This document shows, one piece after another, positions 1 to 64,000 of a stretch of 64,000 nt of DNA; position 1 is the stretch's first letter; each line of letters starts with the position of its first letter. Origin of the DNA: an uncultured Cytophagaceae bacterium (GTDB lineage: Bacteria; Bacteroidota; Bacteroidia; Cytophagales; Spirosomataceae). Below the pieces are notes generated by a model. It saw only the letters and a list, made by a program, of their open reading frames with translations, ran no database searches and was not told where the DNA came from. Made by a program: the position numbers and the translations under genes. Location of the stretch: assembly GCA_903898715.1 (NCBI GenBank), contig CAIUGL010000077.1, forward strand, positions 1 through 64,000, read 5' to 3'.

Positions 1-390
1 ATACACATTACAGTTGATGCCCTGCCAGTGGGCTTTTATATACTTTGCATCCTTTTGGGTTTCCAAAAAGAGCATACTGGCTACTTTATTAATACAGGTG
101 TCACGTTGCTCCTAGGCATGTATTTACCTCTGCTACCTGCCTTCATGTGTTACTTTGCTGGGTGCCATTCCATCTATAGTATACGTGTACTGACAAGTAG
201 TCTAGCGCTTAGTACTAAGGATCTGTATCTGAGGTTATTACCCTTTACCATTGCTGCATTTGTGATGGGGATCGTCTATGTTTTGATGGTGAGCCAACAA
301 AAATGGCTCGCTCATGCATTTATTTTTCTGTCAATTTTAACTTTACCTCATTTTTTTTTAATGCACAAAATCATCCCTAAGAGGCCGTAA
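1..390 (+). CDS. blh: Beta-carotene 15,15'-dioxygenase, Brp/Blh family (3' part only)
   Basis: The reading frame is open to the left edge of the window, so the 5' part is missing; about 129 codons remain. The visible part is very hydrophobic, with several membrane segments, and ends with LTLPHFFLM, which resembles the conserved Pro-His near the C-terminus of Brp/Blh proteins. Known role of the family: integral-membrane cleavage of beta-carotene into two retinal molecules. The proteorhodopsin gene starts 145 bp downstream on the same strand, so this enzyme would supply its chromophore. A GTG at 28 could be taken for a start, but the upstream codons are in frame and continue the protein. The assignment rests on the C-terminal pattern and the neighbour, since the N-terminal histidines are outside the window. 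Confidence 0.75.
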   Translation: MHITVDALPVGFYILCILLGFQKEHTGYFINTGVTLLLGMYLPLLPAFMCYFAGCHSIYSIRVLTSSLALSTKDLYLRLLPFTIAAFVMGIVYVLMVSQQKWLAHAFIFLSILTLPHFFLMHKIIPKRP

Positions 391-535
391 AGGAATATTT
401 TGCACAATTTTTATTTTTATTTTAATTTTTTTTATTCGATTCAAAACAATATTTAAATTTAAGTGTTTAACTTTCAACGAATTAAATTAAACAGTACAGT
501 AACATATTTTATTTATCACTTTAAACATTTCTATT

Positions 536-1258
536 ATGGAAACATTAAACATTTTACTGAATGGCACACTTGCTGCCGGAGATTACATTGGATTTACCTT
601 CTTTACAGGTTACATGTCCATGCTTGCTGCTTCAATTTTCTTTATTGTAGAAAGAGGAACAGTTAATGACAAATGGAAAACATCTTTATTGATTTCCGCA
701 TTGATAACATTTATTGCTGCAGTACACTATTTCTACATGCGTGGTGTATGGTTAGACACAGGTGAGTCACCAACTCAATTCCGTTACATTGACTGGACAT
801 TAACAGTACCTTTGATGTGTATTGAGTATTTCTTAATCTTAAAGCCAGCTGGTGCAAAAACAGGCATGCTTTCTCGCTTAATCTTCGGATCAGTAGTGAT
901 GTTAGTTGCAGGTTACATCGGTGAGGCAGTTGTACCTGAGCAAAACGTAATGTGGGGAATCATCTCAACATTGGGTTGGGCTGTAATCATCTATGAAATC
1001 TACGCAGGTGAGGCATCTAAGTTAGCTGCTGCTTCTGATAACGAGCACGTAAAGTCTGGTTACAAAGTAATGCGTTGGTTCACATTAGTTGGTTGGGCAA
1101 TCTACCCTATCGGTTACATGATGTTACCAGGTAACTTATTAGACGGTATGGCAGGTAATATTGACCTAGCTTACAACATTGCGGATGCGATCAACAAAAT
1201 TGGTTTCGGTTTAGTTGTTTACAGCATTGCAAAAGGAGCTTCTGCTGCGAAAGCTTAA
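536..1258 (+). CDS. Proteorhodopsin, green-tuned light-driven proton pump
   Basis: A seven-helix microbial rhodopsin of 240 residues. The helix C signature RYIDWTLTVPLMCIEYFLIL gives Asp86 (Schiff-base counterion/acceptor), Thr90 and Glu97 (donor), the DTE motif of outward proton pumps rather than the NDQ motif of sodium pumps. His64 matches the His that pairs with the acceptor in proteorhodopsins. The retinal lysine is Lys221 in helix G (ADAINKIGFG). The spectral tuning position is Met94, which in Bacteroidota goes with green absorption. The protein acts in the inner membrane and makes proton motive force in light. The 145-bp gap upstream is very AT-rich, with no box I trust; a strong terminator follows. 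The family call is firm; colour is inferred from one residue. Confidence 0.96.
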   Translation: METLNILLNGTLAAGDYIGFTFFTGYMSMLAASIFFIVERGTVNDKWKTSLLISALITFIAAVHYFYMRGVWLDTGESPTQFRYIDWTLTVPLMCIEYFLILKPAGAKTGMLSRLIFGSVVMLVAGYIGEAVVPEQNVMWGIISTLGWAVIIYEIYAGEASKLAAASDNEHVKSGYKVMRWFTLVGWAIYPIGYMMLPGNLLDGMAGNIDLAYNIADAINKIGFGLVVYSIAKGASAAKA

Positions 1259-1281
1259 TTATAAGTTTAAGCTTAGTGAAA

Positions 1282-1314
1282 AAAGAAAGGCCAACATTGG
1301 CCTTTCTTTTTTTT
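1282..1314 (+). terminator. Rho-independent terminator of the rhodopsin gene
   Basis: An 11-bp perfect stem (AGAAAGGCCAA with TTGGCCTTTCT), a 2-nt loop and a T-run, starting 24 bp after the rhodopsin stop codon. Confidence 0.9.
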
Positions 1315-1657
1315 GTTACCAGGCTCATCTAAACAGATGATAAAATCGTATTTCAGTTCAACTATAATACCAATCATAGGCAAAAAAACCATACACGTAA
1401 TCGGTTTTACCTTTCGAAATGATCCAGCTTCACAAAGCTCCAACCTAGAGAATCGTAAATAATTCAAAACATAACCAGAATTAAATAATTGCTTTTTGTA
1501 TGTTTTCTGACCTGATTAATAGATTTAAAATCACTTCTTTGGGCTTTTGTACCTAGCACTCAACTTGCCATTGGGCTAGTTTTTATTCAAATTAGTTTTA
1601 AATTGAAAATTATATAAAATTCCACACAAAGACTGTTTAAGCTAAGCTATCCATGTT
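1315..1657. other. Non-coding stretch upstream of the sulfatase gene
   Basis: About 340 bp with no credible gene. A 64-codon open frame on the minus strand (1273-1467) runs into the terminator hairpin and has no family resemblance. The last 100 bp are AT-rich and probably hold the sulfatase promoter, but no clear TAnnTTTG box is visible. Confidence 0.5.
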
Positions 1658-3427
1658 ATGAATAATTTTATCCGTTTTATTTTTCTGATTTTGTCGACAT
1701 GTACCATGTATCCGTCCTTTGGTCAAAAATTTGAAAAGCCAAATATCATAATTATTGTAAGCGACGACCAAGGCTGGGGTGATTTAGGATATAATGGCAA
1801 CTTAACAGTAGCTACTCCTTCCATCGATAAGCTAGCAAAAAACGGAGTTCGCTTTCAGCACTTCTACGTTAGCCCAGTTTGTTCGCCCACACGTGCTGAG
1901 TTGTTGACGGGGCGGTATCATGTGCGTGGCGGTATTTCAGGAACGGCTACCGGAAGAGTGAGATTAGATTTAGACGAGACTACTATTGCTCAAATTTTCA
2001 AAAATGCCGGTTATTCAACAGCAGCTTACGGAAAATGGCATAATGGAGGTCAGGCACCATATCATCCAAATTCGAGAGGATTTGATGATTTTTATGGTTT
2101 TTGCTCCGGCCATTGGGGTAATTATTTTAATCCAATTCTTGAACATAACGGAGAAATTACCAAGGGAAAAGGATATGTAACTGATGATCTAACAAATCAT
2201 GCCATTGAATTTATGGACCAACATGCAAAATCTCCATTCTTTCTTTATTTGCCTTTGAATACACCGCATAGTCCCATGCAAGTGCCAACAGAAAATTGGA
2301 ACAAGTATAAAAATATAGAACTAAGCCAAAAAGGGACGATTGCCTCCAAGGAAAATATCTTGCATACAAAAGCAGCGCTTGCTATGACAGAAAATATCGA
2401 TTGGAATGTAGGTCGGCTCATGCAACGATTAGATGAATTGAAGCTAACCCAAAATACCATTGTACTATATTTTTCAGATAATGGGCCCAATGGTCATCGA
2501 TGGAATGGAGGGATGAAAGGAATTAAAGGAACTACGGATGAAGGTGGAGTCAGATCTCCTTTAATTATGCAGTGGCCTGCTAAGTTAACGGGTGGAACTC
2601 AAATCAAGTCCATCACCAGCGTTATGGATTTATTACCTACATTGGCAGATTTAGCCGATATACCAGTTACATCCAAAAAACAATTGGATGGAAAAAGCCT
2701 TAAACCATTATTGTTAGGAAATCAAGCATTAGTAGATTCCAACCGTTTTATTGTAAGTTATTGGAATAGACAAATCAGTGTTCGATCACAAAATTTCAGA
2801 TTAGCCGCGGATGATGCATTGTATAATTTAGTAGATGATTATGCACAAACAATCAATATGGCCAGTTCTTTTCCCGCTGATTATCAAAAACTTTTAGAAG
2901 TAAAAAATAAATGGAAATCAGAAGTATTAACCGAACTTCCCAATGAAGACGATCGACCTTTGGTCATCGGTCATCCCGGGTTGCCTATAACCCAATTACC
3001 TGTTAGCGAGGGTTTTGGACATGGAAATATTAAACGTTCCAATCAACACCCCAATGATAGCCACATGACAAATTGGCTATCAAAGGACGATTATATCAGT
3101 TGGGAAGTTGCACTTGAGCAAGCAGGTGATTTTGAAGTAAGCCTTTATTATACTTGCTCAAAAGAGAATATTGGAACAACATTATCGATGTCTTTTGGTG
3201 ATTCCATCGTGACCAGTAAAATCAATAAAGAAAATAACGTGCCTCTTTTTGGAATGGAAAATGATATTGTTGCGCGTGAGGAGTCTTATATGAAAGATTT
3301 TAAGCCTTTAATTTTAGGTTCTGTGCGTTTGAAAGCTGGAAGTGGAACCTTGAAGGTATTTAGTAACTCGTTGCTGAAAGCTAACGATCTAGATGTAAAA
3401 TTGGTAACACTCCGTCGATTAAATTAA
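1658..3427 (+). CDS. Secreted sulfatase (arylsulfatase-type)
   Basis: 589 residues with an N-terminal signal peptide (about 1-22) followed by a sulfatase domain. Asp36 and Asp37 in IIIVSDDQGWGD are metal ligands, and VCSPTRAELLTGR contains the CxPxR sequence whose Cys75 would be converted to formylglycine. TGRY, GKWH and YFSDNGP follow in the usual order. The C-terminal 130 residues form an extra beta-rich part seen in many polysaccharide-processing sulfatases. Family knowledge: hydrolyses sulfate esters of glycans in the periplasm or outside; it needs a formylglycine-generating or anaerobic sulfatase-maturing enzyme, not found here. It stands alone, with a terminator downstream and no neighbouring glycan-uptake genes, so the substrate is unknown. 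Confidence 0.93.
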   Translation: MNNFIRFIFLILSTCTMYPSFGQKFEKPNIIIIVSDDQGWGDLGYNGNLTVATPSIDKLAKNGVRFQHFYVSPVCSPTRAELLTGRYHVRGGISGTATGRVRLDLDETTIAQIFKNAGYSTAAYGKWHNGGQAPYHPNSRGFDDFYGFCSGHWGNYFNPILEHNGEITKGKGYVTDDLTNHAIEFMDQHAKSPFFLYLPLNTPHSPMQVPTENWNKYKNIELSQKGTIASKENILHTKAALAMTENIDWNVGRLMQRLDELKLTQNTIVLYFSDNGPNGHRWNGGMKGIKGTTDEGGVRSPLIMQWPAKLTGGTQIKSITSVMDLLPTLADLADIPVTSKKQLDGKSLKPLLLGNQALVDSNRFIVSYWNRQISVRSQNFRLAADDALYNLVDDYAQTINMASSFPADYQKLLEVKNKWKSEVLTELPNEDDRPLVIGHPGLPITQLPVSEGFGHGNIKRSNQHPNDSHMTNWLSKDDYISWEVALEQAGDFEVSLYYTCSKENIGTTLSMSFGDSIVTSKINKENNVPLFGMENDIVAREESYMKDFKPLILGSVRLKAGSGTLKVFSNSLLKANDLDVKLVTLRRLN

Positions 3428-3537
3428 AGTGATTGCCTCTGATTCTAATTTGCTACGGAACTAAAGGCGATGATAAGGAGTAAATCAGAGTTCCAAAGAA
3501 TCAAACAACTGTGGTTATAAAACTATTGCCTAAAAAC

Positions 3538-3566
3538 AAAAAATCACTCTAGCGAGTGGTTTTTTG
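3538..3566 (+). terminator. Hairpin terminator after the sulfatase gene
   Basis: AAAAAATCACTC and GAGTGGTTTTTT form a stem with a short loop, with A-run and T-run on opposite sides. It could stop transcription from either strand; the convergent lipoprotein gene ends at 3633. Confidence 0.75.
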
Positions 3567-3632
3567 TTGCTTAATTATTCCAAAAAATTTATAGAAACCC
3601 TAATCAAGTATCTTCAAAACAAAGATTACTGA

Positions 3633-4346
3633 TTATTTGACCCTAAAGCTATATGGAACTGAGTAAGAGTTTAATACTCCATCGCTCGTTTTTACAGACC
3701 AATAATAAACAGAACCTGATTTCACATTGACCAAAAGATTCGTATTTGTTGTACTGGTAGGCGTTACCTGCCTATTTAAAACTTTGACTTGATCAGTGTC
3801 CACATAAACTTCATACTTCAAAACCTTGCTATCTGGATCTGCACCAGTCCAGATAAGATTGACTTTTCCAGCAGCATCAGCTGTAACCGTTACCCCACTT
3901 AATGGAGCAACAATGGTAGCTGGGAAAGGCGCAAAGGTGGAAACTCCATCACCAGCTAGGTAAAATTTCCAAACCTCACTGCTAGCTGTATCTTTCGTAT
4001 TTTTTGATTTTGAAATGACTTGCCAACGGTATGGTGTGCCTCTAAGCAGAGTTATCGTTGCTTTAGTATCGCTATTCCCAGATTTTGTCGTGTTAACTGA
4101 GGTATTCAAGTTTGTTACAACCAAATCGTAAACCTCCGTATCTTTTGCTTTAGACCATGTAAATTCAACATCCGCCGTAGTTGCTACCGTGTTATTACCT
4201 TCAAAACAAACGGAGTTATTGGCTGGTAAGGTAAGTACAGCGGCCGTAGGCGGTGGAATTACTTTTGGAACGGGAGTAATTGTTTCTTCTGCTTCAGAAC
4301 AGGCAAATAACAATAGGCTAATCCATAAAATTCCTAGATATTTCAT
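3633..4346 (-). CDS. Lipoprotein with fibronectin type III-like repeats
   Basis: 237 residues. The N-terminus is a lipoprotein signal with a lipobox ending LLLFAC, so the mature protein should be acylated at Cys16 and membrane-anchored. After a Pro-rich linker come two beta-sandwich repeats with the pattern VEFTWSKAKDTEVYDLVV...YRWQVISK and NLIWTGADPDSKVLKYEVYV...YYWSVKTSD, typical of FN3-like carbohydrate or surface-protein modules. Its ATG overlaps the stop of the DUF1501 gene by 4 nt, so it is the last gene of the DUF1800-DUF1501 operon and is translationally coupled. No catalytic motif is visible; it is probably a cell-surface accessory of the two upstream products. Confidence 0.8.
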   Translation of the reverse strand: MKYLGILWISLLLFACSEAEETITPVPKVIPPPTAAVLTLPANNSVCFEGNNTVATTADVEFTWSKAKDTEVYDLVVTNLNTSVNTTKSGNSDTKATITLLRGTPYRWQVISKSKNTKDTASSEVWKFYLAGDGVSTFAPFPATIVAPLSGVTVTADAAGKVNLIWTGADPDSKVLKYEVYVDTDQVKVLNRQVTPTSTTNTNLLVNVKSGSVYYWSVKTSDGVLNSYSVPYSFRVK

Positions 4347-6442
4347 AGCTTAACTATTTTTAATGTTTGATCCACTGTGTCACCTTTTAAGCGAACTAAA
4401 TAAAGGCCCGCAAAGAAATCACTTAAATCTAAAGCAACTAATCGTGACGATGAGACTGAATAAGTTTGATTTAAGACATTTACTCCAGCTGGATTGACAA
4501 TAGAAATATCAATTTTTTGGTCTACCCCATTCACATATACTTGTACGGGGCCGGTCGTAGGATTAGGGAATGCCTTAACTGACTCTGAAACAAAAAACTC
4601 TTCGATATAGAGGCCTTGGCAATTTAAATCGGTACTTACTTGGAGTTTTACGAGACCAGCAGGTAACGAGGTGGACCAATTCGCCTCCGTCACTTTAAAC
4701 GTAGCCGAATTAATTCTCACTAAATAGGAAGTTGCACCACCTAGTTTAATACTCATTGATTTATTTTCCACGTCGATGGTTGATTGAACTACCAAAGGAG
4801 CTGGTTCTCCAATCTTTATATCGAAGACTTGTTGGTAGTTTTTAACATTATCAACCGTGAAAGTCAAATTGTATTCGCCTAAAGCTAACCCACTCAAGAC
4901 GCTATTGGCTACACCTTTAGGTATTGCGATCTGTTTTTCATATTTATTTGGTCCTTTGACCATTAATGAATAAGCAAAACTAGTATTTACGACTGAAACT
5001 TTTAATGACCCATTTGTCGCGCCTACACAAGTTGCAGACACAACTTCTAATTTGAAATTAGACGCGGGTAAAATGAAAAATTCACATCCATTGGCATCTA
5101 CTAATGTACCTAACGGGGTGTCATTGCACTTATCAAATACATCCGGAACACCGTCTTCATCCGAGTCAATAGCGGCTGATTGAATGATTGGAATTTGATC
5201 AAATTCTCTGAATAATATATCCTTCGCAAATGCTTTTGAACCGCCCATCCATTGATTCATGACTGAAGCATACACTTGACGGAAATCGTATTGTAGATCC
5301 ATTTCATAGGAATACTGCGTATTATCTGGAATGATAGGATTCTTACCTACAACCTTAGGGTCAACTTTATTTCCGAACAAAATAATCGGTGAAACGGTGC
5401 CATGATCTGTGCCGTTCGTTCCATTGGAATGTACTGTCCGACCAAATTCTGAAACACACATCCCTAATACACGATCCGATTTACCCATTTGGTCCAAACT
5501 CTTCATGAAAGCAGCTACCGCATCATCTATTTCTTTCAAAAGATTGGCGTGCATTCCCTTCGTTTTGTCAGAAGGGTCTACTTGCGAACCATGGGTATCA
5601 AAACCACCTATTTGAACTTTATAAATTCTGGTTTGTAAGCCCCCTGAAATAAGTCGGCTTATTATCTTTAATTGATCCCCTAAATTACTTCTTGGAAATG
5701 CGTAGTCAGTTCCTTTTTTATATTGCTCTTTTAACACCTTTCCGTAGGCATTTGACTGCTTAGCCATGAGCTGCAAAAATTTCAACTTCTCCCCAATGGG
5801 TGTAGAAGGATAATTATTATCAAACTCATTAATGATTTCAAAAAAAGATTCTGGGTTGGAGGCAACTACGCTGGTAAAGGATCTCTTTCCTGTAAACATC
5901 AGTGAAGAATTTCCACCAATTTCCATAGATAAGGGATGAGGAAACAGTTGAGTAGGGTAAGCTTCTGGAAAATTCGGATGTTTGGTCTCGATGAAACGAC
6001 CAGCCCAACCGCTATTTTCGTATTTATACGAATCAGAAGCTGAATCCCAAATATCCATGGATCTAAAATGCGAATAACTTGGATCAGGATATGCGACGGC
6101 TTGAACAATTTTCAAGCGATTCTCTTTAAACAAGGATTGAAATCCTTTAAGAGATGGATGAAGACCTAATTCTGTTCCTTCTAGTGGTAATATTTTATTA
6201 TCTGGTAACATGACAGTCGAGCGAACACGATTTAGCTTCGACAACATATTCAATGGAACCACCGTATTTAGCCCATCATTTCCACCATTTAAAACAATAA
6301 TTACCAAGATATTTCCTTCGGCAATCGTTTGGGACAATTCGGATTCGGATCCAATTCCCATGGCTTCAAATGGAAATGAAGAAAACAATGCAGGCAGGGC
6401 TGCCGCATGTGTCATTTGATGTATGAATTTTCTTCTATCCAT
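4343..6442 (-). CDS. DUF1501 family protein with a type IX secretion sorting domain
   Basis: Starting at the ATG at 6442 gives 699 residues with a twin-arginine-like N-terminus (MDRRKFIHQMTHAAALPALF); a start 14 codons upstream lacks a signal peptide and overlaps the preceding gene. The DUF1501 domain occupies about residues 30-430, with LNGGNDGLNTVVPL, GGFDTHG and CVSEFGRTVHSNGTNGTDHG, where conserved His and Asp residues resemble the alkaline phosphatase/sulfatase superfamily. A short thrombospondin type 3-like Asp-rich repeat (DSDEDGVPDVFDKC) and beta domains follow. The last about 75 residues (AFPNPTTG ... LYLVRLKG) are a type A C-terminal sorting domain of the type IX system. It starts 1 nt after the DUF1800 gene and overlaps the next gene by 4 nt. 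Enzymatic role unknown. Confidence 0.9.
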   Translation of the reverse strand: MDRRKFIHQMTHAAALPALFSSFPFEAMGIGSESELSQTIAEGNILVIIVLNGGNDGLNTVVPLNMLSKLNRVRSTVMLPDNKILPLEGTELGLHPSLKGFQSLFKENRLKIVQAVAYPDPSYSHFRSMDIWDSASDSYKYENSGWAGRFIETKHPNFPEAYPTQLFPHPLSMEIGGNSSLMFTGKRSFTSVVASNPESFFEIINEFDNNYPSTPIGEKLKFLQLMAKQSNAYGKVLKEQYKKGTDYAFPRSNLGDQLKIISRLISGGLQTRIYKVQIGGFDTHGSQVDPSDKTKGMHANLLKEIDDAVAAFMKSLDQMGKSDRVLGMCVSEFGRTVHSNGTNGTDHGTVSPIILFGNKVDPKVVGKNPIIPDNTQYSYEMDLQYDFRQVYASVMNQWMGGSKAFAKDILFREFDQIPIIQSAAIDSDEDGVPDVFDKCNDTPLGTLVDANGCEFFILPASNFKLEVVSATCVGATNGSLKVSVVNTSFAYSLMVKGPNKYEKQIAIPKGVANSVLSGLALGEYNLTFTVDNVKNYQQVFDIKIGEPAPLVVQSTIDVENKSMSIKLGGATSYLVRINSATFKVTEANWSTSLPAGLVKLQVSTDLNCQGLYIEEFFVSESVKAFPNPTTGPVQVYVNGVDQKIDISIVNPAGVNVLNQTYSVSSSRLVALDLSDFFAGLYLVRLKGDTVDQTLKIVKL

Positions 6443-6443
6443 T

Positions 6444-8192
6444 TTAAAACAAGTGTATTTCTCCCATTTGGAATAATGCCCCAAACAAATTTTCTAAACG
6501 ATTATTTAAAGTTAACCTATTCGCTTCAGTTGGATTTTGCTTATAAGCCTGATATAATTGCGTGTAGTAAGATGGCGCATTACCACCCAAAACACTTAAT
6601 TTAATACGTTCCTTCGCCTTAGCACTAATTGGAACAGCCATCACTCTTTCCACTGTTTCATCAATTACCAAATCAATATTATCTGGAGATTTTAACGTAT
6701 TGATGAATTTGATTTTATCAATTTGATTGTGAACATTTCCTTTGACGTCGCCTGACCCAACCCAAGCACCCCATTTCCCAATACTATTACCAATGTTGGA
6801 CCTCTTTGCAATCGTATCAGAATTAATCCAGAATAAATCGTATACCGGCACTTGGTAATAAGCAGGCCAACCAGATACGCTAGGAGGCTCGGTATAATTC
6901 AAGCCCATATTGCTCATTTCCCACTGCAATTTACTGTATTTATAAAAATTGGCGGTCAATGGATCTGAGTAGCGTTTTGGAATATCCCCTCCATCCGTAT
7001 TCACCAAATACATATCAAATTCTTTATAAAAGCCGAACATGAATTCTAGGGGAGATTTAACCAACGAATTGTAAAACGAAGTATCGTAAAAATGAGCACT
7101 TCCTAAAAGTGCACGAAGCGGAACCATAAGTTCAAAATTATTTTTACGCAATAAATCGGCCATCGGTGCGATGACATTTTTTTCTACCGTATCGTTAATG
7201 ATTGGGTAACAGAAAAACTGATAAAGCCTTCTACAGAGGTATAATTCACATTCATTGACGCTAAATATCATGTCAATTACATCATCTAATTCCTTCATGC
7301 CATCCTGGCCTTTCCGACCCCTTATAACACGATTTCCATAAAATGCCGAGAATTGTTTATCCTGATCATCATGGTTAAAATCTGAAAATATGTTCGTGAT
7401 AGGGCCTGTTTTGTTTGATTTACTATCCCAATCAAATTGCCAACCCACCAAGCATCGAGCCATTTCACTAACATCTTTCTCCGTAAATTTCGAATTAGGC
7501 CCTTTACCTACCGTAAATAATTCCTGTAACTCGCGCGCATAATTTTCATCAGGAGCACTTTTAAGGCTATTTTGGAGGTTAAGGTAGTCCAACATAGTTG
7601 GATCCAATGTTATTTTATAGATAGTGGATTTGTACGTTTCAAAACAGCTGTTAAAAATGGTCATGTAATGTTGATAGAACATTTTAACACTACCTTTTCC
7701 AGCTGCTAATAAGTTATGCAAGAAAAACACCATACGCCAGTGTACGGAAGTACTTTGCGTGATCATATTTTTATATAACCAAGCGTCAAAAGACTGATGT
7801 CTAGGCCATGGTGAACCGTTATTGGGCTCAGGAGCAAATACATATTCCTTCCCAGGAGGTATGTATAAGTGTCCTTGTTTTTCAGTTTCTTCCTTCGTGA
7901 TTTCATGATCATAGTCATTAACCGGAAGACTGGGTTGTTTTTCAGGAGTAAAAATTAAGTCTAAAGACTTTTGTAAGGTTAGATTATTAAGGTCTAATAG
8001 ATGCCTATTTGCATAACCTGTTAAAACACGATTTAATAAATGTTTCTTTTGTGCTGTTCCCCAAGTGCCTGTGTATGGCTCAAGGCCAGCAGTGACAACG
8101 GTTCTGGATGCCCGGGCACGTTCGATTTTAGAAAAATCAACGTTTTCCTGACGAAATTGGGCTACTAAATCTATATTTTCTGTATTTTGCAT
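6444..8192 (-). CDS. DUF1800 family protein
   Basis: 582 residues matching the DUF1800 layout: TAQKKHLLNRVLTG near the N-terminus, SVHWRMVFFLHNLL in the middle, then ENYARELQELFTVG, DVSEMARCLVGWQFDW and a C-terminal PPSVSGWPAYYQ. The family is found next to DUF1501 in many Bacteroidota and Planctomycetes; its biochemical function is not established. No signal peptide is obvious at this start. It is the first gene of a three-gene operon (DUF1800, DUF1501, FN3 lipoprotein), with a promoter box 17 bp upstream of the ATG. The partnership suggests joint work at or beyond the outer membrane, but that is inference. Confidence 0.9.
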   Translation of the reverse strand: MQNTENIDLVAQFRQENVDFSKIERARASRTVVTAGLEPYTGTWGTAQKKHLLNRVLTGYANRHLLDLNNLTLQKSLDLIFTPEKQPSLPVNDYDHEITKEETEKQGHLYIPPGKEYVFAPEPNNGSPWPRHQSFDAWLYKNMITQSTSVHWRMVFFLHNLLAAGKGSVKMFYQHYMTIFNSCFETYKSTIYKITLDPTMLDYLNLQNSLKSAPDENYARELQELFTVGKGPNSKFTEKDVSEMARCLVGWQFDWDSKSNKTGPITNIFSDFNHDDQDKQFSAFYGNRVIRGRKGQDGMKELDDVIDMIFSVNECELYLCRRLYQFFCYPIINDTVEKNVIAPMADLLRKNNFELMVPLRALLGSAHFYDTSFYNSLVKSPLEFMFGFYKEFDMYLVNTDGGDIPKRYSDPLTANFYKYSKLQWEMSNMGLNYTEPPSVSGWPAYYQVPVYDLFWINSDTIAKRSNIGNSIGKWGAWVGSGDVKGNVHNQIDKIKFINTLKSPDNIDLVIDETVERVMAVPISAKAKERIKLSVLGGNAPSYYTQLYQAYKQNPTEANRLTLNNRLENLFGALFQMGEIHLF

Positions 8193-8208
8193 ATGAAATA
8201 AAGCAGTG

Positions 8209-8216
8209 CAAATATA
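8209..8216 (-). promoter_or_regulatory. -7 promoter box for the DUF1800 operon
   Basis: TATATTTG on the minus strand, 16 bp before the DUF1800 start, fits the Bacteroidota consensus TAnnTTTG. No clear TTG -33 element accompanies it. Confidence 0.6.
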
Positions 8217-8271
8217 ATATTATTAAATGTAAAACGAATAAAAACTGATGTAAAGGTCAGGTTTTTGATTC

Positions 8272-8778
8272 ATGAAAAGAAGAGAATTTACGTTAAAAAC
8301 TTGTCCCGCTTTAGTGCTTTCCATGGTAGGAGCAGCGATGTCTGAATCGTGTTCCAATGCTAAAAACGAAGCAACCGTTATTATCCCGCAGGAAGAAAAA
8401 GATTATTTAGATCGATTAAAGTTAATTGGGGCTGCAGGGTTTATGATAGATCAAAATAAAGGCTATTTCCATTTGAAGCATGAGAATTATTCTAAGTTAT
8501 TGACAGCTATAAATTTTGTAAATGATTTAGAAAATGGGGTGTTGTTATTAAGGAAAAGTGATACCATTTTGGTGGCTTTTGATAATTGCTGCCCACATTT
8601 GGGAACAAAAAATCAGTGGAGTTTTCAGAATAATAAATTTAGATGCGCTAACCACGGAAATAATTTTGGGATTGAATCCGGTCAAATTGCAAGATGTAGC
8701 TCAAACAGTCAGTTTGGTAATTTACGATCCTTTAAAACATCACTTTATAAGGATTTATTGTTGGTTGATTTTAGTTAA
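8272..8778 (+). CDS. Rieske [2Fe-2S] domain protein
   Basis: 168 residues. The N-terminus (MKRREFTLKTCPALVLSMVG) looks like a twin-arginine signal, with a Cys at 27 (MSESC) in a possible lipobox position. The Rieske cluster ligands are plain: Cys107-Pro-His109 in CCPHLG and Cys125-Ala-Asn-His128 in CANHGNNFG, spaced as in small soluble Rieske ferredoxin domains. It probably carries electrons on the periplasmic face of the membrane. It is divergent from the DUF1800 operon and has no partner oxygenase or cytochrome b nearby, so its redox partner is unknown. A long inverted repeat follows the gene. Confidence 0.85.
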   Translation: MKRREFTLKTCPALVLSMVGAAMSESCSNAKNEATVIIPQEEKDYLDRLKLIGAAGFMIDQNKGYFHLKHENYSKLLTAINFVNDLENGVLLLRKSDTILVAFDNCCPHLGTKNQWSFQNNKFRCANHGNNFGIESGQIARCSSNSQFGNLRSFKTSLYKDLLLVDFS

Positions 8779-8783
8779 CATTT

Positions 8784-8828
8784 GTGCCAACTAATTATTC
8801 ATTTATTAATTTCAACACTAGTTGGCAC
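8784..8828. repeat. Inverted repeat downstream of the Rieske gene
   Basis: Perfect 10-bp arms GTGCCAACTA and TAGTTGGCAC separated by 25 bp, starting 5 bp after the Rieske stop codon. There is no T-run directly after, so a terminator role is uncertain; it may be an mRNA 3'-end stabiliser. Confidence 0.6.
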
Positions 8829-8961
8829 TTGCAATAACCTTTTTAAAAAATGCTGAAAGGTTCAACTGTAGGATTTCGATTTTAACAACATCCCTGATAA
8901 CAAAGAATTATTAACGCAATTGAATTTGAAAATTCCAAGACTTTTGAAATTCCTCATAAAC

Positions 8962-8990
8962 AAAAAAACCACTCGCCTGAGTGGTTTTTT
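8962..8990 (-). terminator. Terminator for tRNA-Glu (bidirectional hairpin)
   Basis: AAAAAACCACTC and GAGTGGTTTTTT with a 4-nt loop. On the minus strand it lies 12 bp beyond the tRNA 3' end and has a T-run; symmetric, so it could also stop plus-strand transcripts from the Rieske gene. Confidence 0.85.
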
Positions 8991-9001
8991 GCCTACCGAA
9001 G

Positions 9002-9073
9002 TAGTCCGTACGGGAATCGAACCCGTGTTTCATCCGTGAAAGGGACGTGTCCTAACCCCTAGACGAACGGACC
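9002..9073 (-). tRNA. tRNA-Glu (anticodon TTC)
   Basis: The minus strand folds as a standard 72-nt tRNA. The acceptor stem GGTCCGT pairs with ACGGACT with a G-U first pair, the D-arm contains TCTAGGGGTTAGGA, the anticodon loop is CTTTCAC giving TTC, and the T-loop is GGTTCGATTCC. No CCA is encoded. A promoter box lies about 20 bp upstream and a terminator just downstream, so it is a single-gene unit. Confidence 0.95.
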
Positions 9074-9092
9074 ATTATTTATTTTGGTGGCA

Positions 9093-9123
9093 CAAAGGTA
9101 GAGTTTTCCCTTTTAAATCCAAA
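9093..9123 (-). promoter_or_regulatory. Promoter of tRNA-Glu
   Basis: On the minus strand, TACCTTTG (9100 to 9093) is preceded by TTTG at 9123-9120 with a 19-bp spacer, the canonical -33/-7 arrangement of Bacteroidota sigma-A promoters. Confidence 0.8.
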
Positions 9124-9200
9124 CTACGACTTCAAAAAAAGCGTATTTTTTTGTAATTAAATTTCGCTATTTTAGCCTTATCATTGAAACTGAACCCCTT

Positions 9201-11099
9201 ATGGCCAACGTAAAACCGTATTCCCGCTTGACCGATTTTGATGTTGCTTTATTCCTAAATGGCAAGCATACACGGCTTTACGAAAAACTGGGGGCCTTCG
9301 AAATCGAACATGAAGGAGAAATAGGAACCTTCTTTGCCGTATGGGCACCTAACGCTGAATCTGTCCAGGTCATCGGAAATTTCAACTTTTGGGATAAATT
9401 TTCACACCCACTCATGCGCCGATGGGATGCCTCCGGAATCTGGGAAGGATTTATTCCGGGTGTTCGGACCGGTGAAACCTATAAATACGGCATCCAAGCA
9501 CGCTCCGGCGAATATCTTGAGAAATTAGACCCCATGGGTCTTTATTGCGAAACCCCTCCCAAAACTGCCTCCATCGTTTGGAATACCTATAAGGAATGGA
9601 ACGATTCCCCATGGATGCAATCACGCAACACAAAAAATGCGTTAAACGCCCCCATGTCTATTTATGAGGTACATTTGGGGTCATGGCAAAAAACATTGGA
9701 TAATGAGTTTTTGAGCTATGCCGAGTTCGCTGTCAAATTAGTCGACTATGTCAAAGAAATGAATTTCACTCACGTGGAATTTATGCCAGTCATGGAATAC
9801 CCGTATGATCCTTCTTGGGGGTATCAAATTACGGGATATTTTGCGCCAACTTCACGTTTCGGTGACCCACAAGGATTCATGCAACTCGTTGAAGCATTAC
9901 ACCAAGCCGGAATCGGAGTCATTTTAGACTGGGTTCCCTCCCACTTTCCAGGCGATGCACACGGATTAAAAGACTTTGACGGCACGCCTATCTACGAACA
10001 TCCAAATCCCAAAAAAGGATACCACCCAGATTGGAAATCCTATATCTTCGATTACGGCCGGACCGAAGTACGCAGCTTCTTACTTTCGAACGCAGCTTTT
10101 TGGCTAGATCGCTATCACATCGACGGACTACGCGTAGATGCCGTAGCATCAATGTTATATCTTGATTACTCCCGAAATGACGGCGAATGGGAACCCAATG
10201 AATTTGGCGGAAACCATAACCTAGACACCATCTCGTTCTTACAAGACCTCAACGTACACTTGTACGGTGAATTCCCAGATATCCAAATCATCGCTGAAGA
10301 ATCTACCAGTTTTCCAGGCGTTACCAAACCCGTATTCATGGGCGGCCTGGGTTTTGGCCAAAAATGGATGATGGGCTGGATGAACGACACCCTGCGCTTC
10401 TTCCAAAAAGATCCAATTCACCGCCAGCATCACCTAAATGATCTGACATTCTCGTTGATCTATGCTTTTACAGAGACTTTCTGCCTTCCTCTCTCCCACG
10501 ACGAAGTCGTTTATGGGAAAAACTCGCTCATCAATAAAATGCCCGGGGATGAATGGCAACAATTTGCCAATTTGCGCCTCTTGTTCTCCGAGCAGTTTAC
10601 ACACCCGGGAACTAAATTAATCTTCCAAGGAGGAGAATTTGCCCAAAGAGAAGAATGGAATCACAGTGTGAGCTTAGACTGGCATTTAACAGATTATGCT
10701 CCTCATAAAGGCATTCAAGAAACCATGAAGGCCTTGAATACCTTATACCGGGAAGAACCAGCTTTGCACGTCAAGCAATTTTCGCATGAAACTTTTGAAT
10801 GGTTAGAATCAAACGATCAAGGAAATTCAGTCATCAGTTTTGTTCGTAAGGGTGAAACCGCGAAACAACAACTCATCGTTATCCTTAACCTAACACCTGC
10901 ACCGCGTGAAGATTATCGCATCGGTGTTCCTTTGCCAGGAGTCTGGAAAGTAGTCTTCAATTCAGATAATGGTGCATTTGGTGGGTCCGACTACCCTACG
11001 AAGGGTGCCGCAATGACCGAAGAATACGGTTGGCACGGAAAAGCATTCTCCATCGCCCTCACCTTACCTCCCCTTTCTTGCCTCATCTTGAAAGCCTAA
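9201..11099 (+). CDS. glgB: 1,4-alpha-glucan branching enzyme
   Basis: 632 residues, the usual length of the GH13 glycogen branching enzyme with an N-terminal CBM48 module (about 30-120) and the catalytic barrel. Motifs appear in order: DWVPSHFPGD (about 243-252), GLRVDAVASMLY with nucleophile Asp313, IIAEESTSFP with acid/base Glu366, and LPLSHDEVVYGK. The C-terminal beta domain ends at PPLSCLILKA. It makes alpha-1,6 branches in glycogen by cutting and transferring alpha-1,4 chains in the cytoplasm. No other glycogen genes are adjacent, so it is transcribed apart from synthase and phosphorylase. Confidence 0.97.
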   Translation: MANVKPYSRLTDFDVALFLNGKHTRLYEKLGAFEIEHEGEIGTFFAVWAPNAESVQVIGNFNFWDKFSHPLMRRWDASGIWEGFIPGVRTGETYKYGIQARSGEYLEKLDPMGLYCETPPKTASIVWNTYKEWNDSPWMQSRNTKNALNAPMSIYEVHLGSWQKTLDNEFLSYAEFAVKLVDYVKEMNFTHVEFMPVMEYPYDPSWGYQITGYFAPTSRFGDPQGFMQLVEALHQAGIGVILDWVPSHFPGDAHGLKDFDGTPIYEHPNPKKGYHPDWKSYIFDYGRTEVRSFLLSNAAFWLDRYHIDGLRVDAVASMLYLDYSRNDGEWEPNEFGGNHNLDTISFLQDLNVHLYGEFPDIQIIAEESTSFPGVTKPVFMGGLGFGQKWMMGWMNDTLRFFQKDPIHRQHHLNDLTFSLIYAFTETFCLPLSHDEVVYGKNSLINKMPGDEWQQFANLRLLFSEQFTHPGTKLIFQGGEFAQREEWNHSVSLDWHLTDYAPHKGIQETMKALNTLYREEPALHVKQFSHETFEWLESNDQGNSVISFVRKGETAKQQLIVILNLTPAPREDYRIGVPLPGVWKVVFNSDNGAFGGSDYPTKGAAMTEEYGWHGKAFSIALTLPPLSCLILKA

Positions 11100-11108
11100 A
11101 ACGAAAGA

Positions 11109-11159
11109 GGCGGAAACAATAAAGACTCAGAAAAATTCCGAGCCTTTATTCAATCCGCC
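11109..11159. repeat. Long interrupted hairpin after glgB
   Basis: Nested complementary segments: GGCGGA (11109-11114) with TCCGCC (11154-11159), AATAAAG (11118-11124) with CTTTATT (11144-11150), and a short inner CTC/GAG pair. It begins 10 bp after the glgB stop. It lacks a long T-run, so it may be a 3'-UTR structure or a weak terminator. Confidence 0.5.
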
Positions 11160-11229
11160 TAAGTAGTATTTTTATGATTAAACGGTTAAACCGCTGTTTC
11201 AAATCAAAATTGTACACAAAAATAATACT

Positions 11230-11250
11230 ATATTTCAATTTTTGAAATAT
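11230..11250 (-). terminator. Possible AT-rich terminator of the pyrF-DUF2721 operon
   Basis: Perfect 9-bp arms ATATTTCAA and TTGAAATAT with a 3-nt loop. On the minus strand it lies 30 bp after the DUF2721 stop and is followed by a T-rich stretch. The low GC makes it weak. Confidence 0.4.
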
Positions 11251-11279
11251 TAGCGGGAAAATTTATACTATTCGAATAA

Positions 11280-11687
11280 TTAATGTTTTTTGGCCAAGAT
11301 ATCTTCCATGTCGGAAAGCTCCACTTCCAGTGCCTTCGTAGATATCGTAATCTCCCAGGCACTCAGCATCAATGCAGCACACATGCCCACTAAAGCCGTG
11401 CCAAAGAACCAACGAGATACCATTTGCATCTCAAGAAATATAAAAAACATACAAACAACACTCAGGATTAGGCTCATAATCGCAATAATCTGCATGTTTT
11501 GAATCAATTTCATGCGCAATCGAAGATTCTGAATTTGCTTTAATATAGACTCATCTGGGTTTTGTTGGAACTTTTCATGCAAACCACGAATCAACGAAGC
11601 CATTGACATGAATCGATTCGTGAAAGCGATCATCAATAACGAAACGGTTGAAAACAATAAGGCTGGGGTTCCGATTCCTAATTCCAT
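11280..11687 (-). CDS. DUF2721-like membrane protein
   Basis: 135 residues with three predicted membrane segments: one near the N-terminus (TPALLFSTVSLLMIAFTNRFM), then two after a basic central stretch (IIAIMSLILSVVCMFFIFLE and FFGTALVGMCAALMLSAWEI). The opening segment followed by TNRF and an R-rich loop fits the DUF2721 family of small bacterial membrane proteins with no known role. It starts 1 nt after the pyrF stop, so it shares the pyrF transcript. Family assignment is from memory of the pattern. Confidence 0.65.
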   Translation of the reverse strand: MELGIGTPALLFSTVSLLMIAFTNRFMSMASLIRGLHEKFQQNPDESILKQIQNLRLRMKLIQNMQIIAIMSLILSVVCMFFIFLEMQMVSRWFFGTALVGMCAALMLSAWEITISTKALEVELSDMEDILAKKH

Positions 11688-11688
11688 G

Positions 11689-12516
11689 TTATTTGATATA
11701 ATATGCGTCTAAATACGTTGACATTTCTTCCTGCAATTTTTGGGCTTCCCGCTTCGAATCCACAGCAGGGTTATCACCCGCATAAATAATTCCGCGAGAA
11801 GAATTAACCAATAAACCTACGCGCGAATTCATCGCATAGCGAGACACATCTTCCAAACTACCCCCCTGCGCACCCACACCTGGCACTAAAAAGAAATTAT
11901 CCGGTGCTATTTCACGTACCTTTTGTAAAAAATCAACCCGTGTCGCCCCAATTACAAACATCAATTCCTCCGGCGAAGCCCACGTTTGTGCCAAACGCAT
12001 CACACGCTCATACATAGGAATGTAATCTTCCGACTTAGTCATTTGGAAATCATGGCTACCCGGATTCGAAGTCAAGGCTAATAAAATAACCCATTTGTCC
12101 TCAAAACGAAGAAAAGGCTCTACCGAATCATGCCCCATGTAGGGAGCGACGGTAATCGAATCAAAATTCAATCCACTCGAAGCGGGGTCAAAAAACGTTT
12201 GCGCATACATGTAAGCCGTATTCCCAATATCCCCACGTTTCGCATCTGCAATTGTAAAAATATCCGAAGGAATATATTCCATCGTTTTTTGTAAACTTTC
12301 CCAGCCCTTCGGCCCCAATGCCTCATAAAAAGCAATGTTTGGTTTATACGCCACCGCATAATCAGCCGTTGCGTCTATCACCGCTTGATTGAATGCAAAC
12401 ACAGGATCAGCTTCTTGCTTAAATTTAGAAGGAATTAAGCGGGGATCCGTATCCAAACCCACACACAAAAAAGATCGCTTGCGCTCAATTTGATTAACTA
12501 ATTGCTGTGAATTCAT
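11689..12516 (-). CDS. pyrF: Orotidine 5'-phosphate decarboxylase
   Basis: Makes UMP from OMP, the last step of pyrimidine synthesis. The ATG at 12516 gives 275 residues, typical of the longer type 2 enzymes; an in-frame start 28 codons upstream adds an unrelated basic tail. FLCVGLDTDP (17-25) and IADAKRGDIGNTA with the catalytic Asp91-Lys93-Asp96 triad are clear, as are YMGHDSVEPF and the phosphate-binding VPGVGAQGGS. It is transcribed away from rfbC and is not linked to pyrR-pyrB, 0.7 kb off on the opposite strand. Confidence 0.96.
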   Translation of the reverse strand: MNSQQLVNQIERKRSFLCVGLDTDPRLIPSKFKQEADPVFAFNQAVIDATADYAVAYKPNIAFYEALGPKGWESLQKTMEYIPSDIFTIADAKRGDIGNTAYMYAQTFFDPASSGLNFDSITVAPYMGHDSVEPFLRFEDKWVILLALTSNPGSHDFQMTKSEDYIPMYERVMRLAQTWASPEELMFVIGATRVDFLQKVREIAPDNFFLVPGVGAQGGSLEDVSRYAMNSRVGLLVNSSRGIIYAGDNPAVDSKREAQKLQEEMSTYLDAYYIK

Positions 12517-12620
12517 ACGGAATTGAGAAATAGAAATTGGTTTACTGAGTAAATATCGATAATTTTGGCGCAAATTAAAGGCTTTCCTTGCCATTATCAA
12601 ACATAAGGAATTTTAATTCT

Positions 12621-13163
12621 ATGCAATTTATCAACCACCCATTCGCAGGCGTTATTGAGTGTATACCCACTAAATTTCACGATGATCGCGGCTTCTTTTA
12701 CGAGTCATATAATCAGAAGCGTTTTGCTGCCAATGGAATCCCCGAAGATTTTGTTCAGGACAACTTCTCCTTTTCGACGGCAGGTGTTTTGCGTGGACTT
12801 CATTTCCAAAAAGATCCCCATGCTCAAGGAAAATTAGTGCGTTGCATGACCGGAAAAGTAAAAGACGTGATTGTTGACCTACGCAAAAGTTCACCCACCT
12901 TCGGCCAACATGCTTCCTTCATTCTTGACGCGGATCAAGGCAATATGCTCTATGTACCCGTTGGTTTTGCGCACGGATTCGTCGCCTTAGAAGAAACAAT
13001 TTTTGTCTACAAATGCACAGAATTTTGGAATAAAGAAGCCGAATCAGGGCTTCGTTGGAATGACCCAAGCTTACAAATTTCATGGGGTATAGACAACCCA
13101 AATGTTTCAGATAAAGACCAAATTTTACCCCTATTTGACCCAAACGAAGTGATATTTAATTAA
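12621..13163 (+). CDS. rfbC: dTDP-4-dehydrorhamnose 3,5-epimerase
   Basis: 180 residues from the ATG at 12621 (a start 11 codons earlier adds a non-conserved tail). RmlC cupin fold features: DDRGFFYESYN, QDNFSFSTAGVLRGLHFQ with the catalytic His, GKLVRCMTGKVKDVIVDLRKSSPTFG, and VPVGFAHGFVALEE with the second conserved motif. It converts dTDP-4-keto-6-deoxyglucose to the 4-keto-rhamnose form for surface polysaccharide. Other rhamnose genes (rfbA, rfbB, rfbD) are not in the window, so it is an isolated member of the pathway. pyrR begins 19 bp downstream from its own promoter. Confidence 0.95.
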   Translation: MQFINHPFAGVIECIPTKFHDDRGFFYESYNQKRFAANGIPEDFVQDNFSFSTAGVLRGLHFQKDPHAQGKLVRCMTGKVKDVIVDLRKSSPTFGQHASFILDADQGNMLYVPVGFAHGFVALEETIFVYKCTEFWNKEAESGLRWNDPSLQISWGIDNPNVSDKDQILPLFDPNEVIFN

Positions 13164-13169
13164 TTTTCA

Positions 13170-13177
13170 TACCTTTG
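13170..13177 (+). promoter_or_regulatory. -7 box of pyrR-pyrB
   Basis: TACCTTTG ends 5 bp before the pyrR ATG. If transcription starts the usual few bases downstream of the box, the mRNA is leaderless or nearly so, leaving no room for a PyrR-controlled attenuator ahead of pyrR. Confidence 0.7.
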
Positions 13178-13182
13178 TCCCA

Positions 13183-13719
13183 ATGACTCGCAAGCTGATT
13201 TTATCAAGCCCACTATTGGAAATAACCATATCCAGGTTATGCCAAGAGCTCATTGAGAATCAAATCAAAGATGTTGAAACTGTTATTCTAGGCCTACAAC
13301 CACGTGGGATCTACTTCGCAGAACGCATCGCCAAGGAACTTGGCAAACAACTCAACCAGACATTTCAAGTAGGTAAATTAGACGCCACCTTCTTCCGTGA
13401 CGACTACCGTAGACGCGACACGATCGCACCTAATTCAACGGACATTTCCTTCTTAATCGAAAATAAACGTGTCATTTTAGTTGACGACGTACTCGCTACT
13501 GGCCGCATGGTTCGTGCAGCGTTGGATGCAATGAATTCCTTTGGAAGACCCACAAAAGTGGAGCTTTGTGTACTAATCGACCGTATTTACAACCGAGACC
13601 TGCCGATTAACGCAGACTACGTGGGTAAAGCAGTCAACACGCTGCCTACGGAAAAAGTGCTCGTTGAATGGCAGGAACAAGGCCACGAAGCAGATAAAAT
13701 TTGGTTAATCACCCAATAA
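13183..13719 (+). CDS. pyrR: PyrR-type phosphoribosyltransferase (pyrimidine regulator/UPRTase)
   Basis: 178 residues. The PRPP-binding motif VILVDDVLATGRMVRAALDA is diagnostic of type I phosphoribosyltransferases and, with LGLQPRGIYFAERIA and LDATFFRDDYRRRD, of PyrR. In Firmicutes PyrR binds pyr mRNA to cause attenuation and has uracil phosphoribosyltransferase activity. Here it precedes pyrB by 4 nt in one operon, which supports a pyrimidine role, but the promoter box leaves no leader for attenuation, so its action may be mostly enzymatic or elsewhere. Confidence 0.92.
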   Translation: MTRKLILSSPLLEITISRLCQELIENQIKDVETVILGLQPRGIYFAERIAKELGKQLNQTFQVGKLDATFFRDDYRRRDTIAPNSTDISFLIENKRVILVDDVLATGRMVRAALDAMNSFGRPTKVELCVLIDRIYNRDLPINADYVGKAVNTLPTEKVLVEWQEQGHEADKIWLITQ

Positions 13720-13723
13720 AAAT

Positions 13724-14641
13724 ATGTTGAAATCGCCACACTTATTAGGGATCAAGGATTTGGACGAAGCGTCTATCCACTTAATCGTTAAAACGGCCAA
13801 AGAATTTAAAGAAGTTCTCAACCGACCGATTAAAAAAGTTCCTTCCTTACGTGACGTTACGATTGCCAATGTATTTTTTGAAAACTCTACCCGCACCAGA
13901 CTCTCCTTCGAATTAGCCGAAAAACGCCTCTCAGCAGATACCATCAATTTCTCAGCCTCCGGAAGCTCTGTTAAGAAAGGAGAAACTTTACTCGATACGG
14001 TCAATAATATTTTGGCCATGAAGGTCGACATGATCGTGATGCGCCACGCAAGTCCTGGTGCTCCGCATTATTTGGCCAAACATATCAAAGCAAATATTGT
14101 CAATGCAGGAGACGGAACGCACGAGCATCCGACGCAAGCTTTATTAGATACCTACTCGCTTCGCGAAAAGCTCGGTGACCTAGACGGGAAAAACATCGCA
14201 ATTATCGGTGATATTCTGCACTCACGAGTAGCCCTTTCGAATATCTATGCACTTAAGAAACAAGGCGCGAATGTCCGTCTATGCGGACCAAGTACCCTAA
14301 TTCCAAAACACATTCAATCCTTAGGAGTCGAAGTTTCACACGATGTGAAAAGTACGTTACAATGGTGCGACGCGGCGAATGTGCTCCGGATACAGTTGGA
14401 GCGCCAACAAATCAAATACTTTCCAAGTCTGCGTGAATACGCCCAATTCTTTGGCATAACACGCCAAATGTTGGAAGAATTACCCAAAGAAATTGTCTTA
14501 ATGCACCCAGGCCCAATTAATCGCGGGGTGGAATTAAGTTCCGATGCGGCAGATTCGCCACATTCAATCATACTCGATCAAGTAGAAAATGGAGTGGCCG
14601 TGCGCATGGCGGTGCTTTACTTACTCGCCTCGCGCGCTTAA
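13724..14641 (+). CDS. pyrB: Aspartate carbamoyltransferase, catalytic chain
   Basis: 305 residues. The carbamoyl-phosphate loop FFENSTRTRLSFE (STRTR at 55-59), MRHASPGAPHYLA, the HPTQALLDTYS motif and MHPGPINRGVEL near the C-terminus are all present. It catalyses carbamoyl phosphate plus aspartate to carbamoyl aspartate, the committed step of pyrimidine synthesis. No regulatory chain (pyrI) follows. It is 4 nt after pyrR. Its last 21 bp overlap the convergent glycosyltransferase gene. Confidence 0.97.
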   Translation: MLKSPHLLGIKDLDEASIHLIVKTAKEFKEVLNRPIKKVPSLRDVTIANVFFENSTRTRLSFELAEKRLSADTINFSASGSSVKKGETLLDTVNNILAMKVDMIVMRHASPGAPHYLAKHIKANIVNAGDGTHEHPTQALLDTYSLREKLGDLDGKNIAIIGDILHSRVALSNIYALKKQGANVRLCGPSTLIPKHIQSLGVEVSHDVKSTLQWCDAANVLRIQLERQQIKYFPSLREYAQFFGITRQMLEELPKEIVLMHPGPINRGVELSSDAADSPHSIILDQVENGVAVRMAVLYLLASRA

Positions 14642-15634
14642 AAAATCAGTATAAGCTTCCTGTAATTGATTTACTTGAATGCCATGGCCACAAGCGTAAT
14701 GGCCTAAAGGGCATTTCTTTTTCCCATGCGACCCGCAAGGTTTACAAGTTAAACTTTCGTTTGATTCAATGACCCGATTCCAAGTAGCCAAAGGTCCAAA
14801 TCCAAATTCAGGTGTCGTCGAACAAAATACCGCCACCGTAGGCGTGTTCACCGCAGAGCAAATATGCAATGGGCCTGAATCATTCACGAATGCCAAAGCG
14901 GCTTGTTGGTACACCCCAATCGCCTCCAACAATCCCAATTTCCCCGTTAGATTATGAATATTATGCTGAGGACACGCACGTGCAATTGTAGCCGATAATT
15001 CCATTTCATTCGGCGCACCCATGAGGACAATAGCTTGATCTTTAGGTAATTGTAAAATAAAGTCAATCCAAGTTTGAAGCGGTAAACGCTTTGTTTCCCA
15101 CACGGAACCAGGTGAAATACATAGGTATTGTTTAGCTTTCAAGGGTGTTGGCAACGAAGGGGTGGACGACAAAAATGGTGCATAAAACTGCTTTCCGAGC
15201 CATTTTTCAACTAAATCAATGTTTCGCTCCACTTCATGAACCCCATGACCAAAGCGATGTTTAACAGATTCATTAAATAGGAATGAGACTGGATTCTCCT
15301 GAAACCCAGTTACCTTTTTCGCACCCATGGAAACGCTCAAAAGTCCCATCCCGAAGAATCGTTGGACCACGAACACCTGATCAAATTTTTCTTTGCTTAA
15401 TTGCTTCCGTAGCGAAAACCAAGATTTTAGTTTTTTCGACTTATCATAGCCCCAAACCTTGGTCAGATTATCATGGGGGTATGCCTCAAAAACAGGCTCT
15501 AAACCTGCCCTAACTAGTAATTGAACCTTAGTTTGTGGGGATTCATGCCGGATTTTTTCCAATAAAGACGTAACTAACACCGCATCACCTAAGAAAGCTG
15601 TTTGGATAATGAGTACGTTGGAATTTTGCAACAT
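14621..15634 (-). CDS. Glycosyltransferase family 9 (heptosyltransferase-like)
   Basis: 337 residues in two Rossmann lobes. The N-terminus VLIIQTAFLGDAVLVTSLL and the C-terminal lobe with ISPGSVWETKRLP, FVNDSGPLHICSAVNTPTVAVF and the Cys-rich CKPCGSHGKKKCPLGHYAC tail match ADP-heptose:LPS heptosyltransferases of family GT9. It acts on the cytoplasmic face of the inner membrane in lipopolysaccharide core assembly. It is a single gene; its 3' end overlaps pyrB by 21 bp tail to tail, so the two transcripts are antisense there. The exact sugar and acceptor cannot be read from sequence. Confidence 0.9.
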   Translation of the reverse strand: MLQNSNVLIIQTAFLGDAVLVTSLLEKIRHESPQTKVQLLVRAGLEPVFEAYPHDNLTKVWGYDKSKKLKSWFSLRKQLSKEKFDQVFVVQRFFGMGLLSVSMGAKKVTGFQENPVSFLFNESVKHRFGHGVHEVERNIDLVEKWLGKQFYAPFLSSTPSLPTPLKAKQYLCISPGSVWETKRLPLQTWIDFILQLPKDQAIVLMGAPNEMELSATIARACPQHNIHNLTGKLGLLEAIGVYQQAALAFVNDSGPLHICSAVNTPTVAVFCSTTPEFGFGPLATWNRVIESNESLTCKPCGSHGKKKCPLGHYACGHGIQVNQLQEAYTDFLSARGE

Positions 15635-15702
15635 GCAAGAAAAATGAGCGATTGGCCATAAAATTAATTAATTTTGAGATCTTTTGCGCTAAGAAGCACT
15701 TT

Positions 15703-16932
15703 ATGAATTCCATTCAAATCAAAACATTGCCCAACGGGATCACGTTGGTACATCGCCAAGTTATGCATACCGAGATCTCGCATCTTGGGATTATGCTCGA
15801 CATAGGCAGCCGAGATGAAGAGAAAAATGAGGAAGGACTCGCGCATTTTTGGGAGCATTTGGCATTCAAGGGCACCGAAAAGAAGAATAATATGCAGATT
15901 ATCAACCGCTTAGAGATCATCGGCGGAGAATTAAATGCCTACACCACCAAAGAGAAAATCTGTTTTCACGCTTCCGTTTTAAGCCCCTATTTTGAGCGGG
16001 CGCTCGAACTAATCACAGATATCACCTTTCATTCGACCTTTCCTGCGAAGGAATTAGAGAAGGAGCGTAGTGTGATTTTGGAGGAGATGTCGATGTATTA
16101 CGAAGCACCAGAAGATGCAATTCAGGACGATTTCGATGAATTATTATTTCCCAATCATTCCCTAGGGATCAATATTTTAGGCACGCAAGATACAGTCAAT
16201 TCCTTCAAGCAATCGGATTTAAATGCCTTCATAGCCCGGAATATGGATACCAGTCGGATCGTTATTTCGTCCATCGGGAAGCATCCGCACGACAAAGTAT
16301 TCAAATGGGCGGAGAAACATTTGGGACACATTCCGGCGCAGCGTAACCAAGTAAAGCGCGTGCAACCGCCTGCGATGATTCCGGTAGAACGGATAACTAA
16401 ACGCGGTTTGAATCAATCGCATGTGGCTCTGGGTCAGCAGTCCTACGCGATTAAGCATCCGGATCGATTAGCGTTTTTTATGTTGATCAATTTATTGGGC
16501 GGGCCGTCCATGAATTCCTTGTTGAACGTTTCCATTCGGGAGAAAAGAGGCTTAGTTTATTCCATTGAAGCCAATTTTACGTCCTATGTAGATTCTGGTT
16601 TTTGGGCGATTTATTTTGGCACTGAATCGAATCAAGTGGCTAGGTCAATTAAATTGATTCACAAAGAATTCGAAAAATTGCAAGACCGCACCTTAAGTCC
16701 AGCGCAATTGCTCAAGATCAAATCCCAACTCAAAGGGCAAATGGCCATGGCAGAGGAAAGCAACCTCAATTTTATGTTGATGATGGCCAAAAGCCTCCTA
16801 GACCGCGAAAAAATCGAAACATTGGAAGAAATATTCGAGCAAATCGATTTAGTTTCTGCTGAAAAAATGCAGCAATTGGCCATGGAAATGTTAAATCCTG
16901 ATGAGCTAAGTGTCTTGATTTTTGAACCATAA
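15703..16932 (+). CDS. M16 family zinc peptidase (single-domain type)
   Basis: 409 residues from the ATG at 15703; an in-frame start 17 codons upstream precedes the promoter box. The inverted zinc motif HFWEH (His48, Glu51, His52) is intact, with the distal Glu in LEKERSVILEEMSMYYE. The second lobe has HVALGQQSY and REKRGLVYSIEANF. This is the about 400-residue processing-protease form (PqqL/YmxG-like), without a signal peptide, so probably cytoplasmic. A TAATTTTG box at 15669-15676 lies upstream. hemW starts 5 nt after the stop, so the two are co-transcribed. Confidence 0.93.
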   Translation: MNSIQIKTLPNGITLVHRQVMHTEISHLGIMLDIGSRDEEKNEEGLAHFWEHLAFKGTEKKNNMQIINRLEIIGGELNAYTTKEKICFHASVLSPYFERALELITDITFHSTFPAKELEKERSVILEEMSMYYEAPEDAIQDDFDELLFPNHSLGINILGTQDTVNSFKQSDLNAFIARNMDTSRIVISSIGKHPHDKVFKWAEKHLGHIPAQRNQVKRVQPPAMIPVERITKRGLNQSHVALGQQSYAIKHPDRLAFFMLINLLGGPSMNSLLNVSIREKRGLVYSIEANFTSYVDSGFWAIYFGTESNQVARSIKLIHKEFEKLQDRTLSPAQLLKIKSQLKGQMAMAEESNLNFMLMMAKSLLDREKIETLEEIFEQIDLVSAEKMQQLAMEMLNPDELSVLIFEP

Positions 16933-16937
16933 ACAAG

Positions 16938-18074
16938 GTGCATCTTTACCTCCATATTCCCTTTTGCCATCAAGCATGTCATTATTGTGACTTCCATTTC
17001 TCTACGCGTCTCGCAGGTAAACAGGCCATGGTGAAAGCCATTCAACTGGAGATTGCGTTACAAAATAATTATTTGGCTGGTCAAACGCTTGAAACAATCT
17101 ATTTCGGCGGAGGAACCCCTTCCGTACTTAGTTCGCTTGAATTAGCTGTAATCTTACAGACGATTCGCAGTCATTTTAATGTCGAACCAAATGCTGAAAT
17201 AACCCTCGAGGCTAATCCAGAAGATCTTACTCCGGCTTATTTAGCGTCGATTCAGTCCTTAGGAATAAACCGATTGAGTATCGGAATTCAATCCTTTCAG
17301 GATGATAATTTGGCATTTTTGAATCGCAATCATAGTGCCCAACAAGCCATGCAAGCAATTCGCGATGCGCAAGCAATAGGCCTAACGAATATTAGTATTG
17401 ATTTGATTTATGGGTTGCCAAATAATTCATTGGCAGATCTGGAACATGACATCCTTCAAGCTGTTCAAACAGGCGTTAATCACATATCTGCGTACAGTTT
17501 AACCGTAGAACCCAAAACGGTGTTTGGTCATCAAAAGAAGCAAGGCACCTTCAGTGAGGTGTCCGAAACCCACATGGCTACGTGCTTTGAAAATACCCAT
17601 GTCTTACTCGAAAAACATGGGTTTGAGGCCTATGAAACCTCCAATTTTGCCAAAAATGGGCATTTTTCACGTCACAATACCTCATACTGGAATCAAGAAA
17701 ACTATCTGGGAATCGGTCCAGCAGCGCATAGTTTCAATCAGGTGAGTCGGCAATGGAATGTGGCCAACAACGCCACCTATGTGAAACAAATAACGCAAGG
17801 AATTATTCCGGCTGAAGTCGAAATACTTAGCCCCGCCGATCAATTAAACGAGTTGATGTTGACCAAATTCCGAACCAAAGCGGGTGTTTCTTTAGATCGA
17901 TTAGCGGCTAAATTTGCCGCGGCGAACAGTCCATTTCCAGAAAAAGAATTGGATCGTTGGGTTAAGGAAGGATTAGCGGAGCAGGTTGATGGGCATATCC
18001 GATTGATTGGTGATGGGAAATTAATTGCGGATAAATTAGCGAGTGATTTATTTGTATTAGACGCTGGACGTTAG
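16938..18074 (+). CDS. hemW: HemW-like radical SAM protein (heme chaperone)
   Basis: 378 residues starting with GTG. The radical SAM motif is Cys10-x3-Cys14-x2-Cys17 in IPFCHQACHYCDFH; the first Cys is followed by His, as in HemW. YFGGGTPSVLS, LEANPEDLT and SIGIQSFQDDNL are the expected SAM and cluster contacts. HemW delivers heme to respiratory proteins and is often misnamed oxygen-independent coproporphyrinogen oxidase; the real HemN has an extra N-terminal part absent here. The stop codon lies inside a block of short direct repeats that continues into the intergenic region. Confidence 0.93.
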   Translation: MHLYLHIPFCHQACHYCDFHFSTRLAGKQAMVKAIQLEIALQNNYLAGQTLETIYFGGGTPSVLSSLELAVILQTIRSHFNVEPNAEITLEANPEDLTPAYLASIQSLGINRLSIGIQSFQDDNLAFLNRNHSAQQAMQAIRDAQAIGLTNISIDLIYGLPNNSLADLEHDILQAVQTGVNHISAYSLTVEPKTVFGHQKKQGTFSEVSETHMATCFENTHVLLEKHGFEAYETSNFAKNGHFSRHNTSYWNQENYLGIGPAAHSFNQVSRQWNVANNATYVKQITQGIIPAEVEILSPADQLNELMLTKFRTKAGVSLDRLAAKFAAANSPFPEKELDRWVKEGLAEQVDGHIRLIGDGKLIADKLASDLFVLDAGR

Positions 18075-18175
18075 ACACTAGACGCTGGACTTCATTAGAC
18101 GTCGGACGCTGGACGTTAGACGATAGGCAATCGGACTTCAGACTTTCTCCCACCGGACTATTTCCCTTCGGACTT
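18060..18175. repeat. Cluster of short direct repeats between hemW and mtgA
   Basis: A 17-bp unit GACGCTGGACGTTAGAC occurs at 18060-18076 and 18105-18121, with a partial copy at 18081-18090 (GACGCTGGAC), and CGGACT recurs at about 18132, 18153 and 18169. The first copy contains the hemW stop codon. The block is more GC-rich than the surrounding spacer and looks like a degenerate GTTAGAC/GGAC array. Confidence 0.75.
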
Positions 18176-18219
18176 AAACATTTCTTTCGTAATTTCGCAC
18201 CCAACCCAATCCTTTGTCC

Positions 18220-19014
18220 ATGGCCAAACGCGTAGATTTATCAAATACCCCCCGAACCAGCACGCGTGGTTCAAAATTTAGCCGTATCAAATCAAGCGAT
18301 TCACCCAAGGCTGGATGGACACTTAATCGGGTACTAGGCCGCATTGGTCGTTATTTTCTTTATGTTTGGATCTCAACAATCGTTGCAGTTGTACTTTTCA
18401 AATTTGTTCCTGTCTACTTCACGCCTACCATGGCAGCACGCAAAATCGATGCGATTCAAGCCGGCGAACCTTCGAAAATTTCAAGCCAGTGGACACCTTA
18501 TGGCCAAATGGACCGAAATGCCGCTTTGGCAGTAATCGCCTCTGAAGATCAATTATTTCCAGATCATCATGGATTTGATTTTGATGCGATGTGGGGTGCG
18601 GTCAACAATAATTTAAAGGGGAAAAGAATTAAAGGGGCGAGTACGATATCCCAACAAGTCGCGAAAAATGTATTTCTATGGCAAGGAAGAAGTTACCTTC
18701 GCAAAGGCCTAGAAGCCTATTTTACCCTGATGATCGAACTCATCTGGGGTAAAAAACGGATCATCGAAGTTTACTTAAATATTGCCGAAACAGGGAAAAT
18801 GACTTTTGGCGTCGAAGCAGCAAGTCGGCAATACTATGGACATTCTGCCGAAGAATTAAGTACGACCGAGGCGGCACGCATTGCAGCTTGCCTACCCAAC
18901 CCGATCCGGTTTTCGGTCGCCGCTCCATCTGGCTATGTAAACAAACGCACGCAGGCCATCAAAAGACAAATGAAAGCTTTAGGTGGAAAGAAGTTCCTAC
19001 GCAGCATCGACTAA
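18220..19014 (+). CDS. mtgA: Monofunctional peptidoglycan glycosyltransferase (GT51)
   Basis: 264 residues from the ATG at 18220 (a TTG two codons earlier is also possible). A basic N-terminal tail is followed by one membrane anchor (about 48-70, FLYVWISTIVAVVLFKFVPV). The GT51 domain has AVIASEDQLFPDHHGFD with the catalytic Glu, GASTISQQVAKNVFL, and the second Glu in KKRIIEVYLNIAE. It polymerises lipid II into glycan strands at the outer face of the inner membrane without a transpeptidase domain. Its stop interlocks with that of the convergent alkyltransferase-like gene. Confidence 0.95.
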   Translation: MAKRVDLSNTPRTSTRGSKFSRIKSSDSPKAGWTLNRVLGRIGRYFLYVWISTIVAVVLFKFVPVYFTPTMAARKIDAIQAGEPSKISSQWTPYGQMDRNAALAVIASEDQLFPDHHGFDFDAMWGAVNNNLKGKRIKGASTISQQVAKNVFLWQGRSYLRKGLEAYFTLMIELIWGKKRIIEVYLNIAETGKMTFGVEAASRQYYGHSAEELSTTEAARIAACLPNPIRFSVAAPSGYVNKRTQAIKRQMKALGGKKFLRSID

Positions 19015-19337
19015 GCTAATTCAGCCGAAGGATCCCAAAAATGTTGCTTAAAATGGATGATTTGATCGTCTAGGACGCGAATGCCCTCTTCGGCCAACAG
19101 CATTTCCATTCGATTTCCTCCAAAGAAATTCTTACCCGTTAACACACCATTTCGGTTAACCACCCGATGCGCTGGAATATCAGCTAGCGTATGGGATGCA
19201 TTCATGGCCCAGCCCACCATGCGAGCACCACCCTTCATGCCTAAATATGCAGCAATCGCACCATACGTCGTGACGCGACCCAATGGGATTTCTCGAACCA
19301 CCTGATAAATCGCATCAAAGGCATTGATTTTATCCAT
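19011..19337 (-). CDS. Alkyltransferase-like protein (MGMT family without the active Cys)
   Basis: 108 residues of the methylguanine methyltransferase C-terminal fold: VVREIPLGRVTTYGAIAAYLG, MVGWAMNAS, then IPAHRVVNRNG. The usual PCHR active site reads P-A-H-R, with Ala56 in place of the acceptor Cys, so it cannot transfer alkyl groups. This is the hallmark of ATL proteins, which bind O6-alkylguanine and hand the lesion to nucleotide excision repair. It overlaps the stop of the DUF3109 gene by 1 nt and mtgA by 4 nt at the 3' end. Confidence 0.9.
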   Translation of the reverse strand: MDKINAFDAIYQVVREIPLGRVTTYGAIAAYLGMKGGARMVGWAMNASHTLADIPAHRVVNRNGVLTGKNFFGGNRMEMLLAEEGIRVLDDQIIHFKQHFWDPSAELA

Positions 19338-19909
19338 TAATCCAATTTGCGCTCGTCAATTTCACGCTCCAATTCTGCGTACCATTTAGTTCCAAATTTC
19401 CGAATCAGTGGATCTTTCAAGAATTTATACACCGGCACCCCTAACTCTTTTCCATGAGAGCACGCATCCGAACAAATTGTCCAGTGCTCGTAGTTAATAG
19501 CCTGATATTCAGCAAGTTTTTGAATTCTAATTGGATATAAATGACAGGAAATTGGCTTGCGAAAATCAGTTTTCCCAGCAAAATAGGCCTGCTCGATGCC
19601 ACATTTCAAATAGCCTTTTTCATCATAAATGGCATAAACGCATTCGCGACCTTTGATGATTGGGGTGGAAAAATCACCGTCATCTTCACGAATGTAGGTG
19701 CCTTGCTTTTCTATTTCGGCGATACCGTCTGCCGACAAAAATGGTCGTATCTCATCTTGAATGCGATCAATAATCGCTAATTCTGCTTCCTCCAAAGGAG
19801 CCCCCAAATCGCCCTCTACACAACAAGCACCTTTACATTTTGTCAAATCACACACAAAATACTCATCGGCAATATCTTCACTAATTACTGTATCGTCAAT
19901 TAAAATCAT
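19337..19909 (-). CDS. DUF3109 family Cys-rich protein
   Basis: 190 residues from the ATG at 19909; an in-frame start 23 codons upstream lies beyond the promoter box and adds an unrelated stretch. Many conserved Cys: FVCDLTKCKGACCVEGDLGAP at the start, then GRECVY, LKCGIEQ, KPISCHLYPIR and WTICSDACSHG. The pattern resembles DUF3109 and the wider YkgJ-like zinc/iron-cluster proteins. The function is unknown. It is followed with a 1-nt overlap by the ATL gene, so both are made from one mRNA starting at the box at 19928-19935. Confidence 0.85.
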   Translation of the reverse strand: MILIDDTVISEDIADEYFVCDLTKCKGACCVEGDLGAPLEEAELAIIDRIQDEIRPFLSADGIAEIEKQGTYIREDDGDFSTPIIKGRECVYAIYDEKGYLKCGIEQAYFAGKTDFRKPISCHLYPIRIQKLAEYQAINYEHWTICSDACSHGKELGVPVYKFLKDPLIRKFGTKWYAELEREIDERKLD

Positions 19910-19927
19910 ATGCTTTGGGCTAAAAAA

Positions 19928-19935
19928 CAAAGGTA
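19928..19935 (-). promoter_or_regulatory. -7 box of the DUF3109-ATL operon
   Basis: TACCTTTG on the minus strand, 18 bp before the chosen ATG. It supports the start at 19909, because the longer frame would begin upstream of the box. Confidence 0.65.
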
Positions 19936-20005
19936 AATATAATCCGCATGAATGCCACAAAAAGCAATAAATACCCAAACCATCCGTTAAATCAGTTTAA
20001 TTTGG

Positions 20006-20013
20006 TATTTTTG
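20006..20013 (+). promoter_or_regulatory. -7 box of the LysM transglycosylase gene
   Basis: TATTTTTG ends 5 bp before the ATG at 20019, pointing to a leaderless or near-leaderless mRNA. Confidence 0.6.
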
Positions 20014-20018
20014 CACAC

Positions 20019-21530
20019 ATGAAATTGAAGCACTTCATCTGTTGGCTTGCATGCAGCATCAGCACTCCCCTTTTTGCTGCTAACCTTGTTCCTGACACCA
20101 TTTCGATCGGAAATGTTCGCGTAGCCATTCATGCATCTGCCAAACCTATTTTTGATAAAGAATTTGCCATGCTCGGGGCAAATAAAAAATATGTGGCCTC
20201 ATTGGTCAACAAAATGCGCCTGTACTTTCCTGTGATTGAACCGATTTTAGCCCAAGGAAATGTTCCGGACGATTTCAAATTTTTGTGCGTTCAAGAAAGT
20301 GCATTGAATCCCAATGCCGTTTCAACTTCATCCGCCGTGGGATACTGGCAGTTTAAATTGGAAACCGCTAAAGATGTGGGACTAAAAGTTGACAATGAAA
20401 TCGATGAACGCCGCCATATTCTAGAAGCTACCCGCGGTGCAGTTAATTATTTCAACCGAAATAATGGCGTGCTCCACAATTGGATGAGTACACTTCTATC
20501 CTACCGCGTTGGTCTCGGAACCATTAAAAAATTGCCCTATACGGCAAATTGGGCGAATAAGACAGAAATAGAAGTAGATTCATCCACCGACTGGTATGTC
20601 ATTCGTTTCCTAGCCTACAAGCATTTCTGGGCGGATCAATTAAATACCTTACCGAAAGCAGACTCCACGAGCTTAGTCACCTACTCGAATACCCGAGGGA
20701 AAAATCTTTACGATCTATCGGATGAACTTAAGGTGAGTTACGATGATTTAAAACGTTATAATGCCTGGATTTTAAAGGATTTTGTTCCGGACGATAAGGC
20801 ATATACGCTGTATCATCCATCCAATGTAAAAACATACCTTTCAGAGACTCCTACTCAAGATTTGGTGCTGACCGCCTCAGTCGATTCCACGAAACTATAT
20901 GCACCGAGTCCGTCAAAAAGTAAACGTGCAAAGAATCAGCAAATCTTAAGTGACCAATTTGAAATTCGTAATCACGTGGTCACCGAAGGAGATAACCTAA
21001 GTTCAATCGCGACCAAGTATGAGATGAAATTGGGTGAATTGCTTAAGTTGAATGGAATTGATCAAAATGCCGTTATTCAGATTGGCCAAAAAATCAAAGT
21101 AAATCGCCGCATTCCGATGCTCGAGATCATCGCTCAAAAATTGGACGAGAAGAGTAAAAATGCACCGGTTGTCGAAAAAACAGTTACCCAAGCGCCTGTA
21201 GTTGTTGTGGAAGAAACGCGTAAAATCGAAACGATCGAGCCTAAAAAATCATTTTACATCGATCCAGCGGACTCACGAGAAATCGTTATCAAATCAGATA
21301 AAAAAGAAGCTGAAAAAATCATCGAGCAAACACAGGTTGTTGAGAAAGCACCCGTAGTCGAAGTAGAAAAAACGAACACCCAAGCTGCATATCACGAGGT
21401 GAAAGCAGGTGAAACACTATTTCGTATTTCGAAAATCTACCAAGTTAGTGTAGATGATTTGATACTTTGGAATGGCCTAGGGAAAGTACCTACGATTCAA
21501 GTAGGACAAAAAATCAAGGTAAAACCTTAA
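20019..21530 (+). CDS. MltD-like lytic murein transglycosylase with two LysM domains
   Basis: 503 residues. A signal peptide ends near residue 20 (STPLFA). The SLT/GH23 domain (about 75-200) contains FLCVQESALNPNAVS with catalytic Glu93, then SAVGYWQFKLETAKDVGL. A linker rich in Lys, Glu and Val separates two LysM repeats, about 317-360 (HVVTEGDNLSSIATKYEM) and 459-503 (HEVKAGETLFRISKIYQV). It cleaves glycan strands in the periplasm with formation of anhydro-muramic ends. The 3' end interlocks with the convergent O-methyltransferase gene by 4 nt. Confidence 0.94.
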   Translation: MKLKHFICWLACSISTPLFAANLVPDTISIGNVRVAIHASAKPIFDKEFAMLGANKKYVASLVNKMRLYFPVIEPILAQGNVPDDFKFLCVQESALNPNAVSTSSAVGYWQFKLETAKDVGLKVDNEIDERRHILEATRGAVNYFNRNNGVLHNWMSTLLSYRVGLGTIKKLPYTANWANKTEIEVDSSTDWYVIRFLAYKHFWADQLNTLPKADSTSLVTYSNTRGKNLYDLSDELKVSYDDLKRYNAWILKDFVPDDKAYTLYHPSNVKTYLSETPTQDLVLTASVDSTKLYAPSPSKSKRAKNQQILSDQFEIRNHVVTEGDNLSSIATKYEMKLGELLKLNGIDQNAVIQIGQKIKVNRRIPMLEIIAQKLDEKSKNAPVVEKTVTQAPVVVVEETRKIETIEPKKSFYIDPADSREIVIKSDKKEAEKIIEQTQVVEKAPVVEVEKTNTQAAYHEVKAGETLFRISKIYQVSVDDLILWNGLGKVPTIQVGQKIKVKP

Positions 21531-22165
21531 CGGACGCGTAACATATACAAACCATCTCGAAGTGGCAATAACATCTTGTCGACGCGCGGGTCATCCAAAC
21601 ACTTTTGATTAAAATCACGCAAGGCTTGCGTCGATTTATCGCGCGCTTGTTCATCTACAATCTTACCACTCCACAACACATTATCGACCAAAATAACCCC
21701 TCCAGGACTCATTTTGTCTATAATCAAATCATAATACAGCGCATAATTACGCTTGTCGGCATCGATAAAAACCAAATCAAACGGCCCCTCAATCTTCGTC
21801 AACTCATCTTTGGCATCCGCAATGCGGTAATCGATTTGATGTTTATACTCCGAACGATCAAAGAATGAACGTGTAAAGGTTTCCAACTCTTCATTAATGT
21901 CTATCGTAATCAATCGCCCATCTATAGCAAGGCCCTCCGCTAAACATAAGGCGGAATAACCGGTAAAGGTACCTATTTCGAGGATGGTAGTAGGCCGACA
22001 AACCTTCGCGAAAAACGACAAAAATCTGCCTTGCAAATGCCCAGAGAGCATTCGAGGTTGCAAAATCATCGCATGGGTTTCTCGGTCTAATTCCTGCAAT
22101 AAAGCAGACGGTTCACCTGAAAAAATGCGTGAATATTCCTCAATGGCAGAATCGATGAATTCCAT
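21527..22165 (-). CDS. SAM-dependent O-methyltransferase (family 3)
   Basis: 212 residues. ILEIGTFTGYSALCLAEGL is the SAM-binding loop of the caffeoyl-CoA/catechol-type O-methyltransferases; DLVFIDADKRNYALYYDLI with metal-binding Asp residues and GGVILVDNVLWSGKIVD complete the family pattern. It transfers methyl to a hydroxyl of a small molecule, but the substrate cannot be deduced. Its ATG overlaps the stop of the upstream methyltransferase by 1 nt, so the two form an operon. Confidence 0.93.
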   Translation of the reverse strand: MEFIDSAIEEYSRIFSGEPSALLQELDRETHAMILQPRMLSGHLQGRFLSFFAKVCRPTTILEIGTFTGYSALCLAEGLAIDGRLITIDINEELETFTRSFFDRSEYKHQIDYRIADAKDELTKIEGPFDLVFIDADKRNYALYYDLIIDKMSPGGVILVDNVLWSGKIVDEQARDKSTQALRDFNQKCLDDPRVDKMLLPLRDGLYMLRVR

Positions 22166-22935
22166 TATTTGATACCTGTGAAAAAGAAATCTAGCGACGC
22201 AGCAGGTTGGTCACTCAAGTAATAATCATCCACTTGAATGGAATTCACGAGTTGATTACTTGATTTTGAAATAGCCAAACGGCTCAAGCGATTTGCAATA
22301 TCATACGGAACTTGAAGCCACGTACGTGGTAATTTATACTGCAAATTAAATAGATCAAAGCGCGTGATTTTAGCCACCGATTTCTTATTCTCTTCATAGT
22401 AATCCATCACTTTTCCGTTACCGTGTACCCCCTCAGTAATTACTTGACTGAAATGCTTGGACATTAAACCACTCAATTCAGCAGAAACATATTCGCGAAC
22501 ATGCCATGGATTACGTGTCAAAGAAAACAACCGATTGACCGTTGTCAAATATAATTTACCACCCGGTTTCAATACGCGTGCCGCCTCTGCTAAAAAGAAA
22601 TCGTCATTTTCAATGTGCTCAATCACCTGAAAAGTAATGACGTAATCAAAGTGATTGGAAGGCAAATCTTGCAAGGGTGGCAAGAACATATCAATGAACG
22701 TGAAATTCGGATATTGTGCCGAAAGCGAATTCATTAATTCGGTATTCTTGTCGACACCCGTATAGGCAGAAACTTTATCGGCTAATACGCCTACGCCCCG
22801 ACCTGTACCACAACCAATTTCCAATACATTACCTGAAACCAACTGGCTTACATGCATATAGGGAAACAATAAGCGCTGGTGAACAGGGTTATCTGAAGGA
22901 ATATCAGAAGAGGCAATTTCAGTCGTTTTATACAT
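22165..22935 (-). CDS. Class I SAM-dependent methyltransferase
   Basis: 256 residues. Motif I VLEIGCGTGRGVGVLADKV, motif II FDYVITFQVIEHIENDDFF and ARVLKPGGKLYLTTVNR define a Methyltransf_11/25-type enzyme, like those acting on quinone precursors, lipids or surface sugars. It is the first gene of a two-methyltransferase operon with a promoter box 20 bp upstream. The substrate is unknown; the pairing may reflect a shared pathway or simply adjacency. Confidence 0.9.
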   Translation of the reverse strand: MYKTTEIASSDIPSDNPVHQRLLFPYMHVSQLVSGNVLEIGCGTGRGVGVLADKVSAYTGVDKNTELMNSLSAQYPNFTFIDMFLPPLQDLPSNHFDYVITFQVIEHIENDDFFLAEAARVLKPGGKLYLTTVNRLFSLTRNPWHVREYVSAELSGLMSKHFSQVITEGVHGNGKVMDYYEENKKSVAKITRFDLFNLQYKLPRTWLQVPYDIANRLSRLAISKSSNQLVNSIQVDDYYLSDQPAASLDFFFTGIK

Positions 22936-22954
22936 TGTATGCTAAATTTGAGCA

Positions 22955-22962
22955 CAAAGGTA
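22955..22962 (-). promoter_or_regulatory. -7 box of the methyltransferase operon
   Basis: TACCTTTG on the minus strand, 19 bp before the ATG at 22935. Confidence 0.65.
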
Positions 22963-22994
22963 AAGTTTTTACCTAAGATTAGGTAATTTGGAAC

Positions 22995-23597
22995 ATGCTT
23001 TCGCTTTTCTCCACACCGGAATCCCAGAATTACCTCCCATTGGATGGAACGGTTCATTATTATCCGACATTTTTAAGCATTTCGGAAGCCAATCATTTTC
23101 AACGCATATTCGAAGAATCCATTCCTTGGGAATCTGACGTCGTGCATTTATTTGGCAAAACGATTCCGATGCGCAGAAAAATGGCTTGGTTTGCGGATGG
23201 CCAACGGCGCTATACATATTCAGGCTCTGCCAAATTTGTCAATCCATGGTCGGATGAGCTACTCGAACTCAAAAACCGCATAGAAAAGCACCTAAACCTC
23301 TCATTTAACGGTTGTTTACTGAATTACTACCACGATGGAGCGGATGGAATGGGATGGCATGCCGACGATGAAAAAAGTATCCAACCGAATAGTTGCATCG
23401 CCTCAATTAGCTTGGGAGCGAGCCGGAATTTTGATTTCAAACACCGCCAAACCGGTCAAAAAGTACGCATTCCACTACTTCCTGGCAGTTTATTAGTGAT
23501 GCAAGGAGAAACCCAGCAGCATTGGCTTCATGCCTTACCTAAGTCCTTGAAAGTACACGTACCCAGGGTAAATTTGACCTTCAGACAAATGGTTTGA
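22995..23597 (+). CDS. alkB: AlkB-family 2-oxoglutarate/Fe(II) dioxygenase
   Basis: 200 residues. Iron ligands are His122-x-Asp124 (GMGWHADDEKSI) and His179 (WLHALPKS); Arg191 and Arg197 in RVNLTFR bind 2-oxoglutarate. LLNYYHDGADGMGWH and SISLGASRNFDFKH are typical of the ALKBH2/3-like bacterial group. It removes alkyl groups from bases (1-methyladenine, 3-methylcytosine) by oxidation. The gene is divergent from the methyltransferase operon and is followed 40 bp later by rlmB. Together with the ATL gene 3.7 kb away it adds to an alkylation-repair set, though not in one operon. Confidence 0.93.
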   Translation: MLSLFSTPESQNYLPLDGTVHYYPTFLSISEANHFQRIFEESIPWESDVVHLFGKTIPMRRKMAWFADGQRRYTYSGSAKFVNPWSDELLELKNRIEKHLNLSFNGCLLNYYHDGADGMGWHADDEKSIQPNSCIASISLGASRNFDFKHRQTGQKVRIPLLPGSLLVMQGETQQHWLHALPKSLKVHVPRVNLTFRQMV

Positions 23598-23637
23598 AAA
23601 AAAATGCCGACCTTTGCCCCACATTTCAGCCAATACC

Positions 23638-24432
23638 GTGTCAGAAGAAAACGAATCAAGACCCCCATTCCGAAAACCATTTAGACATTTTACAACTCCA
23701 AAAACGGAGAATAAAGAGATTGTCTTTGGAATTCAATCCGTACTAGAAACCTTACGTTCTGGTAAGGAGATTGATCGTTTATTAGTTCAACGCGAGTTAG
23801 GACACACGGAAATTCTTGATTTAGCGCACGAAAAAGGCATTCAAGTTCAGAAGGTTCCTTTGGAAAAATTAAATCGCATCACGCGTAAAAATCACCAGGG
23901 AGCCATTGCATTCGTTTCGGCTATTCATTATGCCAAATTGGAAAATGTGATTGCAGATACCTTCGAGAAAGGTCAAATCCCTTTGGTTTTGATCCTAGAT
24001 CGCATTACGGATGTTCGAAATTTTGGCGCGATTGCGCGTACCGCTGAATGTGCAGGTGTGCATGCGATTGTGATACCTTCTAAAGGTGCTGCTCAAATCA
24101 ATGCCGATGCGATGAAAACGTCATCAGGCGCATTAAACTTCATTCCTGTTTGTCGGGAAGACAGCTTATTACAAACTGTTGATTTCTTACAAAACTCAGG
24201 ATTGCGCGTCGTGGCTTGTACCGAAAAAGGAAAAAATTCCATGTATAGCGTAGATTATACAGGGCCGACTGCCATTGTCATGGGTTCTGAGGAGGATGGA
24301 ATTTCAGATGAAATCATCCGTAAATCAGATGATTTGGCCGTTATTCCACAAAGTGGACAAGTCGGATCACTGAACGTATCCGTTGCCGCCGGTGTAATCA
24401 TTTACGAAACCGTTCGTCAGAGAAATCTCTAA
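23638..24432 (+). CDS. rlmB: 23S rRNA (guanosine-2'-O-)-methyltransferase, TrmH/SpoU family
   Basis: The frame has no early ATG; candidates are TTG at 23614 and GTG at 23638. I favour GTG because a GACCTTTG box resembling the -7 element lies at 23609-23616, which would put transcription start near 23621. This gives 264 residues. The N-terminal L30e-like substrate domain (FGIQSVLETLRSGKEIDRLLV) is followed by the SpoU knot: LILDRITDVRNFGAIARTAE, IVMGSEEDGIS and LNVSVAAGVIIYE. It probably 2'-O-methylates 23S rRNA; the exact nucleotide is inferred from the family. Confidence 0.88.
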   Translation: MSEENESRPPFRKPFRHFTTPKTENKEIVFGIQSVLETLRSGKEIDRLLVQRELGHTEILDLAHEKGIQVQKVPLEKLNRITRKNHQGAIAFVSAIHYAKLENVIADTFEKGQIPLVLILDRITDVRNFGAIARTAECAGVHAIVIPSKGAAQINADAMKTSSGALNFIPVCREDSLLQTVDFLQNSGLRVVACTEKGKNSMYSVDYTGPTAIVMGSEEDGISDEIIRKSDDLAVIPQSGQVGSLNVSVAAGVIIYETVRQRNL

Positions 24433-25175
24433 ATTCGATTGATTTGTGTTGCTGACGCTTGGGCTGTTGGCAAAATAGTTACATCCGCAATGTTTACATG
24501 TGCGGGTGCCATGACCATATATCGAATCAAATCAGCCACATCGTTGGCTACTAAAGGCTCAAATCCTGCATACACGGCATCCGCTTTTGCTTGATCACCT
24601 TTAAATCGCACCTGAGAAAAACCCGTATTAACTGCACCTGGAGCAATATTGGAGACTTTTATTCCATGAACATTTAAGTCCTGACGCATGCCTTGCGAAA
24701 GGGCTTCTACCGCTGCTTTCGAAGCACAATAAACATTCCCATTTGGATAAACCTGTTTTCCTGCAATGGAGGAAAGGTTAATGATGTGACCCGTTTTCCG
24801 TTCAATCATCTGTGGAATCACAGCGCGCGATACATATAATAATCCATCTACATTCATGTGCATCATGGCATCCCAATCTGCGACATCTCCTGACTGAATG
24901 GGACCCAAACCATGTGCATTGCCTGCATTATTAACTAGCACATCGATCGACTTCCAGGCTTCTGGCAATGATGAAAAGGCTGTTTCAACTTCAGATAAGA
25001 CACTAACATCAAATGTCAGCACATAGGATTCAACCGGCAAATCCGCCTGCAACTGAAGCAAAGCCTCTTTTCTTCTGCCACAAAGAACTAAATTAAACCC
25101 TTCGCTGGCCAATACCTGCGCGGTAGCTAAACCGATACCTGAGCTAGCTCCTGTTATACATGCAATCTTATTCAT
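24429..25175 (-). CDS. Short-chain dehydrogenase/reductase
   Basis: 248 residues, classical SDR. CITGASSGIGLATA is the NAD(P) loop, LVNNAGNAHGLG the NNAG motif, and the Ser-Tyr-Lys catalytic set appears in INLSSIAGK and VYCASKAAVEAL. The profile resembles YdfG-type 3-hydroxy acid dehydrogenases (serine/3-hydroxypropionate), but the substrate is not proven. A TACCTTCG box variant lies upstream. Single gene, interlocked by 4 nt with rlmB at the 3' ends. Confidence 0.93.
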   Translation of the reverse strand: MNKIACITGASSGIGLATAQVLASEGFNLVLCGRRKEALLQLQADLPVESYVLTFDVSVLSEVETAFSSLPEAWKSIDVLVNNAGNAHGLGPIQSGDVADWDAMMHMNVDGLLYVSRAVIPQMIERKTGHIINLSSIAGKQVYPNGNVYCASKAAVEALSQGMRQDLNVHGIKVSNIAPGAVNTGFSQVRFKGDQAKADAVYAGFEPLVANDVADLIRYMVMAPAHVNIADVTILPTAQASATQINRI

Positions 25176-25260
25176 AGCAATAATTTTTCATCCCGAAGGT
25201 ACATGCTTCGAGGTGATCTAAAAAATTTGGACGTAATTTGTAACAAAATTAATCTATCAC

Positions 25261-25821
25261 ATGAACTTTTTGATCGTTGGCCTCGGGAACATCGGACCCG
25301 AATATTTATTTACTCGGCACAATATTGGTTTTATGGCGGTGGATTATTTAGCCAAAACCAAAGAAGTAAGTTTCAAACAAGATCGCCTAGGAGCTATTTC
25401 CTCCTATAAACTAAAAGGACATACCATTTACTTACTGAAACCAAGTACGTTTATGAACTTGAGCGGAAAGGCGGTGAATTATTGGTGCCAACAACTCAAA
25501 ATAGAAAAAGAGCGTTTACTCATCCTTACCGATGACATTGCTTTACCATTTGAGACACTACGTTTAAAACCCAAAGGGTCAAGTGGTGGACATAATGGAC
25601 TCAAAAGTATCGAGGCCGTTTTGCAAACCCAAGAATATGGCCGTTTGAGGATGGGTCTTGGGTCTGATTTTGCGAAAGGCAGACAAGCAGATTTTGTATT
25701 AAGTAACTTTAACGAAGATGAAATTGGACTTATCCCATTCATTCTAAACCGCTCAAATGACATCATAGATTGTTTTTGCTTGGAAGGTATCCAACAAACA
25801 ATGAACAAATACAACCAATGA
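25261..25821 (+). CDS. pth: Peptidyl-tRNA hydrolase
   Basis: 186 residues. The N-terminal motif FLIVGLGNIGPEYLFTRHNIGF contains Asn10 and the catalytic His20; KPSTFMNLSGKAV, ILTDDIALPF and PKGSSGGHNGLKSIE are all conserved. It releases peptides from prematurely dropped peptidyl-tRNA and is essential in most bacteria. A frame starting at 25203 on the same strand is a shifted shadow. The following 248 bp are AT-rich and hold only the promoter of the next gene. Confidence 0.97.
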   Translation: MNFLIVGLGNIGPEYLFTRHNIGFMAVDYLAKTKEVSFKQDRLGAISSYKLKGHTIYLLKPSTFMNLSGKAVNYWCQQLKIEKERLLILTDDIALPFETLRLKPKGSSGGHNGLKSIEAVLQTQEYGRLRMGLGSDFAKGRQADFVLSNFNEDEIGLIPFILNRSNDIIDCFCLEGIQQTMNKYNQ

Positions 25822-26005
25822 TTGTACTATTTAAAGAATCTTTGAATTTTTCCGTAATTGTTGATTTAGAATTTTTAAAACGATTTACAATTGTTATCCA
25901 AATTTAATTTGGAAATAGTAAATAAAACTTTAATTATATTCTGAATTAAGTTAAAAAATAGAATCAATATCTATTTTTATCATAAAAATTGTGCAAAAGC
26001 AAGTT

Positions 26006-26035
26006 TTGTTATATTAAAAAAATGCAATAATTTTG
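26006..26035 (+). promoter_or_regulatory. Promoter of the secreted unknown protein gene
   Basis: TTG at 26006-26008, a 19-bp spacer and TAATTTTG at 26028-26035 form one of the best -33/-7 pairs in the window, 34 bp before the ATG. The rest of 25822-26005 is AT-rich with nothing else recognisable. Confidence 0.75.
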
Positions 26036-26069
26036 TATCGTTGATTTAATCAATAAATATAACATTCTT

Positions 26070-26543
26070 ATGAAGAAGCAAATTTTAATGATTGGTGTTT
26101 TAGTGGGACTAAACCTAATCGCAACAGCGGCAAAAGCAAACGGAACAACATCTACAGTAGATGTATCGACAACAGGGTTGTCTATCAAAAAAGAAACATT
26201 ATCTGAAGTAATTCAGAATTTGATAAAGAAAGATTACGCAGGTGCAAGTGCATCATCGACAGCTAGTTTGACCATTTCAATTTTAGAGAATTATCAAAAT
26301 AACCAGTCGGCTTACCTAAAGGCAACCAAAGCTGAGCAAGCTTTGTTTAACGAAACAGTTAAGTCTATTGTAAATCAAGCATCTACAAGCGAAAAAACGT
26401 CAAATTGGATCAAAGAAATCAATAAATCAGCCAAAGCAATTAATACGATTTGGGCTGTTTTAGGTACAGAACCAAAAATTGAAGCAGATTTAAACACTAT
26501 TTCTGAACAAAATGAAGATTTAGTAGTTGTGTTTCAAAATTAG
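26070..26543 (+). CDS. Secreted protein of unknown function
   Basis: 157 residues that I do not recognise. The N-terminus is a signal peptide (MKKQILMIGVLVGLNLIATA, cleavage near AKA-NG). The mature part is small, rich in Ser, Thr, Ala and Lys, and probably mostly helical (ETLSEVIQNLIKKDYAGA, ATKAEQALFNETVKSIVNQA, SNWIKEINKSAKAINTIW). It has no Cys, metal motif or repeat. A strong promoter upstream and a terminator downstream make it a single-gene unit, likely well expressed. Its 3' UTR carries one copy of a 27-nt element repeated before the neighbouring candidate small RNA. Confidence 0.75.
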   Translation: MKKQILMIGVLVGLNLIATAAKANGTTSTVDVSTTGLSIKKETLSEVIQNLIKKDYAGASASSTASLTISILENYQNNQSAYLKATKAEQALFNETVKSIVNQASTSEKTSNWIKEINKSAKAINTIWAVLGTEPKIEADLNTISEQNEDLVVVFQN

Positions 26544-26554
26544 ATTGTAAGTAG

Positions 26555-26581
26555 TTTTCATAGTTAAATAGGTTTAGAGGT
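26555..26581 (+). repeat. 27-nt direct repeat, copy 1
   Basis: Identical over 27 nt to 26673-26699 (begins TTTTCATAGTTAAATAGG). This copy starts 12 bp after the stop of the secreted-protein gene and is followed 4 bp later by a terminator hairpin. Confidence 0.9.
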
Positions 26582-26585
26582 AATC

Positions 26586-26627
26586 AAAAAAGGTGCTGTT
26601 TTTAACGGCACCTTTTTTATTTTTTTG
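26586..26627 (+). terminator. Terminator of the secreted-protein gene
   Basis: AAAAAAGGTGC pairs with GCACCTTTTTT (11 bp, with inner extension), followed by a second T-run. Confidence 0.9.
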
Positions 26628-26672
26628 CACTAAACTCATATTATTTAAAGAAAACGCCTATATTTGTATAAA

Positions 26673-26699
26673 TTTTCATAGTTAAATAGGTTTAGAGGT
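26673..26699 (+). repeat. 27-nt direct repeat, copy 2
   Basis: Second identical copy, 118 bp after the first, within the candidate small RNA. Confidence 0.9.
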
Positions 26700-26704
26700 T
26701 AAAT

Positions 26705-26737
26705 AAATAAGGCCAGAAGTTTCTTCTGGCCTTATTT
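26705..26737. terminator. Bidirectional terminator between the candidate sRNA and metG
   Basis: Perfect 15-bp stem AAATAAGGCCAGAAG / CTTCTGGCCTTATTT with a TTT loop. It lies 23 bp past the metG stop on the minus strand and can serve both directions, although the T-runs are short. Confidence 0.8.
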
Positions 26738-26759
26738 CTATTTAGACGTAGTATCCATT

Positions 26760-28790
26760 TTAACTGATACTCGCTCCATTCCAAACTGATTTACTCGGCT
26801 GAACAAAGGCTAAACTGCCATCTGCATCTTCTGCCATCAAAATCATCCCTTCACTTTCTTGACCCATAATCTTGCGAGGAGCTAAATTCGCTAAGAAAGT
26901 CACCTGCTTACCAATAATCGCATCCGGCTCAAAATGCTCCGCAATTCCACTTAAAATTGTGCGGTCTTTTAGTCCATCGTTGACGGTCAGCTTCAATAAT
27001 TTTTTACTTTTCACCACTTTCTCAGCTGCCGTGATTTGACCGATACGCATATCCATCTTCACAAATGAGTCAAAATCAATCGTTTCCTTGATTGGTGCAA
27101 CCTGCTTACTTGCTAATTCCATCTGTGCTTTTGTCGCTTTTAATTTATCTACTTGTGCCTGAATGACATCATCCTCCAGCTTCTCGAACAACAAACCTGG
27201 ATTGGCTAGTTTTTGACCCGCGGGAATCAATTCAAAATTTCCGATTGCTGACCAGTCGGCATCCGCTAACCCAAGAGCTGTCCGCAGACGAGCAGCTGTA
27301 AAAGGAATAAACGGTTCAAGCGCTAAGGACGCATGTGCCACTAATTGTACCGCATAATTCAATACCGTACCTGCTTTGGCGCGATCTTCCTTAATAATTT
27401 TCCAAGGTTCCGCATCTGCCAAATACTTATTTCCAATACGTGCAATCTCCATCGCATATACCAAGGCATCACGGAATTTATAGGTAGCTAAAGCCTGGTC
27501 TAATTTAGCAGGTATCTCTGCCAAAGCGGCGATAACATCCGCCTCCAATCCTGTTCCAGCCGCTTTTTCAGGTACAATACCCTCAAAATTCTTATCGATC
27601 AAAACAAAGGCACGATTCACAAAATTGCCTAAAATAGCCACCAACTCAGAATTGTTTTTCGTTTGAAAATCCGCCCAAGTAAAATCGGCATCCTTCGTTT
27701 CTGGACTAGAAGCCGTCAATGCATAACGTAACACATCTTGTTTGCCCGGGAATTCTTTCAAATATTCATGTAACCAAACCGCCCAATTACGCGAGGTTGA
27801 AATCTTATCCCCTTCCAAGTTCATAAACTCGTTCGCCGGAACCTGATCCGCTAATTGATACCCACCATGCGCCATGCACATCGCCGGGAAAATCAAGCAG
27901 TGAAATACGATATTATCCTTACCAATGAAATGAACAATCCGACTATCCTCCGCCTTCCACCACTTCTCCCAATCAGGGGTTAGTTGGCTCGACATCGACA
28001 CATAGCCAATCGGTGCATCAAACCACACATATAACACTTTTCCCTCCGTATCAGGTAATGGAATAGGAACTCCCCAGCTCAAATCGCGTGTCATAGCTCG
28101 AGGACGCAGGCCATCTTGCAACCAAGATTTTACCTGTCCGCTTACATTTGATTTCCATTCAGGGTGGGAATTCACATATTTTTCTAACTCGCCTTGCCAT
28201 TGATCCAAGGGCAAAAACCAGTTTTTTGTCTCTTTTAAAATCGGAGAAGCGCCACTCAAGGTAGATTTGGGATGAATCAATTCCGTGGGCGATAATGCTG
28301 AACCACATTTTTCACATTGATCTCCATAAGCACCCGGTTGGTGACATTTTGGACAATCTCCCGTAATATACCGATCAGCCAGAAACTGATCCGCCGCCTC
28401 ATCATAATACTGCTCGGTCACTTCCTCAATAAACTTTCCATCTTGGTAAAGCTTCAAGAAAAAATCCTGAGACATTTTGTGGTGTGCCGGATCGGACGTC
28501 CGACCATAGATATCAAATGAAATACCAAATTCCTCAAACGAAGCCTTGATTTCTTGATAGTAATAATCAACGACTTGTTGGGGCGTTTTACCCTCCTTTT
28601 GCGCTTTAATCGTAATCGGCACCCCATGCTCATCCGTTCCGGAGACAAAAATGACGTCCTGTTTCTTCAACCGCAAGTACCGAACATAGATATCTGCAGG
28701 CAAATAACAACCTGCCAAATGACCAATATGAATGGGGCCATTGGCATAAATCAAGGCCGCAGTGACCGTAGTCCGCGCAAAATCCGACAT
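26760..28790 (-). CDS. metG: Methionyl-tRNA synthetase
   Basis: 676 residues. [16 protein letters not shown] holds the HIGH motif, and the zinc knuckle is [22 protein letters not shown] appears as [12 protein letters not shown], a normal MetG variant. The anticodon-binding helical domain is followed by a C-terminal EMAP-like tRNA-binding domain ([13 protein letters not shown] ... [11 protein letters not shown]), so this is the long, dimeric form. It charges tRNA-Met for elongation and initiation. Promoter box TATTTTTG at 28812-28819. Confidence 0.97.
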
Positions 28791-28811
28791 AATCTAGAGT
28801 AAAATGAATTA

Positions 28812-28819
28812 CAAAAATA
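28812..28819 (-). promoter_or_regulatory. -7 box of metG
   Basis: TATTTTTG on the minus strand, 21 bp before the metG ATG. Confidence 0.55.
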
Positions 28820-28854
28820 AGTAAAAATACCTAACGAAAATTTAGAAAGACCAC

Positions 28855-28885
28855 TTGCATCTTCAAAATTATAAGTGTACATTTG
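28855..28885 (+). promoter_or_regulatory. Promoter of rpsU
   Basis: TTG (28855-28857), 20-bp spacer, TACATTTG (28878-28885), 30 bp before the rpsU ATG. Confidence 0.75.
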
Positions 28886-28915
28886 CACACAATTTAATTC
28901 AAAAGAGAAAAATAC

Positions 28916-29110
28916 ATGTTAATTATTTCAATCAAAGAGAACGAGTCAATTGATAAAGCACTTAAGCGCTTTAAGAAAAAGTTTGAAAAAACGGGTGTAG
29001 TTAAAGAATTACGTAGAAGATCCGCTTTTGAAAAACCTTCGATTGCTCGTCGTAAGGAAATGATTCGCGCTGCATACAAGCAGATCACATACGGTAACGT
29101 AAACAACTAG
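28916..29110 (+). CDS. rpsU: Small ribosomal subunit protein bS21
   Basis: 64 residues, highly basic: ENESIDKALKRFKKKFEKTG then LRRRSAFEKPSIARRKEMI, the typical bS21 sequence. bS21 sits at the platform of the 30S subunit near the anti-Shine-Dalgarno sequence; in Bacteroidota this region sequesters the anti-SD, in line with the weak ribosome-binding sites seen throughout the window. A tyrosine recombinase gene follows 36 bp later, probably on the same mRNA. Confidence 0.97.
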   Translation: MLIISIKENESIDKALKRFKKKFEKTGVVKELRRRSAFEKPSIARRKEMIRAAYKQITYGNVNN

Positions 29111-29146
29111 TTTACCAAACTCCGAGAAATTGACTACTTTCGAGAT

Positions 29147-30028
29147 ATGAATCTGGAAGTAGTCAATTTTTTTTTGGTCCACTTGACCGTTGAGCGCCGA
29201 CTAAGTAAACACACCACCAGCGCTTATTCCACTGATTTACTTCAATTTTGTGCTTTTTTGGCGTCCGAGTACCCTGAACTCTCGTTGGCCGAAGTACGTG
29301 CCCCGATAGTTCGCACCTGGCTTGCTTCGCTTGCACATGACGACATTCAAAATCGATCTATCAATCGAAAATTAGCTTCCTTACGTACGTTATTCAAATT
29401 CATGCTGCGCAGAGGCGACATCCGAGAAAATCCTATGTCGGCCGTACGCATGGTCAAAACCCGTAAAAGCCTCCCCCATTTCGTCCGAGAATCGGAAATG
29501 GCCCCCTTATTGGACCTAAATCAAGAACCAGCGTCAACCTTTTCTGAAGCCCGTGACCAGCTCGTACTATTTCTTTTATATGGGACAGGCATGCGCTTGG
29601 CTGAATTGATTGAACTACGCATAAATCAAATTAACCTCGCCGCCAAAACGCTTCGTGTTATTGGAAAACGGAATAAGGAACGCATGATACCGATCCCAGA
29701 TTTATTGGTCCAATTCATCCGCCAATACAATGAACTGAATACCTTTTCGAGTGACTATTTGATTTTAACAGATAAAGGTGAACAAGCTTATCCGATGTTC
29801 ATACAGCGATTGATCAAAAAGCAATTGGGAGAAATAAGTACCTCTGAAAAGTTATCGCCGCACATTTTACGCCATAGCTATGCAACCCATTTGCTAAATA
29901 GAGGTGCAGATTTGAATGCCATCAAAGAATTATTAGGACACGCGAATCTTGCTGCCACGCAGGTTTACACACATAATTCAATGGAAAAACTGAAAGAGAT
30001 CTACAAGCAAGCCCACCCAAAAGCCTAA
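29147..30028 (+). CDS. xerC: Tyrosine recombinase XerC/XerD type
   Basis: 293 residues. The SAM-like N-terminal core-binding domain (about 1-90) is followed by the catalytic domain with Arg150 (GTGMRLAELIELR), Lys174, His239-x2-Arg242 (SPHILRHSYATHLL), His265 (LLGHANL) and nucleophile Tyr274 (TQVYTH). Length and motifs match chromosome-dimer resolution recombinases acting at dif, not an integrase of a mobile element; there is no att-like repeat or phage gene nearby. XerC versus XerD cannot be decided without comparison. It follows rpsU, and its stop interlocks with that of thrB. Confidence 0.9.
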   Translation: MNLEVVNFFLVHLTVERRLSKHTTSAYSTDLLQFCAFLASEYPELSLAEVRAPIVRTWLASLAHDDIQNRSINRKLASLRTLFKFMLRRGDIRENPMSAVRMVKTRKSLPHFVRESEMAPLLDLNQEPASTFSEARDQLVLFLLYGTGMRLAELIELRINQINLAAKTLRVIGKRNKERMIPIPDLLVQFIRQYNELNTFSSDYLILTDKGEQAYPMFIQRLIKKQLGEISTSEKLSPHILRHSYATHLLNRGADLNAIKELLGHANLAATQVYTHNSMEKLKEIYKQAHPKA

Positions 30029-30954
30029 CGAATCATAGGGCCTTGTTGGTTTATTTCTGACACATACTCCTCTGTACCAATCCCTACCTGATGAAAACCT
30101 GCTGCCATCGCTGCAGCTACCCGCGTCGCGGTCTCCTTCCCTTTTGACAAAGCAAACAAAGAAGGACCAGAACCTGAAATAGAACAACCCAAGGCACCAG
30201 CCTCTAGCGCAGCGGCCTTCACCACATCGAACTGAGGAATGAGTATGGCACGAGCGGGTTCGATGATTACATCAACTAATGAACGTCCAATCAACTGATA
30301 ATCAGGCAATAACAAGCCAGCCACTAAGCCGGCCACATTCCCCATCTGTGTAATGGTCTTATGTAGTGTAATTTCTCGCTCCAAAATACGGCGGGCATCT
30401 TTCGTATTTACCTCTATTTGGGGATGCACAATACTTGCATATAAATCGGAGGGCGTAGGGATTTGAATAATGTCAAGCGGATCATAGCTCCGAATAATCA
30501 CAAATCCACCTAATAAACTTGGACCTACATTATCTGCATGCGCAGAACCGCAAGCCACGCGCTCTCCTTCCATAGCGAATGGAAGCAATTCTTTTTGGCT
30601 TAATGGCTTTCCCATTAATTCATTGGCTGCAAAAACACCCGCTACAGCAGATGCCGCCGAAGAACCCAAGCCAGAACCTAAAGGCATATCTTTATGAAGC
30701 GACAATTCAAAACCCTGATTAGGCTGACCTATGTGCTCTAAATACTTCATGATTGCTATTCCAGACGTATTTTTTAAAACGTCTTTCGGAAGCCGACCGT
30801 CATCCCCGGTAATTTCATTGATTCGAATCCCGGGTGTAGCTGATTTAGTCAAAACCACCTCATCTCCTGGATGATTAACGGCGAAACCGAAGATATCAAA
30901 TCCACAAGCTACATTGGCTACCGTTGCCGGGGCATATACGCGTATACTTTCCAT
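30025..30954 (-). CDS. thrB: Homoserine kinase
   Basis: 309 residues from the ATG at 30954, 1 nt after the thrA stop; a start 13 codons upstream would overlap thrA. GHMP kinase family: VYAPATVANVACGFDIFGFA at the N-terminus, the ATP loop MPLGSGLGSSAASAVAG, and the C-terminal GALGCSISGSGPSLFAL. It phosphorylates homoserine for threonine synthesis. It is co-transcribed with thrA, but threonine synthase (thrC), often the third gene, does not follow. Confidence 0.96.
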   Translation of the reverse strand: MESIRVYAPATVANVACGFDIFGFAVNHPGDEVVLTKSATPGIRINEITGDDGRLPKDVLKNTSGIAIMKYLEHIGQPNQGFELSLHKDMPLGSGLGSSAASAVAGVFAANELMGKPLSQKELLPFAMEGERVACGSAHADNVGPSLLGGFVIIRSYDPLDIIQIPTPSDLYASIVHPQIEVNTKDARRILEREITLHKTITQMGNVAGLVAGLLLPDYQLIGRSLVDVIIEPARAILIPQFDVVKAAALEAGALGCSISGSGPSLFALSKGKETATRVAAAMAAGFHQVGIGTEEYVSEINQQGPMIR

Positions 30955-30955
30955 A

Positions 30956-33418
30956 TTAGGATAAATAGCTACCAATGGACACAATATCTGCAAAAACCCC
31001 TGATGCTGTCACTTCTGCACCAGCACCCGGACCTTTAATAACTAATGGTCGGTCATAATAACGCTTCGTCGTAAATGCAATGACATTATCAGCTCCATCC
31101 ATTTGATAGAATGGATGATCCGAACCTACCGCACGTAAGCCGATGGTGATTTTCTGATTTTCTAATTTGGCGATATAACGCAAAACTTTGTTTTCAGCGT
31201 GTGCCGAATTAACTAAGTTTTCAAAATAGACATTGGCCTTCTCTAACTCATCAAAAAACGCATCCACCGTAGGCGCTTGCTCGCAAGCCTCAGGTATGAT
31301 TTTTTCAATGGTAATATCAGAAAATTCAAGTTTCATCCCGATTTCCCGACTCAAAATCAAGATTTTACGTGCCACATCCATTCCACTCAAATCTTCCCGT
31401 GGATCTGGTTCTGTATACCCTTTGGCTTTCGCCTCATGCAACACGGCAGCAAATGATTTTCCTGGGACAAATTGATTAAACAAAAAGGATAGCGTACCCG
31501 ATAGAATTCCTTCGATTTTTTCGAAACGATCCCCAGAAGCGATCAAACCTTGTAATGTATTGATTACCGGCAAGCCAGCTCCCACATTCGTTTCATACAT
31601 AAACTTCACTCCTTTTTTCAAGGCCGTTTGATGTAAAGCTGCATACTGGTCGTACGGGCCAGAATTCGCCACTTTATTAGGCGTCACCACGGACACATTT
31701 GCCTCAAATAACCCAAGGAAAAAGGGATGAATTTCCTTGCTAGCGGTGCAATCCGCAAAAATAGAATTAGGTAAATTCATGGACTTAATCTCTTCCACAA
31801 AGTTCGATAATGAACTTGATTCACCTGATGCATCTAAAATCGACAACGCATCCGTCATGGAAATACCTGCTTTATCTAGGAATTGTTTGCGGGAATTTGC
31901 GATGCCAACTAGCTTAATGCGCAAGCCTTTGAATTTCTCCAGATAGCGTTCCTGACCTACTAATTGGTTTAACAATGTCTTACCAATTAAACCAGTACCT
32001 ACTAAGAACAAATTCAGGGTTTTGATTTGAGAGAAGAAAAAAGTTTCGTGAATGACATTCAAGGCCTTGGATAAGTCCTTTTTCTCAATCACTACGGATA
32101 TATTCAACTCCGAAGAGCCTTGGGCTGTAGCGACAATATTGATACCATTTTTTCCCAAAACAGAGAATAATCGCCCACTCACACCGGTATGCTTGCGCAT
32201 GCCCTCACCCACCACAGCGATAACGGATAAATCTTTTTGAATATCAATCCCTTCGATATCACCTGACTCAATCTCTTGGGCAAATTCTTTCGCAAGAATC
32301 TTATCCACTTTAGCAGCAACTTTGGGATCGATCGCGAAACAAATAGAATGCTCAGAAGACGCTTGTGAAATTAACACAACAGATATCTTCTCCTTCGCTA
32401 AAACCGTAAATAGCTTAGCCGAAACACCCGCCACACCGATCATCCCCGATCCTTGTACATTCACTAATGCCAATTCATCAATGGAACTGATACCTGTAAT
32501 GATGTATGGACTCGTCGAAGTCTCTTTCGAAACGACCGTACCAGAAAATTGGCGATTAAACGTATTCAACACACGAATTGGAATGTTTTTCGCAAAAGCA
32601 GGCTGTAACGATGGCGGATAAATAACCTTCGCACCGAAATGCGTTAGCTCCATGGCTTCCGCATACGAAATAGATGGAATAGTAAACGCCGCGCCCACCT
32701 TGCGTGGATCCGCCGTCATCATCCCATCCACATCAGTCCAAATTTCAATCTCTTGCACACCCAACGAAGCACCTAAAATAGATGCGGTATAATCTGAACC
32801 TCCCCTGCCTAAGGTCGTAGTTTCTCCATGCTCATCTGAAGCAATAAAACCAGTAATTAGTGCTATTTCCGTGTCATACCCCTTAAAGAACTCCTGAATC
32901 AAGCCACGAGTCTTTTCGAAATTTACTTCGGCCTTTCCAAATTGCGCATTGGTTTTAATCAACGATCGCGCATCCACGTAAACGACCGGAAGACCGCGTT
33001 GCGTCAAAATGGCTGCAATTAAGGCGGTTGAGAGTCGCTCGCCAAAACTTACTAGTAAATCAGAGGTCTTGGGTGAAATCTCCTTGATCAAGCCAATACC
33101 CTTCAATACATCACGTAATTCATTCACTAAAGTGCGAATCTGGGCAATAACTTGTGACTGTCCGGTAACTGGAATAAAATGCTTTATGATTTCAAAATGC
33201 CGCTCCTCCAGTTGTTCAATTAAGGTATTGTTGTTTTTTTGCTTGCCAGCCGCAGCAGCACCCGCCTCAAGTAAGGCATTGGTTACGCCACTCATGGCTG
33301 AAAAAACAACGGCAAATTTGGATTTTAACTGATGATTGGCCTCGATAATCGCCAAAACAGATTCGATACTTTCAACGCTCCCACAACTGGTCCCACCGAA
33401 TTTTAAGATTTTTTCCAT
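30956..33418 (-). CDS. thrA: Bifunctional aspartokinase / homoserine dehydrogenase
   Basis: 820 residues in one chain. The aspartokinase part begins MEKILKFGGTSCGS and includes TTLGRGGSDYTASILG; two ACT domains follow (about 310-450, VQGSGMIGVAGVSAKLF and VVGEGMRKHTGVSGRLF). The homoserine dehydrogenase part begins near 465 (LFLVGTGLIGKTLL) and has KGYTEPDPREDLSGMDVARK and the C-terminal GAGAGAEVTASGVFADI. It catalyses the first and third steps of the threonine/methionine branch, with feedback control through the ACT domains. It heads the thrA-thrB operon. Confidence 0.97.
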   Translation of the reverse strand: MEKILKFGGTSCGSVESIESVLAIIEANHQLKSKFAVVFSAMSGVTNALLEAGAAAAGKQKNNNTLIEQLEERHFEIIKHFIPVTGQSQVIAQIRTLVNELRDVLKGIGLIKEISPKTSDLLVSFGERLSTALIAAILTQRGLPVVYVDARSLIKTNAQFGKAEVNFEKTRGLIQEFFKGYDTEIALITGFIASDEHGETTTLGRGGSDYTASILGASLGVQEIEIWTDVDGMMTADPRKVGAAFTIPSISYAEAMELTHFGAKVIYPPSLQPAFAKNIPIRVLNTFNRQFSGTVVSKETSTSPYIITGISSIDELALVNVQGSGMIGVAGVSAKLFTVLAKEKISVVLISQASSEHSICFAIDPKVAAKVDKILAKEFAQEIESGDIEGIDIQKDLSVIAVVGEGMRKHTGVSGRLFSVLGKNGINIVATAQGSSELNISVVIEKKDLSKALNVIHETFFFSQIKTLNLFLVGTGLIGKTLLNQLVGQERYLEKFKGLRIKLVGIANSRKQFLDKAGISMTDALSILDASGESSSLSNFVEEIKSMNLPNSIFADCTASKEIHPFFLGLFEANVSVVTPNKVANSGPYDQYAALHQTALKKGVKFMYETNVGAGLPVINTLQGLIASGDRFEKIEGILSGTLSFLFNQFVPGKSFAAVLHEAKAKGYTEPDPREDLSGMDVARKILILSREIGMKLEFSDITIEKIIPEACEQAPTVDAFFDELEKANVYFENLVNSAHAENKVLRYIAKLENQKITIGLRAVGSDHPFYQMDGADNVIAFTTKRYYDRPLVIKGPGAGAEVTASGVFADIVSIGSYLS

Positions 33419-33440
33419 TAGAAAAGAAAAATATTTGATC

Positions 33441-33479
33441 CTTAGCTCTACAAACAGCTAAGTAAAGTCTACAAATATA
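33441..33479 (-). promoter_or_regulatory. Promoter box and leader hairpin of thrA
   Basis: On the minus strand TATATTTG (33479-33472) is followed by a short leader in which CTTAGCT pairs with AGCTAAG across an 8-nt loop (33462-33441), ending about 23 nt before the ATG. No leader peptide or T-run is present, so it is not a classical attenuator. Confidence 0.45.
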
Positions 33480-33484
33480 CTAGT

Positions 33485-33997
33485 TTAGGCGGTATTTCCC
33501 CCAAGTACGCGATGCCCTTTCCGTAATCTTTTCGAAACTTTCTGATAATTTCCCGATATCACCGAAATATTTCCATCAATCTCAAACATAGCTAAATCCA
33601 CCAGATTCAAGTCCTCTATCCCATGCTCCCTTATGGAAGCATAAAGTTGATCCTCTGTTAAGTCGGCATTTTTCATTCCCGCGGCCTGAATTTTTCCTTG
33701 ATACACCAACAAAATGGGCTCACCTTCTATCACACGACCCACACTAGGAAATCGGTGTTCAATCTTTTTAAAGGTAAAATTAACCGCAAACAAAGCTAAT
33801 GCAGCAATCAAGCCACCTACTAGCGTGGTATCATCTCCCACCATCGCATTTTGAACTGAATTAGAAATCAGTAGAATAAATACCAAGTCTACGACAGATA
33901 ATTGCGCAAATTCCTTTTTCCCAAAAAGTCGAATAGCCGCCACGATGAACACGTAGACGGCTATTGATTTGAGGGCAATGATTCCAAAGCCACCCAT
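33485..33997 (-). CDS. DUF421 (YetF-like) membrane protein
   Basis: 170 residues: two to three N-terminal membrane segments (about 5-80, IALKSIAVYVFIVAAIRLFG, VDLVFILLISNSVQNAMVG) and a C-terminal cytoplasmic domain with GEPILLVYQGKI and DQLYASIREHGIEDL. IRLFGKKEFAQLS and the Asn-Ser pair are typical of DUF421. Family members are found in sporulation and stress contexts; the biochemical role is unknown. It lies 5 nt after exbD in the same operon. Confidence 0.87.
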   Translation of the reverse strand: MGGFGIIALKSIAVYVFIVAAIRLFGKKEFAQLSVVDLVFILLISNSVQNAMVGDDTTLVGGLIAALALFAVNFTFKKIEHRFPSVGRVIEGEPILLVYQGKIQAAGMKNADLTEDQLYASIREHGIEDLNLVDLAMFEIDGNISVISGNYQKVSKRLRKGHRVLGGNTA

Positions 33998-34002
33998 AGT
34001 TT

Positions 34003-34413
34003 CTATTTTTTCTTTTCCGCAGCCATAACCATAGACAGGTTATTTTTAGCCGCTAAATCATATACATCAGTTAAATCTTGAACGGAACGCGATTTGTCGA
34101 TTGAAATAATCAATGAGTTCGCTTTCTTCGTCTTCAAAATTTCCTTCAATTGTGCATCCACTTGATCTAGCACAAATGGCTGATCACTTCCATCAATAAA
34201 AAAGTTATTATTGGCATCTACCGAAACTCGAATTGATTCCACCACTGGAGGAGTCACTTTCGTAGAGTCAGCCTTTGGCAATAACAGACGAATAGCATCT
34301 GGTGAAGCCAAAGTCGATATCATCAGGAAAAACATTAAGAGGAAAAACAAAATATCAGCTAATGCGCCTGTTTCAACCTCCGATGCTTCTCTTTCGCGCT
34401 TTCTAAAATTCAT
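34003..34413 (-). CDS. exbD: ExbD/TolR family biopolymer transport protein
   Basis: 136 residues: a short charged N-terminus, one membrane helix (about 20-38, LADILFFLLMFFLMISTLAS) with the conserved Asp, and a periplasmic domain. It works with the ExbB-like protein encoded 7 nt upstream as a proton channel that energises TonB-dependent transporters, such as the receptor at the right edge, or a Tol-like complex. No tonB gene is present. Confidence 0.88.
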   Translation of the reverse strand: MNFRKREREASEVETGALADILFFLLMFFLMISTLASPDAIRLLLPKADSTKVTPPVVESIRVSVDANNNFFIDGSDQPFVLDQVDAQLKEILKTKKANSLIISIDKSRSVQDLTDVYDLAAKNNLSMVMAAEKKK

Positions 34414-34420
34414 AAGTCAA

Positions 34421-35080
34421 TTATTTTTTATTCGCTGGCTTGTGCAACAAGTCAATAAAGTCCATCGCCACAATCTCCATCTTATTAATCGAACGATCAA
34501 TCATCGTCGTTAAAAGCGTATACATAACATAAGCAATGATACCCACAATTAAACCTGATGCTGACGTCACCATCTTCTCGTAGATACCAGAAGCAATCGT
34601 TGAAATTTCGATTTTATTTGACGTTGAGATATTATGGAATGTACGAATCATACCCGTTACCGTACCCAAAAATCCAAACATCGGAGCAATACGTGCAATC
34701 GAACTCAAGATGCCTAAGTTCTTTTCCATATTGTAAATCTCAAGCTTCGCTTTATTCTCAATCGCCCCTTCAATCTCACGAATCGGAGATCCTAAACGAC
34801 CTAAACCACGCTCTAATAAATTAGCAATCGGGAATTTGGAATTTTTACAATAGGTAATGGCTCCTTGAATGTTACCGGCCAACAATAATTCGTTAATGTT
34901 GTGAAGGAAATTCTCGTCGATTCGAGAGGTCTTGCGGATATACAAATAACGCTCAATAAACAAAAACAGCGCTGCAGTGAACAAGAACAAAATAGGATAC
35001 ATCACGTATCCCCCTTTTTCTAATAAACTTAGCACTGTAAATTCTTCGACTTGCAAAATTAAATTCAATGGAGAAGACAT
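34421..35080 (-). CDS. exbB: MotA/TolQ/ExbB family proton channel protein
   Basis: 219 residues with three membrane helices: about 22-42 (GGYVMYPILFLFTAALFLFIE), 130-150 (ARIAPMFGFLGTVTGMI) and 170-190 (ASGLIVGIIAYVMYTLLT). APMFGFLGTVTGMIRTF is the family signature. It forms the pentameric scaffold around ExbD. First gene of the exbB-exbD-DUF421 operon. The about 65-bp upstream gap to ppx is AT-rich with no clean promoter box. Confidence 0.9.
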   Translation of the reverse strand: MSSPLNLILQVEEFTVLSLLEKGGYVMYPILFLFTAALFLFIERYLYIRKTSRIDENFLHNINELLLAGNIQGAITYCKNSKFPIANLLERGLGRLGSPIREIEGAIENKAKLEIYNMEKNLGILSSIARIAPMFGFLGTVTGMIRTFHNISTSNKIEISTIASGIYEKMVTSASGLIVGIIAYVMYTLLTTMIDRSINKMEIVAMDFIDLLHKPANKK

Positions 35081-35145
35081 ATAGCTTTGTTGAAATTTTT
35101 AATGTTAAATAATTAACTTAAAGATGGTCAATATTATTGTACTTT

Positions 35146-36105
35146 TCAAAAAATATTCCCCTTTTTTATCGCCTCATCCCGTTGGCTAAACCAAAAACCC
35201 TCCTTCAGGCTGTTTGTTGACATCCACATTTCTTCCATCCCAAAATGAGTCAACACCCGGTCTACCAATAAATTAGCATATGGAAAAATTCCTGCACGGA
35301 ACTCGCGCATACCTGGATAACGTACCCGCGCATCTGGAACCAGACATTCTATTTCTTGCTTAACCTCATAAAAACAAGGTATATCTAAGGCGCGGGCTTG
35401 TTTATGAGCAACTCCACCTTTTAATGCATATTCAATATCCCACATCGTTTCGAATGCCCCTGCAGCACCCACAAGTACCTGAGGTACCTGAACCGCACAT
35501 GCAGCAAATAAAGGCTGCAAATGTTCATCTATATAAGCTATGCAAGCCTCTCTAATAGATAAGTCAAAATAATCCTCCTCATTAAACAAGGACCTTAATT
35601 TTAATCCACCCAACTCTAAACTCGTTTTGAAATGAACCTCAGCTCCTTGAAATAAAATAAACTCGACACTTCCACCTCCAATATCCATTAATAAAGTGGG
35701 ACGCTCCCAAGGTTGTGGCAAGGATTGAAATACCCCTTCAAAAATCAAATCCGCCTCACGTAATCCGGAAATTAGTTCAACCTGAATTCCCAAAGAGCGC
35801 TGCCATGCTGACATTATTTCTGCCCCATTCGTAGCATTGCGTAAAATACTCGTTGCCAAAGCCGTTATTTCATGGGCTTTACAACCATAAGTTGCCGCTA
35901 TCTCGATAAATTCAGCTAAAACAATTTGGGCTCGATCCACGGCTTCCGATTGAATGACTCCAGCTTCCATGGCCCCTTTACCCAATTGAACGGGGCGCTG
36001 CAGGTTAGTTAGAATCTGCATGGGCGCATCGGCTTGCGTACAAGAAGCCACCAACAACTGAAAGGTGTTTGTTCCTAAATCAATCACTGCACGCGTGTAG
36101 GCCAT
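35146..36105 (-). CDS. ppx: Ppx/GppA family phosphatase
   Basis: 319 residues, the short form of the exopolyphosphatase/pppGpp phosphohydrolase family in the ASKHA fold. AVIDLGTNTFQLLVA is phosphate loop 1, and LLMDIGGGSVEFILF loop 2. ITALATSILRNATNG and GLREADLIFEGV match as well. It could hydrolyse polyphosphate or pppGpp; the short form lacks the C-terminal HD-like domain of E. coli Ppx. A TAAATTTG box precedes it. Confidence 0.9.
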   Translation of the reverse strand: MAYTRAVIDLGTNTFQLLVASCTQADAPMQILTNLQRPVQLGKGAMEAGVIQSEAVDRAQIVLAEFIEIAATYGCKAHEITALATSILRNATNGAEIMSAWQRSLGIQVELISGLREADLIFEGVFQSLPQPWERPTLLMDIGGGSVEFILFQGAEVHFKTSLELGGLKLRSLFNEEDYFDLSIREACIAYIDEHLQPLFAACAVQVPQVLVGAAGAFETMWDIEYALKGGVAHKQARALDIPCFYEVKQEIECLVPDARVRYPGMREFRAGIFPYANLLVDRVLTHFGMEEMWMSTNSLKEGFWFSQRDEAIKKGNIF

Positions 36106-36122
36106 CTATTTATTTTTTTGAA

Positions 36123-36130
36123 CAAATTTA
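36123..36130 (-). promoter_or_regulatory. -7 box of ppx
   Basis: TAAATTTG on the minus strand, 17 bp before the ATG. Confidence 0.6.
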
Positions 36131-36208
36131 GGCCTATTGCGCGTTTATTCTTGAGAAATAAATAATAAATTGGAAGTAATTTCGCTTCAAACCACTTGCC
36201 AGTCCTTT

Positions 36209-37612
36209 ATGCTTGATCCAGAATACGACGATAACAGAGAAGACATTCAATCTTCGCTAAAAAGGTTTGAAAAAATGCTCGCGCAAGAAGAGAATTCATT
36301 CTTTGATCTGGACACTTTAGAGCAAATTGCGGACCATTATTTCATACAATCGCGTTTCGAAGAAGGACTCAAGGCATGTGATCTTGGACTTTTGCATTTC
36401 CCATATACTTTAGAACTCATAGTCCTCAAAGCTCAAATCTTAGGGGAACTCGAACGCACCGAGGAAGCCATGGAGTTAATCGAAAATTCCATTCTATTAT
36501 TCCCGAATGACACCGATCTTAAATTGGTTAAAGGTTCCTTGTTAAGCCAACTGAAACAACATGAAGCAGCGATTGAACAATTTCTAAACGTCATTGAAGC
36601 GACAGAGGAAAAAGACGAAGTGTATTTTCGCATTGGCTTATGTTACCTGAATTGGCCTAAACCGCGTGAAGCGGTAGACATGTTTAAAAAGGCATTGGAA
36701 TTCAACCCAGAGAACGAAAGTGCACTGGTGGAGCTTGCAAACGCACTAGATGAAATTGGCAAAATCGAAGAAAGTATCCCCTTTTATAAGCAATTCATCG
36801 ACATTGATCCATTCTCATTTACGGCTTGGTACAATTTAGGAATTGCCTATTCCAAGCTTAAACAATACGAAAAAGCCATTGATGCCTATGAATATTCATT
36901 GGCCATCGAACCTACCTTCGGGTCTTCCCTATTCAACTTGGGAAATACCTTCATGAATCTGCAAGAATATGCCAAAGCCGAAGAGGCCTACCGCCTATGC
37001 TTACAACACGATGACCCAAATCCAGAGTTATATTGCTGCCTTGGGGCCAGTTTAGAACGTCAGCGTCAATTTGATGAAGCACTAACCTTTTACAAAGAAT
37101 CTGTCAAAATTGACCCACTTTGGGATGAAGGATATTATGGATTAGCTGTATGCTTGACGGAATTAGATAAGTGGTTTGAGTCGCTACATTTCTTGAAGAA
37201 AGCAATTAAGCTCAATGAGGTAAATCCACTTTATTGGACAGGTTTAGCGGATGTAGAAGCCTACCTAGGCAACACAATCTCCGCAGATGAAGCCTACCAA
37301 AAATCACTTGAATTAGATTCCTTTTTTGCACCCACGTGGGTAAAATGGGCGCAGTTGCATTATGATTTGGAGGATTTTGAGAAATCTGCCGATATCATGT
37401 TGTCGGCCATCGATGAACTACCGGAAGAGGCTGAATTATACTACCGATCGGCCATTTTTCTAATTAAAGCCGGTCAATTCAAGGAAGCTTTCCATTTTTT
37501 AGAAACAGGTTTAGTCTTAGATTATGATAAGCACGTGCTTATTTTTGATTATTTCCCTAATCTGGAAACACAAAAAGCTATTTTTAAGTTAATCCAACAG
37601 TACAAAAAATAA
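36209..37612 (+). CDS. Tetratricopeptide repeat protein (cytoplasmic)
   Basis: 467 residues from ATG 36209; a TTG 13 codons upstream is an alternative start. There are about eleven TPR units from residue 40 on, for example EAVDMFKKALEFNPENESAL, KAIDAYEYSLAIEPTFGS and EALTFYKESVKIDPLWDE. No signal peptide or membrane segment, so it is probably cytoplasmic. The acidic N-terminus (MLDPEYDDNREDIQSSLKRF) is not a known domain. A scaffold role is all that can be inferred; the partner is unknown. Confidence 0.85.
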   Translation: MLDPEYDDNREDIQSSLKRFEKMLAQEENSFFDLDTLEQIADHYFIQSRFEEGLKACDLGLLHFPYTLELIVLKAQILGELERTEEAMELIENSILLFPNDTDLKLVKGSLLSQLKQHEAAIEQFLNVIEATEEKDEVYFRIGLCYLNWPKPREAVDMFKKALEFNPENESALVELANALDEIGKIEESIPFYKQFIDIDPFSFTAWYNLGIAYSKLKQYEKAIDAYEYSLAIEPTFGSSLFNLGNTFMNLQEYAKAEEAYRLCLQHDDPNPELYCCLGASLERQRQFDEALTFYKESVKIDPLWDEGYYGLAVCLTELDKWFESLHFLKKAIKLNEVNPLYWTGLADVEAYLGNTISADEAYQKSLELDSFFAPTWVKWAQLHYDLEDFEKSADIMLSAIDELPEEAELYYRSAIFLIKAGQFKEAFHFLETGLVLDYDKHVLIFDYFPNLETQKAIFKLIQQYKK

Positions 37613-37705
37613 AACCCTTCCGAACAGGAAATTAACCACTCATCCAAATCACTTTCGAGATACGAAATGCTTTGGTAAATTCGCTTCTTATTCAAATTTA
37701 ACAAA

Positions 37706-40513
37706 ATGAAAAAATTGTTTTACACGGGTCTTGCGATCCTCCTACTTCAAGGTGCTGCATTTGCGCAACAAAAAGCGAAATCGCTACCTATCCCTGAAAA
37801 AGTGACTTCTGCTGAAGGAATCACAGAATACAAATTGGCCAATGGCCTCAAAGTTTTATTATTTCCAGACCCTTCCAAGCAAACCATTACGGTTAACATC
37901 ACCTACTTAGTGGGTTCTCGCCACGAAGGATATGGTGAAACAGGAATGTCCCACTTATTGGAACACATGGTGTTCAAGGGCACAAAAGAAAAACACAAAG
38001 AAGTTGCCAAAGAAATCTCCGATCATGGAGCTCAATTTAATGGCACAACCTGGTTAGATCGAACCAATTACTTCGAAACATTTGCATCCACAGACGAAAA
38101 TCTAGATTGGGCATTGGATATGGAGGCTGATCGTATGATCAATTCCCGTATTTCAAAAAGTGAATTAGAGACAGAAATGACTGTAGTTCGTAACGAATTT
38201 GAAAGTGGCGAAAATGATCCAGGAAGTGTCTTGATGGAGCGTATTGTTTCAACAGCTTTCTTATGGCATAACTACGGTAACTCGACGATTGGAGCTCGCT
38301 CTGATATTGAAAAAGTGCCTATCGAGAATTTACAGGCATATTACCGCAAGTATTACCAACCAGACAATGCGGTATTATTAGTGGCTGGTAAATTTGACCC
38401 GGTAAAAACATTGAAATTAATCAATGAGAAATTTGGAGTAATTCCACGTCCAGAGCGTGTTTTAACGCCAACTTTCACAGCTGAACCTACACAAGACGGA
38501 GAGCGTGAAGTTACATTGCGTCGCGTGGGTGATGTCCAACAAGTAGGTATGGCATATCACATTCCATCTGGTTTACATCCTGACTTTATAGCTTGTGATG
38601 TGTTAGTTGACCTATTAACAGATGCTCCATCAGGACGTTTGTACAAAGCTTTAATTGACACGAAGAAAGCATCAAGCCAATCTGGCTTTACTTTTCAGTT
38701 AAAAGAGCCTGGTTTGGTATATTTCGGTGCTGAGGTTTTAAAAAGCAAGTCGGTTGATTCAGTCAAAAATATCATGATTGAGACGATTGAGCAGTTCGCG
38801 AAAAAAGCACCAACTCAAGAAGAGGTTGATCGGATCAAAACAAAAGGCATTAAGAACATTGAATTGTTGTTGAATAATGCACAACGTGTGGGTGTAGGTC
38901 TATCTGAGTATATTGCTCAGGGAGATTGGAGATTATTATTCCATACACGTAATCAATTAGAAAAAGTTACTGCCGCTGATATCCAACGTGTTGCAGCGAA
39001 GTATTTCAAATCAGCGAATCGTACGTCGGGAATTTTCTATCCTACGGAGAAACCAGATCGCGCAGAAATTCCTGAAGCAAAAGATGTTGCAGAGGTCCTA
39101 AAGGACTTCAAAGGCAAAGCTGCAGTTGCGGAAGGAGAAGCATTTGATCCATCACCAAGCAACATTGATTCTCGTACAAAATCAGAGAAAATCGCAGGTA
39201 TTTCATTGGCATTATTACCAAAGAAAACACGTGGAAACTCTGTATATGCACGTATGACCCTACGTTTTGGAGATGAAAAATCGTTATTGGGAACTTCAAC
39301 TGCCGCTGATTTAGCATCGGACATGTTGACAAAAGGAACAGCGAAACACACACGTCAACAGTTCCAAGATGAATTGGATAAACTAAAGGCACGTGTTTCA
39401 ATTTCAGGCTCACCTTTCCAAGCGAACGTTTCTATCGAGACTACACGTGATAATTTGATTCCAGCCATGCAATTAGTAGCGGAGGCTTTAAAGCAACCTG
39501 TGTTCCCTGCTGATGAGTTTGAGAAGTTGAAGCAAGAAAATTTAACGCAAATCGAAGCTCAGAAAAGTGATCCTCAAGCAAAAGCATCCGAAGTGTTGGG
39601 ACAATGGAGATCAGGACATTATGCGAAAAATGATGTGCGTTACCAGCCAACTATGGCAGAACAAACAGAGCGTTATTCAAACGCGAAGTTAGAAGAAGCT
39701 ATTGCTTTCTACAAAGGATTCTATGGTGCTTCAAACGCAACGTTCTCTGTTGTAGGCGATTTTGATGAAGCGGCTGTCAAGGCCTTAATTAAAACTGAAT
39801 TTGCTGATTGGAAATCACCTAAGCCTTACAAACGCATTGAAGATAAATTCAAAGATGGTATGGGTCAGGTAAAATCAATTGAAACACCAGATAAAGCAAA
39901 TGCGTTTTTCTTAGCTTACCAACCGCTCAAGATGAATGATTCTGATCCGAATTATGCTGCTATGGAATTAAGTAATTACATGTTAGGTGGTGGTAGTGGA
40001 TTGAGTTCACGCTTAATGAATCGTATTCGTCAAAAAGATGGTTTATCCTATGGTGTAGGTTCGCAATTTGTTGCAAGTCCACTTGATCAATCAGGTGCGT
40101 TTATCGGTTATGCGATTTATGCTCCAGAAAATGTAGCGAAGTTAGAAGCTGCATTTAAAGAGGAAATCGAAAAAGCGCTAAAAGAAGGTTTTACTCAGAA
40201 GGAAATCGATGAAGCGAAGAAATCATGGTTGCAATCAAAGCAAGTTACGCGCTCGCAAGACAATGCTTTAGTAGGAACTTTGAACTCGAATATTTACCTA
40301 AATAGAAACATGAAGTGGTCTGAAGACTTGGAAAACAAAGTCAAGAACTTAACTTCAGAACAAATCACAGAGGCCATCCGTAAGACGATTGACTTGACAA
40401 AAATGTCATTCATCAAAGCCGGTGACTATGAAGGAGCTGCTAAGAAAATGGCAGAAAAAGCAAAGAACACACCTTCTGAATCAGGAGCTGTGGGTGGAGC
40501 ACCAAAGCAATAA
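37706..40513 (+). CDS. Secreted M16 family zinc metallopeptidase (two-lobed, pitrilysin-like)
   Basis: 935 residues with a signal peptide (about 1-20, ending AAFA). Lobe 1 has the inverted zinc motif HLLEH (His83, Glu86, His87) and the distal Glu in ETEMTVVRNEFESGEND. Lobe 2 (from about 500) repeats the fold without the zinc ligands and has GGGSGLSSRLMNRIRQKDGLSYGVG. This is the periplasmic double-length form common in Bacteroidota, distinct from the short M16 gene at 15.7 kb. It degrades peptides in the periplasm. Two tandem terminators follow. Confidence 0.95.
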   Translation: MKKLFYTGLAILLLQGAAFAQQKAKSLPIPEKVTSAEGITEYKLANGLKVLLFPDPSKQTITVNITYLVGSRHEGYGETGMSHLLEHMVFKGTKEKHKEVAKEISDHGAQFNGTTWLDRTNYFETFASTDENLDWALDMEADRMINSRISKSELETEMTVVRNEFESGENDPGSVLMERIVSTAFLWHNYGNSTIGARSDIEKVPIENLQAYYRKYYQPDNAVLLVAGKFDPVKTLKLINEKFGVIPRPERVLTPTFTAEPTQDGEREVTLRRVGDVQQVGMAYHIPSGLHPDFIACDVLVDLLTDAPSGRLYKALIDTKKASSQSGFTFQLKEPGLVYFGAEVLKSKSVDSVKNIMIETIEQFAKKAPTQEEVDRIKTKGIKNIELLLNNAQRVGVGLSEYIAQGDWRLLFHTRNQLEKVTAADIQRVAAKYFKSANRTSGIFYPTEKPDRAEIPEAKDVAEVLKDFKGKAAVAEGEAFDPSPSNIDSRTKSEKIAGISLALLPKKTRGNSVYARMTLRFGDEKSLLGTSTAADLASDMLTKGTAKHTRQQFQDELDKLKARVSISGSPFQANVSIETTRDNLIPAMQLVAEALKQPVFPADEFEKLKQENLTQIEAQKSDPQAKASEVLGQWRSGHYAKNDVRYQPTMAEQTERYSNAKLEEAIAFYKGFYGASNATFSVVGDFDEAAVKALIKTEFADWKSPKPYKRIEDKFKDGMGQVKSIETPDKANAFFLAYQPLKMNDSDPNYAAMELSNYMLGGGSGLSSRLMNRIRQKDGLSYGVGSQFVASPLDQSGAFIGYAIYAPENVAKLEAAFKEEIEKALKEGFTQKEIDEAKKSWLQSKQVTRSQDNALVGTLNSNIYLNRNMKWSEDLENKVKNLTSEQITEAIRKTIDLTKMSFIKAGDYEGAAKKMAEKAKNTPSESGAVGGAPKQ

Positions 40514-40519
40514 AACAAG

Positions 40520-40545
40520 AAGAGCCGTTCAATGAACGGCTCTTT
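40520..40545 (+). terminator. First terminator after the M16 gene
   Basis: AAGAGCCGTTC / GAACGGCTCTT with a 3-nt loop, 7 bp after the stop; only a short T-run. Confidence 0.8.
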
Positions 40546-40551
40546 ACAAAC

Positions 40552-40580
40552 AAAAAAGGAGCCCTAAAGCTCCTTTTTTT
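40552..40580. terminator. Bidirectional terminator between the M16 gene and the SUF operon
   Basis: AAAAAAGGAGC / GCTCCTTTTTT with a 6-nt loop. It has a T-run on both strands and ends 3 bp before the bacilliredoxin stop codon, so it can end both convergent transcripts. Confidence 0.85.
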
Positions 40581-40582
40581 TA

Positions 40583-40996
40583 TTAACAATACTCTTCAAA
40601 AACGCCCTCTAAATGTTGCGCGATTAAAGCAGCCGAACGACCTTCAATGTGATGACGCTCAACAAAGTGAACTAACTCACCATCCTTGAATAAGGCAATT
40701 GATGGAGATGATGGAGGATATGGCAAAGTATACTCACGTGCTTTTTGAGTGGATTCTTGATCTACACCCGCAAAAACAGTTGCTAGATTCGTTGGCTTTT
40801 TTGCCGAAGCTGAAACCGCCGCTTTAACTCCTGGACGAGCAGTAGAAGCTGAACAACCACAAACTGAATTGATAAATAATAACGTTGTACCTGGCTTAGC
40901 CATCGTATCAACAACGTCAGATGCTGATTTCAACTCTTGAAATCCACCTTCAACGATATCCATCCGCATAGGATGTACTAAATGTTCTGGATACAT
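40583..40996 (-). CDS. BrxA/BrxB family bacilliredoxin
   Basis: 137 residues. The thioredoxin-like YphP/BrxA family (DUF1094) is marked by FINSVCGCSASTARPG with the unusual CGC active site (Cys46, Cys48), MRMDIVEGGFQEL at the N-terminus and YPPSSPSIALFKDGELVHFVERHHIEG. Bacilliredoxins remove bacillithiol from oxidised protein thiols. It starts 31 nt after the SufT-like gene and appears to be the last gene of the SUF operon, which would tie thiol repair to Fe-S assembly. Confidence 0.92.
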   Translation of the reverse strand: MYPEHLVHPMRMDIVEGGFQELKSASDVVDTMAKPGTTLLFINSVCGCSASTARPGVKAAVSASAKKPTNLATVFAGVDQESTQKAREYTLPYPPSSPSIALFKDGELVHFVERHHIEGRSAALIAQHLEGVFEEYC

Positions 40997-41027
40997 ATAT
41001 TTCTAATTTTTAGTTTTTAAAACACAC

Positions 41028-41345
41028 TTACATAAATCCAAGTTCCAACTTGGCAACTTCTGACATCATATCTTGGGAATATGGCGGATCGAATGTTAGT
41101 TCCACAGAAACCTCTGCAATACCTTCCACTTCGCGAACCGCTTTCTCGATATCCACCGGAATACTCTCCGCTGATGGACAAGATGGTGATGTTAAGGTCA
41201 TCAGGATATAGACATTATTCACAGGAAAAATCTTGATTTCATAGATTAATCCGAGTTCATATACATCAACTGGTATTTCGGGGTCATAGACGGTTTTGAT
41301 CGCCTTGACAACTTCCTCTTTTAATTCTGCTTCCGTCATACTCAT
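41028..41345 (-). CDS. sufT: SUF-associated DUF59/MIP18 family protein (SufT-like)
   Basis: 105 residues of the MIP18 fold: VVKAIKTVYDPEIPVDVYELGLIYEIKI, the conserved LTSPSCPSAESIP with Cys, and a C-terminal VELTFDPPYSQDMMSEVAKLELG. Members help mature Fe-S proteins, especially under high demand. It sits 6 nt after sufE in the SUF operon. It is the short Bacteroidota form lacking the N-terminal extension of Firmicutes SufT. Confidence 0.9.
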   Translation of the reverse strand: MSMTEAELKEEVVKAIKTVYDPEIPVDVYELGLIYEIKIFPVNNVYILMTLTSPSCPSAESIPVDIEKAVREVEGIAEVSVELTFDPPYSQDMMSEVAKLELGFM

Positions 41346-41351
41346 ATCTGC

Positions 41352-41774
41352 TTATGCAATCGCACTAAATGCTACTGCGTAATTCTTCATTTGTTTAACC
41401 ATCGCCACCAATCCATTTGATCTGGTTTGTGCCAAATGCTGACTCATACCAATCTGATCAATGAAATATAAATCAGCTTTAATAATTTCTTCTGGCGTAT
41501 GATTCGATAAAACACGTATCAACATGCTAATCATTCCTTTCACGATAATCGCCTCAGAATCTGCCTGAAAAACAACGAGATCGCCTTGCTTCTCCGCATG
41601 TAACCAAACCTTGCTTTGGCATCCTTTAATGACATTATCTTCTGTCTTAAATGATTCCGACATAGGTAAAAGCTTTTTACCTAAATCAATCAAATACTCG
41701 TATTTATCAGCCCAGTCATCAAAAAGACCAAACTCTTCAATTAATTCATCTTGGGTTTGATTGATCATGCTCAT
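41352..41774 (-). CDS. sufE: Cysteine desulfuration protein SufE
   Basis: 140 residues. The catalytic Cys52 lies in VIKGCQSKVWLHAEK, the conserved persulfide-accepting loop; LIEEFGLFDDWADKYEYLIDLGKKL is the N-terminal helix pair. It takes sulfur from SufS for cluster assembly. The start is 1 nt after the sufS stop; a second ATG two codons in is equally possible. Confidence 0.95.
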   Translation of the reverse strand: MSMINQTQDELIEEFGLFDDWADKYEYLIDLGKKLLPMSESFKTEDNVIKGCQSKVWLHAEKQGDLVVFQADSEAIIVKGMISMLIRVLSNHTPEEIIKADLYFIDQIGMSQHLAQTRSNGLVAMVKQMKNYAVAFSAIA

Positions 41775-41775
41775 A

Positions 41776-43002
41776 TTACGATAACATCATTAAACAGCGC
41801 TTCAGCGCCTTCACAAATAGATCAATTTCTTCTTTGGTATTGTAAAACGCAAAAGAAGCACGGCAAGTTCCTACTAAATCATAACGCGCCATTAATGGCT
41901 GTGCACAATGATGTCCAGTTCGAATAGCCACACCAAATTTATCTAACAAAACACCGATATCCTGTGGATGCACACCATCAATCACAAAACTTACGACTGC
42001 GATTTTCTCCGGTGCTTGACCAACGATACGTAAACCGTCAATTTGACTTAATTGTTCAGTGGCATAGTCCAACAATGCTTTTTCTTGCTCCCAGACCGCA
42101 TTTTTAGGCAAGGATGCTAGGTAATCTAAAGCAAATCCGAAGGCATAAACATCTGCAATATTTGGCGTTCCAGCCTCAAACTTGTACGGTAATTCATTAT
42201 AGGTCGTTCCTGAAAAGCTCACCTCTTTGATCATTTCTCCTCCTCCTTGGTACGGTGGCATGGTTTCCAAAAGCTCACGCTTACCAAATAAAACTCCAAC
42301 GCCCGTTGGCCCAAAAAGTTTATGTGCCGAAAACACAAAGAAATCTAAATCCAATGCCTGTACATCAATATCAAAATGCGCAACAGATTGCGCGCCATCA
42401 ATCAAAACCTTCGCTCCTACTCGGTGTGCCCAATCGATCATTTGCTTGATCGGATTGATTGTCCCGATGGCATTGGATACGTGATTTACAGCAACCAACT
42501 TCACACGATCAGTTAAAAGAGATTGATAGGCCACCATATCGAGTACGCCTAATTCATCTACTGGAATCACTTGAACCTCCGCTCCCGTTTCTTGCGCAAT
42601 CATTTGCCAAGGAACGATATTGGAATGATGTTCTAAATTTGAAACTAAGATGACATCTCCGGCGGTAAAATTAGCACGGCCATACGTCTGAGCGACTAAA
42701 TTAATTCCGGCAGTGGTACCTGAAGTAAATATGATTTGATCTGTAGATGGCGCATGTAAAAAGTCTTTCAACTTCGTACGCGTTAATTCATAGCCCGTCG
42801 TAGCCCGTTCAGCTAACGTATGTAATCCTCGGTGAATATTGGCATTATCCTGGGTGTAATAACGATTTAACGCATCTATCACTACTTGTGGCTTTTGCGT
42901 CGTAGCTGCATTGTCAAAATAGACCAAAGGAGATCCATTGACCTGTTGGTCTAAAATGGGGAAATCCTTCCGAATAAGATTAAGATCTAGTTTTTCTGCC
43001 AT
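41776..43002 (-). CDS. sufS: Cysteine desulfurase SufS
   Basis: 408 residues, PLP fold type I, group II desulfurase. VYFDNAATTQKP, NIHRGLHTLAERAT, the PLP lysine in VFSAHKLFGPTGVGVL, and RTGHHCAQPLMARYD with the active Cys on a short loop. It releases sulfur from cysteine as persulfide for SufE. It lies 2 nt after sufD. Confidence 0.97.
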   Translation of the reverse strand: MAEKLDLNLIRKDFPILDQQVNGSPLVYFDNAATTQKPQVVIDALNRYYTQDNANIHRGLHTLAERATTGYELTRTKLKDFLHAPSTDQIIFTSGTTAGINLVAQTYGRANFTAGDVILVSNLEHHSNIVPWQMIAQETGAEVQVIPVDELGVLDMVAYQSLLTDRVKLVAVNHVSNAIGTINPIKQMIDWAHRVGAKVLIDGAQSVAHFDIDVQALDLDFFVFSAHKLFGPTGVGVLFGKRELLETMPPYQGGGEMIKEVSFSGTTYNELPYKFEAGTPNIADVYAFGFALDYLASLPKNAVWEQEKALLDYATEQLSQIDGLRIVGQAPEKIAVVSFVIDGVHPQDIGVLLDKFGVAIRTGHHCAQPLMARYDLVGTCRASFAFYNTKEEIDLFVKALKRCLMMLS

Positions 43003-43004
43003 GA

Positions 43005-44249
43005 TTACACGCCTAAGGCTTGTTGTATTTTAGCGACTACGCGATTAGAAATTGATTCTTTTAATGCAGGAATCTCAACCTTATCTATGACTTGCTGAAC
43101 AAAAGCCAGCATTAACAATGTCTTGGCTGCATCTTGTGAAATACCACGTGATTGCATGTAAAATAATGCCTCATCACTCAGTTGGCCAGTTGTCGTTCCA
43201 TGGGAACATTTAACATCGTCTGCCCAAATTTCTAATTGAGGTTTGGTGTTCATGGTTGCCTTATCGGAAGCCAACACGTTCTTACACGATTGGAATGCAT
43301 TAGTTTTTTGTGCGTCAGGACGAACAAATATTTTTCCATTAAACACACCCGTTGAATTTCCGAGTAAAACACCTTTGTACAATTCATTCGATTCGGAATT
43401 CGGCATGCGGTGATCTACAACCGTGTGAGAATCCACCAGTTGATTATTGCCAGGCACATATAAACCATTCAAGTTCGAAACGACCTGTTCTCCATCTACA
43501 TAGAAATGTAAATTATTACGAATCAAACCTCCATTCAGTGAAAAGGTAAACATGTCCACTAAACTTTGGTCCTCTTGATTGATAAACGTATGATCCACAT
43601 GCGTAGTGGATAGACCGAAATCCTGTGTTTTAACAAAAGTCAAATGTGCATTTTGGGATACCCAAATTTCCTGCACATAGTTAGATAAAATTGATTTTGA
43701 ATCTTCCGATGAAGCTAAATCATCTACCCAAGTTAAGGATGCACCTTCTTCCAAGTAAATCAATAATTTGATTTGAATCGCAGAGGCGATACTAACGGAG
43801 GCGAAATACGTATGTAAGATTGGTTTATCGAGCTTCACACCTTTTTTAACCCAAATGACTTGATGAGAACTTGCTAATGCATCATTCAAATCATACAATG
43901 AATTTTGATCCAAAATAGGATTGCGTTCATTGAACGTCCGTATAAATTCAGGATTCTGCGCAGCAAAACTAGCAAAATCAAGATATTCAACTCCAGTAGG
44001 CAATGAACCTAGTAGCGTCATTTTTCCGTTTTGGGTTTGAATCTCAACGGTATTTTCTAGTGCTAATGCGGCTGAATTAACTGACTGCTCTGAAGTATTC
44101 CAGTTCCACTCAATATCATTCAGCGATTTCAATGAGGTATATTTCCATTCTTCCCATTTATTGGTTGGAAAACCTTTAGCTAAAAAACGATCCAATGAAG
44201 ATTGTTTTTCTTTCGGAAGTGAAATAGTTACTAATGTATCTGTGGCCAT
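43005..44249 (-). CDS. sufD: Fe-S cluster assembly protein SufD
   Basis: 414 residues. The N-terminal helical part (FPTNKWEEWKYTSLK) and the beta-helix core end in the SufBD C-terminal block ATMNTKPQLEIWADDVKCSHGTTTGQLSDEALFYMQSRGI. The length and the EEWKYTSL start identify SufD rather than SufB. It forms the scaffold complex with SufB and SufC. sufB itself is not in the window. Confidence 0.95.
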   Translation of the reverse strand: MATDTLVTISLPKEKQSSLDRFLAKGFPTNKWEEWKYTSLKSLNDIEWNWNTSEQSVNSAALALENTVEIQTQNGKMTLLGSLPTGVEYLDFASFAAQNPEFIRTFNERNPILDQNSLYDLNDALASSHQVIWVKKGVKLDKPILHTYFASVSIASAIQIKLLIYLEEGASLTWVDDLASSEDSKSILSNYVQEIWVSQNAHLTFVKTQDFGLSTTHVDHTFINQEDQSLVDMFTFSLNGGLIRNNLHFYVDGEQVVSNLNGLYVPGNNQLVDSHTVVDHRMPNSESNELYKGVLLGNSTGVFNGKIFVRPDAQKTNAFQSCKNVLASDKATMNTKPQLEIWADDVKCSHGTTTGQLSDEALFYMQSRGISQDAAKTLLMLAFVQQVIDKVEIPALKESISNRVVAKIQQALGV

Positions 44250-44252
44250 AAC

Positions 44253-45005
44253 CTAGTCTACTAATGCTGAAATAATCCAATCGTAACCTTTTTCCTCTAG
44301 TTCAAGTGCCAATTCTTTGGTACCTGATTTCACAATACGCCCTTTGTATAACACGTGCACGTAATCAGGAACGATGTAATCTAATAAACGCTGGTAGTGT
44401 GTCACGACAATCGTGGCATTATCTGGACTTTTCAATTTATTCACTCCTTCGGCAACAATACGCAAGGCATCGATGTCCAAACCAGAGTCAGTTTCATCCA
44501 AAATTGCCAATTTAGGTGCTAAAACGGCCATTTGGAAAATCTCATTACGCTTCTTCTCCCCTCCTGAAAAACCTTCATTCAACGAACGAGACAATAATGA
44601 CTGGTCAATATTGACATAAGCCATTTTCTCTTTAAACATTTTCAAAAACTGAACGGCATCCAAAGGTTCTTCACCGCGATATTTACGGATTTCATTGACT
44701 GCCGACTTCATAAAGTTGGTCGTAGAAACACCTGGAATTTCAACAGGATATTGAAAAGCTAAGAATACGCCTTCTGCAGCACGTTCTTCTGGAGCTAAAT
44801 CGAGTAAATCTTTCCCAAAAAATGAGACAGAACCCGAAGTAACTTCATAATCTTCCCGACCTGCTAGTACGGAAGCTAATGTCGACTTTCCAGATCCATT
44901 TGGACCCATGATCGCATGAACCTCTCCTGCTTTAACTTCTAAATTAATTCCTCGTAGAATTTCTTTCTCGCCGATTTGCGCATGTAAATTCGTAATTGAC
45001 AGCAT
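44253..45005 (-). CDS. sufC: Fe-S cluster assembly ATPase SufC
   Basis: 250 residues from ATG 45005; the frame continues 31 codons upstream through the promoter, so that part is not coding. ABC ATPase with Walker A GPNGSGKST, signature FSGGEKKRNEI, Walker B LAILDETDSGLDIDAL and switch His in VVTHYQRLL. It drives the SufBCD scaffold. First gene of the sufC-D-S-E-T-brx operon, with a promoter box at 45035-45042 and a palindrome further upstream. Confidence 0.96.
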   Translation of the reverse strand: MLSITNLHAQIGEKEILRGINLEVKAGEVHAIMGPNGSGKSTLASVLAGREDYEVTSGSVSFFGKDLLDLAPEERAAEGVFLAFQYPVEIPGVSTTNFMKSAVNEIRKYRGEEPLDAVQFLKMFKEKMAYVNIDQSLLSRSLNEGFSGGEKKRNEIFQMAVLAPKLAILDETDSGLDIDALRIVAEGVNKLKSPDNATIVVTHYQRLLDYIVPDYVHVLYKGRIVKSGTKELALELEEKGYDWIISALVD

Positions 45006-45034
45006 ACGTTTGTTTTTGAAATGGTAGTTGACTG

Positions 45035-45042
45035 CAAAATTA
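45035..45042 (-). promoter_or_regulatory. -7 box of the SUF operon
   Basis: TAATTTTG on the minus strand, 29 bp before the sufC ATG and 25 bp from the palindrome at 45068-45094. Confidence 0.65.
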
Positions 45043-45067
45043 AAACCATAAATTTTACGAAACCATA

Positions 45068-45094
45068 CTTTATTTAGATTCACTCTAAATAAAG
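45068..45094. promoter_or_regulatory. Candidate operator between the divergent SUF promoters
   Basis: A perfect inverted repeat with 11-bp arms, CTTTATTTAGA and TCTAAATAAAG, and a 5-bp centre TTCAC. It lies 25 bp from the sufC -7 box and 23 bp from the sufA-like -7 box, so it covers or abuts the -33 region of both promoters. Size and symmetry fit a dimeric iron- or redox-sensing repressor; which one is unknown. Confidence 0.65.
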
Positions 45095-45117
45095 GCAAAA
45101 TAATTCCAAATTTTATC

Positions 45118-45125
45118 TATATTTG
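45118..45125 (+). promoter_or_regulatory. -7 box of the A-type carrier gene
   Basis: TATATTTG, 24 bp before the ATG at 45150. It places the in-frame upstream codons from 45123 outside the likely gene. Confidence 0.7.
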
Positions 45126-45149
45126 TGTCGAAATTTAAACGAGATACAC

Positions 45150-45476
45150 ATGATCACGATATCAGAATTGGCAGCGGACCGCATTAAGGAATTGCGTCAA
45201 AAAGAAGGATTAACAACTGATTTCAACATTCGCGTAGCAGTTGAGGGTGGTGGTTGTTCAGGATTAATGTACAATTTGGATTTCGCATCAGCGCCTCAGG
45301 ACAATGATGCCATTTTTGAGGACAAGGGAGTTAAAATCATGGTGGACAAAAAATCTATCTTGTATTTGGCAGGAACAGAACTTGATTTCTCGGATGGATT
45401 AAATGGAAAAGGTTTTCAATTTAAAAATCCAAATGCTTCGCGCACCTGCGGTTGTGGCGAAAGTTTCTCCATCTAA
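45150..45476 (+). CDS. A-type iron-sulfur carrier (IscA/SufA/HesB family)
   Basis: 108 residues. The three cluster ligands are Cys36 (EGGGCSGLMYN), Cys100 and Cys102 (RTCGCGESFSI). A-type proteins carry Fe-S clusters from the scaffold to target enzymes. It is divergent from sufC and shares with it a 144-bp control region containing a palindrome, so both sides of the SUF system may be co-regulated. The 3' end interlocks with maf by 4 nt. Confidence 0.94.
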   Translation: MITISELAADRIKELRQKEGLTTDFNIRVAVEGGGCSGLMYNLDFASAPQDNDAIFEDKGVKIMVDKKSILYLAGTELDFSDGLNGKGFQFKNPNASRTCGCGESFSI

Positions 45477-46084
45477 ATTCCTAGTGGCATTTGCTTTGAC
45501 TCAAGAATAAAAGGCTTGAGTAATTGGTATACATGGTAAATAGGCAATCCCATGACGGTATAGAAGGAACCTTCTAATTTTTCAATGCCGGCCATGCCAA
45601 TAAAATCTTGAACACCGTAGGCGCCTGCTTTATCTAGCGAAGCCCCTCCGCGCACATACCATTCCATCTCCCAATCGGCCAATTCCCGAAAACGTACCCA
45701 AGCAGAATCCGACGCGGTAACCAATCCATTAGGACTCGCCAAAGCGATTCCAGTAACTACTTCATGTGTTTTTCCAGATAATTTTTGAAGCATCCGCAAC
45801 GCATCTTGCTTGTCGGCAGGCTTATTCAAAATTTCATTTTCCAATATCACCACCGTATCCGCAGCTAGCACTAATGAATTTCCACAGCTTTCGATGAGCG
45901 CTTGAGCTTTACGCTCGGCTAACATAACCGGAACTTGTTGTGGGGGAATATCAGCAGAAAATGACTCATCCACATCTGACGGCAAGACAGCGAATTGAAA
46001 ACCGGCTTGGGTCAAAATCTCTTTTCTACGTGGGGAATTTGATGCGAGTATAAAAGGTAATTGAAGGCTAAATGAATCATGCAT
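45473..46084 (-). CDS. maf: Maf family nucleoside triphosphate pyrophosphatase
   Basis: 203 residues from ATG 46084 (a TTG two codons earlier is possible). FILASNSPRRKEILTQAGF is the Maf signature, DESFSADIPPQQVPVMLAERKA and VLAADTVVILENEILNKP hold the metal-binding Asp and Glu, and DKAGAYGVQDFIGMAGIEKLEGSFYTVMGLP is the C-terminal block. It hydrolyses non-canonical or canonical NTPs (dTTP/UTP type by YhdE-like pattern), possibly linked to septum control. Confidence 0.95.
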   Translation of the reverse strand: MHDSFSLQLPFILASNSPRRKEILTQAGFQFAVLPSDVDESFSADIPPQQVPVMLAERKAQALIESCGNSLVLAADTVVILENEILNKPADKQDALRMLQKLSGKTHEVVTGIALASPNGLVTASDSAWVRFRELADWEMEWYVRGGASLDKAGAYGVQDFIGMAGIEKLEGSFYTVMGLPIYHVYQLLKPFILESKQMPLGI

Positions 46085-46136
46085 GTTCAAAAATAAGATT
46101 TAATCAGACGTTATTAAAAAGAAATTTTAAAAACAT

Positions 46137-46166
46137 TTGCATTTAATGTAATTACATTTAATTTTG
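46137..46166 (+). promoter_or_regulatory. marR promoter with an operator palindrome in its spacer
   Basis: TTG (46137-46139), a 19-bp spacer, and TAATTTTG (46159-46166). The spacer contains the perfect 14-bp palindrome AATGTAATTACATT (46145-46158), which ends directly against the -7 box; the symmetry extends with one mismatch to 46141-46162. This is an ideal autorepression site for the MarR protein encoded 19 bp downstream. Confidence 0.75.
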
Positions 46167-46184
46167 CAACATCAAATTTCAAGA

Positions 46185-46649
46185 ATGGGAATTTCGGAGG
46201 ATTTAAAACAAAGCAAATTTAATACGCTTACAGGCAAGGCGGTTGTAAATATCATCTATACAGGCAACTGGATGATGCAACAAACGCACGATTTATTAAA
46301 ACCTTTTGGCTTGACTCCTCAACAATACAATGTGCTCCGTATTTTACGGGGACAACAAAATAATCCCATAACCGTTTTAGGTATCACGGAACGCATGTTG
46401 GACAAAATGTCAAATGCTTCGCGCCTTGTCGATAAACTTTTAGAAAAGAAATTAGTTCTAAGACGAGAATGTCCACAAGACCGTCGGGCTGTTGATGTGA
46501 TTATTTTGCCTGCTGGCTTAACCTTATTGGAAGAAATTGATCAGATTCAACTGGAATGGGAAAAGAACTTCCAAAGAATTGACCAAGAAAAAATGGACAC
46601 ATTGAATGAACTCTTGGATGAATTTAGACACGTATTTACTAACAATTAA
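46185..46649 (+). CDS. MarR family transcriptional regulator
   Basis: 154 residues from ATG 46185 (the TTG at 46164 overlaps the promoter box). Winged helix-turn-helix: LLKPFGLTPQQYNVLRILRGQ, ITVLGITERMLDKMSNASRLVDKLLEKKLVLRRECPQDRRAVDVII, which is the typical recognition helix and wing. It probably represses its own operon with yceI, 12 bp downstream, and possibly the nitroreductase. The ligand is unknown; such sets often respond to redox-active or aromatic compounds. Confidence 0.93.
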   Translation: MGISEDLKQSKFNTLTGKAVVNIIYTGNWMMQQTHDLLKPFGLTPQQYNVLRILRGQQNNPITVLGITERMLDKMSNASRLVDKLLEKKLVLRRECPQDRRAVDVIILPAGLTLLEEIDQIQLEWEKNFQRIDQEKMDTLNELLDEFRHVFTNN

Positions 46650-46661
46650 ACAATAAATAAA

Positions 46662-47228
46662 ATGAAAAAAGTAAGCCTAGTTTTAGCCGCTCTTGTGATG
46701 AGCATCTCTTCTTTTGCAGCACCAAAACCTGTAAAAGTTAACGCAGCATCTAGCTCAATCGCTTGGTATGCAGAAAAAGTAACTGGTAAGCACAACGGAA
46801 CTGTAGCAATCTCTGCAGGCGCTTTGAATGTAGATGGCAACAAATTAGTTGGCGGTAACTTCACAATTGATTTGAAAACAATCAAGGCATTAGACATTAC
46901 AGATCCTAACTACAACCAAAAGTTCATCGGTCACATTTCTTCAGGAGACTTTTTTGAAGTGGAGAAATTCCCAACGGCTACTTTTGTGATCACAAAAATC
47001 GCAGGTAACCAAATCACTGGAAATTTGACAATCAAAGGGATCACAAAATCTATTTCTTTCCCAGCTGAAATTTCAGTAAAAGGAGGAAAGGTAGCTGCTA
47101 AAGCATCAATCACGATTGACCGTACGGATTACAATATCCAATATGGTTCGAAAAAATTCTTTGATTCAATTGGCGACAAGGCGATCATGGATGATTTCAA
47201 ATTAGTTGTTTCTTTAGTTAGCGAGTAA
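46662..47228 (+). CDS. YceI family periplasmic protein
   Basis: 188 residues with a signal peptide (ends SFAA near 20) and the YceI lipocalin-like beta barrel: SSIAWYAEKVTGKHNGTVAI, NKLVGGNFTIDLKTIKA, KFPTATFVITKI, GNLTIKGITKSISFPAEI. The family binds isoprenoid quinone-like lipids; its physiological role is unclear. It lies 12 bp after marR, is probably cotranscribed with it, and is followed by a terminator. Confidence 0.93.
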   Translation: MKKVSLVLAALVMSISSFAAPKPVKVNAASSSIAWYAEKVTGKHNGTVAISAGALNVDGNKLVGGNFTIDLKTIKALDITDPNYNQKFIGHISSGDFFEVEKFPTATFVITKIAGNQITGNLTIKGITKSISFPAEISVKGGKVAAKASITIDRTDYNIQYGSKKFFDSIGDKAIMDDFKLVVSLVSE

Positions 47229-47242
47229 TTCAATCCGCTTTC

Positions 47243-47280
47243 AAGCCGAGGGTTACTAAGTAATCCTCGGCTTATTTTTT
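47243..47280 (+). terminator. Terminator after yceI
   Basis: AAGCCGAGG / CCTCGGCTT with an inner extension (14 bp in total, one G-U pair) and a T-run. Confidence 0.88.
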
Positions 47281-47297
47281 ACTTTAAAATCAACAAT

Positions 47298-47927
47298 ATG
47301 TCTTTAATTAATGATTTATCTTGGCGATATGCAGCCAAGCGCATGAATGGAAATAAGGTTTCAGCCGAAAAAATTGAAAGCTTATTAGATGCAATCCGCC
47401 TTTCAGCATCTGGTTTTGGTTTACAGCCCTATCACATTTTTGTTATTGAGAACCCCGAATTACGGGCACAGATTCAACCGATAGCGTATGGCCAACCGCA
47501 AGTAACGGAATCTTCGCATCTATTGGTTTTTGCCGCATGGAACGAAGTGACAGAGGAAAAAATCGATTCATTTATTCAATTGGTTTCGGAGACACGCAAC
47601 GCTCCTTTGGAAGCATTAGCGGATTACCGTGGTGCAATTGCAGGAAGTATGTTAAGACTTACTCCAGCAGCACAAGCGAATTGGGCTGATCGCCAAGTCT
47701 ATTTAGCTATGGGTACTGCCCTGGCAGCTGCTGCTGAATTACAGATTGATTCAACTCCTATGGAAGGATTTATGCCTGCTAAATTGGATGAATTGTTAGA
47801 TTTAGCTTCTCAAGGCTTACACTCTGTATTGATGCTCGCAGTAGGCGAACGTGATGCAGATGCAGACTTCATGGCTAAGGCTAAAAAAGTGCGTTATGCC
47901 AAAGAAAAACTATTTATTCGCATGTAA
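47298..47927 (+). CDS. Nitroreductase family oxidoreductase (NfsB-like)
   Basis: 209 residues. FMN-binding features of the family: LSWRYAAKRMNGNKVS, IRLSASGFGLQPYHIFVIEN, DRQVYLAMGTALAAAAELQIDSTPMEGF and the C-terminal VGERDADADFMAKAKKVRYAKEKLF. It resembles NAD(P)H-dependent nitroreductases/dihydropteridine reductases. It starts 18 bp after the yceI terminator, and I see no strong promoter box, so it may be expressed by read-through under the same MarR control. Confidence 0.9.
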   Translation: MSLINDLSWRYAAKRMNGNKVSAEKIESLLDAIRLSASGFGLQPYHIFVIENPELRAQIQPIAYGQPQVTESSHLLVFAAWNEVTEEKIDSFIQLVSETRNAPLEALADYRGAIAGSMLRLTPAAQANWADRQVYLAMGTALAAAAELQIDSTPMEGFMPAKLDELLDLASQGLHSVLMLAVGERDADADFMAKAKKVRYAKEKLFIRM

Positions 47928-47947
47928 TCGAATGTAGTATCGTTTTC

Positions 47948-47976
47948 AAAAGGCTCCTTCGGGAGCCTTTTTTTTT
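47948..47976 (+). terminator. Terminator after the nitroreductase gene
   Basis: AAAGGCTCC / GGAGCCTTT with a TTCG-type loop and eight or more T residues. Confidence 0.92.
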
Positions 47977-48100
47977 ATCAGTTTTTCAGTCAAATACAGA
48001 ATGAACAAGTCATAATTTGAATGAGCATTTACAGGTGACCCCGCTACTTTTATACTGCCATCGCGACGCAAATCAAATTCACCTTTAAACATGAAAATCA

Positions 48101-48277
48101 ATGAAAAATGACTGGATTACCCTAGATAATTTTAGCAACTATGAACTTAGTTGGCATGAACAAATGCACATCGAAGCAGGAGGTTTTTGGGAGGTAGTTG
48201 GCATAATCTGTGGCGTTTTAGCCGTTGTCGCTATTGTCTATTTAATTGGTGGTGCTGCCGTCATCTTAGCACTTTAA
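48101..48277 (+). CDS. Double-glycine leader peptide A (bacteriocin-like, hydrophobic)
   Basis: 58 residues, read directly from codons. The leader (1-28) ends ELSWHEQMHIEAGG, matching the LS..EM..I..GG pattern of substrates of C39-peptidase ABC exporters; cleavage is expected after Gly27-Gly28. The mature part (29-58) is 30 residues, very hydrophobic, with one Cys (Cys37) and a GxxxG motif (Gly34-Ile-Ile-Cys-Gly38). Upstream, a six-codon frame ATG...TGA (48091-48111) overlaps this start. Peptide B follows 23 bp later. No exporter gene is nearby. The combination suggests one half of a two-peptide bacteriocin or a secreted signal; activity is not shown. Confidence 0.75.
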   Translation: MKNDWITLDNFSNYELSWHEQMHIEAGGFWEVVGIICGVLAVVAIVYLIGGAAVILAL

Positions 48278-48300
48278 CGCATCGTATAATCGAACATAAC

Positions 48301-48477
48301 ATGGAACTAGAAAAATTCAATAGACTCGAATTGAGTCAGCAGGAGATGCATGAAATCTCCGGAGGAAATTGGTGGTCTGATTTCAAATCAGGCTTTGAAG
48401 AGGGATTCAATTGGGCCATTGGCGTCATTAGAGATTTGATTTCCTTTTCAGATGAATTAAAAACACTAGCTAAATAA
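48301..48477 (+). CDS. Double-glycine leader peptide B (bacteriocin-like, amphipathic)
   Basis: 58 residues from ATG 48301; the open frame extends to 48187 but that part lies inside gene A in another frame. The leader (1-22) reads RLELSQQEMHEISGG, an excellent double-glycine leader. The mature part (23-58), starting NWWSDFKSG, is 36 residues, Trp-rich, amphipathic, with GxxxG (Gly31-Phe-Glu-Glu-Gly35) and a charged C-terminal helix ending KTLAK. The size, leader and GxxxG match the partner of peptide A. The next gene begins 1 nt after its stop. Known in class IIb bacteriocins: both peptides have GxxxG and act together; here this is inference. Confidence 0.82.
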   Translation: MELEKFNRLELSQQEMHEISGGNWWSDFKSGFEEGFNWAIGVIRDLISFSDELKTLAK

Positions 48478-48478
48478 G

Positions 48479-48739
48479 ATGAATCAAGATCCGATCCGTG
48501 AACTACAGGCTAAAATCAATCATCAAAAACAATTGATTTCAGAAACACATACAAACAAAAACCAAACAATCGAATTAACGATTAATGGTCATTTCGAAAT
48601 AACGAAACTGTATATCTTGCCGGAAGTGGCACACGAAACGTTGGCGATGGATTTACCTAGTATCCTTACCGAAGGAATTAAATCTGTGAGTGAAAAAATT
48701 CACCAAGTATTGATGGAATTTCAAGCAGCCAACTCATAA
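48479..48739 (+). CDS. YbaB/EbfC-like small protein in the peptide operon
   Basis: 86 residues, starting 1 nt after the stop of peptide B. An N-terminal helix (IRELQAKINHQKQLISE) is followed by a beta hairpin TIELTINGHFEITKLYILPE and a C-terminal helix (LTEGIKSVSEKIHQVLMEFQ). This order, and the TINGxxxxxxxxIxPE pattern, resemble the nucleoid-associated YbaB/EbfC family. The position suggests a role for the peptides, such as immunity, folding or control, rather than the usual recR linkage. The fold assignment is from pattern only. Confidence 0.6.
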   Translation: MNQDPIRELQAKINHQKQLISETHTNKNQTIELTINGHFEITKLYILPEVAHETLAMDLPSILTEGIKSVSEKIHQVLMEFQAANS

Positions 48740-48750
48740 GTTGGCTGCTT
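48723..48750. terminator. Hairpin covering the stop codons of two convergent genes
   Basis: Perfect 12-bp stem AAGCAGCCAACT / AGTTGGCTGCTT with a 4-nt loop. It contains the stop codon of the YbaB-like gene and reaches that of the XRE gene. There is no T-run, so termination may be partial. Confidence 0.5.
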
Positions 48751-48940
48751 ACATTAACTCCCGAACATCCACCTTAAAATAATCGGCAATTGCTTGCAAT
48801 CTCTCTACGCTTAATTTGGTTTTTCCCGCCTCAATTTTAGCATACGTACTTTGCGTGATTTTTAAATTAAATGCAACGGCCTCTTGCGAAATGTGGCGTT
48901 CTTCCCGTAAAGTTCGTAGGTTAATGAGTAGCTGGGACAT
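48749..48940 (-). CDS. Small XRE-family helix-turn-helix regulator
   Basis: 63 residues from ATG 48940 (a start 7 codons earlier is possible). The whole protein is one HTH_3 domain: LRTLREERHISQEAVAFNLK, ITQSTYAKIEAGKTKLSVERLQAIADYFKVDVREL. It is convergent with the peptide operon and ends 9 bp from it, making it a candidate regulator. No effector domain is attached. Confidence 0.88.
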   Translation of the reverse strand: MSQLLINLRTLREERHISQEAVAFNLKITQSTYAKIEAGKTKLSVERLQAIADYFKVDVRELM

Positions 48941-49019
48941 CTTCGATTTGGATAAAAACAAATCTACACGAATCTAGCAGGCATCAAAGCGAAAAAACTG
49001 ATTATAAAAATCAGTTGAC

Positions 49020-50462
49020 TTATAAATTTAGGAACTCATCCAATGAAACCACAGGGCTTAAACCTAATTTGGCACCTTCACGCACAAGTAGATCCCATCC
49101 TGAAGCTAAGTCATTTCGGATATGACCTTCTAAAATCGCTTCGCGAATAGTGACTTTAATTTGACCAATTTCTTTGCCGGGTCCTAAATCAAACACGTGC
49201 ATAATGATCTCTCCCGTAATAACAGGCTGGAAATTTCGTAATGAATCGCTCGCTTCAACTTCTTTCAATTTCAACTCGACGATATCGAAATTTCGTAAAT
49301 ACCGTTTGACTTTATCCCCGTTTTTTGAGGTAATGTCAGCCCTGCAAAGTGTCATTAAAGCCTCCAACTCCTCCCCTGCTTCGAACAATAAACGGCGTAA
49401 AGCGGAATCAGTAATTTCTTCTTTGGAGAGTGCAATGGGTCTAAGGTGTAAACGGACTAATTTTTGCACCAACTTCATTTTTTCGTTCAAAGGCAATTTG
49501 AAGCGCTTAAATATCGCAGGAACCTGTCGTGCTCCCATTTCTTCATGGCCATGAAACGTCCAGCCTTTCCCCTGCACAAAACGTTTTGTTTGAGGTTTCG
49601 CAATATCATGCAAAATCGCCGCCCAACGCCACCACAAGTCATTGGTATGTAAGGCAATATTATCCAGCACTTGAAGTGTATGGTAAAAATTATCCTTGTG
49701 ACCCTTTCCATCCTCTGTATCCACCCCCTTCAATTTCATGAATTCAGGAAAAATAAGCGGTAAAATCCCACAGGCATCTAATAACAAAAAGCCGTATGAA
49801 GGCTTTTGACATAAAATAATCTTGTTCAATTCATCTGTAATGCGCTCCATAGAGATAATCGACAAACGATCTTTCTCTGTTTGAAGTGCATCAAAAGTCT
49901 CCGGTAAAATATCAAAGCCTAATTGACTTGCAAAGCGAATGGCGCGCATCATACGTAAGGGATCATCCGAAAACGTAATGCCAGGCGCCAAAGGAGTTCG
50001 AATGCATTTAGCCTCAATATCCGCTATACCGCCAAATGGATCAAGTAAATGTCCCCAATTAGCCTCATTCAATTGAACGGCTAACGCATTGATGGTGAAG
50101 TCACGCCGATTTTGATCATCCGCTAATGTGCCTTCCATGACGAGCGGTTTGCGCGAATCGCGCTGATAGGACTCTTTTCGGGCACCCACAAACTCAAGCT
50201 CCCAATCATCTACCTTTAACATCGCCGTACCAAAATTCTTAAATATAGACACTGCGTGATCAGGCAATTCAAACTCCCGAGCAACTTGCTCAGCGAGTTC
50301 AATACCGGAACCAATACAAACAATGTCGATATCCTTACATGGCCGACCTAATATATGGTCTCTCACATAACCTCCTACCACATACGCATCGATGTTCAAT
50401 CGATCTGCCGCTTGTCCAATCCGTTTAAATATACCTTCCTCGATGATGGCTAATCCCTGCAT
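49020..50462 (-). CDS. cca: CCA tRNA nucleotidyltransferase with HD domain
   Basis: 480 residues. The nucleotidyltransferase head has AYVVGGYVRDHILGRPCKDIDIVCIG with the metal-binding DxD; RRDFTINALAVQLNE and DDPLRMMRAIRFASQLGF follow. The HD domain is in the second half (HTNDLWWRWAAILHDIAKPQTK). It adds or repairs CCA on tRNA 3' ends, as required by the tRNA-Glu here, which does not encode CCA. It starts 2 nt after the sua5 stop. Confidence 0.95.
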   Translation of the reverse strand: MQGLAIIEEGIFKRIGQAADRLNIDAYVVGGYVRDHILGRPCKDIDIVCIGSGIELAEQVAREFELPDHAVSIFKNFGTAMLKVDDWELEFVGARKESYQRDSRKPLVMEGTLADDQNRRDFTINALAVQLNEANWGHLLDPFGGIADIEAKCIRTPLAPGITFSDDPLRMMRAIRFASQLGFDILPETFDALQTEKDRLSIISMERITDELNKIILCQKPSYGFLLLDACGILPLIFPEFMKLKGVDTEDGKGHKDNFYHTLQVLDNIALHTNDLWWRWAAILHDIAKPQTKRFVQGKGWTFHGHEEMGARQVPAIFKRFKLPLNEKMKLVQKLVRLHLRPIALSKEEITDSALRRLLFEAGEELEALMTLCRADITSKNGDKVKRYLRNFDIVELKLKEVEASDSLRNFQPVITGEIIMHVFDLGPGKEIGQIKVTIREAILEGHIRNDLASGWDLLVREGAKLGLSPVVSLDEFLNL

Positions 50463-50464
50463 AC

Positions 50465-51028
50465 TTACGATCTAATCATTGAAAATTCGCCCCCAAGCCC
50501 TAATTTGACTATTTTTGAGGGCTTAGTACCTGCTTGCTTCGCCTGAGGAGCTTGTAATATAAAATCAACCTGATCTTTTATTTCCGTTGAAATTGACGCA
50601 AAATCAATCGGTGATGGACTCCCAGATATATTGGCCGAAGTAGAAACAATTGCCCGCTGATAGCGATACACCAGGCCCTTACAAAACTCATCTTTCAGCA
50701 ACCGTATAGCAATAGAGCCATCAGGACCCAATAAATGTTTCGATACATTTTTCCCTTTGGGATAAATAACGGTCAATGGATCCTCCGCAAACTCAACCAA
50801 ATCCCAGGCAATTTCTGGCACCACCTCCACATACTCGCTTAATTGTTCAATTTTTGATATTAAAACAATCAATCCTTTCTCTGCAGGCCGTTGTTTAATT
50901 TGCCAAATTTTCTCAATCGCAGCATCATGACCCACATCACAACCCATACCCCAAATGGTATCCGTGGGATATAAAATTACTCCTCCAGCTTTTAACGATG
51001 CAATGGCATCTTGATACAGATTTTGCAT
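50465..51028 (-). CDS. tsaC: Threonylcarbamoyl-AMP synthase (Sua5/YrdC/TsaC)
   Basis: 187 residues from ATG 51028 (GTG 51037 falls inside the promoter box). ILYPTDTIWGMGCDV, IKQRPAEKGLIVLI, GSIAIRLLKD and RAIVSTSANISGSPSP are the YrdC signature. It makes threonylcarbamoyl-AMP for the t6A37 modification of tRNAs. The box TACCTTTG ends 8 bp upstream of the ATG, implying a leader of a few bases at most. Operon with cca, so both genes serve tRNA maturation. Confidence 0.94.
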   Translation of the reverse strand: MQNLYQDAIASLKAGGVILYPTDTIWGMGCDVGHDAAIEKIWQIKQRPAEKGLIVLISKIEQLSEYVEVVPEIAWDLVEFAEDPLTVIYPKGKNVSKHLLGPDGSIAIRLLKDEFCKGLVYRYQRAIVSTSANISGSPSPIDFASISTEIKDQVDFILQAPQAKQAGTKPSKIVKLGLGGEFSMIRS

Positions 51029-51036
51029 AATGGGCA

Positions 51037-51044
51037 CAAAGGTA
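51037..51044 (-). promoter_or_regulatory. -7 box of tsaC-cca
   Basis: TACCTTTG on the minus strand. The argS box (TACCTTTG, 51067-51074) faces away 22 bp off, a compact divergent pair. Confidence 0.7.
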
Positions 51045-51066
51045 GCAATGTTTACCCGTAATTGGC

Positions 51067-51074
51067 TACCTTTG
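51067..51074 (+). promoter_or_regulatory. -7 box of argS
   Basis: TACCTTTG, 34 bp before the argS ATG. Confidence 0.7.
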
Positions 51075-51108
51075 CGGTTTCAAAATCAACACGCTATTTG
51101 ATTTAAAT

Positions 51109-52893
51109 ATGTTGCAAATTCAAAATTCCCTATGTGCAAGTATCAGCCTTGGCCTTCGTCAATTGTTCGCTATTGAAGCTAGTGATCTAAGCTTACAAGA
51201 GACAAAGAAGGAGTTTGAAGGCACCTACACATTCGTCGTTTTTCCCTACACCAAACAAGCAGGCATGGCACCGCCCATGATCGCACAAAAATTAGGTGAA
51301 TTTGTGCAGGCCAATAACAACCTGGTTAGTGGTTTTCAAGTGGTACAAGGATTCTTGAATTTAAGTTTAACAGAAGAAACCTGGGTATCTATTTTGGCGG
51401 AAAGCTTGGCGGACACCCAAGCGTTCCAATTGGCTCCTAAAAAGGAGACCGTATTGATTGAATATTCCTCTCCTAATACCAACAAGCCTTTACACTTAGG
51501 CCATTTACGCAATAATTTCCTTGGTTATTCCGTCGCGCAAATCATGCAAGCGGCTGGTTATGAAGTCATTAAAACCAATTTGGTCAATGACCGAGGTATT
51601 CATATTTGCAAGTCGATGCTCGCTTACCAATTATTTGGCCAAGGAGAAACGCCTGAATCAAGTGGTACAAAAGGTGACCACCTGGTGGGTAAATATTATG
51701 TAGCTTTTGACAAAGCCTACAAAGAAGAAATTGAAACGCTTAAAAAAGCCGGCAAAACAGAAGACCAAGCAAAGGCAGAAGCTCCAATCCTAGTGCAAGC
51801 GCAGGCCATGTTACTTGCTTGGGAACAACAAGACCCGGAGGTACTCGCACTCTGGGAACGTATGAATTCGTGGGTTTTTGCCGGTTTCGAGAAATCATAC
51901 GCACAAATGGGTGTTGATTTTGACAAAATTTACCGCGAATCAAATACCTATTTATTAGGAAAACAATTGGTCGACGAAGGCCTGGACCAAGGTGTATTCT
52001 ATAAAAAACCAGACGGTTCTGTTTGGATTAATTTAGAAGCAGAAGGGCTGGATGAAAAACTAGTCTTGCGTAAAGATGGAACTTCCGTATATATCACTCA
52101 GGACATGGGGACGGCCCAGTTAAAATACGGTGATTTTGGCGCTAAACAGTCTATTTATGTCGTTGGTAACGAACAAGACTATCATTTCGAAGTGCTTTTC
52201 CACATTCTAAAAAAATTGAATAAACCATTCTCCACTGGTAATTTCCACCTTTCTTATGGGATGGTTGATTTGCCTAGCGGAAAAATGAAGTCAAGAGAGG
52301 GCACGGTTGTGGATGCTGATGATTTGATGGCTGAGATGGTGCAAACGGCCAAAGACCGCACCTTGGAACTTGGGAAAATAGACGGGTTTTCGGACGAAGA
52401 ATCAAATGCTTTATTTAACCAATTGGGCATGGGAGCGCTGAAATATTTCTTATTGAAAGTAGATCCTAAAAAACGCATGCTATTTAATCCGGCAGAATCC
52501 ATTGATTTTCAAGGGAATACGGGGCCATTTATCCAATATACACATGCCCGCATCAAATCAATTATTCGCAAAGCGACCGAATTGAACCTGAACACAACTT
52601 GGGCAGTTGGCCCATCAATTACCCTAGCGGCTGCCGAAAAAGAATTAGTCTATTTAGTTGCTCAATATAAATTGAAAATTGAAGAAGCGGCTACGCAATT
52701 AGCTCCTTCGGTCATCGCACAATACGTGTATGATTTGGCAAAGGAATTCAATAAATTTTACAATGAATTGAGCATCATTAATGAAGAAGATGAAACGAAA
52801 CAAAAGATTCGCTTATCTTTAGTGGAGCTAACCGGCAAAACAATTCAGCAAGCCGCGAAGTTATTAGGAGTAATCGTCCCAGAACGGATGTAA
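51109..52893 (+). CDS. argS: Arginyl-tRNA synthetase
   Basis: 594 residues. The N-terminal Arg-tRNA-synt domain is followed by EYSSPNTNKPLHLGHLRNNFLG (HIGH as HLGH), YVVGNEQDYHFEVLFHIL, SYGMVDLPSGKMKSREGTVVD (KMSKS as KMKSR) and the C-terminal DALR anticodon domain, with GPFIQYTHARIKSIIRKA. The two following genes are packed against it: gpx begins at the next base after the stop, and menA 2 nt after gpx. Confidence 0.97.
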   Translation: MLQIQNSLCASISLGLRQLFAIEASDLSLQETKKEFEGTYTFVVFPYTKQAGMAPPMIAQKLGEFVQANNNLVSGFQVVQGFLNLSLTEETWVSILAESLADTQAFQLAPKKETVLIEYSSPNTNKPLHLGHLRNNFLGYSVAQIMQAAGYEVIKTNLVNDRGIHICKSMLAYQLFGQGETPESSGTKGDHLVGKYYVAFDKAYKEEIETLKKAGKTEDQAKAEAPILVQAQAMLLAWEQQDPEVLALWERMNSWVFAGFEKSYAQMGVDFDKIYRESNTYLLGKQLVDEGLDQGVFYKKPDGSVWINLEAEGLDEKLVLRKDGTSVYITQDMGTAQLKYGDFGAKQSIYVVGNEQDYHFEVLFHILKKLNKPFSTGNFHLSYGMVDLPSGKMKSREGTVVDADDLMAEMVQTAKDRTLELGKIDGFSDEESNALFNQLGMGALKYFLLKVDPKKRMLFNPAESIDFQGNTGPFIQYTHARIKSIIRKATELNLNTTWAVGPSITLAAAEKELVYLVAQYKLKIEEAATQLAPSVIAQYVYDLAKEFNKFYNELSIINEEDETKQKIRLSLVELTGKTIQQAAKLLGVIVPERM

Positions 52894-53517
52894 ATGAAAC
52901 GTAAAAAACTAATTTTCACCATTTTAATCATTAGTATTATGATCGTAGGCCTTATGAAAATCGGATCACTATTAACGGCGTTAGCCTTACCATTTACCCA
53001 AAACATGGCTAAATCAAGACCAGAAAACACAGTTGCAGTTGCCGGCAAAAATTTCCACTCATTCAAAATGAAAGGAATTGATGGCAAGGAAATTGACTTC
53101 AGTCAATTTAAAGGTAAAAAAATCATCGTGTTAAATACGGCATCGAAATGTGGATATACACCACAATATGCAGACTGGGAGAAATTCCACAAAGCGAACA
53201 AAGATGTAGTTATTTTAGGTTTCCCAGCTAATGAATTTGGCGGACAAGAGCCTGGTAGCAATTCAGAAATTGCTTCATTTTGCCAACTAAACTATGGCGT
53301 TTCTTTCCAAATGATGGAAAAAGTTGTGGTCAAAGGTTCAGCAAAATGTGATCTATACCAATGGTTAACAGATAAATCTCAGAACGGTTGGAACGAAAAA
53401 GAACCAAGCTGGAACTTCTGCAAATACATCATCAATGAAAAAGGTGAATTAGCCAATTTCTTTGCTTCGGGTGTTAAGCCAACCAGCCCTGAATTTATTG
53501 AAGCATTAAAAAAATAA
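52894..53517 (+). CDS. Glutathione peroxidase family thiol peroxidase, membrane-anchored
   Basis: 207 residues. The N-terminus (about 6-30) is a hydrophobic anchor or uncleaved signal (KKLIFTILIISIMIVGLM); the domain is therefore outside the inner membrane. Catalytic Cys86 in NTASKCGYTPQY, Gln in NEFGGQEPGS, and Trp-Asn in SWNFCKYII complete the GPx tetrad; it uses Cys, not selenocysteine. It probably reduces lipid or organic peroxides with thioredoxin-like donors. Its ATG immediately follows the argS stop. Confidence 0.92.
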   Translation: MKRKKLIFTILIISIMIVGLMKIGSLLTALALPFTQNMAKSRPENTVAVAGKNFHSFKMKGIDGKEIDFSQFKGKKIIVLNTASKCGYTPQYADWEKFHKANKDVVILGFPANEFGGQEPGSNSEIASFCQLNYGVSFQMMEKVVVKGSAKCDLYQWLTDKSQNGWNEKEPSWNFCKYIINEKGELANFFASGVKPTSPEFIEALKK

Positions 53518-53519
53518 AA

Positions 53520-54431
53520 ATGAATAGATGGGTGGAAGCGGCTCGACCGCGAACCTTACCGCTAGCTGTGTCTAGCATCTTATTAGGTAATTTTTTAGCA
53601 TTCGCTCAGGGATCATTTCACTGGGCGATTGCTATTTTGGCTGTATTAACAACATTAGCCTTACAAATTCTATCAAACTTCGCGAATGACTTAGGCGATT
53701 TCAACAATGGAATTGATACCCAGGACCGCAAAGTTGCCCTGCGTGCCGTTCAAACTGGCAAAATTAGCCAGGCCGAAATGCAATTCGCCGTACGCATCAC
53801 GGCGGTTATTTCATTTATCCTCGGTATTTGTTTATTGGCCGTTGGCCTGCAAAACGCATCACTCCAAACATGGATTGGATTCTTGGGATTAGGCCTTGCC
53901 TGTATCGCAGCTGCGATTGCCTACACCGTAGGAAAACGTCCTTACGGTTACATGGGTCTTGGAGACTTGTCGGTATTCCTATTTTTTGGATTAACCGGGA
54001 CCATCGGAACCTATTTCCTGCACACACATGTGTTCGAATTAGCTACCCTACTTCCAGCCAGTGGATGTGGACTTTTATCTGTTGCTGTTCTTAACTTAAA
54101 TAACCTACGCGACTTAGAAAACGACCGCAAATCGGGAAAAAATTCCATTCCAGTACGCATCGGAAAAACATTTGGTTTCTATTATCAAAAGGCTCTTTTG
54201 TTCGTAGGCGTTATCTGCTTCGCCATGTATCCCTTATTTCAGTCCTTACCTGTTCATAAAAACCAGAATTTAGTTTTGTTCTTGGGCTATTATCCCATCA
54301 TCTTAATGATCCGCGAACTCAACGAAAAAATGACACCGGCTGAAATAGACCCCTATTTAAAGAAAACCGCGTTACGCACCTTATTACTAATTTTAGTTTT
54401 TGGTTTCACGCAAGTTTTCTTGAGCCGCTGA
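53520..54431 (+). CDS. menA: 1,4-dihydroxy-2-naphthoate polyprenyltransferase
   Basis: 303 residues with eight or nine membrane helices. UbiA superfamily motifs: SNFANDLGDFNNGIDTQDR (NDxxD metal site) and NLNNLRDLENDRKSGKNSIP as the second Asp-rich loop; WVEAARPRTLPLAVSSILLG is the MenA start. It joins the prenyl chain to DHNA to make demethylmenaquinone. It lies 2 nt after gpx in the argS-gpx-menA operon; the other men genes are elsewhere. Confidence 0.95.
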   Translation: MNRWVEAARPRTLPLAVSSILLGNFLAFAQGSFHWAIAILAVLTTLALQILSNFANDLGDFNNGIDTQDRKVALRAVQTGKISQAEMQFAVRITAVISFILGICLLAVGLQNASLQTWIGFLGLGLACIAAAIAYTVGKRPYGYMGLGDLSVFLFFGLTGTIGTYFLHTHVFELATLLPASGCGLLSVAVLNLNNLRDLENDRKSGKNSIPVRIGKTFGFYYQKALLFVGVICFAMYPLFQSLPVHKNQNLVLFLGYYPIILMIRELNEKMTPAEIDPYLKKTALRTLLLILVFGFTQVFLSR

Positions 54432-54460
54432 TTTCCCTTATTTTTACAAAAAAATTATTT

Positions 54461-55810
54461 ATGAAAATCAAATTTCTACTTGCTATCCTTGTGTTCACCT
54501 GCCTTCAAACATCTTTGTTTGCGCAAGAAACCGTTGATTATTTGGAGTTGGGGCTTACCCAAAATAAAACAGGAAACTATGCGGATGCCCTTCGCAATTT
54601 TAGCTTAGAAATTGAAAAAAATACGGCCAACCCAAACCCAATCGCATTTTACAATCGCGGTTTCGCTAAATATAACTTGAAAGATTTCCGCGGGGCAATC
54701 TTGGATTTTGATAAAGCGATTGAGTTAAAGCCCACGTATTTTGAAGCGTTTATTGCCCGTGGACAAAGCTATAGCAAGCAGGAAAATCATAAAGTAGCCA
54801 TACAAGACTATAATGAAGCTATTCGGTTAAATCCCTTGGAAGCAACTGCTTATTATAGCCGTGGTGTTTCAAAAATGAAGCTAGCAAACTTCCGCGGAGG
54901 ACTCTCTGATTTCAACAAATCACTTGAATTAAACCCGGAATATGCACCCGGTTTAGCAGCGAGAGGGGAAGCAAAATCGAAATTACTAGATTTTAAAGGG
55001 AGCATCGAGGACTTTGATAAAGCGATTGAATTAAGCCCTAAACGCTCCGGATATTTCTCTAATCGGGCATTTGCGAAAATGCAATTAACAGATTACGCCT
55101 TAGCATTAAAGGATTATGGTGAAGCCATCAAATTAAGTCCTGATAATGCAGACGACTACTATTTTGCCGGATTTTGCAAAACACAACTAGAGAATTTCCG
55201 TGGAGAAAATGGCGAAAAAGGCGCGCTTGAGGACTTTTCCAAAGCGATTGAAATGGATCCCGTTAAAGTGGAAGCCTATTATGGACGTGCATTTGTTAAG
55301 GCCAAGTTAGGTGATCAACGGGGTGCGATCGAGGATTACAGCAAATCAGCAGACCTAGGGAATAATGAAAATGCCAAAATTATGTATGACACCAAAATGA
55401 CGAAAGTGCTTTTGGATGAACTTCGCAATGGCGTGCCTGATAAAGTTAAAATTTCACCATTTAGCACCGAGCGTGCAGAAGTATACTTCAACCGCGGTGT
55501 TGCCAAAGCAAAGTCTGGTGATTCAAAACAAGCAATGGACGATTATAACCGAGCAATTTCATTGAATCCAATCTACGCGGAAGCCTATTACTTTAGAGGT
55601 GTAGCCAAATCTTCCCTAGGAGATCAACGCAATGCAATCCAAGATTGTTCGAATGCCATTAAGTTGAATCCTAAATATGCCGAAGCCTATTACGTTAGAG
55701 GAATCATCAAATTAGCCCTAGGAGATTCCTCAGGTTGCCTTGATTTAAGTAAGTCTGGCGAATTAGGATTTAATCAAGCGTATCAGGTTATCCGCGATCA
55801 CTGTAATTAA
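54461..55810 (+). CDS. Secreted tetratricopeptide repeat protein
   Basis: 449 residues with a signal peptide (1-21, ending SLFAQ). About ten TPR units follow, of the regular form AILDFDKAIELKPTYFEAFIARGQSYSK; consecutive ones read NPLEATAYYSRGVSKMKLAN and NPKYAEAYYVRGIIKLALGD. A break at about 305-340 with a Lys-rich linker divides two arrays. It is probably periplasmic or surface-exposed; a role in assembly or a scaffold is likely. The partner is unknown. The stop interlocks with the convergent AMP nucleosidase gene. Confidence 0.85.
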   Translation: MKIKFLLAILVFTCLQTSLFAQETVDYLELGLTQNKTGNYADALRNFSLEIEKNTANPNPIAFYNRGFAKYNLKDFRGAILDFDKAIELKPTYFEAFIARGQSYSKQENHKVAIQDYNEAIRLNPLEATAYYSRGVSKMKLANFRGGLSDFNKSLELNPEYAPGLAARGEAKSKLLDFKGSIEDFDKAIELSPKRSGYFSNRAFAKMQLTDYALALKDYGEAIKLSPDNADDYYFAGFCKTQLENFRGENGEKGALEDFSKAIEMDPVKVEAYYGRAFVKAKLGDQRGAIEDYSKSADLGNNENAKIMYDTKMTKVLLDELRNGVPDKVKISPFSTERAEVYFNRGVAKAKSGDSKQAMDDYNRAISLNPIYAEAYYFRGVAKSSLGDQRNAIQDCSNAIKLNPKYAEAYYVRGIIKLALGDSSGCLDLSKSGELGFNQAYQVIRDHCN

Positions 55811-56580
55811 TCGAACCTTAAATGCTTCACGGATTCACCTGAACTAGCCAGTTCAATCAATGAATCTATCCCAATCTGCAAATGTGATTCAACATAACTA
55901 GTCGTCACTTTCCGATCAGAGGCTTCTGTTTTTACACCATCAGGCGTCATTGGATTATCGGATACCAATAACAACGCTCCGTGCGGGATTTTATTGACAA
56001 AACCTACCGTAAAAATGGTCGCCGTTTCCATGTCAATTCCCATTGCACGAATGTCAGATAAATATGTTTTGAATACCTCATCGTGTTCCCAAACGCGTCG
56101 ATTGGTGGTATAAATCAAGCCCGTCCAGTAGTCTAACTCGTGCTTTTTGATCATCGAAGAAACTGCGCGCTGCAAACGAAATGAAGGCAAAGCAGGCACT
56201 TCTTTAGGCATATACTCATCTGAAGTTCCCTCCCCGCGAACTGCCGCAATGGGTAAAATCAAATCACCTAAATTTAGATTTTTCTTTAATCCACCACACT
56301 TACCTAAAAACAAAACAGCCTTAGGACTAATGGCTGAAAGAATATCCATTACCGTTGCGGCCATGGGAGAACCCATACCAAAATTTATAATCGTAATATT
56401 ATTTGCTGTGGCTGTTTGCATGGGACGATCTTGCCCGAATATGTCAACCTGGTATTTGGCGGCAAACATGTCCACGTAATTTTTAAAATTTGTCAATAAA
56501 ATATATTGGCCAAATGATTCAATGGGCGTACCCGTGTAACGTGGCAACCAATTCTGTACAATCTCTTCTTTCGTCTTCAT
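55807..56580 (-). CDS. amn: AMP nucleosidase
   Basis: 257 residues from ATG 56580 (an upstream start 11 codons earlier is unlikely). Purine nucleoside phosphorylase fold: NITIINFGMGSPMAATVMDIL, VLFLGKCGGLKKNLNLGDLILP, GEGTSDEYMP and GIDMETATIFTVGFVNKIPHGALLLVSDNPMTPDG. It hydrolyses AMP to adenine and ribose-5-phosphate. This is the shorter Bacteroidota form lacking the N-terminal domain of the proteobacterial enzyme. Confidence 0.92.
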   Translation of the reverse strand: MKTKEEIVQNWLPRYTGTPIESFGQYILLTNFKNYVDMFAAKYQVDIFGQDRPMQTATANNITIINFGMGSPMAATVMDILSAISPKAVLFLGKCGGLKKNLNLGDLILPIAAVRGEGTSDEYMPKEVPALPSFRLQRAVSSMIKKHELDYWTGLIYTTNRRVWEHDEVFKTYLSDIRAMGIDMETATIFTVGFVNKIPHGALLLVSDNPMTPDGVKTEASDRKVTTSYVESHLQIGIDSLIELASSGESVKHLRFD

Positions 56581-56648
56581 ATTTTGATTAGGTGTAATGT
56601 AAATAATCAACAAATAGCTTAATTTAGTCCTTTCGTTGGCTAAAAACT

Positions 56649-57107
56649 ATGCGCCCGTCGGCAGAACTGCAATTGCTCTTTCCTGAATTTGAGTATAAAT
56701 TAACGCAAAAGGATGGAAAACTTTTCATTTATGATGGGATTGCAAAAAAATATAGAGCGTTAACACCTGAAGAATGGGTGCGCCAACACTGTTTAAATTA
56801 CTTGACCCAACATCTAAATTATCCACCTTCTATTATACAAATAGAACGTGGGCACGAGATAGATCAAATGCAACGAAGAACTGATATTCAGGTTTTCGAT
56901 AAGCAAGGACAGGTATTTATGTTGATCGAATGCAAAGCACCCCATGTGGCGTTGACGGCGCAAACGTTTCATCAAATCAGTCAATATCAAAAGAAAAACG
57001 CAGCACGTTTTTTGGTATTAACGAACGGCTTAGAACATCAAATATTTGAAATAGATTACACCCATACAACAACAAACCAATTAACGGAATTCCCCCTTTA
57101 CCTATGA
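56649..57107 (+). CDS. Stand-alone HsdR-N-like (type I restriction enzyme R N-terminal) protein
   Basis: 152 residues. The PD-(D/E)xK nuclease core is visible: RRTDIQVFDKQGQVFMLIECKAP, with Asp and Glu-x-Lys; TPEEWVRQHCLNYLTQHLNYP precedes it. The domain is that of HsdR N-termini, but there is no helicase motor, HsdM or HsdS here. Its stop overlaps the start of the PafA-like gene by 4 nt, so the two are translationally coupled. It may be a single-domain nuclease of unknown role; such orphans are common in Bacteroidota. Confidence 0.85.
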   Translation: MRPSAELQLLFPEFEYKLTQKDGKLFIYDGIAKKYRALTPEEWVRQHCLNYLTQHLNYPPSIIQIERGHEIDQMQRRTDIQVFDKQGQVFMLIECKAPHVALTAQTFHQISQYQKKNAARFLVLTNGLEHQIFEIDYTHTTTNQLTEFPLYL

Positions 57108-58729
57108 AAAAAACCAGCTTATTTATCCTAACATTGATGTGTATGACCACATGGACGTACGGTCAAAAAAAATCCACTGAATCAAATCGTCCTGCATTGG
57201 TTGTTGGCATTGTCGTAGACCAAATGCGCTACGATTATTTATACAAATACGCAGACCGCTATTCAAATAATGGATTAAAGCGCCTGATGCGCGAAGGAAT
57301 GAATTGCCAAGATAACCACTACAATTATGCACCTACGGTTACCGCAGCTGGCCATGCCAGTGTATATACTGGGACGGTTCCTGCCGTTCATGGTATTGTG
57401 GGAAATGAATGGACGGACGTTGCCACAGGTAAAAAGGTATATTGTACAGATGACAGTACCGTTAGTACCGTAGGAACTACGGGAAAAACAGGTTTTATGT
57501 CGCCGAAAAATATGTGGACGAGTACGATCACGGACCAATTAAAATTAGCTCAAAACTTTAAATCGAAAACGATTGCTATTGCGTTAAAAGACCGCGGGGC
57601 AATTTTACCAGGAGGTCATTCCGCTGATGGAGCCTATTGGTATGACTCAAAAGAAGGACGCTGGATTACTTCCAGTTTCTACATGCAATCACTTCCTAGA
57701 TGGGTACAAACATTTAATGCGGAACAACGTGCGCAAAAATATACCAAAGCTGGCTGGAACACCCTCTATCCTATCCAAACGTATACGACGAGTGGACCAG
57801 ATGATTCTCCTTATGAGTCAAAAATGGCTGGTGAAACAGCACCTATTTTCCCACATACCCTACAAGGAGGCAATCCATTGGAATTAATTCGTACAAGTCC
57901 TTATGGAAATACCTTAACGAAAGATTTCGCGATCCAAGCGATGACCGAGGAAAAGTTAGGTAAGAATGGGACCACCGACTTTCTAGCGGTGAGTTTTTCG
58001 TCTACGGATTATGTTGGCCACAGTTTTGGTCCACAATCCATTGAATTAGAAGATACCTATTTACGTTTAGATCAAGATATCGCTGAAATCTTAACGTATT
58101 TGGATAAAAACTATGGTAAAGATCAAGTCCTTGTATTCCTAACCGCAGATCACGCGGTGGCGGAAGTACCAGGTTATTTGAATAGCAATAAAATGCCAGG
58201 TGGTGTTTTCGATCGTGTTAAAGCCATGTCTGATATTAAAAAAGCAACGCAAGAGGCTTTTGGCCAAACAGATTTAATCATCGGGGAAGACAACTCCCAA
58301 TTGTACTTCAATAAAGCTGTCTTATCCAAAATGAATATCGATCGGGAAAAACTAATTCAGGTCGTTAAACAATCGCTTAAGAAACAAGCAGGTTTTCAGG
58401 AGTTAGTTGACCTACACAACATCGAAGCATCTACATTAAACAATCTATACACGACAATCATTCGTAACGGATATAACCAAGATCGCAGTGGTGATGTGAT
58501 GATTTTATTGAAACCACAATGGTTTATTGGATACAAAACGGGTACCACGCATAGCACCTTGTATGCCTATGATACGCATGTACCCTTGTTATTTTATGGC
58601 TGGAAAGTGAAGCCTAGCGAAGTAACTGAGCGCACGAGCATTAGTGATATTTCGACTACGCTGGCGAATTGGTTGCATTGCATGGAACCATCTGGAAGTA
58701 TTGGTCAAACTATCCCTTTAAAAAGGTAG
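57104..58729 (+). CDS. pafA: PafA-like alkaline phosphatase
   Basis: 541 residues with a signal peptide (1-20). PafA-type features: IVVDQMRYDYLYKY with the metal-binding Asp, NYAPTVTAAGHASVYTG with the likely nucleophile Thr80, Asn101 in HGIVGNEW, SSTDYVGHSFGP and VFLTADHAVAEVPGYL. The use of Thr instead of Ser as nucleophile distinguishes it from E. coli PhoA. It hydrolyses phosphomonoesters in the periplasm, and in Bacteroidota is often expressed regardless of phosphate. Coupled to the upstream HsdR-N-like gene. Confidence 0.93.
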   Translation: MKKTSLFILTLMCMTTWTYGQKKSTESNRPALVVGIVVDQMRYDYLYKYADRYSNNGLKRLMREGMNCQDNHYNYAPTVTAAGHASVYTGTVPAVHGIVGNEWTDVATGKKVYCTDDSTVSTVGTTGKTGFMSPKNMWTSTITDQLKLAQNFKSKTIAIALKDRGAILPGGHSADGAYWYDSKEGRWITSSFYMQSLPRWVQTFNAEQRAQKYTKAGWNTLYPIQTYTTSGPDDSPYESKMAGETAPIFPHTLQGGNPLELIRTSPYGNTLTKDFAIQAMTEEKLGKNGTTDFLAVSFSSTDYVGHSFGPQSIELEDTYLRLDQDIAEILTYLDKNYGKDQVLVFLTADHAVAEVPGYLNSNKMPGGVFDRVKAMSDIKKATQEAFGQTDLIIGEDNSQLYFNKAVLSKMNIDREKLIQVVKQSLKKQAGFQELVDLHNIEASTLNNLYTTIIRNGYNQDRSGDVMILLKPQWFIGYKTGTTHSTLYAYDTHVPLLFYGWKVKPSEVTERTSISDISTTLANWLHCMEPSGSIGQTIPLKR

Positions 58730-58769
58730 CCGGTAAATTAAAAACTAGCATTAATTAAAGATATTTGGC

Positions 58770-58777
58770 TAAATTTG
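58770..58777 (+). promoter_or_regulatory. -7 box of ugd-uxs
   Basis: TAAATTTG, 33 bp before the ATG at 58811. It argues against an in-frame start at 58775. Confidence 0.65.
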
Positions 58778-58810
58778 CAGTCAATTTTTGAACATTATAA
58801 AGAAGTCACT

Positions 58811-60121
58811 ATGAAAATTGCGGTTGTTGGCTCAGGGTATGTAGGCCTCGTAACAGGAACATGTTTTGCTGAAACAGGAAATCATGTCACATGCGTTGAT
58901 ATTAATGAAGCGAAAATCAAGCAGATGCAAGCTGGGATTGTTCCTATCTACGAACCAGGCTTGGAAGATATGTTTCATCGGAATGTCAATGAAGGCCGAT
59001 TAGATTTTACAACATCTTTATCTGAAGGAATTGTAGGGGCCAAAGTTATTTTCCTAGCCTTGCCTACTCCTCCAGGGGAAGATGGTTCTGCCGACTTAAA
59101 ATACATTTTACAAGTAGCGAATGATTTAGGTCCATTATTGACTGAATATACTGTCATCATTGATAAAAGTACCGTACCAGTAGGTACGTCTGAATTAGTC
59201 CATGCGGCGATTGCTAAAAAAGCCCAAGTTGATTTTGATGTCGTATCAAACCCAGAATTTTTGCGTGAGGGCGTCGCGGTAGAAGACTTCATGAAACCTG
59301 ACCGCGTGGTGATTGGGACAGAATCAGATCGTGCGAAAGAGGTAATGACTAGATTATATGCGCCATTGGTTCGCCAAGGGAATCCGATCATATTTATGGA
59401 CGAACGTTCTGCGGAGATGACCAAATATGCAGCTAACGCGTTTTTGGCCACTAAGATTACCTTCATGAATGAAATTGCGAATTTATGTGAGAAGGTCGGT
59501 GCTAATGTCGATGATATTCGTCGGGGCATCGGAACAGACTCCCGTATCGGAAAGCGATTCTTATTTGCAGGTATTGGTTATGGTGGATCTTGTTTCCCTA
59601 AAGACGTGCAAGCATTAGCTAAAACATCGGAGGAAAATGCATACCAATTTCACATTTTGGATTCGGTGATGCGTGTCAATGAATTACAGAAAACGAAGTT
59701 AATGCCATTGATTGAAAGTCACTTTAACAATGATTTGGCTGGAAAAACGATTGGAATATGGGGCTTAGCATTTAAACCCTACACGGATGATATTCGGGAA
59801 GCACCAGCATTGTATAACATTGAAGCCCTATTGGCTTTAGGTTGCAAAATACGCGTTTATGATCCAGAGGCCATGAAAAATGTCCAAGAGCTTATCGGCG
59901 ATGTGGTAGAATATTCCAAAAGTCCATATGATGCGATTGAAGGGGCAGATGCCTTATTGATTGTAACAGAATGGCCACAATTCAGAACACCTGATTTCGA
60001 ACGCATGGACAGTTTATTGAAAAATAAAGTCATTTTCGACGGCCGAAATTTATATGAATTGCCCCAAATGCAAGAATTAGGCTACACGTATTATTCAGTA
60101 GGCCGCAAATCTGTTATTTAA
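58811..60121 (+). CDS. ugd: UDP-glucose 6-dehydrogenase
   Basis: 436 residues. The NAD loop KIAVVGSGYVGLVTGTCFAE, DKSTVPVGTSELV, EMTKYAANAFLATKITFMNEIA and the catalytic Cys in GIGYGGSCFPKDVQAL are all present. It oxidises UDP-glucose to UDP-glucuronate in two steps. It lies 3 nt before a UDP-glucuronate decarboxylase gene, so the pair should produce UDP-xylose for a polysaccharide or glycoconjugate. Confidence 0.97.
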   Translation: MKIAVVGSGYVGLVTGTCFAETGNHVTCVDINEAKIKQMQAGIVPIYEPGLEDMFHRNVNEGRLDFTTSLSEGIVGAKVIFLALPTPPGEDGSADLKYILQVANDLGPLLTEYTVIIDKSTVPVGTSELVHAAIAKKAQVDFDVVSNPEFLREGVAVEDFMKPDRVVIGTESDRAKEVMTRLYAPLVRQGNPIIFMDERSAEMTKYAANAFLATKITFMNEIANLCEKVGANVDDIRRGIGTDSRIGKRFLFAGIGYGGSCFPKDVQALAKTSEENAYQFHILDSVMRVNELQKTKLMPLIESHFNNDLAGKTIGIWGLAFKPYTDDIREAPALYNIEALLALGCKIRVYDPEAMKNVQELIGDVVEYSKSPYDAIEGADALLIVTEWPQFRTPDFERMDSLLKNKVIFDGRNLYELPQMQELGYTYYSVGRKSVI

Positions 60122-60124
60122 CTT

Positions 60125-61096
60125 ATGAAACGAATATTAATTACCGGCGGGGCTGGATTCTTGGGATCCCATTTATGTGATCGATTCATCAAAGAGGGCT
60201 ATCATGTCATCGCGATGGACAATTTGATCACAGGTGATTTGAAGAATATTGAACATTTGTTCAAATTAGAACATTTTGAATTCTATCACCATGATGTTTC
60301 TAAGTTCATTCACGTTCCCGGAAACTTAGATTACATTCTACACTTTGCCTCTCCTGCATCACCAATTGATTACTTAAAAATTCCTATTCAGACCCTGAAA
60401 GTGGGTTCATTGGGAATTCACAATTGCTTGGGATTAGCGCGTGTTAAAAACGCAAGAGTTTTAATCGCATCTACGTCAGAGGTATATGGAGACCCAACGG
60501 TTCATCCACAACCTGAGGAGTATTGGGGAAATGTAAACCCAGTGGGTCCACGTGGTGTATATGATGAGGCCAAACGCTTTCAAGAGGCGATGACGATGGC
60601 GTATCACACCTACCATGGATTAGAAACACGCATCGTGCGTATTTTCAATACCTATGGTCCACGTATGCGCCTGAATGATGGCCGCGTACTTCCCGCATTC
60701 ATAGGCCAAGCCTTACGAGGTGAAGATTTAACGATGTTTGGTGATGGTTCTCAAACGCGTGCTTTCTGTTATGTAGATGATCTAGTAGAAGGAATTTACC
60801 GCTTGTTGCTGAGCGATTATGCCCAACCAGTCAACATTGGTAATCCAGATGAAATTACGATCAAGGAATTTGGTGAGGAGATTATCAAATTAACAGGAAC
60901 GAGTCAAAAGTTGATTTCATTGCCATTGCCAACGGACGATCCGAAACAGCGTAAACCAGACATCTCGAAAGCAAAAGCTTTATTAGGCTGGGAACCTAAA
61001 GTTTCGCGTGCTGAAGGACTGAAAATCACCTACGAATACTTCAAGTCATTAAGCCCGGAAGATTTACATCGAATGGCGCATCATAAAGAGTTTTAG
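60125..61096 (+). CDS. uxs: UDP-glucuronate decarboxylase (UDP-xylose synthase)
   Basis: 323 residues, extended [21 protein letters not shown] is the NAD motif, [22 protein letters not shown] and [15 protein letters not shown] contain the Ser/Thr-Tyr-Lys catalytic set, and [21 protein letters not shown] matches Uxs rather than dTDP-glucose dehydratase. It takes the ugd product to UDP-xylose. Glycosyltransferases that use it are not adjacent. A GAAA-loop terminator follows directly. Confidence 0.94.
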
Positions 61097-61097
61097 T

Positions 61098-61123
61098 AAA
61101 AACCGGGGAAACCCGGTTTTTTT
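61098..61123 (+). terminator. Terminator of ugd-uxs
   Basis: AAAAACCGGG / CCCGGTTTTT closed by a GAAA tetraloop, with a T-run, 1 bp after the uxs stop. Confidence 0.92.
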
Positions 61124-61132
61124 ATGCCTTTT

Positions 61133-61209
61133 GTAGAGACGCGATGCCTCGCCTAAAATCCCCAGACTTTAGTCTGGGGCTACTAATAACCCTAGGCTTT
61201 AGCCTAGGG
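61133..61209. repeat. Repeat block with two twin hairpins
   Basis: GTAGAGACGCGATGCCTCGC (61133-61152) is followed by two perfect 20-nt hairpins, 61160-61179 (CCCCAGACT-TT-AGTCTGGGG) and 61190-61209 (CCCTAGGCT-TT-AGCCTAGGG). Their starts are 30 bp apart and their arms share the pattern CCC.AG.CT. They resemble small dispersed palindromic repeats of REP type; copies elsewhere in the genome cannot be checked here. Confidence 0.7.
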
Positions 61210-61240
61210 AATCCTGAAAGGTTTGCCAAAGAAAACAAAT

Positions 61241-61271
61241 AAAAAAGGCTGCTCTTTCGAGCAGCCTTTTT
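61241..61271 (-). terminator. Terminator of the TonB-dependent receptor gene
   Basis: AAAAAAGGCTGCTC / GAGCAGCCTTTTT with a TTTC loop; on the minus strand it lies 20 bp after the receptor stop. Confidence 0.9.
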
Positions 61272-61290
61272 ACTTCGGATTAGCAATATC

Positions 61291-64000
61291 TTAGTTGAAG
61301 ATATAACGGATACCGAATTGTGCTTGCCAGCGAGAACCAAGTCCGAAAGAACGTTGGAATGTCTCAGCTAATGGCGTAGTACCTGAACGGTAAGGGAATT
61401 GGAATACTGGACGCCCAGTAGCCGCATCGTTTGTTACATAGTTCAATAAACCTGCACGCAATGGTGTTTGGTTTAAGCCCCACTGTGGAGACATGTAGTT
61501 ACCGAAGTTAAATACATCCAATGTAAATTGTAAGGTATTCTTCTTACCTGCTACATTGATATAGAAATCTTGGATTACTTTGAAATCAAAGTTTGCAGCC
61601 CATGGTAACTCAGCACCATTACGCACTGCATACTGACCACGACGAGAAGACAAATACTTATCTTGGTTGATGTACTTATCTAAATCCGCCCATTGCTGAG
61701 CTGCCGTATACGTTCCTAAATCACGTAATAAAATCTCTGATTGGCTACGTGGAACATAAATCAAGTCATTTGCATTTTGGTTATCTCCATTCATATCACC
61801 TGAATAGGTATATGAGAAACGACCTGCTGGAGCTACTGAATACGTGAAACCAAACGTCGTAGACGCTTTTTCATTCAAGTAATTCAAACGGTATGAACCA
61901 TATGCGTTGATACGGTGTGCTTGCATATATGAAGAATATGAAGCCACATTCTCATTTGGATCACCAGAAACAACACGGTCTCTCCATTGCGATTGAGCAA
62001 TAGATCCACCATCATTCACTGAACGTGAATCCGAATTCGTGTATGATAACGAAGCAAACAATCCATTATCAAACGCCTTTGATACCGTAGCAGTCAAGGC
62101 ATATGAATAACCTAAATTCGTATTCTTGATTAAGATAGCATCAGAGATGTTTGGATTGTCTACCGTATTTCCAGTTGCAGGTGCATTCAAACCACGTGTA
62201 CCACCATAAATTTGGTTGTTACGTGTATTTGTTGGAATACCCGTTGGAGAAGCTGTGAAATAAATAACACGATTGTCTGGACCAACTGCCTTCACCGTAG
62301 AATTCGGCAAGTTCACGTTCTCCAAGTATACCGCATTAATATCCTTTGTATAAATACCTTCCAAAGAAACTAACCAGCCATCACCCAATTGCTTATCCAT
62401 CGCTAAGTTCGCACGGAAAACTTGAGAGAATTTAAAATTCTGATCCGTAACCGCTAAGTTATACGCAGTAGGTTGTAAGTTAGTCAATGTACTTGCGTTT
62501 GGCTTATATGCATCTACATTAGGTGTAAATGGATAATTTCTCAATTCTGCCGCCGCAGTAACTAAACGAGATCCGAACAATACACCGTTGTTAGACAACT
62601 GGTTCGACAACCATACATAAGGAACACGACCTGAGAATACACCCAAACCACCACGTACTTGAGTTGTCTTGTCATCTTTTACATCCCAGTTAAATCCGAA
62701 ACGTGGAGACCATAAAACAGTAGTCTCTGGGAATTTGTTGGTAGCCAACTTTACTCCATCACGGAACGTTAAATTAGGAACAAATGAGTTCGTATACTTC
62801 GGCTCATCAAATGATGGGAACGAAGTCGCATCTCCACGTAGACCAAAAGTTAATTTCAAACCTTTTGCAGCTGTAATTTCATCTTGACCATAGAATGATA
62901 AGGTATTACCCTTCATCTCAGCAAATGGGAAGTCAGCATAATTTGACCATTGAACTTGGTAACGTACAGGTGAAACAGTTAAATCACCACTTGCAGATTT
63001 GATAAAGTCATCAATCGACCGGAACTGGTATCCACCATAATAGTTAGGAGCAAAACCATTTTTAAATGCATTTGCTTCATAAGCAGCACCAAACGTGTAT
63101 ACATGCTTTCCTCTATAGATTGTTAAGTTATCCGAGATTTGGAAAATATCAGAGTTCAACAAGTTATTCGCCGAGAATGGCTCATAACCAAAAGCAGTCA
63201 TTTGGTTTAAGTTGTTATTTCCAATATCAACTGTCGGGAATGGTGTATTATTCACCGGTGACTCACGATAGTCACGCATCGCCGTGTAACCAACTGTCAA
63301 GTTATTTGAGATTGTATTCGAGAATGTCGAGTTCAATTCAGCAATGTACGAGTCTAAGTTGTTGTTAATACGATACAATGAACCTTGGAAAGGTAACACG
63401 TTAACCGATGGCGAACGACCTCCAGATAATGAACCTGAGTTCGAAGGAGAAATATCAGCAAACGAACGTAAGTAGTTATACTTAATGTTCAATTTGTGCT
63501 TATCAGAAATGTTCCAGTCTAAACGAACGTTAGCTTTTTGTGAGAATTTCTCTCTGTTGTAGTTCTCGTACGCACCTGGATCATAGTTGAATTTCGACAA
63601 CAAGAATGATTTCAAACGATCTAAATCTTCAGCTTTCGCGATCGATTTGTTCGGCTCAGTACCTGTACGTGTTGCCACAAAGTTAGAACCTGGATCTGTT
63701 TGTGTTTCTTGCTCAAATGATCCAAAAATAAATAACTTATTTTTGATGATTGCTCCACCCACACGTGCACCAAATTGTCCACGGTTGAATTTACCAAATT
63801 GAGAAGTTGCATCACCAATTTTATTTCCTACTAAACCTTCGTTTGTACCAAAATAATAACCTGAACCAGTCCAATTATTTGTACCAGACTTTGTTACTAC
63901 GTTGATGTTTGCACCCGTTGCCATACCTTGACGTACGTCATACGGAGCAATCAATACTTGGAATTGGTCAATCGCATCCACCGAAATTGGCGAAGCACCT
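61291..64000 (-). CDS. TonB-dependent receptor (5' part beyond the right edge)
   Basis: About 903 codons are visible and the frame is open to position 64000, so the signal peptide, carboxypeptidase-regulatory-like domain and part of the plug are missing; a GTG at 63981 is internal. The visible plug end reads GASPISVDAIDQF and APYDVRQGMATGANINVVTKSGTN, typical of large Bacteroidota receptors. The rest is the outer-membrane barrel with many aromatic strands and a C-terminus ending QFGIRYIF. Carries a nutrient across the outer membrane using ExbBD energy. No SusD partner lies downstream, so the substrate is unknown. The mRNA ends at the hairpin at 61241-61271. Confidence 0.93.
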   Translation of the reverse strand, partial: GASPISVDAIDQFQVLIAPYDVRQGMATGANINVVTKSGTNNWTGSGYYFGTNEGLVGNKIGDATSQFGKFNRGQFGARVGGAIIKNKLFIFGSFEQETQTDPGSNFVATRTGTEPNKSIAKAEDLDRLKSFLLSKFNYDPGAYENYNREKFSQKANVRLDWNISDKHKLNIKYNYLRSFADISPSNSGSLSGGRSPSVNVLPFQGSLYRINNNLDSYIAELNSTFSNTISNNLTVGYTAMRDYRESPVNNTPFPTVDIGNNNLNQMTAFGYEPFSANNLLNSDIFQISDNLTIYRGKHVYTFGAAYEANAFKNGFAPNYYGGYQFRSIDDFIKSASGDLTVSPVRYQVQWSNYADFPFAEMKGNTLSFYGQDEITAAKGLKLTFGLRGDATSFPSFDEPKYTNSFVPNLTFRDGVKLATNKFPETTVLWSPRFGFNWDVKDDKTTQVRGGLGVFSGRVPYVWLSNQLSNNGVLFGSRLVTAAAELRNYPFTPNVDAYKPNASTLTNLQPTAYNLAVTDQNFKFSQVFRANLAMDKQLGDGWLVSLEGIYTKDINAVYLENVNLPNSTVKAVGPDNRVIYFTASPTGIPTNTRNNQIYGGTRGLNAPATGNTVDNPNISDAILIKNTNLGYSYALTATVSKAFDNGLFASLSYTNSDSRSVNDGGSIAQSQWRDRVVSGDPNENVASYSSYMQAHRINAYGSYRLNYLNEKASTTFGFTYSVAPAGRFSYTYSGDMNGDNQNANDLIYVPRSQSEILLRDLGTYTAAQQWADLDKYINQDKYLSSRRGQYAVRNGAELPWAANFDFKVIQDFYINVAGKKNTLQFTLDVFNFGNYMSPQWGLNQTPLRAGLLNYVTNDAATGRPVFQFPYRSGTTPLAETFQRSFGLGSRWQAQFGIRYIFN

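Follow-up and report, generated by a model that had tools for sequence, protein, structure and literature searches.

Two adjacent genes in the window (the whole 64,000-nucleotide stretch of DNA that was analysed), here called A and B, probably encode the precursors of an exported, bacteriocin-like two-peptide system. The case for A and B as an exported pair is strong, and the genes themselves, their pairing and conservation, a matching exporter in the same genome and an operon in relatives were all established by computation. The putative identity as a bacteriocin rests on likeness, in that both peptides have a GxxxG, the exporter is of bacteriocin type and there are neighbours of class IIb type, and this reading is weakened by the anionic charge of the peptides, a missing immunity gene and matches to bacteriocin models that stay under cut-off. 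The locus in the window is made up as follows.

47999-48052, + strand: upstream element, GAAT-N16-GAAT-N22-TACTTTTA, 48 nt before the ATG of A
48101-48277, + strand: gene A, 58-aa precursor with an ATG start; predicted 27-aa leader and 31-aa hydrophobic mature part
48301-48477, + strand: gene B, 58-aa precursor; predicted 22-aa leader ending EMHEISGG and 36-aa Trp-rich mature part
48479-48739, + strand: gene C, YbaB/EbfC-like protein of 86 aa, starting 1 nt past the stop codon of B
48749-48961, - strand: XRE-type HTH_3 protein of 70 aa (PF01381, E=1.2e-16), convergent

The initial annotation had described a tandem pair of 58-residue open reading frames with double-glycine-type (GG) leaders, ending IEAGG in A and ISGG in B, and with one GxxxG in each precursor (G34-G38 in A, G31-G35 in B), and both genes are present as described, 23 nt apart. 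Its warning that B is easily mis-started was correct, since the mechanical six-frame listing begins B at an upstream TTG (96 aa) instead of the internal ATG that yields 58 residues. Gene C and the conserved upstream element did not figure in it.

Profiles of A and B, the latter built from three genomes, were used to search 38 genomes of the genus, and only strong matches were retained, those with E above 0.05 being dropped (raw tallies, 21 and 25 of 38). The strong matches to A and to B fall in the same 17 of the 38 genomes, with A followed by B in tandem at all 17 loci and 6 to 27 nt between them; the pair is absent from 21 genomes. Sixteen of the 38 genomes reach at least 90% completeness with no more than 5% contamination. 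Of these, 3 carry the pair and 13 do not, so that its distribution is patchy; the carriers are mostly less complete assemblies. A third, weak match to A in the window's own genome (contig C68, E=0.83) was by eye no GG peptide. Rates of substitution were compared by the Nei-Gojobori method within the window's clade, using the nearest and the second relative. The dN/dS of A was 0.14 with the nearest relative and 0.06 with the second (dS 2.0, near saturation), that of B was 0 with the nearest relative, the one computable comparison, and that of C was 0.14 and 0.15; the two flanking genes that were compared gave 0.06-0.12. Purifying selection thus acts on A, B and C in the window's clade.

An alignment of homologues, proposed in the initial annotation as a check on leader, glycine site, GxxxG and pairing, found the leader, the -1 Gly and the GxxxG conserved and A and B always paired (17/17). 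The 17 A and the 17 B sequences can each be aligned across leader and mature part, with a -1 Gly that is invariant in 17/17 for both; the invariant positions include E20, G27, G28, F29, W30, G34 and G38 in A, and E15, I19, G21, G22, W24, D27, F28, G31, F32, G35, F36, W38 and A39 in B. To obtain the leader register, 25 leader segments from A, B and peptides related to them were aligned, with segment ends of our own choosing, and neither E at -8 nor G at -1 varies in this alignment. The register common to B leaders (E at -8, I at -4) places the cut in A after Gly27, and the predicted site in that register is Ala26-Gly27/Gly28, one residue before the site proposed earlier. The 36 residues given for mature B therefore stand, and the 30 given for mature A become 31 in the shared register. 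The cut site of A reads Ala-Gly/Gly in the window and three relatives (4/17) and Gly-Gly/Gly in the remaining 13/17, and the window's A leader has Gln at -7, where Leu or Met is found otherwise. The GxxxG lies at mature positions 7-11 in A (register cut) and 9-13 in B, in 17/17 each. A GxxxG in a single sequence is no evidence, because shuffled mature parts often show one (27-50% for A, 5-42% for B); it is the fixed place in 17/17 that counts.

Mature A of the window (31 residues, register cut) has a mean hydropathy of 2.38 and a charge of -1, counted as K/R minus D/E, and mature B (36 residues) has a hydropathy of -0.23 and a charge of -2; across the 17 carriers, A has a charge of 0 or -1, and that of B ranges from -2 to +1. 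A has one cysteine and ends in VILAL, and B has no cysteine. The description of A as hydrophobic and of B as Trp-rich held, and the amphipathicity claimed for B proved only suggestive against shuffles, as its hydrophobic moment is not clearly above chance (267/5000 shuffles as high); that of A is not above chance at all (1075/5000). An AlphaFold model of B, made from 3 sequences, predicts a helix at 2-20, a break at the GG and a second helix at 24-57 (mean pLDDT 79.6). A search of solved structures with A gave a single match, which was taken for chance.

No exporter lies inside the window, as the initial annotation had said. Its conclusion that the locus is an orphan fell once the rest of the genome was searched for a C39 ABC transporter and a membrane-fusion partner, as it had itself suggested: the genome holds a C39 exporter with an HlyD-type adaptor on another contig, and four relatives have them in the same operon as the pair. 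The window's genome (86% complete, 189 contigs) gives one Peptidase_C39 match, a 721-aa C39-ABC protein on contig C177, and a 381-aa HlyD-type adaptor adjoins it directly upstream; the two sit between a gene that we take to be rpoC-like and a DUF3467 gene. The C39, ABC membrane and ATPase domains of a C39 ABC transporter are all present, and the C39 Cys, His and Asp, the Walker A, the LSGGQ and the Walker B are intact. Its closest solved relatives, alike over the full length, are entries of PCAT1, deposited as an ABC-type bacteriocin transporter (4ry2, E=1e-141), and the leader of the B profile weakly resembles that of the PCAT1 substrate CtA (E=0.24). PCAT1 comes from a Gram-positive bacterium; here, in contrast, an HlyD adaptor accompanies the ABC protein.

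Among open reading frames of 40 aa or more, no GG peptide was seen beside the exporter on C177. A leader profile run against the window's genome found exactly two places up to E=10, namely A and B, with E-values (6.6e-6 and 2.1e-5) to be read in the light of both being themselves rows of the profile. Thus lone peptides and a lone exporter match each other within the assembled genome, and this C39 ABC protein presumably exports A and B; pair and pump are matched here by a genome-wide search together with relatives that still hold the operon. The upstream element was absent from all exporter loci that were scanned for it, that of the window's genome included. Short tandem TTAGACG-like repeats were observed after the rpoC-like gene and before the exporter (locus L002, about 15490-15545), and similar ones were noted by eye in G134 and G124.

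Within the genus, a C39 ABC protein is present in 15/17 carriers of the pair and 2/21 non-carriers (Fisher p = 1.2e-6, shared ancestry ignored). The carriers without a match are G142 (72% complete) and G144 (71% complete), and the non-carriers with one are G070 and G081. The full operon is contiguous in G147, G131, G143 and G132, in the order A, B, CarbopepD_reg protein, YbaB-like protein, HlyD and C39 ABC, the genes of G147 having been identified by Pfam. The CarbopepD_reg protein of these operons is about 600 aa long, and only its N-terminal domain matched solved structures, namely SusC-type receptors. All four operons are followed by the convergent HTH and nucleotidyltransferase genes known from the window, and the nitroreductase gene precedes A in three of them, the contig of G132 beginning just before A. 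G146 and G145 are consistent with this order, each split over two contigs. In G139 and G136, A, B, CarbopepD_reg and YbaB-like genes are followed by a 187-aa HlyD remnant, with the full HlyD and C39 genes elsewhere and the C39 ABC of G139 lying in two overlapping frames. Seven genomes (G133, G141, G128, G129, G124, G134 and the window's own) have A, B and the YbaB-like gene only, G144 has A and B directly before the HTH gene, and the contig of G142 ends inside the CarbopepD_reg gene. The genus thus lets one exporter locus be followed through several arrangements.

A search of 16 chosen genomes with the HlyD protein of the window's genome (E 1e-5) found relatives in 10/16, G142 giving only a fragment; at this threshold none was found in G128, G129, G133, G141, G144 or G081. 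Divergent C39 ABC proteins with intact catalytic residues were observed in four carriers in which no HlyD relative was found (L095, L097, L100, L103). In an exporter tree, starred support was obtained for each of the operon clade, the window clade, G136/G139 and the G141 group; G139 is represented in it by a fragment of 431 aa, and the branches of G081 and of the G141 group are long. We do not claim that the exporter moved as one piece; the exporter of the window's clade forms its own branch, which would fit relocation or replacement and so does not distinguish between them. The non-carrier G070 holds a different tandem GG pair (L092, 9597-9779 and 9791-9979, - strand) near an HlyD-C39 exporter, which occupies the rpoC-like/DUF3467 site, as does the exporter of the window's genome; one of these two peptides passes the TIGR03949 cut-off (26.7 vs 21.5 bits).

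The YbaB-like partner is the unusual feature of the system. Gene C scores under the cut-offs of both TIGR00103 (17.9 against 49.45 bits, E=0.0025) and PF02575 (17.5 against 25.5 bits, E=0.0046). Its relatives in G088 and G001 (L134 and L141, from two other genera) exceed the PF02575 cut-off, that of G147 falls just under it and that of G030 gives no match, and a profile of 17 members matched the solved YbaB structure 1j8b with E=0.021. A model of C was too poor for a fold search (mean pLDDT 47.0); its elements run helix, three strands, helices. C is present at 15/16 A/B loci readable that far, with further relatives in G088, G030, G001 and, as a 66-aa open reading frame, G113, and in the full-operon relatives it stands between the peptides and HlyD-C39.

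A relative of the convergent HTH protein adjoins the module in 16/16 A/B genomes readable that far, and a role as its regulator is possible; no match to it was found in the corresponding interval of G125, the one genome without A and B that was searched for it. Beyond the HTH gene lies a PolyA_pol/HD-type nucleotidyltransferase gene, and upstream of A lies that of a 209-aa nitroreductase-family protein. G125 (L186, 4112-8425) was seen to hold other genes, a Gp49-like one included, between nitroreductase and nucleotidyltransferase, so that the site from flank to flank looks variable. The upstream element has the general form GAAT-N16-GAAT-N22/23-TA[AC][AT]TTTA and lies 48-57 nt before A in 17/17 A/B genomes. 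Over the 38 genomes the pattern gave 27 matches, 17 at A and 10 elsewhere, against 6 for the pattern reversed. It is probably a promoter with a direct repeat of 20-bp period. The element before A is the sole match in the window's genome, and so no wider regulon is seen.

Beyond the genus, 222 genomes of the family were searched with the B profile, and 26 gave matches with E no higher than 0.01, comprising the 17 carriers, two further full pairs (G088 and G030) and 7 genomes that match mainly in the leader. Of 390 genomes drawn evenly from the order, 4 match at E 0.001, namely the window's genome, two of the family and G381; the last, from another family, was rejected as a carrier, its match being a 57-aa open reading frame with a membrane segment and no GG leader. 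G088, of another genus, has A', B', YbaB-like, CarbopepD_reg, HlyD and C39 genes in one run, the YbaB-like and CarbopepD_reg genes being swapped relative to the genus operon, with an outer membrane efflux protein gene farther out. A histidine kinase (PF06580) and a LytTR response regulator are encoded about 1.5 kb upstream of its pair (L134, 5214-7009), and peptide-sensing control is possible there. G030 has A'', B'', CarbopepD_reg and YbaB-like genes, and since its single C39 gene and an HlyD gene lie about 40 kb away, its exporter is detached like that of the window. G001 encodes two GG peptides, a CarbopepD_reg/DUF5686 protein, a YbaB-like protein, a C39 protein and HlyD; no literature on DUF5686 was found in our search.

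Among known systems, the class IIb bacteriocins of the lactococcin G/enterocin 1071 type come close. As in these, two adjacent small genes have GG-type leaders (17/17 loci), each peptide has a GxxxG or GxxxG-like motif in a mature part of about 30-36 residues, and there is a peptidase-containing ABC exporter, here in the genome and in relatives within the operon. In the available text of the acidicin P paper (PMC10434283), lactococcin G-alpha has G7xxxG11, the same place as the GxxxG of mature A in the register cut. The present system differs in having a Gram-negative producer, an HlyD adaptor and, within the operon, a gene for a YbaB-like protein. Most known two-peptide bacteriocins are cationic, whereas the peptides of the window are net anionic (-1 and -2). 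By eye, no immunity open reading frame was recognisable in the window between the nitroreductase and nucleotidyltransferase genes, and C or an unlinked gene could be the immunity factor.

No scanned A or B member reaches the cut-off of the class IIb models TIGR03949, NF038034 and NF038035, for which scores were given for the first member only and E-values for the others, and A of the window matches none of the three. The NCBIfam lactococcin G-alpha model matches 10/17 A over the leader end and mature start, and the lactococcin G-beta model 11/17 B, all under cut-off. The best A-type match to NF038035 was that of G030 (L135; 27.6 bits against a cut-off of 37, E=2.3e-6). When ten other GG peptides of the family and genus were scanned with NF038035, 8 did not match and 2 did (26.5 and 17.1 bits), these two being no clean negatives, because both start with GFW, have Gly as mature residue 7 and might be remote A-types. 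With leaders removed, 1/10 mature parts (1/5 A, 0/5 B) matched lactococcin G-alpha, weakly at 15.2 bits; the match thus needs leader and mature start jointly, and we claim no kinship of mature parts with lactococcin G from matches that are under cut-off as well. TIGR03949 matched 7/10 of the control GG peptides, two of them over cut-off (one G070 peptide and the L140 peptide). Our best reading is that A and B work like a class IIb pair yet should not be filed in that class.

The Cdz system of Caulobacter likewise belongs to a Gram-negative bacterium and comprises two peptides, which contain GxxxG, have leaders ending G[G/A/S] and are exported by type I secretion. Its peptides are characterised in the available text of PMC5380434 by 60-151 residues, a glycine zipper and a charged or polar C-terminus; A and B, in contrast, have 58 residues and a single GxxxG each, and A ends hydrophobic. 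No small membrane protein was noticed beside A and B. The bacteroidetocin, as the available text of PMC6671954 has it, is a single peptide of class IIa-like type that has two or more cysteines and is mostly accompanied by a thiol oxidoreductase gene, and its authors report having found no immunity protein; the cysteine content of A and B is lower. The available text of PMC11944543 describes class IIb clusters that automated tools assigned in a Bacteroides. The literature on bacteriocins and YbaB that was searched did not, in the text available, contain the A-B-YbaB arrangement, and by title it held no relevant paper on YbaB with bacteriocins and none on the topic of two-peptide bacteriocins in Bacteroidota. 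Dirix et al. are said to have screened Gram-negatives in 2004 for GG peptides with cognate transporters. Given that screen, the bacteroidetocins and the Bacteroides clusters, the kind of system is already known.

A and B might instead be exported pheromones, or modulators of the producer's own envelope, and no toxins, which we regard as unlikely. The model of the pheromone BlpC matches 16/17 B and 11/17 A, all under cut-off, but the match lies mainly in the leader and is also seen in 5/10 other GG peptides. The anionic peptides, the lack of a recognised immunity gene and the adjoining HTH protein would agree with a signal. So would the kinase and LytTR regulator of G088, the repeat before A, since a direct repeat of 20-bp period suits LytTR-type regulators, and the GerE-type HTH genes beside two other GG loci. 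However, no kinase gene was seen by eye in the open reading frame listings of the genus's four full-operon loci, and two co-conserved, membrane-type GxxxG peptides fit a pore pair better.

A further reading is decay in the window's lineage, in which the locus would have lost its exporter, leaving A, B and C as remnants or as genes poorly served by the exporter of another locus. The graded states in the genus, from full operon (4 contiguous, 2 split) through HlyD remnant (G139, G136) and A-B-C (7) to A-B (G144), point this way, as do the separate branch of the window clade's exporter and the Ala at -2 of A, found in that clade only. The purifying selection on all three genes, the retained upstream element and the intact exporter motifs argue against decay, and we consider it improbable. 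Very improbable, on our estimate, is that A and B are exported without forming a docked pair, whether as two single-peptide bacteriocins, as toxin and helper, or as modified peptides (RiPP). GG peptides elsewhere in the family do form larger sets rather than strict pairs, yet A and B co-occur 17/17 in fixed order, each with an invariant GxxxG. Modification is suggested by a weak match of B to TIGR04149, a leader model of rSAM-modified RiPPs (17.2 against 25 bits, under cut-off), but no modification enzyme was noticed among the operon genes inspected.

For the two-peptide, bacteriocin-like reading that we prefer, we infer co-transcription, export, cutting, pairing, killing and the role of C along the following lines. 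A, B and C would be transcribed together from the conserved upstream element. The single C39 ABC exporter with its HlyD adaptor, on the other contig, would recognise the leaders, cut at the glycine site and export the mature parts. Mature A, hydrophobic and of membrane-spanning length, would then pair through its GxxxG face with that of the Trp-rich, helical mature B, and pairing in the target membrane would make that membrane leaky. C would act in the producer, where we suggest that it is a cytoplasmic holding factor or an antidote for the precursors. Taken further, the system might be a Bacteroidota-specific two-peptide weapon in which a once nucleoid-binding YbaB-fold protein is now a dedicated precursor chaperone or antidote and replaces the membrane immunity protein, a proposal that we put forward only tentatively. 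If it is true, the YbaB-fold partner remains beside the peptides also in genomes that encode the exporter at a different site, and a YbaB-like protein may have a new role. Nineteen related peptide pairs (17 in the genus, with those of G088 and G030) are available for synthesis and testing. Exported pairs of this kind are easily missed in Gram-negative environmental bacteria, as their genes fall under common open reading frame cut-offs and the exporter may lie elsewhere.

Some observations concern other GG loci of the family. Rce1-like genes (PF02517) are carried by the GG-peptide loci L136, L137 and L140, and none was seen beside A and B in the window. The available text of PMC9298176 credits Kjos et al. 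2010 with linking this family to bacteriocin self-immunity, and reports that no immunity role was found for SilX. Small HTH proteins of the GerE/LuxR type (PF00196) lie beside GG loci at L092 (9028-9219, - strand) and L141 (11603-11848, - strand). At L137 (545-7371) there is a run of about 20 short GG-leader open reading frames, several of which repeat one another almost exactly; the Rce1-like gene lies within this run, and two of these GG reading frames begin GFW, like A.
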